Of a stretch of DNA of 64,000 nucleotides, positions 1-64,000 are shown one piece after another (within the stretch, counting starts at the first letter, position 1; every line of letters begins with the position of its first letter). The DNA is taken from contig OU744448.1 of NCBI GenBank assembly GCA_916610825.1, forward strand, positions 11,536,125 through 11,600,124. The letters run 5' to 3'. A program made the translations under genes and the position numbers. The notes under the pieces are model-generated. The model did not search any database. It was not told the DNA's origin and saw only the letters and a list, made by a program, of their open reading frames with translations. The DNA is from Haliclystus octoradiatus (Eukaryota; Cnidaria; Staurozoa; Stauromedusae; Haliclystidae).

Positions 1-1732
1 GCAAACACGGAGACGTCCCTGCAACGTCAGGAGACGTCTACGAAGGTCGATGGACAGTCTCCGAGACGTCTCTTTGGACGTCTATCGACAGTGTACCAGT
101 AGACAATTTTTTACGTCCCGGTGACGTTACCAGATCGTCTAGGAGACCTTCATGGAGACCCTCCGGTGACTAAACTCTGACGTTGATTTGCGAGATATTT
201 GCCTCGCCTTTGGCAATATATGCCACGCATGAAGGTCACAGTTCACACTATTCTGTTTAAAAGTATTTAACATGAAAGGAAACTACAAAGTGTTGTGTTT
301 TCAAACGCATTCAATTTATTAAACATAAAATAAAACGTTCATAGTTGAGTTAAAATGATAGTTATGAGATCTTTCTTACAAGTGTTTATCTTCTACCGTT
401 CAAGTTAGTTAAAGGAATTCCTTTAATGAATGTTGATAAATTTCACGCAAATTGTCAATACAAATAATATATTCGATACGCCATTAGTAGCTAAATCCAC
501 AGGTACTTTCGTTGTGATAACCAAATCCGTAAACAATGTCTGCTAATAATATAAATCCCAGATTTTATAACCATCTTTTGTAATAATAATCCAACATCGA
601 AGTTCTAAGTAGTTGTAGATCTTATAGGAATACATCAGCCATTTTGTTGCAATAAAACCCAATAATATATTTCCAAATATGTTCCTCTCGGCTTGGCTGG
701 CCATATCACTAGCGATTCAGATTAAATCTTTAACAGAAATAATAAAGAATATTATTATTAATATTAAAGCATAAATATAGACAACTCAAACATCATGTAA
801 GAAATTAAGGATTAATACAGCGTCTTTGATATATTTACCTCTGGGAAAATGTCGATGTAAGGTGAAGGAAATTTGTTTATTAATTCAGCGCTGTAGATAA
901 ATAAATATATAGAAATTATAGGTCAGTAACTGGTATAGTATGATCATTATAATACATGAAATATAGACAACTAAAAAATGATGTTTTGAAGAATAAGTAG
1001 GCAGCGTTTTGATAGATTTACCTTCGGTATAAGTTTGATGGAATGAGCGGCGAAGGTAACATTGTTATTCGGTTTTTCAATTCAGCTGCAGGTAAATAAG
1101 CTTGAATTGAAGATCATTAAAAGTATTATTATAAACATTAGTTAGTTTATACTGAACTATAGCAATGAGGTTGTAATATTTTACCTGGCAGTCTCATTTA
1201 TTTGACAGCGACACATCGAAGAAGTAGACATTTCGCTTTCAAAAACTGTGTCGAAAACATTAATTGAAATCTAATCTACAATAAAGCAAACATAAGACTA
1301 CCTCAGTATAAACAATCAGCAAGTATATATTTTCAATAGCTAAACTGTATTGAATTTTCAAGAGCATCTTACCTTTAAAAATCACGAGAGATATTGAACG
1401 ATTATTTAAATTCCAACTTCATCAACACGGAAGCTCCAGAGCGGCCGTTATAAAAATGGGTTGTGAAACTTTCTGGCGCCTCTTTTCTGCAATTCAAACT
1501 GGGTGTGATATTGTCTACATACGTCTCCAATCGATCAAGAATACGTAGGTTGCCAAGCCGTAATTTTGCGACCTAGTCGGCACTTATGACGTAAACACAT
1601 GAAAATAGTTTTATAAAAGTGTTTGGGACCCTGACACGACGTTGAGGGACGTTGTATAGCTGTATAATTGTGACTGACCGCTGTGAAACCTTCCAGACTC
1701 ACTGGGGACGTCCCCTGACCGTCAGTGTTTGC
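1..1732. mobile_element. Probable non-autonomous DNA transposon with GACGTC subterminal motifs (left tip may lie outside the window)
   Basis: The first eight bases, GCAAACAC, recur inverted at 1725-1732 (GTGTTTGC). Next to both ends are GACGTC palindromes: four within the first 82 bases (12, 33, 65 and 77) and one at 1707, with related ACGT-rich sequence around it. Matched ends plus shared subterminal motifs suggest one element of about 1.7 kb. The interior (about 180-1640) is AT-rich with no recognisable coding sequence. A target-site duplication cannot be checked because the left flank is cut off. The superfamily is not identified. Confidence 0.5.
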
Positions 1733-1781
1733 TGGGAACACAATTACAAAGAACAATTCAAAAAGAAGAAACAAAGTGAGG

Positions 1782-2174
1782 ATGAAATTATATAGAAACA
1801 TGAAAAAAGACAATCTCAAAAAAGAAATAAGTGAAAACGAGGATAAAACTGAGAAGGATGATAACAATGATGACATCAAGAATAATGAAAAGGATGATAA
1901 CAAATATGATGGCATCAAGAAAATTGAAAAGGATGATAACAGTGATGACGGTAAGAGGATTCAAAAATATGATGAAAACAATGATGATGAAAATGATGAA
2001 ATTGATAGTGATGATGAAATAGATACCTGCAACGATAATAACAATGATTATGGCAACAACGAGGATGATAGTGATTGTTTTATGAATTTCTTAGAAGTAA
2101 TCATTCAATATTGTTTCCATTTAATAAATAACAGTATTTCCGTATTATGGCATTATTATAAGAATTACATATAA
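1782..2174 (+). CDS. Low-complexity acidic Asp/Asn/Lys-rich ORF, probably not a real gene
   Basis: An open frame of 130 codons starts at the first ATG after the transposon end just upstream. The product is almost entirely K, D, N, E and I, with an imperfect 12-13-residue repeat (EKDDNNDDIKNN, EKDDNKYDGIKKI, EKDDNSDDGKRI) encoded by a GATGATAA-type minisatellite, and a short hydrophobic C-terminal stretch. No domain, signal peptide or splice signal is recognised. AT-rich simple sequence without TAA/TAG in one frame makes such ORFs by chance, so it is listed mainly as repeat-derived. Confidence 0.15.
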   Translation: MKLYRNMKKDNLKKEISENEDKTEKDDNNDDIKNNEKDDNKYDGIKKIEKDDNSDDGKRIQKYDENNDDENDEIDSDDEIDTCNDNNNDYGNNEDDSDCFMNFLEVIIQYCFHLINNSISVLWHYYKNYI

Positions 2175-2437
2175 TGATTATGTATAAATATTAGTATAGT
2201 AGATTGCAGATTATAAATAGATGATTGTGCTAAATTTAATTCAGATGCGTAAGCTTAATTCAGATGTAAACAAACTACGTTAACAATAATTTTCGCTTAA
2301 CGAGCCTTTTTATTGTAAACTTTTAGCATAAGATAACAATTTGTTAACTGTTTTGCTGAACATATCAGAAGTATAAATTTGCTGAATCATAATCAAATGT
2401 AGATAAATAGATGTAGCTAACAATTATTAATCAGTAT

Positions 2438-3175
2438 GGGATCAAACGTTCAAAACGATCTAGATAAATTAACGCATAGAACTTTGTATGAAAACTTGTA
2501 TTATTAAGAAAATAATCAAGACTTCGGAAACATTGGCATTTGTTTTCAGAATGACAACAATTGAACAGACATTGAACAATGAGTATATGATGAAATAGCC
2601 ACCTATTTCATGGTCGGGGGTGTTGAGAATATTATGTAACTTAGATTTAGATTTATTATTATATTGATTTACGTTTTGTCTTGCCTTATTTGTATATGTA
2701 GAATTGTATGGCGCAGCATGTAATGTCTGTAGATGTGCTAATATGTCGCGTTAATTAGAAGCCCTACTGTGAACTATCCTGTGAACTTAGCATGTAGAAT
2801 TATATCGGGATCAAACGTTTAAAACGATCTAGATAAATAACCGCATAGAACTTTGTATGAAAACTTGTATTATTAAGAAAATAATCAAGACTTTGGAAAC
2901 ATTGGCATTTGTTTTCAGAATGACAACAATTGAACAGACATTGAACAATGAGTATATGATGAAATAGCCACCTATTTCATGGTCGGGGGTGTTGAGAATA
3001 TTATGTAACTTAGATTTAGATTTATTATTATATTGATTTACGTTTTGTCTTGCCTTATTTGTATATGTAGAATTGTATGGCGCAGCATGTAATGTCTGTA
3101 GATGTGCTAATATGTCGCGTTAATTAGAAGCCCTACTGTGAACTATCCTGTGAACTTAGCATGTAGAATTATATC
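2438..3175. repeat. Tandem duplication, two 369-bp units (3' end of an LTR retroelement)
   Basis: Units 2438-2806 and 2807-3175 are almost identical, starting at the shared GGGATCAAACGTT. Each holds a purine-rich GGTCGGGGG tract followed at once by TGTTGAGAATATT, which looks like a polypurine tract abutting an LTR start. The duplicated block is therefore probably retroelement 3' interior plus the first part of its LTR. A diverged third copy lies at 6265-6516. Confidence 0.85.
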
Positions 3176-3336
3176 GTCAGTTGAAGAAGAGAGAGCAAGG
3201 AGTTAACATCAAGATTCAAATTTAGTGACTTTGAGTGAAGTTATATATTAGATAGATACAGATAGATTATATATTTCAAACATTTCAATTTGGCAAATTA
3301 CAAATTATTGTGTTACATGTGCAAATTAATCTGGTT
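2990..3336 (+). mobile_element. Candidate LTR (TGTTGAG...TTAACA)
   Basis: The stretch begins TGTTGAGAATATT directly after a G-rich putative polypurine tract and can be closed at a TTAACA, giving TG...CA ends and about 347 bp. Only the first 186 bp are in the tandem duplication, and only about 175 bp are in the 6.3-kb copy, so the right boundary is inferred. TTTGGCGGCACCCC some 35 bases downstream could be a primer-binding site. That would shift the LTR end to about 3372. Confidence 0.4.
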
Positions 3337-4087
3337 AACACTATTTGTAGATTGAACAAAATTACTTTCTTTGGCGGCACCCCTTAAGCGCAAGTGCTTG
3401 TTTGTTTAGGGGCCGTGATTTGGAATACAAATATTCTAAGTTAAATCACACCTATACATCATCGAGAAGTATGGTTTAATACATGTGTAAGATTGTACTT
3501 AACATCGAGGTAAAAAATATAATGTAAACATCTAAGAGATAAAATAATAGAGAAATGAAGGCATTTACATGATAGTTAATTTCAGGATACAAAATAAAGA
3601 AGTAGAAAATAAAAGAAAGAAAAAAAAAATTCAGAAAGAAAATCAAGGAAGAGAACAAATGTAACAGTTTTCAATGTGGCAGTCAACGTCATAAGTCTGG
3701 AGTATTATTTGTTTTACATGTTGAATAAAACTCTTTCTGGAAAGTTTAATGTCAAAATTGAACTCAAACTGGTTCCAAATAAAAGGGTATTTGTATTTGT
3801 ATATTATGTATTTTAAATTTGTTACATTGCCGTTGAAGTTATATACTCCGCCGATTGGAAATCCACCGATATAAGTTCTGTTTTGTTATTGTCATTAGCC
3901 TTTTGTTAAAACAAAATATCTGTATTTGTACCACATTTTCATTTGTATCTATCTTTAATTTAGTGAATTCTGAAATACAGTAATCTCAGTCATACCAGAC
4001 GGTCAACGCTCTCATATTTGTCACTATTCCAAACAACCTGATTGTTATGCAGATTTTGATATGGACTTCTGAGTGTAAATATATTTA
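3337..4087. other. No gene seen
   Basis: AT-rich sequence with only short chance ORFs. It includes the possible retroelement PBS near 3373 and an A-rich run near 3620. Nothing else is supported. Confidence 0.5.
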
Positions 4088-4299
4088 CATAATAATAATA
4101 ATAGAGTGAAGAAAGACACACCATTTTTACTGTTACTTAAAGTTTCACGTTATTCAACGATCATCAGAATACATAATATGTCTAAATAATTATGTATTCT
4201 GTCTGATGATCGTTGAATACTAAACGTGAAACTCAAACTTTAAGTAACAGTAAAAATAGCGTGTCTTTCTTGACTCTATTTTTATTATTATTATTATTT
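4088..4299. repeat. Hairpin element flanked by (TAA)n/(ATT)n
   Basis: The left arm (4088-4176: TAATAATA, then GAGTGAAGAAAGACAC) is the inverse of the right arm (4190-4299, ending GTGTCTTTCTTGACTC then TTATTATTATT), with a spacer of about 15 bp. The pairing runs over roughly 85 bp with a few mismatches and a short indel. The size and microsatellite-like tips fit a small fold-back MITE. No coding content. Confidence 0.75.
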
Positions 4300-4949
4300 A
4301 CTGTTCTGCTCTTTACAAGCATTGAGCACTATTCACCTGCCAATATTTTAAAATTTAAATGTTCATTTAAATTTTATACGTATTATATATATTTATATAA
4401 AAATGTGTCGTTTTGTATATTATTATGTTTATTGAGTTTATTTAAATGATTTAGAAATCATGGAGGGATTTAATGTAAATAATAGAACTATAGAAAAGAG
4501 AAACAATGGATTTCTTAAGAGGAAGTAGTTCTTCCTCATTGGTTGATTGGCGAGTTGAAGAGAGACATGCTAGCTGTGTACTCGAAAAATAACTCGATTC
4601 GCTGTTTATGAGCAGAATAACTCTTGTGTTGTTTTTGACTTCATTAATCTACTATCTTATTACAGGATTTAACCAAAAATAGTTTATAGGGTTTCAGAGT
4701 CAGGTTGTAGTTAAGCGGAAATTTCACTTATCCGAATTGTACACTGCATCACTATCTCAAAACACAAAGCTGATTTATAGAAAAGGCTAGAACTACATCA
4801 TCTGCTATAAGGTAGATAAACTGACTACTATAGAAATGCATATGGTACTATATACAGGGTTGATTCAATCGAAGATACTATCTTAGATATTAAGAGTGAC
4901 CACTGTAGATATGGCGCCGCTGTATAGAGTAGAGGTGACTGACTATTAA
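4300..4949. other. No gene seen
   Basis: AT-rich, with no ORF or repeat that can be supported. The last seven bases (CTATTAA, 4943-4949) are the left target-site duplication of the next element. Confidence 0.5.
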
Positions 4950-5715
4950 CAAGATATTTATAATAGAACAAAGATAGTCTAACTCAGATTTGTGCTTTTG
5001 AAAGTTTTAAACAGGCCATAATATTATCTTACCTTTGTGAAAATCAACCAAATAAATTGTATTTAACATCCTCAAGCATTGAATAACTCAAATTTAAAAA
5101 CGATGTCTTTGTCCGACATCAATAACATCCTCAAAAGTCTATCTAAACATTTTGATCTGTTTTGCCACGGCAAAATCACTGAGAATTGGCCACAAAAGCT
5201 ATTTTAAGATCATCTCGTTTCGATGCAAAAAAATTACCGGGGCTCAGATTATCAAACAAGCAAACTTACTTTCTTGTGAAAAGTAAACATTTATTAAACA
5301 TTGCTGATATTCAATACGTTTGAAATGTCGTGCATGGCAAAAAATCAAACAGAACCGGGTTTCATGATTCCATCTGAACCGCGCGAAAAAATGTTTTACT
5401 TTTCACAAGAAAGCATTGAAACGAGATGATCTTAAAATAGCTTTTGTGGCCAATTCTCAGTGATTTTGCCGTGGCAAAACAGATCAAAATGTTTGGAATT
5501 GATCGATCTTGGGTCAACAAAGATAGACTTTTGAGGATGCTATTGATGTCGGACAAAGACGTCGTTTTCAAATTTGAATTATTCAATGCTTGAGGATGTT
5601 AAATACAATTTTATTTGGTTGATTTTCACAAAGGTAAGATAATATTATGGCCTGTTTAAAACTCTCAAAAACACAAATCTGAGTTAGACTATCTTGATTC
5701 TATTATAATATCTTG
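4950..5715. mobile_element. Fold-back (palindromic) DNA element, copy 1, with 7-bp TSD
   Basis: The element starts CAAGATATT and ends AATATCTTG, and most of it is one long inverted repeat around a short centre near 5330. Direct repeats CTATTAA at 4943-4949 and 5716-5722 flank it exactly, as a target-site duplication would. A second copy at 61219-62049 has identical tips and its own 7-bp flanking repeat. Compared with that copy, this one lacks about 30 bp in the left arm and about 48 bp in the right arm. No transposase is encoded. Confidence 0.9.
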
Positions 5716-5722
5716 CTATTAA

Positions 5723-6264
5723 TGATAGCATGTTTGTTTGACTATACTATGAGTAAATTTATATGTTTATGCAATGCCTATAATAGTAGTAGTAGTATAT
5801 AAACAGACATCACAGTATAGGAATGTGCCGTCCATCTTCCACCTAACATATTTGCTACACAAAGAACGCCACATATCACGGTGAAACATAGCTGACAAGA
5901 ACTTGTAAATAAGACAACTCAAGATACAAAACATTATGAAAAGAAGTCCACGGCTGTAATAGTGGGGTGCGGAGGGTGCATTCCCCATTAAAATTTTGCG
6001 TCAAAACTTCAGTAACATTTTGAGCCAAAAAATTGAAAAAATCGTGCAATTATTAAGGAAATACAGTACTGAATCTCCCAAAATGCACAATGCCACGTCT
6101 TTTTGGGAGGCAACTGCAAATTTGTATTGTTCAGTATGATTAATAATAAGCAAACAATCTGTTTAATATATTTTTTCATTCGTTGTTTCTGTTTCTCTTA
6201 ATAAAAATAGAATCAAGATATGACAAATACCCCCGTGAAAGGCGGTATCGAAACAAAACGAACA
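5723..6264. other. No gene seen
   Basis: Contains a short (TAG)n run near 5785 and only chance ORFs. Nothing recognisable. Confidence 0.5.
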
Positions 6265-6516
6265 CTTCAGAATGACAACAGTTGAACAGACATTGAACAA
6301 TGAGTATATGATGAAATAGCCACCTATTTCATGGTCGAGGTGTTGAGAATATTATGTAACTTAGATTTAGATTTATTATTATATTGATTTACATTTTGTC
6401 TTGCCTTATTTGTATATGTAGAATTGTATGGCGCAGCATGTAATGTCTGTAGATGTGCTAATATGTCGCGTAAATTAGAAGCCCTACTGTGAACTGTCCT
6501 GTAAACTTGGCATGTA
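6265..6516 (+). repeat. Third copy of the LTR-element 3' end
   Basis: Matches the 369-bp units at 2438-3175 from about CACTTCAGAATGACAAC through the putative LTR start (TGTTGAG at 6342) to ACTTGGCATGTA. It then stops abruptly at the pogo-like end at 6517. Several substitutions show it is older than the tandem pair. Confidence 0.85.
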
Positions 6517-6690
6517 CAGTAAAAGCCGTTTATAACGTCACCTTGTGTAACGGATTATTGTTTATAACGTACTAATTCTTTGTTCCCGGCAAATTTTAGT
6601 AAGTTTTCTCTTAATAATTATCGGTTATAGCGTCACCGTTTATAACGGATTATCTCTTATAACGTCACCCATTTTTATTCCCGTGAACTA
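6517..6690. mobile_element. Pogo/Tigger-like (Tc1/mariner superfamily) terminal fragment
   Basis: The sequence starts CAGTAAAAGCCGTTTATAAC directly after TA. It continues with repeated TTATAACG(T/G) motifs and their variants to about 6670. Tigger/pogo relatives typically begin CAGT and insert at TA. No matching right end was found within the following 2 kb, so this is a fragment or a single-ended relic. Confidence 0.5.
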
Positions 6691-8437
6691 ATAAAATCGT
6701 TTTTACCGTCTTATTTTACAAAAATCTTTTGTTTTCATTATCAAATACAAACAATATAGTAATTTTTCAACAATAAGAATGTATTTTGGATGCGATGGAA
6801 CGAATAAAATGTCACACTTTGCTCTGCGAGTTATTTGGACATGCAATATCAAATAAAACAGTGAAGTTTTTTTAGCATTTGAAAGGAAAACATTTGTGTC
6901 ACTGTTTTTATAACATTGAATCTATAGTCAAATAAAATTTAAAGCAACATCATGAAGAACAAAACAAATCAAAGCCGATCATTCGCCATAATAATAATAG
7001 AAACCATAAATATACGTCCATTTAAAAGTAAATTAAATACTAATAATCCGGTTTAACAGAAACCATTTTGAAAACTATTCCACTTCTTTAGTGTTGTTCA
7101 ACTCAATAAATAACAAATCAGATGAACAACATAAATTGCTGTTTATAAGGAAGCTAAGTTGTTGTTTTTCGATCTCACTTCTTTCCAAAACGATTGAAAA
7201 AAGTAACCGCATGGTTTTTGTTGTGCTAGTGCGCATGCGTCATCAGAACAAATAATACATATATAGTGACCCCCGCATATGCCCTACTCTGGTCAGAAGC
7301 ATGTATAGTTACGGCCGTGTGTTATGTATATTTATTATTTCATATGCAGAAAATATATCATAATAGACAATATGAGATATGAATTAATACAAACCTCTTC
7401 TGGGCTGGATCGTTTGCTCGTTTTCATATTAATTAATCGGCATCATTTAACCATATAATTCTTTTTTTTACTAAAATAGAGAAAAGGACACGATATAATA
7501 TGGTCGTATCAGTAGGGGATCAGTAGGATCAAAAAAGGTTTCAAATTCTGTTTCGTACTTCGTACGTACTGACTTGACCTATGCAATTGCATCAAATAAA
7601 TGGAATTTATAATATAAAATTGAAATCCATCGAGTAACACAATAGATGTGTGATATAACACAATACCGAAATAAGATATTAACTACTAATGAAGTAAAGA
7701 AACCAATCAAAAAGCATAGGTAAAAGGTAAAATGTTCTACCAGCAGTATTCACGTATAATATTAACATATACAATTGAATCCTGCAATAACGGTACGCTA
7801 GGGAGACAAACCATTCTACCGGTTTTGGCAGAATCCGTTGTTAGCAGTAAATGTTTAGCAAAGTTTGACAGCATAAATTACTCATTCCCGGACTTTTTTG
7901 GCTTACTGTTTTTCACAGAATACCGTTAGATCCGGAACCCTTATTGCTAGATGTTACTGTAGATGCATTATAAATCTATACAGCATAATATCTCCTGTAG
8001 CAGTACCTGCAATAGCCCCGACAATGTTCTGAAAACGGCAAGTCAAAGAGAACCTTTAAATGAAAGAAGATTAGCCTAATTAAGTTGCCCTAGTTTTCTT
8101 GTTTGATTAAATCCAGGATTGAATCAATCATATCTCCAGAAATGTATGATATTATTACCAATATACCTTAAACTGTATCTGTTATGTGCTACGTGCATAC
8201 CAAATGCTTTGAACGATTTGCACAGAACAAGGTTATTTACGTAATCATCACACTTTCTTAAATTAATTTTATGGAATCTTCATTACGATTATATATTTTG
8301 AGATAAACATACATGGTCATGGAATCCACTGAGTCTTGTCTTGCACTGAAACCATGACTGAAGCCATGCCGAAACAAATTAAACGTATACAAACTGAGTA
8401 CTTACATTTCCAACTCTGATCTCTTTAGCAGGAAAAT
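6691..8437. other. No gene seen
   Basis: AT-rich and unannotated. Short ORFs (for example near 7732-7929) have no recognisable similarity and no splice context. A GCGCATGCG motif near 7230 is the only GC-rich island. Confidence 0.5.
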
Positions 8438-9122
8438 AGGCCTGGATTATACAACGCGCTTACATTAGCACGGCGCGCTCCAAATCGAAAGCTCGCACAG
8501 GAAGAGCGTGCTTTCACTTGAAGGCGAACTTTCATTTCGACATTCCAGGGATTCCTCTCACCATATTTGGTAAAAACCGGGGGTTGATGTCGAGAAAGAA
8601 ATGTCCAGCCTCTTTTTCTCTGCCGTTGCCTTGATACAGTTCCGTTTTGCAAGTAAACAGATGAATAAACATTGATTTTCTTTCGAATTATAATCGAAAT
8701 CCACAAAATAATAATAGGGAAACTACTCAGAGCATCTGTACTTCTCAATTGAAGAGGAGAAAACTTTCAAATAGTATTAATTACACAAGGTTATATATAT
8801 ATGCTCTTCAGATTAGATATAAGCCACTGTCTTGTAATTGTAGGATCATGGTAGGTTAGAAAACTATCATTGTACGATAATCACAACTATTTGATGGCGA
8901 ATTGTGATAAAGATCACCTTTTGAAGCAATAAATTTATTTCACGAAAAGCTTATACTTGTCAATCAAAAGTCTTATGAGATATTTTCTTACACGTCATCA
9001 TGTAATTCACAGGAAGTTTATACACAACTTTTGAGGACGGCTCGCTTTATAACTACACATTTTCAAAAGCGCGCGCCTTCAAATGAAAGCGCGCTCGAAA
9101 GCGCGCTGTATAATCCAGGCCT
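8438..9122. mobile_element. GCGCGC-rich MITE, family A copy 1
   Basis: Terminal inverted repeats AGGCCTGGATTATACA (8438 on) and their inverse (ending AGGCCT at 9122) enclose 685 bp. Both subterminal regions are dense in GCGCGC and AAAGCGCG motifs. A related copy lies at about 33960-34704. The interior is similar in both copies (shared stretches around 8520-8760 and 34070-34300) and has no convincing gene. No clear target-site duplication was found. Confidence 0.75.
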
Positions 9123-9944
9123 TAGTATCGTTGACTGTGTGCACGATAATGTATATATTGCATCGTTGCCATGCAGAGGCAGAGCTGCCGCAATAGGATT
9201 TAACTTTCCGCTCTTCAATCAAACGAATGCACAGACTATTTCAGACTAGAGATTATTTCAATTATTTTTCTTTGCGATATGCATCTTTCTTTAGTCTCCA
9301 ACAACAGGCTATCCTATATCCCTATAGATTATATGAGTGTCTCTATTGTCCTTCCTCGATCAAAGGGATGCGCCCAAATCATTGTTTCAACCAAGGACAA
9401 CAGGACAACAGGTTTTAACTTCACATTCTCTGGCATATTCTTTGGTCATTTTTACATATTGTTTACTCGTCATGGTAGTTTTTACATTCTCAAACCTAGG
9501 CTCTCAAATCGTCCGTCTTGGTTTGTCAGTAGCATTTCATACGAATTTGATTTTTGTATATGCGCTATCCTATACTGGACGGAAAATTATCGAGGGTACC
9601 TTTTAATGATCTTTAAACATATTGAGTAATTGAGGTTTATATTTCAGACTCTTTTAATTAATAAAATTGAGGTATATATTTCAGACTCTTTTTATTAATA
9701 AAAATATCAAATAAAATGGTAATTAAATTCTTACTTTTTAAATTTGAGATAAACGACAGCGATAAAAGAGATATGATTTACAGTATTTCGTTATCGTCAT
9801 AATAACATCGTCAGGCAAGAGAGTGATACTGGAAATTTACAAAACTAGTATCCAGTTAAACACCGAATGAGCGTACAGTGTAAAGCGCATTACAATGGCT
9901 TGCTTGAGAAGTATATTATCAAGTTTGCATTAAATGTGCACAGA
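9123..9944. other. No gene seen; small 40-bp direct repeat
   Basis: Overlapping short ORFs at 9031-9629 in three frames show no family resemblance. At about 9628-9708 a 40-bp unit (ATTGAGGTWTATATTTCAGA then CTCTTT) is repeated twice in tandem. Confidence 0.5.
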
Positions 9945-10142
9945 CAGATTTAAGGGAAATTGAAAAATCATAAGGCGTAATCGATTTTTGCTTTTTTTAT
10001 TACTTTGAATGGAATTTTCATGGCAATCGCGGACAGTTAAATCATGTGAATGTCGAAGATGCGATCTAATGGCCCATCCGCTATGTCCGCCGTCAATGCG
10101 TTGATGTAAGTGTTGGCAAGTGAAGCCAACATAACTTTGCCA
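9945..10142 (-). pseudogene. GIY-YIG endonuclease remnant, Penelope-like or related retroelement
   Basis: The minus-strand frame holds SYVGFTCQHLHQRIDGGH, then AIRSHLRHSHDL, and further on a KKSKNRL segment. The pattern YVG(Y/F)T...LHxRIxxH...AIxxHLxxxH followed by a Lys-rich KKC/S-K block is typical of GIY-YIG domains in Penelope-like elements and related invertebrate retroelements. The Tyr of the motif and the Arg five residues after the HL are present. No reverse transcriptase is recognisable nearby, so this is an isolated C-terminal fragment. The assignment is by recalled motif only. Confidence 0.5.
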
Positions 10143-10229
10143 AGCTTGCGTGATGCTAATGACTTTCTTCAAAAGTTCAAGGTAAACAATGTATGTCGTC
10201 ATATTTCCGCCGTTAAATACAATAGACAC

Positions 10230-11632
10230 TCATTCGATTGTCTTTCCTTGGCGTCTTAATGGAGATTACTAATAATAATAATAATATTATTGAAACTAGG
10301 GTTTATCAGATCTCGTTGAACGACGACGATAGGATCACGTAATTTACAGCTTCCTGTTCTGATCGTCGTACTCACGCAGTTTACATTTCAGATTATTTTG
10401 GTCAACGACGATGGTTATATTTCTTTGCAAAACATGAAAACAATCATTTTGATAAAGTCAATGTGGCGGTCAAGTGCAGTAGCATATGTATATTAAAGTA
10501 TATGTTGTTTGTTTCGTCGTTACGACTTTTCTTTATTTTCTAATGAGTACGGGCAGAGTCAAATACAGTTAAGACTCAAACAAACACAATCCATATCCAT
10601 TAATAGTACATATAATTCCCACAATTGAAATAATACCAAGTTACTGTAATGTTGATTATAATTGTCTAAGTCTAAGTGGTTTTGAACGTTATTCCCATAC
10701 TGAATAATAATAGGAAACAGCGTGTTATTTATACTAATTTACTACATTATTAAGCATAATCTATAATTACTTACATTTGATGGTCTCAGCAAAACATTAA
10801 TATACATTTACATCATTTTCTATAAGTATACAATTTAAATAGTTTACATCGGCATTTTTCTAATTATACAACTTCACGCAGTGCTCTATTTTTAACTAAA
10901 TAACTATGATGTCATGTTTTATTTATCTATTTATTGAACACATTTAACAATTGATCTAAACAATAATTTCTATGGAAATACATGGAAATACATCTAATTA
11001 CTTAATCAAAACATTGTTAATAACAATACTTCAACAAGGACAAAATATAAAATTCGATTTCAAAATAATCAAACCTTCGCTTTACTTTGAACCTTATGGT
11101 GTTGTTTTCAAAAGTGTTTATGTAGCCAAAGGTATTTGACCCCGCAGAAGACCATAAACTTCATTTCAAATAAAAACATTTCAAGTGTATTTATCAATAA
11201 CTTGCTCAACTTCTGATAAAAAAGAATTTAATGCATTCTGATTGATATAGTAGTACTAAGATTGTATTGAATGCACTTTCTGCGCTACATTAATATGTAA
11301 TCGCCCTTTTTCTATGTCAACCTTTGTAGAATAAACTTCTAAAAAATACCTTATCATACGAAACTCTACAATATCCATATAGGCGATGTAAGAGAATGTT
11401 TCATTTTTATGGCAACTTTGGGGTATCAATTTACGATGGAATCCTTCTGTGAAATATCCGGTTTCCAGCTGTGAAACCAGAAATATCCTGCTATCAGACG
11501 CCCGAGCACTTCTGCTGTGTGGCGCCAAAATTCATCTTTATGGCAAAAAAACAATATCCTTTTTGTCTTTTTGAGTCACGTGGTCTTGCGTTTGGCTTGA
11601 GGTTTGTGCCTCAGGGCACGTAGTTGTCGGAG
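10230..11632. other. No gene seen
   Basis: Contains (TAA)n near 10268 and AT-rich sequence. A 90-codon minus-strand ORF at 11256-11528 has no recognisable features. Confidence 0.5.
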
Positions 11633-11850
11633 CTTAATTTGACGTCTATCGAGCTGGCCGCACCACTTTTTTCGATGTAGATCATTTTGGTCTTAAAAGT
11701 TTGATCACAGCCTGATCAAACTTGATCAGTATGTTATATTTTTTGATCAGCTTTGATCAGCGAGTTATAAGCGAATTCAAGATGTACGGCTGGCTCAACA
11801 TCGAAAATCCGAACGACATAAAATAATAAACCGAACTTGGAATCAAAAGT

Positions 11851-12384
11851 TTGATCACGCCTTGATCATTACTGATCAAAACTTTTTTTTCATAATTATA
11901 ATTATTGAGCGTGCAATCGGCAATTTAGCTTCTGGTGCGGCCAAATCAACACCAAAATTTCGAAAACGAGGTTATAATCATCCGAACTCTACGAATTTGG
12001 TATCAAAAGTTTGATCACGCCCTGATCAATACTGATCAAAACTTTTTTTTCCATAATTATAATTATTGAGCGTGCAATCGGCAATTTAGCTTCTGGTGCG
12101 GCCAAATCAACACCAAAATTTCGAAAACGAGGTTATAATCATCCGAACTCTACGAATTTGGTATCAAAAGTTTGATCACGCCCTGATCATTACTGATCAA
12201 AACTTTTTTTTCGTTAATTATAATTATTAAGCGTGCTCTCGGCAAGTTAGCTTCTGGTGTGGCCAAATCAACACCAAAATTTCGAAAACGATGGTTATAA
12301 TCATCCAAACTCTACGAATTTGGTATTAAAAGGTTTGATCACGCCCTGATCATTACTGATCAAAACTTTTTTTCGTTAATTATA
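11851..12384 (+). repeat. Left-arm tandem array (about 160-bp unit, four copies)
   Basis: Units begin TTGATCACGCC at 11851, 12011, 12172 and 12335. Each runs through TGATCATTACTGATCAAAAC, an AT-rich stretch, GCGGCCAAATCAACACC and TCGAAAACGAGGTTATAATC. Units differ by point changes and one- to two-base indels. Confidence 0.9.
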
Positions 12385-12504
12385 ATCATTGATAGTTTTA
12401 TGATGTTTCTGTGCTGGAAATTTTATCGTTCTACACTGCTACAGGTTCAAATTAGAATAAGCTTTGTATGATGTAATTGGTATTTCTATAACCAATCATT
12501 TTAA

Positions 12505-12690
12505 ATACACCATAGCGACATCTGGAGGCTACGCACTAATTGACCACTACTGAATATTAAAAATTTACAACATTAATTGACACTAACCAAGAATAATTTA
12601 CATCAAAAGAACCCCAAATTGTCCCAATAAGGATGTCGAGAGTGGATAAATAGAATAAGTAGAAACAAAACCGGTCTTCGAATCATATTG
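12505..12690 (-). repeat. Interspersed repeat family D, copy 1
   Basis: Reverse-complement homologue of 52262-52440. Shared blocks include GTAGCCTCCAGATGTCGCTA, TAAATTATTCTTGGTTAGTG and CTATTTATCCACTCTCGACA. One end of each copy carries GGAGGCTA or its inverse, so short terminal inverted repeats are possible. No ORF or pol III boxes are evident. This copy sits in the unique centre of the TGATCA fold-back element. Confidence 0.75.
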
Positions 12691-12984
12691 CCCAAATCAA
12701 CACATCAAACGTCAACACAACACAACGCGTCAACGATTGCCAGAACATCTATTCAAGAAATTTCAGGGACGTGCGTGGAGTGCCAACTTGGTGTTCAGAA
12801 AATCGCCCGTCAAAATTTTGCTTTTCCAAAAATAATACCTAGCATATTTTATTTAAGTCAAAATGTATACCCAAAATAATTTTTACTCCACCATGGTTTT
12901 GAAAATTGATTACAATTTTCGTGGGTTAAGTAATTAAGCTTAATAATTTTAATGAGCGAAAATGAGTTGTTGAACAGTAATGAT

Positions 12985-13985
12985 CAGGGCTTGATCAACT
13001 TTTGATACCAAATTCGTAGAGTTCGGATGATTATAACCTCGTTTTCGAAATTTTGGTGTTGATTTGGCCACACCAGAAGCCAAATTGCTGATAGCAAGCT
13101 TAATAATTATAATTAACGAAAAAAAGTTTGATCAGTAATGATCAGGGTGTGATCAAACTTTTGATACCAAATTCGTAGAGTTCGGATGATTATAACCTCG
13201 TTTTCGAAATTTTGGTGTTGATTTGGCCGCACCAGAAGCTAAATTGCCGATAGCAATCTTAATAATTATAATTAACGAAAAAAAAGTTTTGATCAGTAAT
13301 GATCAGGGCGTGATCAAACTTTTGATACCAAATTCGTAGAGTTCGGATGATTATAACCTCGTTTTCGAAATTTTGGTGTTGATTTGGCCGCACCAGAAGC
13401 TAAATTGCCGATAGCAAGCTTAATAATTATAATTAACGAAAAAAGGTTTGATCAGTAATGATCAGGGCGTAATCAAACTTTTGATACCAAATTCGTAGAT
13501 GTCGGAAGATTATAACCTCGTTTTCGAAATTTTGGTATTGATTTGGCCGCACCAGAAGCTAAATTGCCGATTGTACGCTCAATAATTATAATTATGGAAA
13601 AAAAAGTTTTGATCAGTAATGATCAGGGCGTGATCAAGCTTTTGATACCAAATTCGTAGAGTTAGGAAGATTATAACCTCGTTTTCGAAATTTTGGTGTT
13701 GATTTGGCCGCGCCAGAAGCTGAATTGCCGATAGCAAGCATAATAATTATAATTAACGAAAATAAAGTTTTAATCAGTAATGATCAGGGCGTGATCAAAC
13801 TTTTGATTCCAAATTCGTAGAGTTCGGATGATTATTACCTCGTTTTCGAAATTTTGGTGTTGATTTGGCCGCACCAGAAGCTAAATTGCCGATTGCACGT
13901 TTAATACTTATAATTAACGAAAAAAAAGTTTTGATCAGTAATAATCAGGGCGTGATCAAACTTTTGATACCAAATTCGGTTTATT
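12985..13985 (-). repeat. Right-arm tandem array (about 160-bp unit, seven copies)
   Basis: The inverse of the left-arm unit. The GATCAAAC junction recurs near 12992, 13151, 13312, 13472, 13632, 13793 and 13953, a period of 160-161 bp. Copy number differs from the left arm (seven against four), so arms expand or contract independently. Confidence 0.9.
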
Positions 13986-14237
13986 ACATTATGCCGTTCG
14001 GATTTTCGGTGTCGAGCCAGCCGTACATCTTGAATTCGCTTATAACTCGCTGATCAAAGCTGATCAAAAAATATAACATACTGATCAAGTTTGATCAGGC
14101 TGTGGTCAAACTTTCAAGACCAAAATGATCTACATCGAAGAAAGTGGTGCGGCCAGCTCGACAGAGGTCTTAATTTGCCCCATTCACACATTGGTTTTTG
14201 TTATCCTAATTTCACACATAGGTTGTTGTTGTCCTCA

Positions 14238-14330
14238 TTGCTTAGGCCTGGCGCGCTTTTAGCCTCATTCCATCGCGAGCCTCATTTCCGCGCTGCGCTC
14301 CAGTGAGGGCCTAATAAAATTGAAGGTTAA
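14238..14330. repeat. MITE family Z fragment
   Basis: Shares TAGCCTCATTCCATCG, CATTTCCGCG, CCAGTGAGGGCCTAATAAAA and AGGTTAAAAA with 36120-36200, and inverted with 33880-33960. It abuts directly onto the family C MITE at 14331. Confidence 0.6.
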
Positions 14331-14880
14331 AAAGTGTGCCAGAAACCAAAAATATGGTGTGCCCAATCACAGCGCACCTTTGTATCAGGTGAAGTTTTAT
14401 CGAGCTCTGGTTGGTGAATAAAACATAAAAAATGTAAACAAACTTGCTTGAATCATTTTCAAAGTTTATGTTTCGATCGTTTATTCTGTCATATTGTCAA
14501 TTTTTAATTATATATTTACGGAGAAATGGAATTTTGAATCAGAATAATGCTGTATGTTGGAGAATTGATCTTTAATTTTAAATATTTCTTTGATTTTGAT
14601 TACTTAAATCAAGATTCAAACGACGGAAGTGCCTACAATTTTCCAACGATGGCGATCGCTCCGTCAAAACATGATGCTTTCTCCTGTTATATTGTTTTCT
14701 ACGCCCACATAAGGCCTTCATAATGTTCATACAGTCCTTCGAAATAATGTAATCTATTATTTATAATTCTGTTGCTCCAATTTGATCCAAAATAATACCG
14801 TAAACTTGGTGTTTGAAGTTTTCTTCGACAGTTTGTTTACAAAATGTTGAAATTCAAAATAGCTGAATTCACGGCAGGTC
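14331..14880 (-). mobile_element. MITE family C, copy 1
   Basis: Starts TGTGCCAGAAACCAAAAATA and is an inverted homologue of 38379-39026 and 62793-63405. Shared internal blocks include the CGATGGCGATCGCTCCGTCA segment and the CAACCAGC/GCTGGTTG segment. The far end is truncated near 14880 inside the GCTGAATTCA motif that lies internal in the other copies. No coding sequence. Confidence 0.75.
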
Positions 14881-14984
14881 TAAAACCTGGACACAGGTAA
14901 AATGCCGGATAAAAAACACAGTTAAATTCCATTGTTCTTTCGTATCTCACACTTCTATGGTGGCCTATCGAGGCCACAACAAAA

Positions 14985-15405
14985 TTTTTGAAAAAGTGAA
15001 AAATTATTGAAAAACTTTTTCAAAATGTAAATTTTTCAGAAGACTTTTATCAAGTGAATTTTTTTTCATAAGTAAAAATTTGTTGAAAAACGTTTTTCAA
15101 AGTGAAAGTTTTTTTCAAAAGACAAATTTTTGGAAAAACTTTTTATCAAAGTAATACTTTTTTTTCAAAGTAAAAATTTTTTGAAAACTTTTTTCAAAGT
15201 AAAATTTTTTGAAAAACTTTTTTTCAAAATGAAATTTCTTTTCAAAAGTAAAAATTTTTTGAAAAACTTTTTCAAAGTAAAAATTTTTTGAAAAACTTTT
15301 TCAAAGTAAAAATTTTTTTTGAAAAGTAAAAATTTTTTGGAAAACTTTTTTCAAAGTAAAATTTTTCTTCAAAAGTAAAAATATTTTGAAAAAGCTTTTT
15401 CAATT
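14985..15405. repeat. Left-arm iterated TTTTTGAAAAACTTTTTC array
   Basis: About a dozen degenerate units, each a small hairpin-forming combination of TTTTTGAAAAAC and TTTTTCAAAGTAAAA, with variable A and T runs. Units are imperfect, so the length is approximate. Confidence 0.85.
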
Positions 15406-15577
15406 TTCAGCAAAGCCTGTCAAGGCCACATAACATGAGGCTAGGCCTTAGTGAGGCTCAATCATAATGGCTTGCAAAAACAGACAAAGTTGCCCATCAC
15501 TCACTGCGTAATTACTATACTATTATGTACATATTTATGATTCGAACGAATATAATTTGCTATTTATTTATGAATAA

Positions 15578-15856
15578 TCAGTGGTCAAGAATCAAGATTG
15601 ATCTGTGCATATCATTTGCAAGAATTCCAAGTTTTCGGCTTGCTTTATTCATTAAATGATTAACCGGGAATCCGGGATTGGAATCATTGCATGTATCTCT
15701 CGCTGTCAAGCATATCATCAGGATATCATTCATGTGGGATGGCTTGTTCGTGTACACAATCGTGAAGTGGTTAAGTCTTCGACTTAGCGTTCGATTACTC
15801 CAGCAATACTGATGATAGTCTCGCTTGAGAAAACTTAGTATTTCTTTACGTTTCAA
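15578..15856 (-). pseudogene. Possible N-terminal helix-turn-helix fragment of an integrase-type transposase
   Basis: The minus-strand frame of 92 codons contains a run resembling the N-terminal segment of the large integrase-fold transposases common in aquatic invertebrates: a Cys-Trp-Ser near WSNRTLSRRLNHF, then an aromatic T/D-rich linker, then a later ILANDMHRSI-like stretch. The DDE core is absent, and the frame ends about 90 bp before the fold-back arm. It may be a leftover of a passenger transposase in the hAT-like element, or a chance likeness. Recognition is weak. Confidence 0.3.
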
Positions 15857-16905
15857 ATTCTTGAGACACGTATGTTTGCAAATCAGCCCTCAATCTGTCA
15901 TCCTCCTTCCAAGATTCATCCCGTCCTGCCATAATGATAGGCTGACTAGCGCATGTAAATATCAATCGATAAAACAGTTTGGTGTGTCTTTACGCGTTAC
16001 AATAATAGAATGTAATTATCCGCGAATGCTCCAACTTCCGGATAGTAGAATGTAAAATTATTGCACCAATGTGCCTCACTTAGACTAATAAAACTATTTT
16101 TTAGCTACGTGTAATTTGTGTTAATATATGTTTGGTACTGATGTATACTTTTTATAGAAATCTGTTGGAATTAGCCACTATGTATAGATGAACAACTTCA
16201 AGTATAAATTTGTCATTTGTCATTGGTTAGCATCTGTTTGCTCTGATACTCTTAAGTTGTGGGTAATTTCAAGATAACCGCAAATATGAAAGATAAATTT
16301 TGTGTAAAATATAAAGAGTAATATAAAATAGAAATATACAGCACAAAAAATGAAAATCACCACGTGCATAATATAAATTTGTATTCAGAGACATGGATAC
16401 GGATAAAAGGTTGAGCAAATTGGCGATAAACAATATTAATATGTTAGTAATATGGTTTATAATGCGGTGTTCACTTTCCAATGAATGATTCCAATAGATG
16501 TCGCGTCTAAGGCGTTAGCCATATAATTAACCATAGACATTCTACTTCCGACGTACTGCATGCGTGCATAGTGATGCGTTTCAACAAAAGAATCTAGAGG
16601 ATAGGAATTTAATTTAAACTGGCGTGACGTTATAAAGGTAATATTAATTGGTGTTTCATTGAAATGGTTTTAAACAATAGCATTGTGGTAAAGAAGAAGG
16701 AATAATAATAATTAAGAACCTAATGGATGAAGGATTTCTTTATTCTGAATAACAACATGGGAAATTTAAATTACACGCAGAATTTACAAACAATGATGAA
16801 ACTGGCGGAGAAGAAACAGACGAGCAACTGAAAGCCGAGTGCTTTGCGCATTATTCATATGAGGCATCGGATAAAACGCTTATGGTATTAGACATTCAAG
16901 GTTGT

Positions 16906-17279
16906 AAATAGTAATGTAGACGGTGTCGCCCTACCGAAGGCACCCGTACCACTCTTTTATTTCTAGATGAATGGCTTTTTTCGCTGAGAGCAATGATTTT
17001 AAACGCTCTTTGTTGATCTCAGCCGCGACACTGCAGATCAATGTCAACAGATTTCATGGCAAATACGTCTTGATTGTCAATGCGCAACGATGCGCCGCAC
17101 GCAGCTAATCACAATGCAATTCGCTCTGGACCATTCCATCCGCCATCCTCAGATGGTACTCATTTGATGTTTCAGATAAAGTCAAGGCTGAGTTGACCTT
17201 AGGGGGATTTGAACCACGGACGATCAGATATGATCCGACCTGAAGTTCGGTTGCTCTGCCATCTGAGCTAATCCTCCTA
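16906..17279 (-). mobile_element. tRNA-derived SINE, copy 1, with 12-bp TSD
   Basis: On the minus strand the element begins GGAGGATTAGCTCAGATGGC (pol III A box TAGCTCAGATGG). It carries a B box GGTTCAAATCC about 45 bases later, then a body of about 280 bp. Direct repeats ATTCAAGGTTGT at 16894-16905 and 17280-17291 flank it precisely. A second copy at 41757-42098 shares almost the whole body. SINEs of this type are transcribed by RNA polymerase III from the internal boxes and mobilised by a partner LINE. The partner is not identified. Confidence 0.9.
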
Positions 17280-18099
17280 ATTCAAGGTTGTGGCTGCAGT
17301 CTATTTGATCCAGAGATTGCAACAGTGAAACAGTTAATAGATAATGAATATTTGTTTTCAACAGGTAATCTCGGAAAGAATGCAATAGTAGAATTTTCTG
17401 AATGGCATATTTGCAACAAGTATTGCAAATTATTAGACCTAGAGTCAAATTTTGATATCGAAACAATAGACATTTTAGATAAAGATGCATCAATGACATA
17501 AATTGTATTAATCAAACTTCACCAATCGCTGTAGCTGCCTATTTTATAATAAGTAATAAATACTTCATGTGCTATTATCACACATCTTTTGTTGCTGTAT
17601 TGCTGCCAATTGTCAATTTGATTCTCGTCAAAACGTCACGTCATTCAACTGAATACTGAGCTGATTCTGAACTATGATATCTGATAAATAGTATACTACA
17701 AGCTATAAAATATCTGTAGCTTATTTCTATAGCAATAATTTTTTAGGTTATATAACCATCAGACGAAATTGGCAGACAGCATGGCCATAGGCGAGGCGGA
17801 GGCGATGCCAAGCAGAAGCAGCCTATGTCGTTGTCGAGTGGCTCGTGCCCGTTCATTCAGACAGTGTATGTGTAACATAAAACCACTAACACAGTAATAA
17901 AACAACTCAACTGTGGATGTTAAGTAAGTCTGTAACTCCATTCCATAGCCAACCACATATAATATTTAATGTAGCCATAGAACTAAGGCAATAACCGTGC
18001 AATAATAAACATGTCAAATATGTCTATTTTGCAAGCCATTATGATTGAGCCTCTCTATGTCCTAGCCTCGTTTTATGTGGCCTTGATAGGCTTTGCTGA

Positions 18100-18590
18100 A
18101 AAACTGAAAAAACGTTTTCAAAAAATTTTTACTTTTGAAAAAAAATTTTACTTTGAAAAAAGTTTTTCAAAAAAATTTTTACTTTTGAAAAAAAACTTTA
18201 CTTTGAAAAAAGTTTTCCAAAAAATTTTTACTTTTGAAAAAAAAATTTACCTTGAAAAAAGTTTTGAAAAAAATTTTTACTTTTGAAAATAAATTTTACT
18301 TTGAAAAAGTTTTTCAAAAAATTTTTACTTTGGAAAAAATTTTTACTTTGAAAAAAAGTTTTTCCAAAAATTTGTACCATTGAAAAAAAATTTGAAATTT
18401 TTTTTTACATTTTACCTCGAGAAGGGTTTTTCAAAAAATTTTTACTGATGAAAAAAAAATTCACTTTGATAAAAGTCTTTTGAAAAATTTACATTTTGAA
18501 AAAGTTTTTCAATAATTTTTCACTTCGAAAAACGTTTTTCGAAATTTTCTTCTTTTTCAAAATTGTGAAAATCAAAATTTCGTTGTGGCC
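18100..18590. repeat. Right-arm iterated array
   Basis: Inverse of the left-arm array: degenerate units of AAAAATTTTTACTTTTGAAA and CTTTGAAAAAAGTTTTTC. An apparent Lys/Phe ORF at 18011-18286 is just this repeat read in one frame. Confidence 0.85.
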
Positions 18591-18613
18591 TCGATAGGCC
18601 ACCATACACTTCT

Positions 18614-19569
18614 GCTCCCGCGTCTGGTTAACTTGCGTTCAGCGGCAAAAAACAACATCCAGTTAATATATTTTCAAATAACGTTTACTCAAAACATGAG
18701 CATTTTAACGTTAAAATCTTAAACATTCTAAAAAAAACTTATATCTATTTGAAATTTTTATCTCAAGCAATTCAAATTGTCAATTTTGAACCAATATACA
18801 GTTACAGTTTAAAATGTTAAATTTGTCAATAGCAATGCTGCGCTGTTATTATTTCTATTTGCGTTACTCTGCAATGTGATTGTGGTTCCGTTATGCCTTA
18901 GTTGATATTGCTATGTTTTATTTTTATGGAAAATAGACAAATAAGATTTATTTTCGTGCCGACACTAACTTGCTGATGAGTCCTGATCTCTGATCTTTTG
19001 TTGAGCAGTGATTCTTTAGCGCATATAATTTCGTATTTCTCAACTAATGTATACAAAAGCCGTGTTAATTCATGTGCAATTTATTAAGATCTGAAGAGCA
19101 AAAGTCATTTTGAATTTTGAATGATTCAAATAAAAAAGAGCAAATCGATCTGGAGATACAGAGTCGAAGGAGTAGGAATATCCAATTTCAACGAAAAACC
19201 GATAATAACCGAAAACTTGACTTGCTCCAAGTCCCGCTTACTCTGATTTGCCGAATTTTGATGGTTGGTCACTTTACCAATATATCAAAACCGTCATCAA
19301 ATAAATGATACTTGGAGCAAGTCAACCGAATACTGGAGTTACAGCGTTTCTTCCCACATTAAGTAAATGTACTAAATCACATGGCGTCTCGCAATGTCAA
19401 ATAATAAAGATAAGCAATACGGTAAATTAGTAGTTTTGTTCAGTGCATTTTATTGATAATGTACTTCCCATCTTCTCTGTTCATGCAGATTGAGCTTTCC
19501 TTATTGAGTGTTAATCTTCAATTAGTTGCTGTTGAAATGTTCTTCACAGGGTAAGTATCATTGTTAACG
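18614..19569. other. No gene seen; one 16-bp inverted repeat
   Basis: AT-rich. TTGACTTGCTCCAAGT (19217-19232) and its exact inverse (19310-19325) could form a stem with a loop of about 77 nt. No other structure or gene is supported. Confidence 0.5.
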
Positions 19570-19574
19570 GCATC

Positions 19575-19827
19575 TGAACTAACGAATTTTACTTGGATTT
19601 CAGAGGACTGTAATGATGTGATGATTTGATATCCGATAGTTCAGAAATGAACGACGTTTGATGTATAACAACAATTTATATGTATTCTCAATATCGCGTG
19701 CTCTATCTGGCGCTGCAGAACAGATCTAAGGATTTTTACTACACAAATCACGTCACATTAACAATAACATTTACAATTCGCTACAGTGGTATAGATTACA
19801 TAAAATCATACAATTTCCGCCGGAACA
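19575..19827 (-). repeat. BEL-1 3' LTR
   Basis: On the minus strand starts TGTTCCGGCGG and ends CGTTAGTTCA. It is nearly identical to 32622-32874. Confidence 0.95.
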
Positions 19828-19840
19828 TTCTCCCCCCGTC
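19828..19840 (-). other. BEL-1 polypurine tract
   Basis: Minus strand reads GACGGGGGGAGAA immediately before the LTR TGTTCC, the expected site of plus-strand priming. Confidence 0.8.
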
Positions 19841-19894
19841 GTCTGACAGGGTTGAAATGACGACAATTATAATTATCTAAGTTATTAACTATTT

Positions 19895-20164
19895 TGAATA
19901 ACTTTATATTTAATACGCAAAGTTTTGTGATAGGACGAACAAAGTCGCTTTGTTCGGTAGTGACAGTAGCTGCTCTTGTCAGTCCATCGTTTCCTAGATG
20001 TACTTTTGTAACTTTTCCGATTCGCCATTGTCCTCTTGGTGGGTTGGGGTCAACGACCAGAACTTCGTCTCCAACTTTGATGTCACGTTGAATGTTTCTC
20101 CATTTTGATCGCTGGGTGAGAGATGGTAGGTAGTACTTTTGCCAGATCTTCCAAACCTCGTCTG
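19895..20164 (-). pseudogene. BEL-1 C-terminal DUF5641-type domain of pol
   Basis: Minus-strand reading gives segments such as KIWQKYYLPSL, WRNIQRDIKVGDEVLV and PPRGQWRIGKVTKV. These are characteristic of the conserved tail after the integrase in BEL/Pao polyproteins. It is separated from the integrase core by a stop or frameshift near 20165 and lies directly before the PPT and 3' LTR. Confidence 0.8.
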
Positions 20165-21342
20165 TCAGATGCTGTACATGCTTGTAACTGTTGCGAGGCA
20201 GACATCACTGAAATCTCCTGGAGGGAGATTCAGCCTAGCACGCTGAATTAGGAAATGGTTGAGGGTCAAAGGGGCCTGGTCGGCTGGGTCATTTCTGACG
20301 TATGTGAGAGGTAGAGAATTCAATAACCCCATCACTTCTGCGAGAAGAGTTCTTAGCTCGTCATCGCGCAAATATCTAAAACGTAGACTCCTCTCTTTCA
20401 TTACCCTATACAATGCCTTCTTTGAGCTCTTCACAAGAGCTTCGTGTACACCACCCCAATGAGGGGCACCAGGTGGTTGGAATTTCCATTTCACTCCCCT
20501 TTCGTTCAATTTCTTATCTAGGTCTTTATCTGAATGAAGCAAATCTACAACGGGTTTGAGGTCCTTCTCAGCACCAACAAAGTTAGTCCCGTTGAGGGAG
20601 TATAACAGTTCTGGTGAACCTCTAGTGTTTTTGAATCTCTCAAACGCATTCAAAAAGTCTGGACTGGACAGTGACTGAGCTAACTCGAGATGTACTGCCC
20701 TTGTTGTCATACAAGTAAAGATACAGCCGTATCTCTTAACCACCTTGTTACGCCCCTCCACTACTTCTAGAGGCCCAAAAAATAATCAACTGATGTGTTG
20801 AAGAAAGAAGGCTTTCCTACTGCCAAGCGCTCAGGTGGCAACTCAGACATTAGTTGAGTGGGAGGCTTGGTTCGCTCCTCTATGCACAATCTACATCGCC
20901 CTTTTGCTTTCTTCACAGCCTATCTTACACGAACAATCCAGTAGATTTGCCTTACATGTGACAAAACATACTCAATACCACTGTGTAAACACTGTTTATG
21001 ATGATAATCAATTATCAACTCTGTCAATTTATGTCGGGAAGGCAAAATGATAGGATGTCTCGCATCATAGGGAAGTGTGGTCTTTCCAATACGCCCACCA
21101 ACCCGCAAAAGTCCGTCCTTATCAACAAAAGGATGTAAAGATAAAAGAGAGGAAGATTTGTTTATCTGTTTTTCATTATTTAGTGCTAATAATTCCTTTT
21201 CATAAGTTTCACTTTGACATAATTTCAATTGTTCTTTCAGTTTATTTCCAATTATATTAGTGTTACTTAGTTCAATTTCATCTAATTTAACTTTGTTCCA
21301 ATCAACATTAATTTTAACAGTATTGCTATCACTTATATACAT
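20165..21342 (-). pseudogene. BEL-1 integrase (zinc-binding and DDE core), inactivated
   Basis: The zinc-binding part (21342-20920) shows RVGGRIGKTTLPYDARHPII and a DYHHKQCLHSG stretch. The core (about 20900-20165) shows YGCIFTCMTTRAVHLELA, NGTNFVGAEKDL and HWGGVHEALVKSSKKAL. The residue that should be the second catalytic aspartate, just before NGTNF, reads as Leu, so the DDE triad is broken. A one-base frameshift in the T-run near 20785 separates the start of the core from the rest. This is retroelement decay, not a host gene. Confidence 0.9.
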
Positions 21343-24300
21343 AATACTGTCTGTTTATATATCACAATATTTCGATATTTCTGTGTCTTTCCGCGACTTA
21401 TGTACGTCTTACTGGCGATATAATACGGATAATCCGTTGTCGGGAAATTATGCAAACATTTGTGTCGAGATAACCGTGTACAGTAACAAATTTGTTGTAT
21501 GAAAAGTATGGGTCTATGACGTTGTTTTAAAATAATATACTTCATCTGATATTTTATTTGATATCCTTGCATTAAAAAATTCAGAGATTTTGAAAAATTT
21601 CATAGGTCGATAATCTAGCGGGCAGCCAAATCGAATTCAAATTGAAATCCCCAGAACAAAAATATTTTGCTTTGAATTTAAAAGCTGCGTGTAAATTGTT
21701 TGAACAAGTGAAAATTAAAACTGAATCAGTTTTATGATAATTAAAACAATACGAAATACTGAGTTACATTGACTTACCAGTATAACTAGGCCAGACAAAA
21801 TATGTTTTGAAATCAAAGAAACGTAGACCTATTTCATGTAGTGTTGATATCAGCAATACATATAGCGCGGCACAAACGCTATGAAATTAAAGAGACTTTA
21901 GGTCTTAATTTAATTTATTAATGAAACAAAATGCCGTTTATTACTTTTCTCAAAATCGAGATACAAAACATTTCACTTTTAAAAAGGCTATTTAGATATA
22001 TAATTTGTGAGAACACTGAGCAAACAATCTGTTTTGAAATGAATAATCTATCGCGGGGCATAAAAACAAATTAACTCGCAAGAATTTTCAAAATGACGTT
22101 GGCGTTCGACTAATTCGAAAAAATATTCAAAGTTCGAAGAGATTATCTGTCTACAGTCTAAAATTACAGAGTTTAGAATCAATCAAGGCGCATTGCACAA
22201 AAGTATTTCTATAATTTATTATTTAATATAAAAATATGAATCATTTGGTTTTGAGCAGGCAGACTTTTATTTTCAGATTTTGTTTCCATAATTAACGAAG
22301 GAATTGTAAGCACCGATTAAAATTAAAATTTCATTTTGTTGACTTGCTATAAGAATAAGACACAGTATGTTACTACAGTTTCGAGAATAAAAATAGCGGT
22401 GTCTTGTTATTATCGTTGATCAACATTAAATAAAGTTAATTTCAGGTATATCAAATTCAATAAAGTTAAATTGAATTGAGCGTATGATTTGTGAAAAATA
22501 ATAATCATTATAATATTTTCAGCGTTCAAAAATTTTGCTTTGAAATTAAAAAGCACAAAAACATAATTCAAAAACATTTTTAAATAGTTAATACAGTTTG
22601 GATGAGTGTAACAAACCTTGCGTTACAAAAATAAAAAGCGAAAAGGTTGCATGAAATAATCGATCATAGCAAACAATATTTATTAAAATACAACTTACCA
22701 TTTTCCAAATGAGATCCAAATAAAAACTATACGAGCGGCATAATCTCCGAACAACATTTAAATACATAATAGTGGATTCTCTGAGTTAATACACCAATCA
22801 ATAATAAGTTAACAACCATATTTTATCGAAAGAGAATGTAAGCCCGATAAGAATAAAATATAAATTGTTTTTTATTCGAAATAATTCTGACAAAAATGAT
22901 CATTTCATATCGCGATCAAATGCAAGGTAAAGTAGATTCATTTTCTATATAAGTAAATCCTTTTCGTCAGACATCATAACATGAGCATTTAAATATTACC
23001 ATCGGCTGTGGTATTTTATATCTTTGAAGCTGCACTAAACATTTCCACTCTATAAACCATCGCGTCCGTTTCAATAAATTCTGAATAAATATGCATATCA
23101 CGAATCTGGCAAAATGAGTTGTTTTCGTTTACTATCAAAATAACTAATTTATTCATAATCGTCTTTTCTTTCATTCAACATCTGTAATGTATTATAAATA
23201 GCGCGTAGAAATATTGACAACAAGATGTAACATAATATCAATATCGAATTAGTATAGCGATTTATTATAGAATTTTATTTCCTTTTAAAAGAATGTTGAT
23301 GCTGTTATTCTGAAAAATTTGATAACAAGAAGCACTATGAGGCCAACTTTTCACATCTTTTTTTTACTTATAAAATTTTATTTTCAACGAACTCTTAGTA
23401 TTTTGATAGACTGCCATGAAAATCACAGGCCTGCTTGCTGAGATTGCAAAGATCAAAAATATATAGGCTCATATACTATCATATCATAATATTTTCAGAT
23501 TATATATATAATTTGGTTTTCAATACAAGCGCGTCGGTCGGCCTTGTTCAATAATACGTTGTCCAAGCAGTAGGTTTGTTGATCACGTCAGTTAAAGCGC
23601 CGATAACAGAAATTAAGGTAGTGGCCGATTGGTTATTGCTCTGGTATTACAATGTCAGGGTCGTCAGTTCAAATCCACCAATCGGCAAAATCTATCAACG
23701 ATTTTTCTGATTTTTTGTTTAATATGAAGCAATAAATCATTGTTAATTAACAAAAGATATCGTTTGACCATGTTAATAACAGAAATTAGTGGACCATGTG
23801 TCTTGTCGAAGCTAAATCAATTTAATATTGAATATATTGCATGCAATGCCACGAGTTTGACCGGCCACACCTTGACGGCGTTATTTTGTGAACACCACAA
23901 CATTAGTGCTGTATATATTGCAATAAAGATTGATGAATTCGAACCAAACGCGATCCGATCGTATCGGGTCAGATTCGGGTTAATATTTTAGGTCTTCGGA
24001 TCGGATCAGATTTGAAGGGATTTTTTATGGATAGTTTCAGATTTCGAAATTTGACTGAGTATTTGTAATTTATAATAATTAATGTGTTCTGGCTTCCTTT
24101 CAGCACATAAAATAAAGTTTTTCTATGTAGATATAGCTACGTTAAATTATGCAGTTCAATCGACTCAATTGAAGTGAAATAAATTAAAATTTTATTAAAG
24201 GAATGATTAAGATGTATTGATTAATGCTACATCGTTTCAATGCGTATTGTGTCTCATGTTCTCCTCCAGAGTTCATACTCCGTATTATACAGCGATAGTC

Positions 24301-24425
24301 AGCTTAGTCAATTGTTTAATTATAAGTGATCTGAAAGTTTTATCATATAAGGTCCATTATGGACCACACTCATTGCTAGTTAACTATAGCTGTATTTCTG
24401 ATTTCTTCGTCACAAATCGTAAAAG
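21343..24425. other. 3-kb unexplained sequence inside BEL-1
   Basis: BEL-1 pol is recognisable up to the RNase H tail (about 24430) and again from the integrase zinc region (21342). The stretch between is about 2.8-3 kb longer than expected for BEL elements. It is very AT-rich, has no ORF I recognise, and contains a tRNA-like segment at 23620-23692. No terminal inverted repeats or TSD were found by eye, so its identity and exact edges are unknown. Confidence 0.6.
23620..23692 (+). ncRNA. tRNA-like segment (probable SINE head, not a functional tRNA)
   Basis: Contains an A-box-like TGGCCGATTGGTTA and a B box AGTTCAAATCC with tRNA spacing. An anticodon-arm-like CTGGTATTACAATGTCAG lies between them. 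The acceptor ends do not pair as in a real tRNA, although GCCGATTGG and CCAATCGGC are perfect inverses. It is most likely the pol III promoter region of a tRNA-derived SINE. Confidence 0.35.
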
Positions 24426-24429
24426 ATCG

Positions 24430-25595
24430 GCCATTTACCAGGGTCCTCAAGAAGAAAACGTGGGCCAGCAAACCAAATGGTTGGCAAAACTCCAGAAGGC
24501 AAGACATTTGAACGTATCGCTAGGTCACTTACGTTGAGCCTGCCTGGCAGATGTCACCATTCTTCTGGTTCTGTCAACATCTGTATTTTCCCAATTCTGT
24601 TGGATACAAAAGGCTTATACTGAGACGCGGCACACCTTATCCAATTTCTGACACATGTACTGTCTGTCCAAAAGCATTTTTTCGTAGCTTTAGTAGACAA
24701 AGCGCCTTCTACATGAGAGCTGAGTCTAGATCCTAGCACAGCAGCTTGAAGTTCAAGTTTTGCTACGGAAATTGTCTTCTTGGGGGCTACTTTTGTTTTT
24801 GCCATTGCAAGTCTGCATGTTACAATACCATCGAAAGAAACACTTCTTACATAAACTGCAGCAGCAAATGCTTCCTCAGAAGCGTCACAGAAGGTATGTA
24901 AATCATAGTGATCCTCTACGATATCTGGTTTCAAACACCTCGGTACATGCATTTGTGACAGATCAACGAGATAGTTTTGGAAGGTATTCCAGTCGCTTCT
25001 GAATGTTTCAGGCAGTAGGTCATCCCAGCTGACACCTGCAATCGTCATGCGCTGCATAATGATTTTTCCCCTGATAACAATCGGTGACAAAAGTCCTAAG
25101 GGATCAAACAAGGAAGCTAGCTGACTAAGACATTTTCTTCTTGTCAGATGTTCAACCTTTCTAATTCAGTTCGATCGGTAAAGAATAATGTATCGCCTTC
25201 AGGGGACCACTTTAATCCCAACACTTTGCTCTCGCTGTCATTTTTGCCTAAATTAGATTCATTGTGCAAGTCTGCACATAGTGCTTTTCTAACTTCGTTG
25301 GAATTAGAAGTCCATTTTCTTAGGTTGAAGTCACCTTTCTTTAGAATATTTGCAATACCATTTGCTCTTTCAATTGCTAACTTAGCATTCATTACACTAT
25401 CACAATAGTCATCTACATCTTAGCCTTTTTTGATTGCCTTTGCTAGTTCTGGCTTTTCTGCAGCACTGTGGTCATCAGCTGTGCGATGAATAGCACTGAT
25501 TGCCAGACAGGGTGACGAGGCGTCACCGAATGCAAGTCTATCCATTTGATAAACCTTTACATCATCATTTGGATTGTCTCTCCATATGAATAATA
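24430..25595 (-). pseudogene. BEL-1 reverse transcriptase (second half) and RNase H
   Basis: After the LINE insertion the RT resumes with WRDNPNDDVKVYQMDRLAFG (about 25580-25510) and SSPCLAISAIHRTA. The catalytic box follows a TAA stop at 25420-25422 and reads DVDDY, so the conserved aromatic before VDD is lost while both Asp remain. RNase H shows DLHTFCDASEEAFAAAVYV, KLELQAAVLGSRL and FWTDSTCVRNWI, which carry the expected Asp, Glu and Asp. An FDPLGLLSPIVIRGK segment is the typical BEL connection region. A TGA after PEEW at 24554 interrupts the tail, and a further stop or frameshift lies near 25144. Confidence 0.92.
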
Positions 25596-28500
25596 ATAAT
25601 AATAATAATAATAATGAATTTATATAGCGCCATTTCTTAGAATAATCCAATGGCGCTTTACAATATAGTTAATTAGTATCGAGAAATTATAATAGAACCC
25701 CCATAATAGGTATGAAGGGTATATATCAGTTAGGTATATTATAACAATATAATATCTTGGTGAAATCTTAAATCTTAATTTATACAATCTTTGAACACTA
25801 GATTACTTTAATGAATAATTTTTTTTTTTTTACTGTTGACTATGCTTTGACTATTACTAAATGTAAATTATCAAATAACTAACTTAGCTTCATAACTTGT
25901 AAGCCTCCTTAAACAGGAAGGTTTCAATGTTCGTTTTAAACTCAGTGAGATGTACAACTACGGATGTCAATAGTTAAACTGTTCCATAACTCGGGGGCCA
26001 TGTAACAGAATGCCCGGTTTCCGTACGTTTTTAAATTGCATTTTGGCTGGACAAGGAGCTTCTTGTCTGCTGATCGTAACGCTCGAGTAGGCTTGTATAA
26101 ATGTAACAATTCCTGGATATAAGTTGGTGCCATATCATTCAATGCTTTGTAGGTTGTAATTAATATTTTAAATTTTATCCTTTGAGCGACAGGAAGCCAG
26201 TGGAGATCTACTAGAACAGGTGTTATGTGGTCGTATTTTTTAGTTCTAGTGAGCAGACGTGCAGCCGAAATTTGAACAGATTGTAATTTTTGTAATTGAT
26301 TTTTTGCAATGCCTGATAATATAGTGTTACAATGATCCAATCTAGATGTTACAAAGGCATGTATTAGAATTTCACAGTGTTTGAAGGATATATATTTCCT
26401 GATTTTAGCAATGTTACGAAGATGATAAAAAGACGATCTGCATATGCTACTTATCTGTTTATTCATGGACAATACATCATCAAACCACACTCCGATGTTT
26501 TTTGCTGAAGATGATGTTGACACAAGGTCTTGTCCTATGTTAATAGTAGTTAAAGACGAAGATGGCTTGTGTCGGGCATGAAATAATAAAAGTTCGCTCT
26601 TATTGCCATTCAGCATTAGTTTGTTATCAACCATCCATTTTTGTACATCATTTACACATGACTCAATGCGAATCTTTGAATAAATTGCTTCATTCCCTAA
26701 CTTAGGATTAAATGTTAAGTAAATCTGAGTATCATCAGCGTAAAAATGAAACGACATATCATGCGATTTAATTATATCAGCAAGTGGTGCAGTGTACATT
26801 GAATATAGTAACGGACCTAAAACTGAGCCTTGTGGAACGCCACAGTGAAGATTGTGTGATGAGGAGAACTTATTTTCGACTTTGACAAATTGCGTACGAC
26901 CAGATAAGTACGATTCAAGCCATTGCAGAGATTTTTTACGAATTCCGAAACGATGCTTCAGTCTGTAAAGTAAAATGTCATGATCAACAGTATCAAAAGC
27001 TGCTGATAAATCAAGTAGCAATAATAAAACACATTGATTATTATCAATGGCACAAAGAATGTCATTATGAATGCGAGTGAGAACAGTCTCAGTACTATGT
27101 CCGGTTTTATAGGCAGACTGGAAGATTTCATGTAGTTGCTCATCATCTAGGTGCTGTTTCAATCTCATATATACGACCTTCTCTGCTGCTTTTGAAATAA
27201 ATCTCAAATTAGAAATGGGACGAAAGTTCTTGTAAATTTCACTATCTAGTGAATTATTCTTTATTAATGGGTCTAAAACAGCTTCTTTGAAATTATCAGG
27301 AAGAGTTGACTGTTCAAAAGAGAGATTGATTATTTTTGCAATTATGGGCTGCAAAACAGGAAGACAATGTTTCATTAAAATTCCAGGCATTGGGTCTAAT
27401 ACAGACGATTTGGCACTCATACTAAGTAGAAGAGACGACAATTCTTCAGATGACGTTGGTGAAAAAGAATCAAGTGTATTATCAAAACGAGGCTGCTCAT
27501 TTGATATATATGAGGTACAAACTGTGGATGGAAAGTTATTACGTATGATGGTAATTTTATTTTCAAAATACTCAACAAACTGTTCTGCAAGGCTTGCTGC
27601 ATTCGTATACGACGGAAGCTTCTTTTCTGATTTTAAGTTCAACATTTTAGAAATAGTAGAAAATAACACACGTTGGTTGTTTTTATGTTCATCAATGATA
27701 TCAGTATAAAACGTAATTCTTGAATCATGGATTAAATTATTGACTTTTCTAGATTGCTGAACATACAATTCTTTGTCAATCATAAGTCTATTTTTCCGCC
27801 ATCTACGCTCTAATCGTCTACGTTTTGATTTTTCAACTCTTATATCGTTCGAGTACCACGGTGCTTTTAGTCTAATAGTTATAATACGTTGTTTAATGGG
27901 AGCATGGTGATCCAGTAAAGATTGTAAATTTTTATCATAGAGATCAGCAAGAGCAGATACATCATTGAAATGATCAAAATTCACGAGAGAGGAGGTATTA
28001 ATATCATGAACAAGTTGATCTTTGTCAATAGATTTTAATTTTCGGTATTTAATTTCCTTCCGTGTGTATGGTTGTTTGATGAAACACGAAGATTGAAACA
28101 TAACGGCAAAATGATCTGATATTAGTGGATCAAGGATGGTGATATTTTCCACTGCCTCAGAAGTTCTAGTGATAATCAGGTCTAAAATGTGTCCACTTTT
28201 GTGGGTAGATTCTTCAACATGTTGTTTTAAATTGAAGGTATCTAGAATACCTTAAAACCGCACAGTGTTGGTGTCGCAAGCACTATCAAGATGAAAATTA
28301 AAGTCACCAACGAGAATTAGCTGATAAGACAAAGTTGCAAGATTTTCTAAAAAGGAACTAAATTCTTGTAAAAATAGAGACACTGTAAAGTTGTTATTTT
28401 GAGATGGTGGTGGTCGGTAAATAACTATCAAATGCACGCTTTTTGAAGAGTGATTAATTAAATAATCAGCAAATTCGAAAGAGCGGTAAGATATACCAAG

Positions 28501-29605
28501 CAGGCATGTCTTCAGTTTCAGTTGTTTCTTATAAAGCAAAGCAATGCCACCACCTCTAGAACTTAAACGGGGTATATGATGCATAGAAAAACCAGATGGG
28601 CAAATATTGTTAATAGTTATTTCATCAGAGATAGTTCCATTCAACCATGTTTCTGTAATAGCTAAGACATCAATATCATTGTCCACAACAAAATCTTTTA
28701 TAATCAGTGATTTGTTGTTGACAGACCTAGCATTGAGAAGACATAACTGAACAGGAGGCTTGCATTAATTGTTTGTAGTAATACTCATAGGCGACCTTGA
28801 AATCGTAATCAAGTTCTTTGAATTGATTGTATTAAAAGGAAGATGATCTCTTGACTTTGACCGTTCAGTGGTTATAATGGGTATATTTTCATTGTGGCTA
28901 GAATCAGTACATTTGTTGTTTCCTGCACAGCTTCTTTCATATTTTAACAAATTCAAAATTTTGAATTTCTGCCCGCCACGCTTTCCTCTCTTTCTTCTAC
29001 TTTTTAAGCCTTTTAACGGGAATCGAGCAGACAAATTTTGATTCAAATTAGATGAACATTCAAAATCACGTAAACAAAGTAATTCATCACGATTGTATTG
29101 AATGATAGGCTTGTAATTGATGATATGCATTGATAATAAAACAATAGATATAGACGATATAAAATTTCAAATAAATTACGGCAGTTGGTAAATAATCTTG
29201 CAAACAGTATATCCAAATTAATTCAAGTTTAGATGTAATAATATAGAAATCCAATCTTAATATTCAAGTAATAACGAAGATAATAACTTCTTTGAAAATA
29301 TAACCACTAATCCAGATTAAAGAACATTTTTCGTAATAAAATTAGAATAATCTCCAGCCACCAAAAGCAATAACAATGAAAAATTTAATTTAAGAGTGAC
29401 AAACAACAAAATCATTCAGATTATGAACAACTATTGCAATGCAATAAAAGGAAAATCAACAAAACATTTATAAAATTGAAAATGTAATAATATTTTAAGC
29501 TGAAATAAAAGTAAAATGAAGCAATATAATGGTCTAAAAGCAATTGTCCCAGGAGCACGCAAAAGCATGTCCGTCGCCAACAAAGGCTTGTGATACTTGC
29601 TACTT
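25589..29605 (-). mobile_element. L2/CR1-clade LINE, nearly full length, inserted in BEL-1 RT
   Basis: On the minus strand it runs from about 29605 (just inside the BEL RT after SKYHR) to a microsatellite tail (ATT)n at about 25589-25617, directly abutting the resumed BEL reading frame. The 3' end has ATGGCGCTATATAAATTC before the ATT tail, like many invertebrate LINEs with microsatellite 3' ends. One long ORF codes for an APE endonuclease and an RT. The upstream 450 bp would be 5' UTR. An exact TSD was not established. Confidence 0.9.
25942..29130 (-). pseudogene. LINE ORF2: APE endonuclease plus L2-like reverse transcriptase, with two in-frame TAA stops
   Basis: One frame of about 1060 codons runs from 29130 to 25942, broken only by TAA at 28765-28767 and at 28252-28254. 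The N-terminus has the basic KSRRKRGKRGG, then LCLLNARSV. The APE endonuclease shows TETWL, RGGGIALLYK, VIYRPP, VGDFNFHLD and finally SDHFAV. The RT shows NFRPISNL, SAYKTGHSTETVL, LLLLLDLSAAFDTVDHDIL, GVPQGSVLGPLLYSMY and the catalytic FHFYADDTQIYL. A C-terminal HCNTILSGI...LHWLPV region is typical of L2-like elements. Target-primed reverse transcription in the nucleus is the known role. With both stops the protein could not be made intact. Confidence 0.95.
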
Positions 29606-32319
29606 GCTACTCTGTGATACTTGCTATCACTTGCACTCATTCTCACTCTGCTGAACATGGCCTCGATGTCACTGCTGACAGCAACCTCGTATTCTCTGAA
29701 TGCCAGAAGAACTTCTGTAAGATCGTTCTGTAAAGTAGGGCCTGTCATTAAGGCATCATTTAGAGATTTTCCTTTATATTTTTCTGCGGAGTCAAATACA
29801 ACTCTAAGTTTTCCTGTTCTGTCTCCTTGCTTGAAGACACCGTGATGCGGTAAATACCCTACTCCTATTTCTTCAACAGAATGGGTACCCTTTACAATGT
29901 GGGCATAGCCCTCATCTAGATACTTGTTTATAGCTGCTTTGTATTTATCAGCAAAAGACTGTTCACATCTGAATTTCTTCTCTAAAAGAAAGAATCTATG
30001 CATGCCTAGTTGGAGGTTGTTTTCTAGATTTGGTTCTCCATCCTTCCATGGGAGTGGCACTTCATACCCAATAGGTAGTTGCTTTGTTTTTGTCTTAACA
30101 AGGTCAATGACTTTCTGGTCTTCGAGACAATAAGCAACCTCTGTTTTGTATTCTGTTCCAAAGTTTTCTGTGGCCCAAAATTTCTTGAGCTGTTCATTTA
30201 GCTCATTAATTTGACAGCAATTAATTTTCAACCTTTTATCACTATCCCCAATTTTACCATGTACAACCCATCCAAACTCAGTTAAGGTCGCATATGGCTC
30301 TTCTCTCCCACCGATTAGGGTCTCGAGAGGCCTTAATAGATCTGCATGGTCTAAACCAAGGAGAATGTCAATCCCCCCTCCGGTTGCCTCTAATGGTAGG
30401 TCCTTCAGATGAACCCATTCTTTTTTAACAACTGGCCACTCAACTGATCTAACATTATCGCAAACCTTTGGAAGTGACCACGCTTCGATGACCTGATGAG
30501 TGTCACTGCCACGAGGGGTCTCAATTTTAAAAGAAATTCGGGAGGTCTGTTGAAAATTGGTTTGTCCGGTAACACCTGTGATCCTTAATTTGGTCACCTT
30601 TCCAGACAACCCAAGCTTCTTAGTTAAGGTTTCGGTAATTAATGTTGAGTCTCTACCTTCATCGATAAGTAGAGTGGCATCAATGGGCGTACCGTTGACG
30701 CCTATTACTTTAACCTTGATCACGCCTAGAGCGACACTACTAGTTGAGACTGTAGTATTCATTGCAGCAGATGTTGCTTCTCTGCTAGAATCATGTAACA
30801 GAGGATGATGATAGTAATTGCACGTTTCAAATGAACATCTTTTTCTACTGGGACAATTTCTCTGCATATGAGACCGTCCCGCCTTTTTTAGGCAGGAAAA
30901 ACACAACCCTTGTACCTTGGCAATTTCTAACCGATCCAAAACACTTTTTGATTTGAAAGAATTGCAGTCAGGTGTCGTATGAAGTCCGTTACAACTGCCG
31001 CAATTGTCGGCTTTCTCGTCAGAGATGCATGTAGAGGTGGAATGCGATTTCGCTTTAAGAGGGTTGGATTCGTTGTTTTCCTTGGGTATTTCCCACCGAC
31101 GGTACTGATGTGCCCGCTTTCTGAGCCAATCACTGAATAGGCTCAGGGTTTCCGTTGTGCATCTATCCGGGCAAACTTTCCGCCAAGCCATTTTTGAAAA
31201 TAGTGGGAGTTTGTTTTCTAGTTTTAAAAGAATAGATTTGCACAGTGTCTCACCTGTACCTAGCGCTCTAGAGAGAACCCGGAGGTAGCTTACTGCATGG
31301 TCCGAAAACTTACAAAATGAGGCAGGGTCATTTCTCTTTACCTGTTCTAGGTTGTCCAAGGTTCTTTCATGGGCCCTTTTGATGGCTTCAGGATTGCCGT
31401 ACCGGTCTCTGAGTAGCACTAAAGCATCTTTGTAGTCTGCTTCAGAACTACCTAGGCCTTTTATGACAATTTGGCATTCCTTACTGAGGCATTCATGCAG
31501 AAGAGACATTTTCTCCCCTATAGATTTATTAGTGTTGTGAACCAGGGCTAAAAAAAGTTCACTCCAAGAATACCAACTTAAAATATTTCCGTCAAAAAAT
31601 GGTGGTTTTATTTTCACCGAAGAGCGTTTATCATTATATTCAGCATTAAAGTCAATGCTAGAAATGACAAATTTATCAATCCAGTCATTGCTTTTCATGA
31701 CTATATTGGGTGCTGAAATATCTATTTTTGCCTGTGAATCGAAAAATCTTGCCAAGATTTCCCCTTGACTCATAACAGACCCCTCACGTTCGTTGCTTAT
31801 TCTTAGGGGTGTACTTGGCAACGGCGCTGATGCGTTGCCATGGGTAATTTGATTTTCAGCCTCACTTTGGTGTGGCAAGGGTTCTTGGTCTGCAACATTA
31901 GCTGACAAACCTGTGCCGTTAGACTGGGTTGGCAATTCTTGTCTGTGAGATATCACGGTTGATGCCTCATCTTATCTAATTTGTAAGTTATCCATGATCT
32001 TACCGCAAATTATTTGGACTTCTGCAAACATTTTTTGGAGCTGTGCCTCTTCCGTGTCGAATTCTTCCTCGGAAAGATATTCAGCTAATTGCTCGACAAT
32101 GTCGGCAATAATTTGTTGTCTAATTTCGATGTCATCGAAGGTTTTGCGTAAAAATGTTTTACTTCCGCTATTGATAATCTGATTTTCGGCAGAATTGATT
32201 AATTGGGTCAATCTACCCCTATGAGCTCTTCTCTTATTTCGAAGTGATTTTATACACTTGGAATTATCATTTGCGGTACCGTCTGTTGTGTTTAACGGAT
32301 AAACATCTTGATCTGCCAT
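29606..32319 (-). pseudogene. BEL-1 gag, protease and first half of RT
   Basis: The likely start is MADQDVYPL at 32319. A TAA at 31972-31974 lies in the same frame, and the reading then runs open to the LINE insertion. The gag part has a DUF1759-like region (about residues 115-265 of the second segment: IKPPFFDGNILSWYSW, RYGNPEAIKRAHERTLDNL). Two Cys-rich knuckles follow (CGSCNGLHTTPDC; CFSCLKKAGRSHMQRNC with CSFETCNYYHHPLLH). The protease motif reads LLIDEGRDSTLI; BEL proteases normally have D-S/T-G, so the middle residue is altered. The RT shows PHHGVFKQG, KLRVVFDSA and VSSDIEAMFSRVRM, then is cut at SKYHR. Confidence 0.92.
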
Positions 32320-32603
32320 CGAAAAGCACGATGCAATTAAGATCAAGTTACATAAAGTAAAGGTTGGGAAATTTGTAACACGAAATGTTACAAACGGAAA
32401 AACGATTCATTGAAAGTTGAAATAGTACTTGTTTTAACAAGCTAAACAACAAACAGCTAACTTCGGAAAGACTTCAGCGATTAAAAACTGAAGAAATGCA
32501 ATAGTAACTTGGAACAATCTCACCGATCTTCTCACGAACGATTCCAACTTTATATTGAACAGACGATTTTGAAAAAATCGAAATGTTATCTTGTAGTTCT
32601 TCT

Positions 32604-32621
32604 CGGGTTCGACTGACCAAA
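32604..32621 (-). other. BEL-1 primer-binding site
   Basis: Directly after the 5' LTR the minus strand reads TTTGGTCAGTCGAACCCG, beginning with the TGG complementary to tRNA CCA ends, as in BEL/Pao elements. The priming tRNA was not assigned. Confidence 0.7.
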
Positions 32622-32874
32622 TGAACTAACGAATTTTACTTGGATTTCAGAGGACTGTAATGATGTGATGATTTGATATCCGATAGTTCAGAAATGAACG
32701 ACGTTCGATGTATAACAACAATTTAAATGTATTCTCAATATCGCGTGCTCTGTCTGGCGCTGCAGAACAGATCTAAGGTTTTTTACTACACAAATCACAT
32801 CACATTAACAATAACATTTACAATTCGCTACAGTGGTATAGATTACATAAAATCATACAATTTCCACCGGAACA
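32622..32874 (-). repeat. BEL-1 5' LTR
   Basis: Near-identical partner of 19575-19827, flanked on its outer side by the TSD copy GCATC (32875-32879). Confidence 0.95.
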
Positions 32875-32879
32875 GCATC

Positions 32880-33717
32880 AATTGTTTTCTCCATCAGCGC
32901 TACCCTTTTATTTCTGGTAACAACGGCTGCTCGGATTGATTGGGAGCGCTTATATAGATACAACTTTAGTTGATAGCTGAGCTTCTGTGATTAATGTATG
33001 CCAAGGGCCCAATATAATGTATGCCCACTTAGTCAATCATAATTAATCAACTTGAAAGGTTGCTTCTAATTTATCAAAACTGGTTTCATTTTCATGAAAT
33101 CTTTTTAATTTTTATTCATACATGTCCAGGTATGACATTCAATGATAACTAGTCATTGGCATGCCTCGCTCTCATTTGAGAGACCTACACGTTGCCCCTG
33201 AAAGTGTCTGAATATTATTAGTATTTTGAAAAAACCCTAAAAATATCCCCATATCAACTTGAATGGCTGTATCTGCATACAATCAAGATATATTGTCATG
33301 AAATGTTTCCAATTATATCCGATATACATCTAATGACTATATATCGTGATATGAAGCAAGGCCGAAATTAGTGGGGGTGTAAGGGTGTGTGACGCCCCCC
33401 AACTTTTGATTTCGGAAGTTTTGGAAAAACAGCTTCTTGCTTGCTAGAATAGCGAAAACATATACCATGCATTTTTAATGGCATTTGGGTCCCAACAGAG
33501 ATCCATTGACTCTAAGTACGTTACAAGTAAAGCCTTTATTTCCAAACTCAATCAATCACCGTCACGGAAGACAGTATTTTACCCGAAATTAACACAACAA
33601 TCAAATTGCAAGGAAATAGAGTCGTATAATGAAAATCCTAGTAAAGTCAACACTGTTCAACTTGTCGGTATATGGAAAAGAAAAAAAATTCTATCCGACT
33701 TTTTTAAGAAGCCTTTT
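32880..33717. other. No gene seen
   Basis: AT-rich. A 96-codon ORF at 33478-33768 has no recognisable domain and runs into the repeat at 33718. A GC-rich patch near 33370-33410 (GTGGGGGTGTAAGGGTGT) stands out but is not assigned. Confidence 0.5.
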
Positions 33718-33960
33718 TTAATTGATCTGATTTTTATATCATTCGATTGGATTGATTTACTTTTTTGAGTTTGATTTGATATTTCTTTGCATGATGATTT
33801 GATTGATTTGATATTCTATTGAATTTGATTTCCATTGGTTTATTTTGATTATTAAATTATTCACCATGAGTCCGAGCGTAGCGGAGCTATTTTTAACCTT
33901 AAATTTTATTAGGCCCTCACGGGAGCGCCGCGCGGAAATGAGGGCCGTGATGGAGTGAGG
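33718..33960 (-). repeat. MITE family Z, inverted copy (left partner)
   Basis: Reverse complement of 36120-36380 over about 245 bp, from GATCTGATTTTTATATCATT through GAGTCCGAGCGTAGCGGAGC to AGGCCCTCACGGGAGCG. It runs directly into the family A MITE. The partner copy lies inside the gypsy element while this one lies outside it, so they are two separate insertions rather than two arms of one element. Confidence 0.75.
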
Positions 33961-34704
33961 CTAGCGCGCTTTCGAGCGTGCCGTGCGTTCGTTTACAGTA
34001 AATTGAAAGTTGGCTCACTAACACGGCTCGTTCCAAATCGAAAGTTGGCATAGGAAGAACGTGCTTTCACTTTCATTTGACATTCCAGGGATTCCTCTCA
34101 CCATATTTGATAAAAGCTGGGGGTTGATGTCGAGAAAGAAATGTCTAGCCTCTTTTTCTCGGCCGTTGTCTAGACACAGTTCCGTTTTGCAAATAAACAG
34201 ATGAATAAACATTGAGTTTCTTTAGAATTATAATCGCAATCCACAAAATAATAATAGGGAATCTACTTAGAGCATCTGTACTTTTCAATTGAAGAGGAGA
34301 GAACATCTAAATACTATTAATTAGACAAGGTTATATATATATATGCTCTTCATATTAGATATAAGCCACTGTACTGTAATTGTAGGACCATGGTAGGAAA
34401 AAAAACACTTATTTCAAGGTTTAAAAAACTATCACTGTACGATCAACTACAACTATTTGATGGTGAAATGGGATAATAATCACTTTGAAACAATAAATTT
34501 ATTTCACGAAAGGCGTATACTTGTCAATCGAAAGTCTTGTCAGATATTTCTTACACGTCATCGTGTAATTCGCAGGAAGTTTTTACACAACGTTTGAGGA
34601 CGGCTCGCTGTATAACTAGACATATTCAAAAGCGCGAACATTCAAATGAAAGCGCGTTCAAAAGCACGGCAAGCTCGAAAGCGCGCTTTATAACCCAGGC
34701 CTTA
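33961..34704. mobile_element. GCGCGC-rich MITE, family A copy 2
   Basis: Ends GCGCGCTTTATAACCCAGGC plus CTTA at 34704, matching the right end of 8438-9122. The interior matches along most of its length. The left tip lacks the AGGCCTGG terminus and is fused to a family Z sequence at GGCTAGCGCGCTTTCGAG. Confidence 0.7.
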
Positions 34705-35145
34705 TATTCAATAGAGCAGAATAGCACAGACAAGAGTACAGCATATTACAGAAAGTCTTCCGGGATAATCCTCTCATGCTGCTATTATTTATTATTTATT
34801 TTCTGCTATATCGTACTCCACGCTCTGTTAAATGTTTATTCTGTTGAGTCTTGGTTGAATTATTTATTTTTTGTACACAGAAGCCAAAAGTGTTGCATCA
34901 CAGCCGACGACATTATTTCTTCCATATTATTAAGTGTATAATCATTTTCTGATTTTCTGTTGAAAAGGCGCTCTCGAGAAGCTTGCAATTAACAGTTTCC
35001 AACATCCTTGCTTACAATTTTTTATCTCAATTTTATTTCATGAAACCATTCGTTTATTTTACATTGAAACGAATTATTGTACAGTACTTGTCAAAACCAC
35101 CGTCATCACAATCAATATATTTTGCTTTAATGAATCTATTGCGAT
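34705..35145. other. No gene seen
   Basis: AT-rich sequence between the MITE and the gypsy 5' LTR. No supported feature. Confidence 0.5.
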
Positions 35146-35316
35146 TGTAGTGACCGTTATCCACGTCACAACTGTAATATAAATAGCGAGATAAATACCT
35201 ATTGCGAAATGCATAATTATCGAGATGATGAGGTCAAAAGATATTGATTACAACTTTACCAAGCAAAGCAACTAGTATTATTTGAGTATCTCTTCTCTAT
35301 CTTTGACACTGCTACA
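35146..35316 (+). repeat. Gypsy 5' LTR (171 bp)
   Basis: Starts TGTAGTGACCGTTATCCACG and ends CACTGCTACA. It is followed after one base by the PBS-like TGGTGACCCCGC. Confidence 0.85.
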
Positions 35317-35317
35317 C

Positions 35318-35335
35318 TGGTGACCCCGCAAGAAC
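35318..35335 (+). other. Gypsy primer-binding site
   Basis: TGGTGACCCCGCAAGAAC lies directly after the LTR. TGGTGACCCCG is the usual PBS start in Mag-like gypsy elements. Confidence 0.75.
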
Positions 35336-35388
35336 ACAAAAATCAAATCATATTTTTAGCTTTTTAATATCAACAACAATTCGTCAAC

Positions 35389-35996
35389 ATGTTAGCTCCT
35401 TCAACATCAACAACAAATAACGTCGCTCCTGCTGAAATGTCTGGCTCAATTGCTGATCAACCAATCTCGTATATTCACACTATTGCTCATAAGTTACCTG
35501 CTTTCTGGCCAAAAGATCCTGCTCTATGGTTTATGCAAGTAGAAGCCCATTTTGCAACACATGGCACAAGTGTCGATACCACCAAGTATAATTACGTCGT
35601 TGCTGCATTAACACCATCAATTGTTAGCGAAGTCAGAGACATTATTGCTTCTCCTCCTGCCGCTGATAAATACCAAAAGCTAAAGCTGGCATTAGTCGAG
35701 CGAACATCGCTCTCGAGCAACCAGCGTATTATGCCTTGCTTGCAAACGAGCAACTCGGCGATAGAAAGCATACTCAATTGTATCGCCGTTTTCAGCAACT
35801 ACTCAATAAACACGACGAAATAGCTGATCCTCTTATCAAAGAACTTTATCTTCGTCGTTTACCAACTAGAGTTCGTGTTGCCTTGGCTACTGGTAAATCT
35901 CTTCCTTTGAGCGAACAAGCAACGTTGGTAGCCTATTTCCACAAGGCCCACTATTTCGCTGTGCTCTATACGAAGCGGCCGCAGGTAAAGTCATAG
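35389..35996 (+). pseudogene. Gypsy gag, frameshifted and truncated
   Basis: The first frame (35389-35823) contains KLPAFWPKDPALWFMQVEAH, TKYNYVVAAL and SEVRDIIASPPAADKYQKLK. After a frameshift near 35720 the protein continues in another frame with LGDRKHTQLYRRFQQLL, DPLIKELYLRRLPTRVRVAL and an HKAHYFA segment to 35996. This is the capsid-like region of gypsy gag. The downstream knuckle is 4.6 kb away, beyond nested insertions. Confidence 0.9.
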
Positions 35997-36119
35997 ATGT
36001 TATAAAGCTTAAAAGACTAGTTAGAATCAATAGTTACATATATTGTCAGAACTCAATATCTCTAGCCATTCCATGTGCTACCAGTCTTATGGAGAGTAGC
36101 CTCCTTTACATTACTAGTA

Positions 36120-36380
36120 TGGCTAACATTAGCCTCATTCCATCGCAGCCTTCATTTCCACGCGGAGCTCCAGTGAGGGCCTAATAAAATTTAAGGTTAA
36201 AAAATAGCTCCGCTACGCTCGGACTCATGGTGAATAATATAGTAATCAAAATAAACCAATTGAAATCAAATTCAATAGAATATCAAAGCAATCAAATCAT
36301 CATGCAAAGAAAAATAAAATCAAATCAAATTCAAAAAAGTAAATCAATCCAATCGAATGATATAAAAATTAGATCGGTTA
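36120..36380 (+). repeat. MITE family Z, copy inside gypsy gag
   Basis: Inverted partner of 33718-33960. Begins around TAGCCTCATTCCATCGCAGC and ends near GATATAAAAATTAGATCGG. Encodes nothing. Confidence 0.75.
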
Positions 36381-36432
36381 AGCGTCTGCATCAGACGCGC
36401 GGGGTCTGGGGTGCAATCCCATCGGTCTGCCT
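36373..36432 (+). ncRNA. tRNA-like fragment
   Basis: GGTTAAGCGTCTGCATCAGA contains a 5-bp stem with a 7-nt loop like an anticodon arm (GCGTC/GACGC). It is followed by a T-arm-like GGGGTGCAATCCC and, after CTTCTCA, a T-run resembling a pol III terminator. The 5' half (acceptor and most of the D arm) is missing, so it is a tRNA pseudogene or SINE head. Confidence 0.35.
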
Positions 36433-37450
36433 TCTCATTTTTTTCTATTTTTTTAATTTAATTTATTATTTGGATATATTTTTCTTTATATTATTATATT
36501 ATTTCGATATTGTTATAATTTATTTCATTTTATTTGATTGAAATTGATTTTTTTATTTGCACTAGACCATACCAAGATACAATAGAAGACGTGATTTTCA
36601 CTAGTTATAATACAGGTGTGAGTTATAAATGACGTGCGAAATTGTCTCGTCTCTTCTTAAGGTGATGTCGCAGCAGAATTAAAGGGGCAAAATTGACCGG
36701 CGACCGCTGCGAGCTCAAGTTGAATTTAAGCTTAGCATAATTCAACCGTCTCGCTTTGAAACTTTTGTTATACGCAGGCCTAATTTGTTATAAATTCATG
36801 TCAACAATGAACATTGTGTTTTAAACAATAGACTAGCACGTGATCCTAAGTGCGTAGCGCCTGCCGGTCATTTTTGCTCCTTTAAAACATTTTAATAAAA
36901 CAAATAAAACCATGACGACTGGCTTAGCAGTTTGATGTAATAAATAACTTCAGAAAACAATACAAACAATAAATATATAATACTGTCTTGTCTAAGCCCC
37001 CAACCAAATGATGAATTGTCGGTTCAAAAGTTCTCATGGTCAAAACACAACAACAATTATTTTCGAAGTTTCACCTCAAATAGTGATGTTACAGAACGAT
37101 TAAAATCTTTCATTAACCATTTCAAAATGACGAGAAGAAGAAAACAATCATGTGTTCTACCAATGAAGAGATAATCACGATATAAACTAATCCAGGAGTA
37201 TTAGAAAACATTTCATTTAATAATGCAATTGTAATCTCGCTAAGCTGCGAGTCGGCCATCATGGCGGGCAATGGAAAAAATTTTTGTCAAAAAAATTTGG
37301 CTAAAAATTTGGAATAATCACACAGCATGCCCATTGTATTTTTAACAATAAAATGGTGTTTCATGCGCAATCGTTTTTTGTTCGACCTTTGTTAGCACGC
37401 AAAGCAGTATGTTGAACGTTATTTCAAAAGAACAATAGATTTAATCAAAA
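36433..37450. other. No gene seen
   Basis: AT-rich spacer inside the gag insertion pile. No supported ORF or repeat. Confidence 0.5.
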
Positions 37451-38320
37451 ATGAAATGAAATGAAATGAAATGAAATGAAATGAAATGAAATGAAATGAA
37501 ATGAAATGAAATGAAATGAAATGAAATGAAATGAAATGAAATGAAATGAAATGAAATGAAATGAAATGAAATGAAATGAAATGAAATGAAATGAAATGAA
37601 ATGAAATGAAATGAAATGAAATGAAATGAAATGAAATGAAATGAAATGAAATGAAATGAAATGAAATGAAATGAAATGAAATGAAATGAAATGAAATGAA
37701 ATGAAATGAAATGAAATGAAATGAAATGAAATGAAATGAAATGAAATGAAATGAAATGAAATGAAATGAAATGAAATGAAATGAAATGAAATGAAATGAA
37801 ATGAAATGAAATGAAATGAAATGAAATGAAATGAAATGAAATGAAATGAAATGAAATGAAATGAAATGAAATGAAATGAAATGAAATGAAATGAAATGAA
37901 ATGAAATGAAATGAAATGAAATGAAATGAAATGAAATGAAATGAAATGAAATGAAATGAAATGAAATGAAATGAAATGAAATGAAATGAAATGAAATGAA
38001 ATGAAATGAAATGAAATGAAATGAAATGAAATGAAATGAAATGAAATGAAATGAAATGAAATGAAATGAAATGAAATGAAATGAAATGAAATGAAATGAA
38101 ATGAAATGAAATGAAATGAAATGAAATGAAATGAAATGAAATGAAATGAAATGAAATGAAATGAAATGAAATGAAATGAAATGAAATGAAATGAAATGAA
38201 ATGAAATGAAATGAAATGAAATGAAATGAAATGAAATGAAATGAAATGAAATGAAATGAAATGAAATGAAATGAAATGAAATGAAATGAAATGAAATGAA
38301 ATGAAATGAAATGAAATGAA
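37451..38320. repeat. Uninterrupted (ATGAA)174 pentanucleotide satellite
   Basis: 870 bp of perfect ATGAA repeats with no visible interruption, bounded by AATCAAAA on the left and AACGTTTCC on the right. The reverse strand reads (TTTCA)n and is free of stops in all three frames because five is not a multiple of three. This gives two false ORFs of about 300 codons (FHFIS repeats). Confidence 0.98.
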
Positions 38321-38378
38321 AACGTTTCCATCATGACAGCATAGACTCAAGGTCACTTACGTAACCATGAGTCAAAAA

Positions 38379-39026
38379 TGTGCCAGAAACCAAAACTATG
38401 GTGTGCCCAATCACAGCGCACCTTGATGTCATGTGAGTTACTGTCAGGTGTTGGTTGGTCGACCCATCGAAAAACAATACAACGAGGTGTGAACCAAAAT
38501 TGAAATTTGCTGAATTCAGCTAATTTGAATTTCAACATTTTGTAAACAAACTGTCGAAGAAAACTTAAAACGCCAAGTTTACGGGATTATTTTGGATCAA
38601 ATTAGAGTAACAAAAATAGAAATAATATATTACGTTTATATCGAAGGACTGTATGAACATTATGATGGTTTTTTATGGTCGTAGAATACAAAATAAAAGG
38701 AGAAAACATCATGTTTTGACGGAGCGATCGCCATCGTTGAGAAATTGAAAACACTTCCATCGTTTTGAATCTTGATTTAAATAATCAAAATCAAGGAAGT
38801 ATTTAAAATTTAAGATCGATTCACCAATATACAGCATTGCCCTAATTCCGACTTCCATTTCTCCGTAAATATATAATTCAAAATTGATTGACTATATGAT
38901 ATAATAAACGATCGAAGTATAACCTCTGAGAATGATTCAAGCAAATTTGTTTATATTTTTAGTATTTTATTCACCAACCAGCACTCGATAAAACTTCACG
39001 TGACATCAAGGTGCGCTGTGATTCAG
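38379..39026 (+). mobile_element. MITE family C, copy 2
   Basis: Starts TGTGCCAGAAACCAAAACTA and contains inverted subterminal blocks: ATCACAGCGCACCTTGATGT at the left, and ATCAAGGTGCGCTGTGATT at the right. The outermost right tip is missing. Homologous to 14331-14880 (inverted) and 62793-63405. No coding sequence. Confidence 0.8.
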
Positions 39027-39142
39027 GGCCCGAAGTTCGTTTTGGACAAGTGTCACCGGTTTCTGATTCATTTCCGGTTGATCCGCAAATTTCCGTAGAC
39101 CGGCAGTTCGCAACGCGGTCCTCAACGGACCGGTCGACCTAG

Positions 39143-39829
39143 CCAGAGCCATCTATTTAAAAGAGTTATAACACGCTTCTTTCGTGTGCCGCTATCGTCT
39201 CCTATTGGATAGATGCCATTCACGTGATATTTTGGACGCCATTTTCGTACTTTCGGCACCGGAGTTCTTGTTCTTTTGGCACCAGGTTTCCTGTTTTCCG
39301 CGAAGTGTGCGGAAAATACAACTTTTATCACTGAAAACAAACATAGGCTATTAAATTATTAATTGTTGTGTTAATAGACGAAATAGTAATCGAAATTAAA
39401 ACATTGTTTACTATTCTAACTGGGGAAAAGAACTAGAAAAAAGTTGTCTTTAACTGCAAAGAATAAACGCAAGAGCATAAGAGATGTAGTCCATACTCCA
39501 CAAACTCCTTGTCCTTTAAGCAATTCCAATAGTATTGATCTGATTTACTCTCGAGCAACATGCTGATGAGATCGATAACAAAGTATACATTGAAGTAAAT
39601 TTTTATTCTTATTTTGAGAGTCCAGCAAATAAATATGGAGACTAACAATTAATAAATGGTTATATTACTCTTGTTAAATGATTGCAAACCATTTTACACA
39701 GTTCCAAAATGGCTGAAAGAACACAACATTCTCTTGCACATGCGCACTGTTGTTAAAAACGTGCTCGGGTCCAGGCCAAAAAACAAAAATGGCATACGTG
39801 TCCCAACTCTTTTAAATAGATGGCTCTGG
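39143..39829. mobile_element. 687-bp MITE with ACCTAG TSD
   Basis: Terminal inverted repeats CCAGAGCCATCTATTTAAAA (from 39143) and their inverse (ending GATGGCTCTGG at 39829) are flanked by direct repeats ACCTAG at 39137-39142 and 39830-39835. TIR pairing extends about 25 bp. The interior is unassigned AT-rich sequence. Confidence 0.85.
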
Positions 39830-39855
39830 ACCTAGCAGCTGAAATAGAAGTATTA

Positions 39856-40559
39856 AGCCCGGTTTCCACTTGACTAAAATAAATCTCTAGCGAAAATTTC
39901 GCTGTTAAAAAGCCTAGTACGCAAGCGTTGCGTGACGTTGCACACGAGTTTGGATCACGCAAGTTTCGCTGCAGATTTCGCTGAAGCGAAAAAAGTAGTT
40001 GGAACTGATAAAAAGACGGCGAGATGAAATTTGTAGCCAGTATTGCTTTGTTGCCTGTATTTTTGTCAATTGTGATGATCTCCAGTCATGTAATAACGCA
40101 AACAAACACATAGCCTCTTCAACGAACCAATGCTTTTCTCATGAGAGTATCCTTCTTATCAATTTTTAGACCAATCATTATATAAAATTGTTCAGTTGCT
40201 GAAGGGCATATTTACGAAGACAACGGTAAAAATATTCGATTGTGTAGAGCTTTATTTCCTTTACGAGTAAATGAAACTCTCCTTTCTCTTTCCTCTCTTC
40301 AAATAATTTCCGGACCAAGAATGGTTTACTGGATTTTCCTGCATAAACTCTACGTCTTCTGAGTAGAAAAATTTGAATAATTCACAGTTGTGCAAGCAAT
40401 ACAACTTTCAAATTGACTGGTGCCATGATGGATTTTCATAAAATGTAGAATTTGGCGCACAAAACAATTTTCAAGTGGAAATCGACTAGCGAAAATTTCG
40501 CCGCGAAAGTAGCCGCAAATTTTCGCTGCAGCGAATTTTCCGTCAAATGAAAACTGGTT
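39856..40559. mobile_element. 704-bp Harbinger-like MITE (TTA TSD)
   Basis: Degenerate TIRs (CCGGTTTCCACTTGAC on the left; the inverse of CCAGTTTTCATTTGAC on the right) and subterminal GCGAAAATTTCGC/GCTGCAGCGAA palindromes at both ends. TTA occurs on each side (39853-39855, 40560-40562), as in PIF/Harbinger insertions, although a three-base match is weak evidence. The gypsy frame resumes just after it. Confidence 0.65.
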
Positions 40560-40562
40560 TTA

Positions 40563-40830
40563 CGAAGAGAAGTTAAACCACTAAAACAGTCTCCAAACAC
40601 ATCTTCTTCTCCTGTTACTGATGGTCTTTGCTGGTATCACGCCCGTTTTGGTCAATTAGCTAATCAATGTAACAGCCCTTGTACCTTGTCGGGAAACGAT
40701 CAATCCAGCCGTTAATGACGAGACTACTTTGTCTGGCTCTTCCAGTCGTCTGCTATTCGTCAGCGATACTGCCACTGGCAGCAAATTCTTAATTGATCCT
40801 GTTGCTGAAGTCAGTGTCTAAGTCCAGCTA
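40563..40830 (+). pseudogene. Gypsy gag knuckle and protease
   Basis: Reads REVKPLKQ, then CWYHARFGQLANQCNSPC, the Cys/His knuckle form seen in Mag-like gypsy gag. After a TAA it continues with SRLLFVSDTATGSKFLIDP, where the aspartic protease D-T/S-G triad is altered to D-P-V, so it could not be active. A stop follows at SV. Confidence 0.85.
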
Positions 40831-41159
40831 GTGTTCACATCCGTCGTAACTGTGCTACGCTAGAAACTGTCAAAGCTGCAAATGGTAGTCCCATACCAAC
40901 ATTTTGCACACAGTCCATTATTTTGCTTCTTGGTCTGCCCGCGCCATTACCTTGGTCATTCCGTGTTGCTGAATTACAGGACCCGATCATTGGTGCTGAC
41001 TTCCTCCGTCATTATGAAGTCTTAGTCGACTTGAAGAACAATCAACTCATCAACGCTTCACAATATTATTGCATTCCAGCTTAACTTTCAACTGTCATTT
41101 ATTCCACAATTAAGCATATTACTGCTGCAACTTCTCCATTTAATCAATTACTTAATGAT

Positions 41160-41756
41160 TTTCCATCCATCACCCGTCCCTGCTATAAAGAAAATGGTAT
41201 CCACCATCAGGTCAAACATTTCATTCCCACAACAGGTCCTCCTACATTCACCAAACCTCGCCGACTCGCTCCAGATCGTATCGCAGCTGCCAGGAAACAC
41301 TTTGATGTTATGCTGTCCCTTGGTATCATCCATCCTTCATCTAGCAGTTGGGGTTCCCTATTACACCTCATTGCAAATACGTCTGTGGAGTGGCGTCCAT
41401 GTGATGACTACCGTGCTCTCAATATTGCAACCATTCCTGATAGATATCCAATTCCACACATCCATTCTCTTCATGGTATGAAAAATTTTTTCAACATCGA
41501 GTTGGTACGTGCATATCATCAAATCCCTGTCGCGGAAGAGGACATTCAAAAGACTGCCGTTACCACCCGCTTTAGCTTCTTCGAATTAACAAGGATGTCA
41601 GTATCAGGATGACATTCTCGTGGCTAGTCCAACCTTCGAACAGCATCTAGTTGACTGTCGCAGCCTTTTCACGCGCATGGCGGAGTATGGTTCATTCATC
41701 AATCCTATGAAGTACCAATTTGGTCAAACCATTCTAGACGTTCTTGGGTAAAAGAT
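41160..41756 (+). pseudogene. Gypsy reverse transcriptase, internally deleted
   Basis: Spread over several frames: FTKPRRLAPDRIAAARKHFD, LGIIHPSSSSWGSLLH, WRPCDDYRALNIATIPDRYP, FNIELVRAYHQIPVAEEDIQ and KTAVTTRFSFFEL. After TRM the sequence jumps straight to YQDDILVASPTFEQHL, so the roughly 40-50 residues normally between these motifs are deleted. The YQDD box keeps both catalytic aspartates. The RT is then interrupted by a SINE. Confidence 0.9.
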
Positions 41757-42098
41757 GGAAGGCCCCCGTACCAGTCCTCTATTTCTAGATGAGTGGCTTT
41801 TTTTGCTGAGAGCAATGATTTTAAACGCTCTTTGTTGATCTCAGCCGCGAAACTGCAGATCAATTTCATCAGATTTCATGGCAGATAAGTCTCGATTGTC
41901 AATGCGCAACGACGCACCACAGCTACTCACAATGCAATTCTCTCTGAACCAATCCATCAACTATTTTCAGATGATACTCATTTGATGTTTCAGATAAAGT
42001 CAAGGCTGAGTTGACCTTCGGGGGATTTGAACCACAGTCGATCAGATATGATCCGATCTGAAGTTCGGTTGCTCTGCCATCTGAGCTAATCCTCCTAG
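41757..42098 (-). mobile_element. tRNA-derived SINE, copy 2 (in gypsy)
   Basis: Same family and orientation as 16906-17279: tRNA head at the right end on the minus strand (GGAGGATTAGCTCAGATGGC, B box GGTTCAAATCC), with the body nearly collinear. The 3' tail is shorter by about 25 bp. It splits the gypsy RT/RNase H coding region. Only a very short candidate TSD (GTAA) was seen. Confidence 0.88.
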
Positions 42099-42765
42099 TA
42101 ATCAGCCCATTACCTGGCCGTTTCGCTGCTATTTCACAGTATCCAGCCCCGACAGATATTCGATCTCTACGTGAGTACCTTGGATTGCTGAACTTCTATC
42201 AAAGGTTCATCCCAAATTGTGCCTCAATACTTCTTCCACTCTACCGTCTAGTAAGTGGAAAGCAAAATCTTTGAACTGGACCGAAGATTTTGAATCCTCC
42301 TTCAAAGACATTCTAGCTGCGCTCGTAACAGCTACACTCCTTACATACCCTCAAGCTAACGTCCCAACCAATATCACTACTGATGCATCTGATTTCGCTG
42401 TTGGTGCAATCCTGGAGCAATACATACAAAGACAATGGCGCCCCCTCTGTTTCTTTTGACGCAAGCTTCGCCCTCTAGAAACTCGATATAATGCTTTTGA
42501 TAGAGAACTTCTAGCTGTATATTATTTACTTCGCACATCAATCATCTTAGTGGAAAACACAACGTGGTGGCCGACGCCTTATCCAAAATCTCCATTCCAT
42601 CTGTTGCAGCAGGGAACATCTTCTGTCGACCTTTTAGATCTCGCAGAAGCTCAAGCTGCTGAAAAAGACTCCGTAGCATCTGCTATCAAGTCATCTTTCC
42701 ATCTTGTTCCAATGCCTCTTCCAGAATCCTCCGTACCATTACTTTGTGACACCTCCAGGGATGTT
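42099..42765 (+). pseudogene. Gypsy RNase H and linker
   Basis: Resumes with VISPLPGRFAAISQYPAPTD, REYLGLLNFYQRFIPNCASI, then WTEDFESSFKDILAALVTA and NITTDASDFAVGAILEQ (catalytic Asp), with a stop after CFF. LETRYNAFDRELLAVYYLLR follows. Frameshifts separate the pieces. Confidence 0.88.
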
Positions 42766-43270
42766 AAAGTTACTTTTTAAAAGTAGCTAGTTACAGTTAC
42801 CGTTACTTGGGCGAGAAAGTAACTAGTTACTATCAGACGTTACTTTTCAGAAGAAGTAACGATTACAAGTTACAAGTTACTTTTAATTCGAAAGTAACTA
42901 GTTACAGTTACTTTTCCGTTACTTTTTCTAAATAAGTCCAAAAATATCCAACAGAAGCTCATTAGACATATATGAAGTATTCAAATAATGTTTCTGTATT
43001 TTAATTTGTGAATTAATCAAATGCTCTTGTTGACAATATAAATACGAAAACAGACACTCGACGACTATTTCACAGCGACGTCTTTTGCGTGTTTGAATGG
43101 TCTAGGCGATCCCCCTAATTTCCATAACAAAGAAAATCTCAAGTTACGCGCCATTAGTTCTATTCCAGGCTTGGTTGCTATGACAATTAATTGATCGAAC
43201 AGACATATCAGCCATGAAACGCTCGTTGAATCACTTGAATATGTCACACCTCTACCCCTTAACCACGCCC
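42766..43270. mobile_element. GTAAC-rich transposon fragment in gypsy integrase
   Basis: Begins GTTACTTTTTAAAAGTAGCT and carries many copies of AAGTAACTAGTTAC and GTTACTTTT in the first 150 bp, a subterminal repeat style seen in some hAT elements. The gypsy integrase resumes at about 43275, so the intervening sequence is an insertion. A related right end occurs at 46180-46364. No TSD or transposase identified. Confidence 0.6.
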
Positions 43271-43274
43271 AACT

Positions 43275-44160
43275 GCTCCTGTTTCCAAACGGAAAGGCAT
43301 TTTTGATCACCTCCACAACCTGTCTCATCCTGGTATGAGAGCCACATGACGTTTAATATCCTCACGAATTATCTGGTCTGGACTACTGCAAAAAGATGTT
43401 GGCAACTGGGCGAAAAATTGCATCCAAATGTCAACGTGCCAAAATTCACCGTCATACCACTCCTCGTCCAGAAGCCATCGTTCCACCAAATCATCATTTT
43501 GATTAAATCCATGTGGACATAGTTTGACCTCTACCGATCTCTAACGGACATACTTATGTTTTGATAGTCATTGAGCGCTACGCACGTTGGCCAGAAGCCA
43601 TTCCAATGTCAGATGCTACCGCTATCTCTTGTGCCAACGCATTACCGTATAAAGCGTCACTGTATATCACGTTTTGGCTACCTTCAATAATGACTTCCGA
43701 CAGGGGACGTCAATTTACATCTGATCTCTGAACTGCTCTCAGCAATCTTTTGGGTATTCATCGTCAACGCACCACACCTTATCATCCACAGTCCAATGGC
43801 CTGGCTGAGCGTTTCCATCGACAACTGGAAGCTTCCCTTCGTGCTCGTCTGACAGGACCCAACTGGACAGATGAACTACATGTTGTTCTCCTTGGCCTTC
43901 GTGCTGCAGTTAAAGAAGATTTGTTCTGCTCACCTGCTGAACTGGTTGATGGTATGCCTCTTCGATTACCTTGTGAATATTATGCCCTTCCTCCAGCTGC
44001 ACCAGATCCTTATTCCTTCTTGAACAGTCTTCGTTCTTTTATAAACCATTCACATCACCTGTCCCAAGTTCTCATGGCCACTCACCTTCTCACATTCCAT
44101 CCGCACTCGATACGTCTACCCATGTTTTTGTTCGACACGATGCCCACCGCACTCAGCTTC
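43275..44160 (+). pseudogene. Gypsy integrase
   Basis: The zinc-binding region reads HNLSHPGMRAT, stop, RLISSRIIWSGL, then NWAKNCIQCQRAKIHRH. The core shows GHTYVLIVIERYARWPEAIP, TSDRGRQFTSDL and TTPYHPQSNGLAERFHRQLE, giving two Asp-containing motifs and the catalytic Glu. Several stops and frameshifts are present. The long open frame to 44745 continues past the domain through the LTR and is not meaningful beyond about 44160. Confidence 0.9.
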
Positions 44161-44379
44161 AATCACCATATGAAGAACTTTCAAGGTGCTATCACGATAC
44201 AAAGACTACTTCATCCTGGACTTTGGTCATCAAGAAGACTCGGTGTCTATCGCTCGTCTCAAACCTTCTTTCCTTCCTTCCTTGAATTTAAATACTCCTT
44301 TGGATTCTACAACTGGAAACAGCAACGACACCATCCAGCCAGCCAACAAATCTTCCTGTTCAAAGTACCACTCACTCTG

Positions 44380-44544
44380 GTCATTGACCATTATCTACGT
44401 CACAACTGTAATATAAATAGCGAGATAAATATCTATTGCGAAATGTATAATTATCGAGATGATGAGGATAAGATATTCATTACAACTTTACCAAGCAAAG
44501 CAACTAGTATTAGTACTTCTTCTCTATCGTTAACACTGCCACAC
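44380..44544 (+). repeat. Gypsy 3' LTR
   Basis: Matches 35146-35316 from CATTGACCATTATCTACGTC through AATATAAATAGCGAGATAAA to CACTGCCACA. The left end is diverged, so the first base is approximate. Confidence 0.85.
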
Positions 44545-45022
44545 AATCATAAATTTTATTACTTTACAGAGCACTCAACCTTGTTTGACAAAAATGAGGG
44601 AGCTTTCTGGGGAGGCACCTCGAAAGGGTGGCTCCTTCTAGGGGGTTCTGGGAAAAATTTTTTAGAATTACAATGGTCCCTTAGGCCTCTCCTGACAACT
44701 TTTAGATTATTTTTTAATAAAAAATTTGGAAAACAGACATTTTAAGAACATGATATGTGATTCTGCATACACTAGTTTGTACACATGAAATCTCATTTCC
44801 ATGCTTAAACTATGTCCATTATCAAATAACCTCGTTAACTGTAATAAAGCAAATGACGTTGTACCACTACAGACATAATAGATATAGACTGCTGATGACG
44901 TTCGAAAGCGAACTTAAAACGTTGCACCTATGGGGATCCATAATGGCTGACACATGTTCCCAAAGTGGCGGGAAAAGCAATGTTTGACCCAATATTGTTG
45001 TTAGAAAATAAGAGAATTGTTC
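44545..45022. other. No gene seen
   Basis: Contains a GC-richer stretch near 44600-44650 and AT-rich sequence. Nothing recognised. Confidence 0.5.
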
Positions 45023-45464
45023 TGTCCAAAATCCATAGAACATATAATACGACAAAAGACACAAGAAAATACGCGTAAGCATTTGCCTCACTTTAACGTC
45101 TTTATTCGTTAGTAAGCATTCAAATTACTTCTTACGGTTTTCTAAACAAAGCAAATATAAAGCAAATACATGATTAATTAATAGTAAATACATATGATTA
45201 GAGATATTATTATAGGAAATACAAATTATTGATAGTTTTGATTTACCTTCGTGTAAATTATCCGTCATTTATCTTTTATATTTCAATTTTTTCTCATATA
45301 GACATTGCTTTCTTATCACGAAGACTTACGAAATATACTGTCTAATTCTAATATCATAATAATGCATATTACCAACAAGAACATCTAAACGTAACTATGA
45401 CGACCTTCGTTAATCATAACGTAGCCTCGTTTAAATTGAATTGATGTCATTTTCGGCCGCAACA
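45023..45464 (-). repeat. BEL-2 3' LTR
   Basis: Full-length LTR of about 440 bp. The minus strand starts TGTTGCGGCCGAAAATGACA and ends TTTTGGACA. Confidence 0.85.
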
Positions 45465-45529
45465 TCCCGGCCCCTAATGAGCATAAGCTCATTTATTTTG
45501 GCATAGGTGGCGAAAACTACGCAGCATTT

Positions 45530-45812
45530 TCTTCTAGAGAACATAGTTTAGTTATGGGACGAACTAAATTTGAACCATTCGTTCTCACTTCCGCAGATCG
45601 CACACAACCATCTTGCCCTTTGAATGCCTTCACAATTCTCACAAATCTCCATAGATTTCTTGGTACATGTTCATCAACAAGAATGACAAGATCACCAATT
45701 TGGAAATTTTGCGTGACATAGTTCCATTTACTTCATTGCTGAAGCAATGGTAGATATTCTAACACCCATATTTTCCAAAATTGATCCGCCAAATATTGTA
45801 CTTGGCGCCATC
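45530..45812 (-). pseudogene. BEL-2 DUF5641-type pol tail
   Basis: Reads RWRQVQYLADQFWKIWVLEY, LPLLQQ, stop, then IGDLVILVDEHVPRNLWRFV and RIVKAFKGQDGCVRSAEVRT. These match the conserved BEL/Pao C-terminal domain, ending just before the PPT. Confidence 0.9.
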
Positions 45813-45824
45813 TTTTCGTTGAAA

Positions 45825-46364
45825 ACTTTTTAATAAAGTTGCCAAATAAATGGTTTCATTTAATTTATTAAAATGGTTTATTTTGTCGGATCTATTCATA
45901 ACTAGCCATAAATTTTACATCATCTTTTCAATATTTGAAACTCACTCAAATAAAAAATGAAAAGCTATTGAATCTATTGATCAACAGAACAATGTCAGAA
46001 CAGAGAAGAATAGGTTATGGGATAGGGTTAATTGGTCATATATCACACAATTCACCTGGTTTGAATAGCTCTCGTAAAAGCTGCAAATAATGTGAGATTG
46101 CATCGCAGACAGAAAAATAAAAAGCGGAACTTAGTGAAAGCAACGCCTTTGAAAATTATCACAAGACAACAAAGCAACTATTTTGTAATCATAAAAGTAA
46201 TTTGAAAAGTAACATCAATTACTTTCTCTCAAATAATACTCATTACTTCAAAAAGTAATCAATTAGATTACTTATTACTTTTCTCAAAAAAGTAACTAAT
46301 TACTCCTAAAATTACTCCAAAAGTAACGAGTAACGAGTAACGCGTTACTTTAGTAACGAGTATT
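45825..46364. mobile_element. GTAAC-rich transposon fragment in BEL-2
   Basis: The right end (46180-46364) is crowded with AAAGTAAC/GTTACTTT motifs ending GTAACGCGTTACTTTAGTAA. The BEL-2 integrase frame stops exactly there and its tail domain resumes at about 45812. About 50 residues of integrase are also missing, so the insertion was accompanied by a deletion. Same style as 42766-43270. Confidence 0.6.
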
Positions 46365-46790
46365 TACAATACTGGACGACCGTTAATAATTGATTGAACC
46401 TCAACTAAATAGGTAAGTAGTGCGTCATCAGTTAATAAGGCTTTGCCAATTATTGCACTTAAACTTCTTCGTATGATTTGGATTAATTGCTCCCACACAC
46501 CACCGTAGTGACTTGCCAGTGGAGTATTAAACTTCCATGTGACTGATTGTTTCCTTAGAAATTTAATAATCTTTTCCTGATCCAACTCAGCCAAACTCTT
46601 CTTCAACTCTGTGTCTGCTCCAGTGACAATTGTACCATTGTCACTGTGCATAACTCAGGACATCCACGTCTGATAATATATCTTCTAAGTGCATTGATAA
46701 ATGTATCAGTTTCAAGATTGCTTGCTACTTCAATATGGATAGCTCGCGAGTTGAAACAAGTAAAAATACAACCTTAATTCTTTCTGAATG
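46364..46790 (-). pseudogene. BEL-2 integrase core
   Basis: [20 protein letters not shown] and [16 protein letters not shown] lie in one frame. After a frameshift near 46650 come [18 protein letters not shown] and SHYGGVWEQLIQIIRRSL. SDNGT (Asp) and GGVWE (Glu) retain the second and third catalytic residues. Interrupted at INGRPVL by the GTAAC-rich fragment. Confidence 0.9.
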
Positions 46791-46917
46791 TTTTTCTTCT
46801 GCAGATAGTTCAAGAGAAACTCTTAGAACATTAGCTGAGTCCCCAGTTCCATTTAGTGTTGTCAACGTAAGGTGAGATGCAACAACTTCCACATCCAGTT
46901 ATTCAAGTATTTGTTTA

Positions 46918-48052
46918 TCACACAATAAGACAATATATATCGATATCAATATATCGATTGTCAACTCCATAGACTTTCACAGGAACTATTTGCATGACCG
47001 ACACTCCAGCCTCTGTGCTACATATCGTCGAATTATTTGTTGCAAATGCTGTCTCTACAGCGTCACTACTGTATTGTGTTGTCAGTTGTTCTGTTGGGTG
47101 AAGTACTGTTGCATGCCTCTTGTTGCATTCTTGGACTTTACATGATGTATTTATACCACATCTCCTAGCAATGTGTCCTACATTTAGACATTTGAAGAAT
47201 AAATTGTGGTCTTTGACAAATTCAATTTTGTCATTGTACTCTCTAGCCTTGGATTTGTAGAATGCTTTGACATGGTGTCCAGTTGCTCCTCGATCTATGC
47301 ATTTTTCTGCATCGCGGCTATTCATAGTGATAACTTCCATTGCATTATTATTCCCATACTCCTCATCCTCGAGCTGCTCTTTGTAGATAAGGTCGTAGCA
47401 CGCACCCTATTTGTACTGTCTTGTTTTTCAGATAATTTGTATACCTCTGCATCCCCACCTAAATGACCGTAAACATGATCGTTCAACATAGCTGCTTCTT
47501 GTTCCATAAGTTTTAATAGATCAGTTATATCTGGGGTTCCTTCATTTATATTTCTGATTTTTGTAGCAAGCCTTCTCCATTGTTTTTGAAACCCATATGG
47601 TGTTCTGCTCACAATTGAGCTTATGGCCTTCTCATCTAACTTTGAAATATGACCCATTGTTTTTAGAATTTGCCATGATGCTCTTACCTCATTTGTGAAT
47701 TCTTGGAAAGCCCTTTTGTCTCTTGGCTTCACATAACTGCCTTCACAGATTGATGTCATGCATGCATGCACAATTGCAAATTTTTGGCCAAATCTTTTTT
47801 CTTTTACCACTATTGATTCTTCTAGAATACCATTGCCTGCCATTTGTAATGATTGTATCGCTTTCTTTGCCCTTTCTTTGCAGGACCAGTGACATTTAGC
47901 ATCAGTCTAGCCATCTTTTGAGACTCAGATAATGATTTACTATTGACCATATCCTCAAAGGTGTGTCGAAATCTCAAATAATCTTTAAAATTGCCATCAA
48001 ATTTAAAGACTTCAGGGGATGGTAGCTCGTATGTAAGGCTCAATCTCTGCAC
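46918..48052 (-). pseudogene. BEL-2 gag (DUF1759-type region and Cys knuckle)
   Basis: Three overlapping frames: LPSPEVFKFDGNFKDYLRFR and TFEDMVNSK (48052-47822); then an alpha-helical gag stretch (47843-47322) with WQILKTMGHISKLDEKAIS; then HNLFFKCLNVGHIARRCGIN with CKVQECNKRHATVLHP (47340-46918). The FDGN...Y...F pattern and the C-x2-C/H-type knuckle are typical of BEL gag. Frameshifts divide the three parts. Confidence 0.88.
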
Positions 48053-48134
48053 TGCCAGAAGTGCTTGATGCAGAACATTGGTTTCTACAGACGGGACAAT
48101 TGGTTGTGTGCTCTCAACAGAAGTTTTGCTTTGA

Positions 48135-48671
48135 TTAATACCAGAAGAAGAATTCAGCTGCTGTTACACTAGATATACATTTATCAGATTTACATACATT
48201 TTCAATACTTGTATTAATCTCAGTTGTATCCAAGTCAGACTTGATTACATTATTTGGTTTTATAATATTTGCAATAATTTGTTGTTCTGGTCGAACTATG
48301 ACGTCATTTATTTTGAGCTGACTTTCAACAGTCGACTGCTGATTATCTGACAATTCTAACTGTTGTTACTCAAGTACCATCAACTGTATAATGATGTCGT
48401 TATAATCAGCTTCTGCAGCAGCAATTTTTATAGCAGCATCTAGCTTAGCCTTAGATATAATAGCATCAAGCTCTAATTGTGCTATAGACATGCGTTGCTG
48501 CGCCTTTTTTGCTCGTGATTTCACGGTAGCATTGGAGATCCGTGAGCTTTCGCTAGCTATAGTTGAAGCTGGAGGTGTATTGCCTGTGATATGAGCCCCC
48601 GCTAAAGTAACTAACCTTCCTTTTATTATCTTATCATTATTTTTGCGTTTGGTGCATTGTTCGAAATGCAC
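48135..48671 (-). pseudogene. BEL-2 gag N-terminal region with one in-frame TAA
   Basis: 48671-48366 gives an Ala/Lys-rich helical region (NATVKSRAKKAQQRMSIAQL). A TAA at 48366-48368 is followed in the same frame by QQLELSDNQQSTVESQLKIN to 48135. It lies upstream of the DUF1759-like part, in the right place for a gag N-terminus. Another short frame at 49053-48856 (MVNTRLTSKDKADARCNKII) may hold the true start but is separated by minisatellite-like TTGTTGCATCT repeats. Confidence 0.6.
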
Positions 48672-49174
48672 TATTCTTAGCTTCTCTATACGTTCAGGTT
48701 CAGATAAATCTAATAGTTCACTAATGCAATTAACATACCGATTCTATAACGTACTAATCTTTCGTTTAACATTTATAACTTCTGCTTTAGTGATTTTGTC
48801 AATTGACCAGCAAATCACCTCACGATCTAACCCTTCTAATGACTGTAAGCACAGTTCAATTCATTTGATAATTTTGTTGCATCTTTATTGCATCTTTGTT
48901 GCATCTTTTGTTGCATTTGATAATTTTGTTGCATCTAGCGTCAGCTTTATCTTTACTTGTCAATCTCGTGTTCACCATAATGATGTTCCGCGATGTCCCG
49001 CGATAAGTACAACGACGAGTATAATGTCCCGCGAAGTCCCGCGACAAGAACAAAGACCAGGATGATGTCCCACGAAGTCAAGCGATGAGATTATCAAATC
49101 AGTATCACGATTTTATCAAAACAACACATATTAATCAATAATTGCGAATAAATGAAGAAAAAATTTATTTTCTT

Positions 49175-49518
49175 TCCAAAATCCATAGAACACATAATAC
49201 GACAAAAGACACAGGAAAATACGCGTAAGCATTTGCCTCACTTTAACGTCTTTATTCGTTAGTAAGCATTCAAATTACTTCTTACGGTTTTTCTAAACAA
49301 AGCAAATATAAAGCAAATACATGATTAATTAATAGTAAATACATATGATTAGAGATATTATTATACAAAATAAAAATTGTTGATAGATTTGATTTACATT
49401 TACCTTCGTGTGAATTATCCGTCAATTATCTTTTGTAATTCATTTTTTTTCTCATATAGACATTGCTTCTTATCACGAAGACTTACTAAATATACTGTCT
49501 AATTCTGATATTATAATA
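49175..49518 (-). repeat. BEL-2 5' LTR, truncated at its outer end
   Basis: Aligns with 45025-45362; the roughly 100 bp that would start the LTR are missing. Sequence beyond about 49518 is unrelated. Confidence 0.85.
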
Positions 49519-50003
49519 GTGCTTTGTAATACAGCAAAGAACAGGACGCAGAATGAGCGTAGGAAAGTTGATATTGAAACAATAACAAACAAATTACAAT
49601 AATGCTATGGACAATATTCAAATTTAATTCCCCAAATATCCAAATATTTACCCCCCATACCCATAGTGATAATAATTGTAAAGTGAAGTCTAATATTGAC
49701 GAATATAGCCATAAATTAAGCCTTATAACCAGCAGTACCATTGCAAAACAAGCGTATCGGATAATAATTCGACATTCGGCAATTCATATCAAAATGTGCT
49801 AAATTTTATCATGATTTTATTATAATCAGTGTTTCCGTATCATTAAATCCATATTAAAAATGCTCAAAAGCAAGACAAATAGATATATGCCGCGATTTAA
49901 ATCAATCCAAGCACTTTGTGCTAATAACCGTTGATACAACTGCAACTTTTGGGCGCATGTAGCCTAGCTCCACAAGGCCCACTATTCCGCTACGTACCTA
50001 CCT
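49519..50003. other. No gene; possible gypsy gag scrap at the right edge
   Basis: Mostly AT-rich. CCACAAGGCCCACTATTCCG at about 49971 matches CCACAAGGCCCACTATTTCG in the gypsy gag (about 35939), suggesting a small gag remnant. See the separate observation. Confidence 0.4.
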
Positions 50004-50872
50004 GGTAAACGGAAAATTCAACTCGTGTCAGCTCTATTTAGTATCCAGTCTACTTTTTCAATGCTATCGACGCGGCTGCGTTTTCTGCGTAAAGCTACTT
50101 GGCGTTTTAGTTGACGTTCATAACTTCATATTGAGCTTTTAATCATGGCGATGGCGGTTTAAACTTTGCAGTTTCCAGATTTTGTAAGAATGAAATTGTT
50201 GGAAACACAATGTAAAATTGTTTGAAATGATGGAATCAGTACAGCTTCATATGCAACAAAGTATTTATTTTTATGAAGAAGATATATTTAAGTGAGATGA
50301 GATGGATAAGTGAAAATATTCAAGTGAGTTTGTCTGAATTCGAACTGACACGAGTTGACATGAGCCTAGCGCGAGTTGACATTCTTTTCTTCGTTATTGG
50401 CGTTGATTTCTTCATACTCTAATTCCCCATTTGCCTTTAATAACAAAATAAGCAATACCTTCAAGTCAGTTAGTTAGTTTATTTGTATGTGGGTAATATT
50501 GCGAAGATGTTTGTGCGATTTTATGGACGCACACATCATCGTACACAACAAGCATATTAAAATTTTCTAAGGGTTAGGCGAAATTCACAAGCTTTGTTAA
50601 GAAAACATCATCGAAAGAACATGATACGTCATCATTTATCCAGAGCCTTCAAGTTTGAATTAATTATTTTTCCAAAGAGCAGAGACATTTGAGCTTAAGA
50701 TCAATTTTGCTTCTTAAAAAGTCATTAACAGACACAACTGCCTCGGACTTTGCTGAAATACTCTCGGGAACTACGTAAATATAATAGTAAAACCAATTTA
50801 ATATAACACAGTATCACACGTTTAAGGGTCATCCATGAAGTACTCAGAGAGTCAGAGTCAGACTGGACCCTC

Positions 50873-52264
50873 CCTGTAATCAGCAGTACACTTTCAAATA
50901 ACCCGCCTACCTTTCATGTACGCCAGGCTACTTGCAAAGATTCCCCCTCTTCTCACTAGTCTCTGCTTTTGTTGTTGTGGTTTGAGCAAGCAAGGCAACA
51001 GATTCTTTAAAATTGCTGATTAAATTGCTTGAGATAGATTGTAGAGCTTTTGTTACTCTTCGTGTGCCTCCAGTGCCAAACCTTTTCAGGGACGATTTAA
51101 AGATACATCTGTAGGCCTACTGTGATGATTGGTACCCCTCCACCTTGTACCCGCAACTGTACGCTTGTGATGTAATTTCCGAAATCTCCAATAACGAAAT
51201 ATCACCAGCAGTTGTCTGCAAATTATTAGTGAAACGTAATTCTGTTGCCCCAAAACATTACAAGGGAACACTCTTTCTTCTCAGGGGTGCAATCACCCTT
51301 CTCTGCAATCTGGTTTAGGCCTATTGATGACCGCTGATTATTTCACATTGAATTTACATCCTACACTATTTACATCCAGAAGCGGATAAAAATTGATATT
51401 TTTTATGATTCATAAGCCAAACCTCAGCAGAAAATTCACATTTCTTATTTATAAGAGCAATTACCGGAAGGCTATGATATTTCACATAAAACTAAACGCA
51501 AGAAGAAGTAGGCCTAATTCATCATTTATGCTTTTAAATACACCCTCAAAACGTTTTATTAAATTTGACTCCTGCAACCTTCTGTTTCCCGCTACATGAG
51601 ATCAGACTTTTCATTAGATATTGAACAACATCATATTTTGGTTGTAATCAAAGTTCTTTCAAAATTTCTGACGGAATTTATAAAGAGAGCGCTGGATTTT
51701 TTCATGAAATGTATCGTTAAGTTTTATTATTGACTTTCCTTCCATGCCAAGTTGTTGCTGTTGCCCAATTTTTTTTTGGTTTAAAGGATATTTCTTTGCA
51801 AAAGTATGTCTTGGAAGCCATTATCAGATTGGTATCAATCTTGCAGCATCTTTTAGCATGCATTAAAGATGTTGTCATTGAGGCGACCATCATCCATTTC
51901 AATTAGCTATCAAAAAAGACATAACTAAGTTAATGATCTGTACATTCTACACATCACACATGTCACAAGAAACATAACAGACCAAATGGTTACTCCTGTG
52001 AGAGATTGTTACAAATTCAACTTGATAATATAGTACCTTCCTTTCATGCATCGATAATACATGTATGCGATTCATGTTGAATGGATTTCTGATACCTGTA
52101 ATGCAGTTGAGCAAATTTACACCTCGCTGGAAAGCTTCAGATTCAGGTCTTCACATCTGCAAATGACAATTGATTGTTTCATTGTTAACATAGTGTTATA
52201 TTCAAGCTTTCTAGCAAAATTTGGCCCTCCCTGTAAGCAGCAGTACATTTTCAAATGACCCCTG
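50873..52264. repeat. Direct repeat pair (about 38 bp, 1.35 kb apart)
   Basis: CCCTCCCTGTAATCAGCAGT (50873 on) and CCCTCCCTGTAAGCAGCAGT (52224 on) continue as ACA(C/T)TTTCAAAT(A/G)ACCC. The pair may mark the ends of an insertion or a partial duplication within the 4.6-kb element. Confidence 0.7.
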
Positions 52265-52440
52265 GAGGCTATCTGTTGTTTCTACTTATTCTATTTATCC
52301 ACTCTCGACATCCTTGTTGGTCCAATTTTTTATGTAAATTATTCTTGGTTAGTGTGGATAGATTAATGTTGCAAATTTTCGAATTTCAGGAGAAGTCAAC
52401 TGCGTAGCCTCCAGATGTCGCTATTGTGTATTCTAGATTA
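52262..52440 (+). repeat. Interspersed repeat family D, copy 2
   Basis: Homologue of 12505-12690 in opposite orientation, beginning GGAGGCTA and ending GTAGCCTCCAGATGTCGCTA. It starts at the end of the second direct-repeat copy. Confidence 0.75.
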
Positions 52441-53474
52441 TTATGTGTGTCATTAGTTGGGTCTGTTCTAAGTTTATGATATACAACTATTGATTATAAG
52501 ATTATTGACTGTATAATATTTGCTGCTTATATTTGATCATTATTAAATGGAGTGTGTCATGTTTCAAATGCATCACTTGCTACAAATTATCAATCGACTA
52601 ATATATATTTTTTGTTCATATTCACTTGTATTTGAAATAATAGCTAGATATAATATTTGAAATGAAATTCTATGGTACAGTTATAAATGTTTGGAGGTCA
52701 TAGTTTTCAAAGTTACAATTCTTTGTTGCCCTTCAGAAAATTGAGATCATTTTTAGATTTTGTTGTTGTTTTGTTTCCCAATTTTTTCAGGGGCCGTTTG
52801 CCCGTTTCAGGATTTTTTCAAGGGCTGTTCTCATAAAAAATTCCTTAAGTCCCGTTAATAGAGGCCATTCCATTATTTCCATTTTTATAAGAATGACGAA
52901 AGTGTTCCTTTAGCTCAATATATTGATTAACTAGCTGTTTATGGATTCCATGGTAGCAGGAATTACCATTACAAGTATGTTATTAGAATAAATATTATGA
53001 AGGGTCCTTGACATTTCCTGTTTAGACAACACACTTTTAAAGGATAATTCAATGAGTAAATCAAGTCACATGGTACATGGGTACAGCACTGTCATGGCTG
53101 CAATAGACAGGTGGTTGCTGTACAGAGGTGGCAAAATTGGGAAAATACAAAAAACTTTTTGAGATTCATCCCTTGCAAGTAGTCTTCTTACTAGCCTACT
53201 GTATTTCATATTTAATTTGTATGCTGCAGAGATGGATCTGTATATGACTGACTGCTTACTTACTTTGCAAACTTTTGGTTTGGGCTGTGATTTCCCATGC
53301 TGGTAGACATACACCTTCCGATTCAAAGCTATATACGGTACGTCATTGTTCTACATAATATGAATTTTCACATCAGATAGTTCTGAGATGTAAGAAATTC
53401 CTTAATTGAGATGATTTCTCACAAGTAACAAGACCTTCCCAAAGTAGTTTTGTTGTTTGCATTTTTACAGTTGT

Positions 53475-53798
53475 TTAATTGTCATACCTGTTTTTCCAAA
53501 ACTCTTCCAAAACCCTTCTAGCAGTATTCCACACTACAAAAGTTGTTGTTGTTGCCAAGCTGAAATGCCTGATAAAGTTTTCAGCTGCATCTAGGTCTAT
53601 CGCTGTCCCGCTTGACTTGGTATCTTGTCTTGAAGACAGAGATTCCCATGCTGCTTGAGGTTTAATACTGGTTTGTTCTATTTGACCAGATTTTATTATG
53701 ATGGGATTACGTTCCAGTTCCAGAGTACTGACTTCATCTTCTTCCAATTTTTCAACTGATGCTATTACTGGATTGATCCATTTCAAATTATTAATCAA
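53475..53798 (-). CDS. Unrecognised ORF inside the 4.6-kb transposon
   Basis: A minus-strand frame of 107 codons has a Glu/Lys/Ser-rich first half and an amphipathic C-terminal half (AAENFIRHFSLATTTTFVVW, NTARRVLEEFWKNRYDN). No motif is recognised. It could be part of a decayed or spliced transposase, a passenger exon, or chance. Its composition is more protein-like than neighbouring ORFs. Low confidence. Confidence 0.2.
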   Translation of the reverse strand: MINNLKWINPVIASVEKLEEDEVSTLELERNPIIIKSGQIEQTSIKPQAAWESLSSRQDTKSSGTAIDLDAAENFIRHFSLATTTTFVVWNTARRVLEEFWKNRYDN

Positions 53799-54623
53799 AA
53801 TCCGTGATCCATGTTAAAACGAACAATAAAAGGATTGATCTCTTTGATCGGACGACACGTGTGATTTGAATCATATTTCCTGCCAAAAAACATGGATTTC
53901 TAAGCGTGGGACGTTTGATTTAAAATTTGATTTGTTTGATTTGATTTATTACGGTTATTATTATTACTGAACAGTAAAGGAACATCATCTAAACTTTTCG
54001 CGAAGTTTTTTGGGGATTTTTGTTCTGCAATTCTTCGGCATGTTTATTCAAAATGACTCTCAACTCGTGTCAGCCTTAATTCAACTTGTATCAGCTTCAT
54101 AAAAACATATCAAACTAGCAGCCAATTTCATCGCTCTGGATGCTTTCTTATAGGGCATAAATGATCCAAACTGATGTAAAATGATGCTGTAAGACTTTGA
54201 TGGGTTTTCTTGGTATATCGTAAGCATAACAACAAACTACTTCTGTTCTTTTTTATATTTCTATACTATCAACTCGTGTCAGCCTCAATTCAACTTGTAT
54301 CAGCTTCATAAAAACATATCAACATCACAGCTAACATCATCGCTCTGGATGCATACATTATTGCGCTTGCCTCGCAAAATATGTTATCCTACATATTCCC
54401 CTTATAATTTTGATGAGCAATGAAGTCAAGGCAATCGTGAAAGCTTATATGTTGCAGCACGCTTGCAGTTACTAAACTACGAGACAAACGCCATTACTGA
54501 ATGCGATTAAGTTGACGATAGACGCAAAAGCAACATTACGTGGAAACGTAACCGCGCTCGTACTATTGAAAAAGTAGACTGGATACTAAATAGAGCTGAC
54601 GCGAGTTGAATTTTCCGTTTACC

Positions 54624-55874
54624 GTTTTAAGCCCGTCTATATCTATATCTATTATGTTATATAGTCTATATCTATTATGTTTATGTCTGGAGCCCTATAC
54701 GCAGCAGCCGCAGGTCAAGTGAAGTACAGGGGCATGTGGCACAGGTCTAGGGCGCATGTGTCTACCATTTTGGCTGCCCATGAGTGCCACGCGTCACGTG
54801 ACCCCATCACCCGGTCTCACTACAATGTTCATTATTGGCTACTTTTCGACTGGATAGTTTATGATATCAAACAAAATATTGGATAATTTGATTTATTTAG
54901 AAAAATGAGTGATTATTTTGAAAAATGTGGGAGAAATGTTTCCAAAGCGGGAGTGCGGGAGAATGCCCTAAAATCCGAGAGACTCCCGCTCAAAGTGGGA
55001 TGGTTGAGAGCTCTGATTTTATCAAAATGCAAAATAGAGCAATTAGAAATAGAGGCGGTGGGGCAAATAAGATTAGTGGAGGCGGCGATGCCATCAATCG
55101 GTCTTCAAGCATGAGAGTGCTCTGTATGAACACATACATTATCCCCAACATTATTTTGATTTTTAGCTCAACAAATTCGATTGGGATTTATCTTCCTGTT
55201 ACAGTATTATGCTTCCTGTTCATTGGTACCATCCTTAATTATATATCTAGCATGTGATGAGTCCACACAAAGATGGGAATAGTTCATTAGGAGATCCTGA
55301 TGATAGCAATCATTCAGATAACAATCATTTGTATTGTAAACACACTGTATCAAATAAAATTTTAATTGTGTTGAATGAGAGAGATCTGCGCTGTTTCGAG
55401 ATCGGATTGTGGAGTAGGGGAGTGACCTTCGGGAAAACCCCTAAGGGTCCTTCCACATAATCATCTGTCTGCTTCTGGAATATGAATGAGGTTTATTATA
55501 CTACTGAATGCTGTTAAAGCTACGCGTATTTCGCCGTCCCCTCCCCTCATCGGAATCTCAATAAATGTTAAATTATGATAAATGATAGTGATTGCTTATG
55601 TTATGTTGGAAGCGGTAAGTTTAATGACGCAAGTTTATTAGATAAGTTTATTAGACTAACCGATTGCTTAATTTCTGGCTTGAAGTATCACAGTGTAGGT
55701 ATGGAGTATCATTGTTCTAGCGAATCAGCGTAGAGGAAAACAATAAAGTGTGAACAACATGACAACACAATACAGCCAACGAAGAAGCGCTTTTGCAATC
55801 GAAAGTTGATCAAGAAGTATTTTGTTGCGAGTATTTTATCAAATGTTTACTAGAAATAAGGAAATAGTATCACA
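54624..55874. other. Upstream region of the RNF150-like gene
   Basis: A (TATC)n-like stretch near 54640. A GC-richer, repeat-like segment near 54930-55015 (GGGAGTGCGGGAGAATGCCC, GAGACTCCCGCTC) looks like part of a dispersed repeat. Then AT-rich sequence. The 5' UTR and promoter of the exon at 55875 should lie in the last few hundred bases, but no TATA box or initiator can be singled out with confidence. Confidence 0.4.
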
Positions 55875-56522
55875 ATGAATAAAAGATCATATGTCGACTT
55901 ATTTTTAATAATATTTTTATGTTTTGGTCGCTTCGTTGCAAGTGCTGAAGATTCTATTTCGGTTGATTTTGTGTCAGCGCATTTGAACATAACGATAAAA
56001 GACGGCTCTGGTTATCCACAATGGATGGAAATGACTGGCAAGTATGGCGCTGGAGCACTTGAAACAGAAGCTGCTGGCTATTTATACTACGAAAAAGACC
56101 AAGATTGGTGTGCTCATAATTTTACAAGGAAGGTATCAATTCGACCATGGATAGCTTTAATCCCTCGTGGCAATTGCTTCTTCACAGTAAAGATTTTGAA
56201 CGCTAAGCGCAGTAATGCTTCTGCAGTAATCATATTTAATAACGAAGCTGGTGAATTTAAAATGAAACAAAACGAACCCATGGTTGCTGTAAGCATTGGA
56301 CGAGGATACGGGGAAGAACTTGTAAATACTGTTGGTAATCGTTCTGTATATGTTCGTATTAGCCCAGGACCACGGCACGAATCGCCAGGAGACTGGCCAA
56401 GTCGCACTTCAGTTTTATTCGTTTTGGTATCATTTATTTTATTAATGTGCATCTCATTGGCATGGCTTGTGTTTTACTACGTACAAAGGTTTCGTTACTT
56501 TTATGCCAGAGATCGAAAAGAG
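55875..56522 (+). CDS. First coding exon of a Goliath/RNF150-type PA-TM-RING E3 ubiquitin ligase (partial gene)
   Basis: The 216 codons encode a signal peptide (about 1-24, LFLIIFLCFGRFVASA), a lumenal/extracellular protease-associated (PA) domain (about 60-165, with WIALIPRGNCFFTVKI and NASAVIIFNN), and one transmembrane helix (about 178-203). After the helix comes the very conserved WLVFYYVQRFRY...ARDR of RNF130/RNF150/Goliath proteins. Sequons at N38, N82, N114 and N155 fit a glycosylated lumen-facing region. The RING-H2 that recruits E2 enzymes should be on later exons, which are not found in this window. Family members sit in endosomal or plasma membranes and ubiquitinate membrane cargo. 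The start has A at -3 (CACAATG) and is the first ATG before the signal peptide. The exon ends in phase 0 at GAG|GTGAGT. RNF128 or RNF13-like genes are alternatives, but the TM-proximal sequence is closest to RNF150/RNF130. Confidence 0.9.
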
Positions 56523-56528
56523 GTGAGT
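56521..56528 (+). other. 5' splice site of the RNF150-like exon
   Basis: GAG|GTGAGT matches the consensus donor. The frame continues as an ORF to 56570, but protein similarity ends exactly at the GT, supporting splicing here. Confidence 0.85.
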
Positions 56529-58120
56529 CTAGGATATTGTTTATTGCAAAACAATTTGTTTGGCCAATAATGATTTGAACAGGCCTAGCACGATATCTTA
56601 TCACTTTAATCTTAGTTTATAAATTATTATGTTGCTATGCCTTCAATACATAGTACCTTTTTCATATTAATTCAATGAGGTTTTTCATGTTGACATGCCG
56701 TGGGACTTTGTTGTCTGTGTCCGTTGGTATTTAGTTGATCAGGCTATATCCTGCATTGTGAAATGTGAACACATGTATCCCAGGCTGTCTTCTATTTTTC
56801 TCCCTGATCAAATCTAAACTTTGTGCTATTGTGACGAACTTTTAACATTACAACATTTATGAAAACTGTATTGCCGTTGATTTTCTCTGCCCTTGAGATA
56901 GTTCCTAAATGCTTAGGCGTTTGATATCCAGCCTTCACTTTTCCTCAATTTCTTTTGTAAACAAAGGCGTATGCGGTATTGAATTGCTTTTACAAAAGTC
57001 AATCGTTTTCATGCTTGCTTTTACTGTTCTCCCTCGGGTGATCAGCATATTATCTGTTGTTTAAAAATCGTCATTACATTGTTTATTGAATTAATTCGAA
57101 CCCCCTCGTGTTGTGTTTTATTGGTAGAACATTTCAACGCATGTGAAAACACGATGACCGGTGCTTCAAATGCTTATAAATCGATTGTCTGAAATTGATA
57201 TTTTTACTTGTACAATGAAACACGATTTCAAATGTATATCCATTCTGTTTACTTATAGCCTCAGGATTAACTAAATGGTCTATTATTTTTTCATATGAGT
57301 CGTATTTTTATATTTCTCATATTTTCTTTTTTTCATTGATAATATTCTCTAATAATGTAACATCTGACATATTATAATATTTTTGAGCTTCTTTACAGCT
57401 TCTTTGTGGCCACTGCCTTATTACTTATCAGATAGTTTCGCTTAGTGCGTTGTTGTTGATGAATTTAATTCTGTCTACACGATGACCTTTCTGTTGCCAA
57501 GTTACATTCTGCCCACCTTGTTACAGTATCTGTTTTTCAGTTTTGTTCAATGTCATTCAAATCCCCCTTTCTTCTCAGGAATTCCCCTCTAACACAGAAA
57601 AGTAAACGTATGTAATATGATTCTTACTGTTTCAAATTGTTTACTCAATTTGCAGTAACTTGTGACGGAACAAATTTTTACATTACTTGTTTTCCGGAAA
57701 TTCCTACACGTTTGTTTTGGCGACAATATTATATATAGGACAATGGAAATCACAGATATGTTAGTCCCATGAAACAATCCTACTGGCATTTTGCCATAGG
57801 ACACTGAAAAATTCATGATAGTGATAAGGATGTATGTATCATTCTCAGATGCCTCATTCAGTGTCTGCCAAAGGATTTGGCCTTCCTGAGTTTTTGAAAC
57901 ATTTTCAAGATTTTCTTCTAAAATTGTTATTGAATTTTAACCTATAAATCAGAAAATTACCCATTTTCTTCTGAATTTTTTTTTAACCTTCCTGGATCTA
58001 GGATCCCACAATCTCCCCTTTTGTTGGCCCCTGACCACCTCAGCATATAGCCCCTGACCACCTCAGCGTATTGGCCATTCTATACCACCTCAGCATATAA
58101 TTAAAATCTAACTTTCTTAT
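56529..58120 (+). other. Presumed intron 1, first part
   Basis: No further exon of the ligase (expected to begin with a basic RRLGDAAKKA-like stretch and then the RING) was found. Sequence is T-rich in the sense strand. A small tandem repeat lies at 58022-58104. Confidence 0.6.
58022..58104 (+). repeat. Short tandem repeat of ACCACCTCAGC(A/G)TAT
   Basis: GGCCCCTGACCACCTCAGCA is repeated as AGCCCCTGACCACCTCAGCG and then as a diverged third unit, with a period of about 28 bp. Confidence 0.75.
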
Positions 58121-58823
58121 TAAAGTGGAAATAAACACCTAGACTATCTTTACATATGTAGTAGAACCCGACGTGAAAGAGACAATGGCGTAATTTTTTT
58201 TTCGATCTGGAAATTATTTCTTTGTGAAAAATGCCTTCAAAATTGGTGTTTTGACCCAAATGTCGCTGAGAGGGATTGGATCTAGCTTTATGATGACAAA
58301 GTCACAAGTCGTGTAGTTTGTCTAACAGACTTAACATTGGGCTGATCACGCGACGTTATCTTTGAGGTGACCTAGCTCCAAGAAGTCGCACAAAAAAATT
58401 TCTGACAAGGCTGAGCCATGAACAAACATATAAACTCGCGAATTACGTAAAAAAGATGCAATTTGTGATTTCAGAAGAAGAATAAAATCTATTGAAACGC
58501 TCAGTCGAAATAATTTCTCATAGCATCATTAAGTGCGATGAATCTGATATAGATTGCAAATTAACACGAATGTCAGGTGGTGCGAGTGTTCCTGTGTGAC
58601 TAGTCTAGTGACACATATTAGTTACGTATTCTGTGTGATCGCAGTACTTCTCAAATCTTCTCTTCCCTTTTTTTCCTCAGCGACATTTGGGTCAAAACAC
58701 CACTTTGAAGGCATTTTTCACCAAGAAATAAGTTCCAGATCGAAAAAAAATTATGCCATTGTTTTTTTCATGTCGGGTTCTACTTCATATGTAAAGATAG
58801 TCTGGGGGTTTATTCTCACTTTA
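58121..58823. mobile_element. 703-bp fold-back element with about 148-bp arms
   Basis: The left arm (58121-58268: TAAAGTGGAAATAAAC...CCCAAATGTCGCTGAG) is the inverse of the right arm (58676-58823: CTCAGCGACATTTGGG...CACTTTA). The conserved TTTACATATG and AGATAGTC blocks are in mirrored order. The centre (about 58270-58675) is unique. No clear TSD beyond a possible TA. No gene. Confidence 0.85.
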
Positions 58824-59402
58824 GTTTGATTGCAATCTTTATTGGAAAAGACATTGACAAAACTTTTCATATTTACACAAATCCCTACAATTACTTACAA
58901 ATTCAGGGCGTATTAGCCTTCTGGGAACCAGACAAAATGTGATTTTCAAAATAGTTGAAAAGCTGAAGAATTGTTACCAAAATAATTGGGGTTAAATGGA
59001 ATTTTACCGAGGTTAAACCATCATCTTTAAGTTGCGTACATTGTGAGCTATTACTTTGTAGGTTAGAGGAAGGGGCCTGGTATTGAGGCTCGGGTTCACA
59101 GGAGGGGGTAGGTATTACGCAGTGGGTCATCTAATCTACTTTACAGTTTTCTTGGGCGTTTTATTCATTCCTTGCCTTGCCAGCTTGCTGCTTAGTTCAT
59201 TTCAGCCAACTTCCGCAAGTTGTAAATTTATTTTGATGCTGCTTTAATTGAGGTCATATTTACGGTTATAATGCTATGCCAATGATGATTGTGGTGTGGG
59301 CTGCTGTTTTTGATGCTGGTCAAATATGCTTGTTGATTGCTGTGAATTAGGATTTGTGTTGCTGCTATGACATGCTAATGCCTGGGGCGTTCCACTATCG
59401 TT
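58824..59402. other. No gene seen (intronic)
   Basis: No feature is supported. A degenerate precursor of the minisatellite motif (GCTGCTATGACATGCTAATG) is visible from about 59360. Confidence 0.5.
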
Positions 59403-60010
59403 TGTGTTGTTGTTGTTGTTGCTATGCTATGCTATATTAATGCTTTGGGCCATGCCGCTATCGTTGGTGTTGTTGTTGTGGCTGAGCTATGCTATATTAA
59501 TGCTTTGGGTCATGCCGCTATCATTAATGTTATTGTTGTTGCTATGCTATGCTATGATAATGCTTTGGGCCATGCTGCTATTGTTGGTGTTGTTGTTGTT
59601 ACTGAGCTATGCTATATTAATGCTTTGGGTCTTGCCGCTAGCTATGCTATGCTATGATAATGCTTTGGGCCATGCCGCTATTGTTGGTGTTGTTGTTGTT
59701 GCTGAGCTATGCTATATTAATGCTTTGGGTCATGCTGCTATCATTGATGTTATTGTTGTTGCTATGCTATGCTATGATAATGCTTTGGGCCATGCCGCTA
59801 TTGTTGGTGTTGTTGTTGTTGCTGAGCTATGCTATATTAATGCTTTGGGTCTTGCTGCTATCATTGATGTTATTGTTGTTGCTATGCTATGCTATGATAA
59901 TGCTTTGGGCCATGCTGCTGTCGTTGGTGTTGTTGTTGTTGCTATGCTATGCTAATGCTTGGGCCGTGCTGCTGCCATTGAGGTGTTGTTGTTGCTATGC
60001 TAGGCTATGC
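59403..60010 (+). repeat. 60/120-bp higher-order minisatellite
   Basis: About ten 60-bp units alternate between two types: CTATGCTATGCTATGATAAT...TTGGGCCATGCCGCT, and GAGCTATGCTATATTAATGC...TTGGGTCATGCCGCT. This gives a 120-bp higher-order repeat, each unit with an internal (TTG)n run. Because 60 is divisible by three and the unit has no stop in any forward frame, all three forward frames stay open for hundreds of bases, giving Leu/Met/Ala-rich false ORFs. A protein-coding role is unlikely. Confidence 0.95.
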
Positions 60011-60351
60011 TATTGACGACGGAGTTTGGGCTGCTTTTGTTTATTGCTGGTTAAATGTGGAACAATTTTTCTCCCACCCTCCTCCCATTCAAAGTTATGG
60101 TTGGTAAGTATGACTAGGAATTCCACTGACTTAGCAGTGTGACTGGAGCTTGGTTGGTGGTGTCAGGTCTGCCTTTGTTCTGCCGGCCTTTTTAATTATT
60201 GCCGCCTGCCACCTCCCACCAACCAAGCACCTGGGCCAAAATATTGTTGTATTATTAAGATGAATGGTTTAATTGAAATTTAGAATCCAAACGGACTGCC
60301 GGTTGCAGGCACATTTTGAAAACAATAGAATTACTGCAGGACACAACTATC
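60011..60351. other. No gene seen (intronic)
   Basis: The last eight bases (CAACTATC, 60344-60351) are the TSD of the next element. Otherwise no feature is supported. Confidence 0.5.
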
Positions 60352-61054
60352 TAGCCTGCGTCTAGACAAAAACGTTTCTGATGTGAAGTCTGCATAGCCG
60401 ACCGAACAAAGCTGTTTTGCTGACACTCTACTAGACTGGTACCGCCAAATAAAAGCTTTAATTTTGTCAAACATTAAAAAAAACACTCAAGCTTGGGAAT
60501 AAATCGTTGAAAACAGACAATGTTTATGACACTCATTCGAGAGAAAAATTGAGTAGAAATTTTGTTGTTTGTATAGAATTATAGAATATTGTCTAACCCG
60601 AAGGAGGAATTGATCATTTGTGTCCCGATGTTATAAATACCAATGTTATAATTCCAATATTTGTAAATTTTTTGTTTGACTTTCTAAGGTGACATTCCTA
60701 CTTGCTCACCAAATGTTCGAAATGCTCCATACGTTCGTTGTCAATAGTTTCTTTGATTTTTTTCACTGAACTATACCTGTTACTGGATTTTAAGATATAT
60801 TTAACTCACTCACAAATACGTTGTATATTTTCATAAAATGAGCTTATCTTCCAATTCCGGCCCCACTTTTGTTTATCACATGACTGATACCCACAATCTG
60901 ATTGACTGATATCGAATTAAAACCACGTTAGCAAAGCTAACCAACAGTCACTGCTTTTGCAAGTCTAGTGCAGTGTCAGCAAAACGGCTTTGTTTGGTCG
61001 GCTACGCAGACTTTACACTTTCCTTCAGAAACGTTTTAGTCTGGACGCAGGTTA
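60352..61054. mobile_element. 703-bp hAT-like MITE with 8-bp TSD
   Basis: TIRs TAGCCTGCGTCTAGAC (60352 on) and the inverse of TAACCTGCGTCCAGAC (ending 61054) begin arms of about 95 bp, with AAAACGTTTCTG, GTCTGC(A/G)TAGCCGACC and TTTTGCTGACAC in mirrored order. The 8-bp direct repeats CAACTATC at 60344-60351 and 61055-61062 flank it. An 8-bp TSD with TA-initial TIRs fits hAT. No coding sequence. Confidence 0.88.
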
Positions 61055-61218
61055 CAACTATCAAGATTCATTCATTTCATTATATTTGTTTCAACTCGTT
61101 TCTAACTGTCTATAGCAGAGCAGTTACCATTAAGGTACTTTTTACAAGAAGTCGAGATAGTAATTATGCTATTATAGATAAATAAAGAAATTTGTATATA
61201 TTTATATATATATAATAA

Positions 61219-62049
61219 CAAGATATTATAATAGAACTAAGATAGTCTAACTCAGATTGTGTTTTTGAGAGTTTTAAACAGGCCATAATATTATCTTACC
61301 TTTGTGAAAATCAACCAAATAAATTGTATTTAACATCCTCAAGCATTGAATAATTCAAATTTGAAAACGACGTCTTTGTCCGACATCAATAGCATCCTCA
61401 AAAGTCTATCTATGTTGACCCAAGATCGATCAATTCCAAACATTTTGATCTGTTTTGCCACGGCAAAATCACTGAGAATTGGCCACAAAAGCTATTTTAA
61501 GATCATCTCGTTTCAATGCGAAAAAATTTCTGGGGCTTCGATTATCAAACAAACAAACTTACTTTCTTGTGAAAAGTAAAACATTTATTAAACATTGCTG
61601 ATATTCAATATGTTTGAAATGTCGCGCGTGACAAAAAATCAAACAGAACCAGGTTTCATGATTCCATCTGAACCACGCGAAAAAATGTTTTACTTTTCAC
61701 AAGAAAGAAAGTTTGCTTGTTTGATAATCTGAGCCCCGGTAATTTTTTCGCATCGAAACGAGATGATCTTGAAATAGCTTTTGAGGCCAATTCTCAGTGA
61801 TTTTGCCGTGGCAAACAGATCAAAATGTTTGGAATTGATCGATCTTGGGTCAACAAAGATAGACTTTTGAGGATGTTATTGATGTCGGCAAAGACGTCGT
61901 TTTTAAATTTGAATTAATCAATGCTTGAGGATGTTAAATACAATTTATTTGGTTGATTTTCACAAAGGTAAGATAATATTATGGCCTGTTTAAAACTCTC
62001 AAAAACACAAATCTGAGTTAGACTATCTTGGTTCTATTATAATATCTTG
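61219..62049. mobile_element. Fold-back (palindromic) DNA element, copy 2, with 7-bp TSD
   Basis: Starts CAAGATATTATAATAG and ends CTATTATAATATCTTG. The arms of about 365 bp each (61219-61587 and 61682-62049) leave a central spacer of only about 95 bp. ATAATAA at 61212-61218 and 62050-62056 is the flanking direct repeat. Fuller than copy 1 (4950-5715). Transcripts would form an almost complete hairpin. No ORF of note. Confidence 0.92.
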
Positions 62050-62056
62050 ATAATAA

Positions 62057-62792
62057 TAATGTAATAATATTAATAGTGGGATTGTTCCGCACCACTTCTT
62101 GGTATAGTGCTCAATGAAATTAATCAGAGCATTTTTGTAGGATAGTTGAAATAAATCGCCTGATGATCACCTTCTGGTGTGAAACTTGAAGTAGCGGAAA
62201 TCTAGAATGTTTCATTTTTGACTCTCATTTGATATATATATACACACTACAATGCTGAATTATTAAACCACTTTATTTAAGCTCATCAGTTTTTATTTAT
62301 TTATGATTACTGTTCTTGGTAAATCGTGCACAGGCTAATATCCATTATTTTGTTATTAAAATCTTTTGCTGTTTTAATGCAGTTCAAGTTCATTGTCTTT
62401 GAAATCAGATTGTAGCATTCGGAGGCAGTGTATTTGGTGGATCTTTTACCAACATTTGTATTAAATGATTGTACTGCTTTATCGCTTCGATACGCTGCTC
62501 TTGTGCTACCACGCGTTACACTGAACATGTCCATTGCCCATAATGTAAGACGGTGCATCACTTTGCTTGAATTGCCAACATATCTTTGTAGCAGATACAA
62601 GGCTCAGCTGTGAAGATTGCATAACTTATATCAAATTGGCGACATCACTTCAGGACTTTTGTCATCATCTCTGCATAAACCTGTAGGTTCGGAGATTGTT
62701 CTGAAATAAACCAGCTGTTCTGAAGGCCCTGCAAAATATTTCCTCTGCTCGGAATGTCGAGTAATTTCTTCCTGAACTCATTGGTATCACTT
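62057..62792. other. AT-rich stretch with one retroelement-like ORF
   Basis: Apart from the minus-strand ORF at 62307-62600, listed separately, nothing is recognised. Confidence 0.5.
62307..62600 (-). pseudogene. Possible C-terminal tail of a non-LTR reverse transcriptase
   Basis: The frame has TRAAYRSDKAVQSFNTNVGK followed by RSTKYTASECYNLI and FNNKIMDI near the end. This resembles the region after the RT domain in many invertebrate LINE proteins (an N-T-R-rich block, a T-N-x-G-K-R-S/A motif, a W/Y-N-x-L motif, then F-K/N-K). The typical W-N is Y-N here and no RT core is nearby. Weak motif evidence only. Confidence 0.3.
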
Positions 62793-63405
62793 GAGTTACA
62801 GCCAGGTGTTGGTTGGTCAGCCCATCTAAGAGCAATACAACGAGGTGCGAACAAAAATAGAAATTTGCTGAATTCAGCTATTTTGAATTTCAACTTTTCG
62901 TAAACAAACTGTCGAAGCACACTAAAAACTTTAAGTTTACGGGATTCTGTTGGATCAAATTGGAGTAACAAAATTAGAAATAATAGATTGCATTATCTTG
63001 AAAGACTGTATGAACATTACGAAGGCATTTTTGAGGCGTATAATACAAAATAAAAGGAGAAAATATCATGTTTTGATGGAGTGGTCTCCATCGTTGGAAA
63101 ATTGTAAACACTTCGGTCGGTTTGAAACTTGATTTTAAAAATCAAAATCAAAGAAATAGTTGAACTTAAATATCATATCTCCAAAATACATCATTACTCT
63201 TATTCAAAATTCCATTTCTCCGTCAATATATAATTAAAATTGACAATATGACAGAATAAACAATCGAAATCTAAACTTTGAAAATGATTCAAGCAAGTTT
63301 GCTTACATTTTTAGTGTTTTATTCACCAACCAGCGCCTGAGAAAACTTCACATGATACCAAGTTGTGCTGTGCTTGGGTTTACCATATTTTTGATTTCTG
63401 GCACA
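62793..63405 (+). mobile_element. MITE family C, copy 3
   Basis: Homologous to 38379-39026: CAGGTGTTGGTTGGTCAGCC near the left, GAAATTTGCTGAATTCAGCT, a TGTTTTGATGGAGTGGTCTC block, and ending TTTGATTTCTGGCACA. The left tip is missing and the right tip is present, the reverse of copy 2. No coding sequence. Confidence 0.8.
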
Positions 63406-64000
63406 GTTATAAGGCTCACTGAAGCACTGCGCGGAAATGAAAGACCACCAAAAGCAGTCTGAAGAGAGCTTTTCATCCACTGATTAATGCCTAATGTACA
63501 ATTCAGGAATTCTTCCAGGATTTCACGTATACATCCGTCAGTAAATGATCTACTTTAAAATTTAAAGTATATCATTTACTCAAAAAAAAAACAATTTATT
63601 GTTTTATTGAACAAAATCATGAAACAGCAAAATCTATAAGAAGATTAATTTCAGCCTTTCACTGTTTGACAGTTATAGAATGAGTGATCTGATCCTGCAA
63701 ATTGATTGTGTTGACAAGATTGTGTTGTGTTGATTGGGTAAAGAGGACAATTTTTAGGTCCTTTTTCAGATACCCGTAGGTGTTTTCGGCTCACTGGATT
63801 TATAGATTTGGCCCTACTAGCAATATATAATTTGATTCTTCAACTATAACAAAATGTCATTAACCAACTTGAATGAAATTCAATCTGATTCAAATAATTG
63901 GTAATGAAGGATGTCTGAGTCATCAATTATCTTTCGTCAATTTCACTACAACAATGATTTCTTTTCTAATTTAATGGGTCATTGATTTTTCATTAAATAC
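63406..64000. other. No gene seen to window end
   Basis: A short MITE Z-like scrap (AGGCTCACTGAAGCACTGCG) lies near 63411, and a small palindrome (TTTAAAATTTAAA) near 63553. No exon of the RNF150-like gene is recognised before the window ends. Confidence 0.5.

Follow-up and report, generated by a model that had tools for sequence, protein, structure and literature searches.

Helically phased TGATCA sites in the satellite-like arms of a foldback element, most likely Rehavkus-like, from Haliclystus octoradiatus

The Rehavkus group of transposons is described as close to, and an outgroup of, the Mutator-like elements (MULEs), with very few members identified so far; the traits given for it are a 9-bp target-site duplication, a transposase with a PHD finger, a minisatellite preceding the 3' end and, as tabulated, inverted repeats of 26-400 bp (PMC6446971). 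For one member, Rehavkus-1_TC of Tribolium castaneum, a length of 9.5 kb and 164-bp units in the inverted termini are reported (PMC10218199), and neither "palindrom" nor TGATCA was found in the main text of that paper. Muta1 and Tm1 are MULE foldback elements, described as having 8-10 bp duplications, composite termini built of repeats, and both coding and non-coding copies (PMC5225508, PMC3169594). In Galileo, the termini are reported to contain several binding sites for the transposase domain, of which the outermost was placed by footprinting (PMC3688188). Here we analyse a foldback element with TGATCA-rich arms, predicted from sequence in a window of 64,000 nucleotides from the genome of H. 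octoradiatus. It is probable, in our judgement, that this element is a non-autonomous member of a Rehavkus-like family, here called family A, and that the phased TGATCA sites in its caps and arms form a candidate docking array for the transposase.

The element spans 11642-14168 of the window (2527 bp), exactly within the boundaries and between the perfect 9-bp duplications that had been predicted (Table 1). Its mirrored end caps, also foreseen, measure 189 bp each and are 95% alike, and the left cap has at least 40 matches in the genome at 94-100% identity. The opposed orientation of the tandem units in the two arms was confirmed as well, the six longest inverted pairs being 92-96% complementary. 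The arrays of units of about 160 bp stand with corrected figures (Table 1); the earlier counts of four on the left and seven on the right arose because the inner partial units had been counted. The expected three or so TGATCA per unit is right for the left arm, but several right-arm units have two each. Its inverted termini are long, unequal in length and made up of tandem repeats, which places the element in the foldback structural type, and all its open frames are shorter than 90 codons. It is a short, gene-less, non-autonomous cut-and-paste element, and this part of the original prediction, satellite-like arms included, is upheld by the 9-bp duplications and by the protein-coding relatives in the genome.

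Table 1. Parts of the foldback element and its target-site duplications, in window coordinates
Feature	Position	Strand	Remarks
Left target-site duplication CTTAATTTG	11633..11641	.	Exact 9-bp match to 14169-14177, none longer
Left end cap, ACGTCTATCGAGC type	11642..11830	+	Five TGATCA at cap offsets 60, 71, 81, 102, 112
Left arm	11831..12392	+	3.5 tandem 161-bp units; TGATCA triplet per unit, spacing 11 and 10 bp
Middle, 545 bp	12393..12937	.	End pieces of 269 bp and 112 bp resemble inner flanks of large copies
Right arm	12938..13979	-	6.5 tandem 161-bp units, orientation opposite to left arm
Right end cap, ACCTCTGTCGAGC type	13980..14168	-	Four TGATCA at cap offsets 71, 81, 102, 112; first site lost
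Right target-site duplication CTTAATTTG	14169..14177	.	Exact 9-bp copy of 11633-11641

TGATCA occurs 38 times in the 2527-bp element; the window outside it, 61,473 bp in all, has 18 copies, a rate at which 0.74 copies would be expected inside the element. First-order Markov simulation gave a mean of 1.05 and a maximum of 4 in 200 runs. All 38 sites are in the outer parts: arm and cap together have 17 on the left and 21 on the right, and the middle has none. Elsewhere in the window, minus-strand retrotransposon frames that look BEL/Pao-like by eye were noted at 20165-25111 and 29431-31956, about 900 bp of a short repeat with long frames of the FHFISFHF type at 37441-38356 is a microsatellite and no gene, and a 231-aa frame at 55875-56570 resembles, by eye, a protease-associated-domain membrane protein of the RNF13 kind.

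To place the element among its relatives, the genome (262 Mb in 33 contigs) was scanned, counts of repeat matches being lower bounds, and 17 family-A loci were fetched as 20 stretches, three of the loci in two pieces each. Fifteen of these loci and the window element make up a set of 16 complete elements of 1069 to 10,581 bp; two loci were omitted for want of a second cap, one having two caps in the same orientation and one flank and the other a single cap. Capped pairs beyond the 16 elements also occur among the listed cap and terminus matches. The search with the end cap and the inspection of the flanking 9-mers yielded exact 9-bp duplications in 13 of the 16 elements. All 13 are different and no clear consensus was found among them, and in each the longest exact flank match is 9 bp. 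One further element has a duplication matching at 8 of 9 bases and two have none, while none of 240 cross-paired flanks, used as a control, matched. A family-A element without a duplication, at C7:26540400-26544350, holds a 696-aa frame; by eye, the start of this frame is almost the same as part of a LINE-type frame at window positions 25942-28152.

Three copies of 2102 bp are 1-2 substitutions apart and have three different duplications and targets. Similarly, two copies of 9462 bp (9 differences) and a pair of 9741 and 9748 bp (10 differences) lie in different targets. Since near-identical copies sit in different targets, these are recent jumps. The unequal unit numbers are identical within the triplet and within each of the two pairs, despite the different sites and duplications, indicating that the unequal arms travel with the element. 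Comparison of unit counts per arm thus found them unequal and inherited, and the earlier proposal that the arms expanded after insertion was not borne out; post-insertion growth as a necessity was rejected on the same ground. Mean distances between units are 4.6% within an arm, 5.1% between the arms of one element and 5.8-5.9% between elements, suggesting weak structure among arms; as the three means differ little, homogenisation arm by arm was rejected. Two elements, C2:6982226-6986492 (4267 bp) and C6:4960536-4961604 (1069 bp), have the ACGTCTATCGAGC terminus at both ends. Since the latter, with one arm nearly gone, keeps an exact 9-bp duplication, different end types are unnecessary, and a pair of like ends seems to be capable of movement.

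In five copies, 9462-10,581 bp long, family-A caps and 161-bp units are combined with a transposase-like coding region, which is open over 1057 codons in one of them and divided between frames in the other four; in an 8.3-kb copy it is in more, shorter pieces. The two end pieces of the middle of the window element align at 87-90% identity with the inner flanks of six copies measuring 8.3-10.6 kb, and the middle as a whole matches three other copies at 90-94%. Because this middle matches the inner flanks of the large copies, the window element is, judging from its sequence, an internally deleted derivative of a larger element in the same genome.

The 1056-residue translation of the family-A coding region has a single Pfam match above cut-off, a Znf_SCAND3 finger (28.3 vs 27 bits, and 31.1 bits in a cut-out piece). 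The finger follows the pattern CX2C-X13-CX2C-X4-H-X4-C-X18-CX2C at residues 623-675, with a Cys/His spacing close to that of a PHD finger. No PHD model was listed in the Pfam scans of this protein, and the match to a solved finger of a bromodomain protein (chain 2l43) is weak (E 0.29). An 8.6-kb element of a sister family, B, encodes a relative of this protein, with 37% identity both in the core (280 residues) and in the N-terminal part (212 residues), and 57% in the 49 residues that surround the last acidic site; the N-terminal piece and the core are on opposite strands, and this coding copy is therefore rearranged. A candidate triad, D250, D320 and E549 or E551, lies in stretches common to the two proteins. 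No Pfam transposase model reached its cut-off in scans of the whole family-A protein (E up to 1), four pieces of it and three pieces of the family-B protein (E up to 10), the last of which had a weak integrase-core match below cut-off (15 vs 32.6 bits). AlphaFold models of the family-A protein were poor (pLDDT 33 from the single sequence and 41 from a two-row alignment). With Pfam transposase models below cut-off and poor predicted structures, we only infer that this transposase-like protein would act as a DDE enzyme. Searches of NCBIfam and PHROGs gave nothing meaningful, and viral contigs searched with patterns from the family-A protein contained no matching stretch. Cys-box-like and His-box-like strings at residues 759 and 1013 look ubiquitin-protease-like by eye; as neither Pfam nor the solved structures gave a relevant match, such a tail is not claimed.

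The TGATCA sites are helically phased. In the 16 family-A elements, distances below 60 bp between neighbouring sites are 10 bp (201), 11 bp (209) or 21 bp (40), with 4 others. The period that best fits the sites is 10.5 bp for the window element; for families B, C and D, each represented by a single element, it is 10.3-10.4 bp, that of D being computed on G[AC]TCA in one arm. In each case none of 20,000 random spacing sets reached the observed score, the sites of tandem units being non-independent. Sites at exactly 60, 71, 81, 102 and 112 are present in 27 of the 32 family-A caps. The pattern TGATCAN5TGATCAN4TGATCA has 530 matches genome-wide (296 and 234 by strand) and its reversal none, and a TGATCA triplet at the off-phase spacing of 14 bp was found at one genomic place. 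By eye, a small number of spacer types (A, B, C) account for many of the first 100 of the 530 matches, and other types are seen in some. Among 127 family-A units, a set that leaves out four near-identical copies, non-consensus bases make up 1.7% in the TGATCA columns vs 3.8%, and the 27-bp triplet block ranks 25th of 135 windows in conservation, suggesting that selection within family A is weak or too recent to see. Among open-licence papers, none was found on TGATCA in terminal inverted repeats of transposons, and none, in the text accessible, on helical phasing, palindromes and transposase sites in these elements; the helical phasing of arm and cap sites seems to be the new part of the finding.

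Between families, the sites are kept while their surroundings change. Over the first 130 columns of an ungapped alignment of cap A with cap B, TGATCA bases are identical at 30 of 30 positions and the others at 45 of 100, the B and C elements compared having been chosen via the TGATCA pattern, by which three sites are forced and in B only sites 4-5 are free. By eye, the two flanks agree at 8 of 9 bases in the family-B element and over 11 bases in the family-C element. In family C, the site spacings include other multiples (20, 30 and 41 bp). A search with the outer terminus only gave 124 matches, and the reversed pattern none; from the first 100 of these, 20 ends were chosen by hand, non-randomly, 14 of D type and 6 of B type. 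Among the latter, one end has five TGATCA with one 25-bp off-phase step, one has AGATCA and four TGATCA at the standard positions, and one is rearranged with a single site within the first 135 bp. The other three have no sites and one 15-bp outer flank in common (C1, C1 and C4), and these array-less termini are therefore probably inside a larger repeat and not independent insertions.

Family D has a different motif. WG[AC]TCA stands at exactly 60, 71, 81 and 102 in 9 of the 14 D-type ends, among which three pairs are the two ends of one locus, counted separately; of the other five, one is displaced by 10 bp with the same spacing, one has three sites, one has two, and two have none. The first position reads AGATCA, no site is present at the fifth position (112), and a TGATCA array was found in none of the 14 ends. 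A GCTCA triplet at 11/10 spacing has 17 matches genome-wide, and its reversed control 0. Two of the three D pairs read have exact 9-bp duplications and the third has inverted flanks, and a D element read through carries three diverged cassettes per arm and no satellite. Thus, the positions of the sites are fixed while the letters between them change, and in family D the site letters differ together. A D-type pair with inverted flanks at C4:24261012-24270687 contains, by eye, a Gypsy-type retrotransposon. A candidate coding element of family D was rejected, since by eye it holds a nested retrotransposon of the Gypsy type, and no transposase of family D was seen; in another locus, the long repeat frames are microsatellite.

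What kind of element this is and what its array does can each be explained otherwise. The arms by themselves resemble satellite DNA and could be an array that chanced to flank an insertion, with no part in a transposon. We find this hardly credible. The search with the 161-bp unit gave 257 matches, partly listed (40 of 86 candidates scored), and among those listed no standalone satellite was seen, the units lying, by eye against the termini, inside or beside capped elements. The two clusters farther from a listed terminus, at 2.5 kb (C5:26.26 Mb) and 8.8 kb (C4:9.36 Mb), are within element length. Moreover, the exact 9-bp duplications are located at the caps, and copies so capped argue against a chance array; among the matches listed, the predicted transposon origin thus prevails over a mainly standalone satellite. 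A foldback element of the canonical MULE kind (Phantom, Muta1-like) is a different matter. Duplications of 8-10 bp with inverted termini are a MULE trait found here, long repeat-built inverted termini are also reported for Muta1 and Tm1, and the D1-D2 spacing of 70 is near the 69 given for Muta1 (D214, D283). However, Pfam scans of the family-A protein, whole or in pieces, and of the family-B pieces gave no match to MULE transposase, FLYWCH or SWIM models, the D2-E distance is about 230 vs 136 in Muta1 (D283, E419), and the finger spacing is near PHD, making a canonical MULE an unlikely identity. Family A has the 9-bp duplication of Rehavkus (13 of 16 exact), and in five copies a coding element of about 9.5 kb with units of about 160 bp in its inverted termini, which fits the description of Rehavkus-1_TC. 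By comparison with published descriptions, the family is most likely Rehavkus-like. From the original prediction of a Mutator-like identity, the 9-bp duplications and long inverted termini are retained, while canonical MULE models do not match and the Rehavkus group is the best named match. Likewise, the expected full-length relative carrying a MULE transposase has its counterpart in five coding copies, but not in a MULE model match.

As to the array, it may bind a host architectural or regulatory protein that the element exploits, instead of the transposase. Phased sites are frequent for architectural or cooperative DNA-binding proteins, and TGATCA is common to families A, B and C. Indirect evidence against such a host protein comes from family D, which shares the genome but has WG[AC]TCA at four of these phased positions; a motif that changes throughout a family is not what a host protein with a fixed preference would lead one to expect. 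Since families A and B keep the phased sites, and D has a related motif in their place, a family-specific protein, the transposase, is favoured over a general host factor, and fixed positions with changing letters are to be expected if such a protein docks once per turn. We therefore hold a host protein to be improbable as the chief ligand, if deserving of serious attention. A clearly poorer candidate is the absence of any binding role, with TGATCA a by-product of unit formation and spread and the likeness between families plain descent. Homogenisation can spread units and any sequence carried along, and within family A the triplet is conserved just mildly better than its neighbours. This reading is nevertheless at odds with the complete retention of TGATCA bases between caps A and B when fewer than half of the others were kept, with the recurrence of the helical spacing at other multiples in family C, with the best period of 10.3-10.5 bp in four elements, one from each of families A to D, and with the single place at which the 14-bp-spaced triplet occurs.

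Together, our data support the TGATCA array as a putative docking array for the transposase. Under this docking model, the family-A copies of 9.5-10.6 kb would supply, or would recently have supplied, the transposase in trans. The enzyme may read the outer terminus (about 18-20 bp) together with the array in the cap and the 161-bp units, where docking sites at intervals of roughly one helical turn (10, 11 or 21 bp) would place the bound protein on one face of the DNA. It would then cut at the cap ends and insert with a 9-bp stagger. Through replication slippage or unequal exchange, units in the arms might be gained or lost, and a jumping element would take its unit number with it. The model thus presumes that these ends have the family-A protein as their transposase, that TGATCA is what this protein binds and that transposition gains from additional sites. 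Furthermore, the 33-bp stretch common to cap and unit, as in Tetris, suggests that the satellite may have grown from a copied candidate docking cassette.

A wider reading, which we offer tentatively and hold somewhat more doubtful than not, is that foldback satellite arms are helically phased loading platforms for transposases, in which recognition switches in concert while the phase stays fixed, so that transposase and array co-evolve and rival families avoid cross-mobilisation. If it were true, the motif switch would be the one between TGATCA in families A, B and C and the WG[A/C]TCA that, in family D, fills four of the five positions in the cap. A single genome that contains coding copies, non-coding copies that moved recently, and sister families having two versions of the motif at the same phased positions makes the docking model directly testable, and a natural specificity switch is on offer. 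It also touches on why some transposons build satellite-like arms, a question to which Galileo has contributed several binding sites (PMC3688188) and Tetris a satellite without a coding copy (PMC4079207), as those papers describe them.

Among the described systems, Galileo resembles the present element in its long repeat-built inverted termini. It belongs to another superfamily, P, with a THAP domain, and its abstract makes no mention of helical phasing (PMC3688188). Docking at multiple sites in satellite arms, for which Galileo may serve as an analogy, is a matter separate from the family assignment. Tetris, a foldback element of Drosophila virilis, is likewise reported to have long multi-domain inverted repeats, with units of about 220 bp, duplications of 8-10 bp and a 37-bp stretch common to outer domain and unit, against 33 bp here; as described, it differs in that no coding copy was found and in that its units also form kb-size satellite arrays, of which there are none among the unit matches listed here (PMC4079207). 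Muta1 and Tm1 are similar in their 8-10 bp duplications, composite termini, and coding and non-coding copies, whereas their repeats are given as 12-15 bp and their transposases as MULE enzymes with FLYWCH-type fingers, of 504 aa in Muta1 (PMC5225508, PMC3169594). Compared with the Rehavkus group as published, both arms are here built of repeats and reach about 2.2 kb, and in place of the PHD finger there is a PHD-like one with H-x4-C, named Znf_SCAND3 in Pfam (PMC6446971). The closest likeness by description is to Rehavkus-1_TC (PMC10218199), to which correspond coding copies of 9.46-10.6 kb, 161-bp units and unequal arms, and a well-anatomised case is thereby added to the Rehavkus group.
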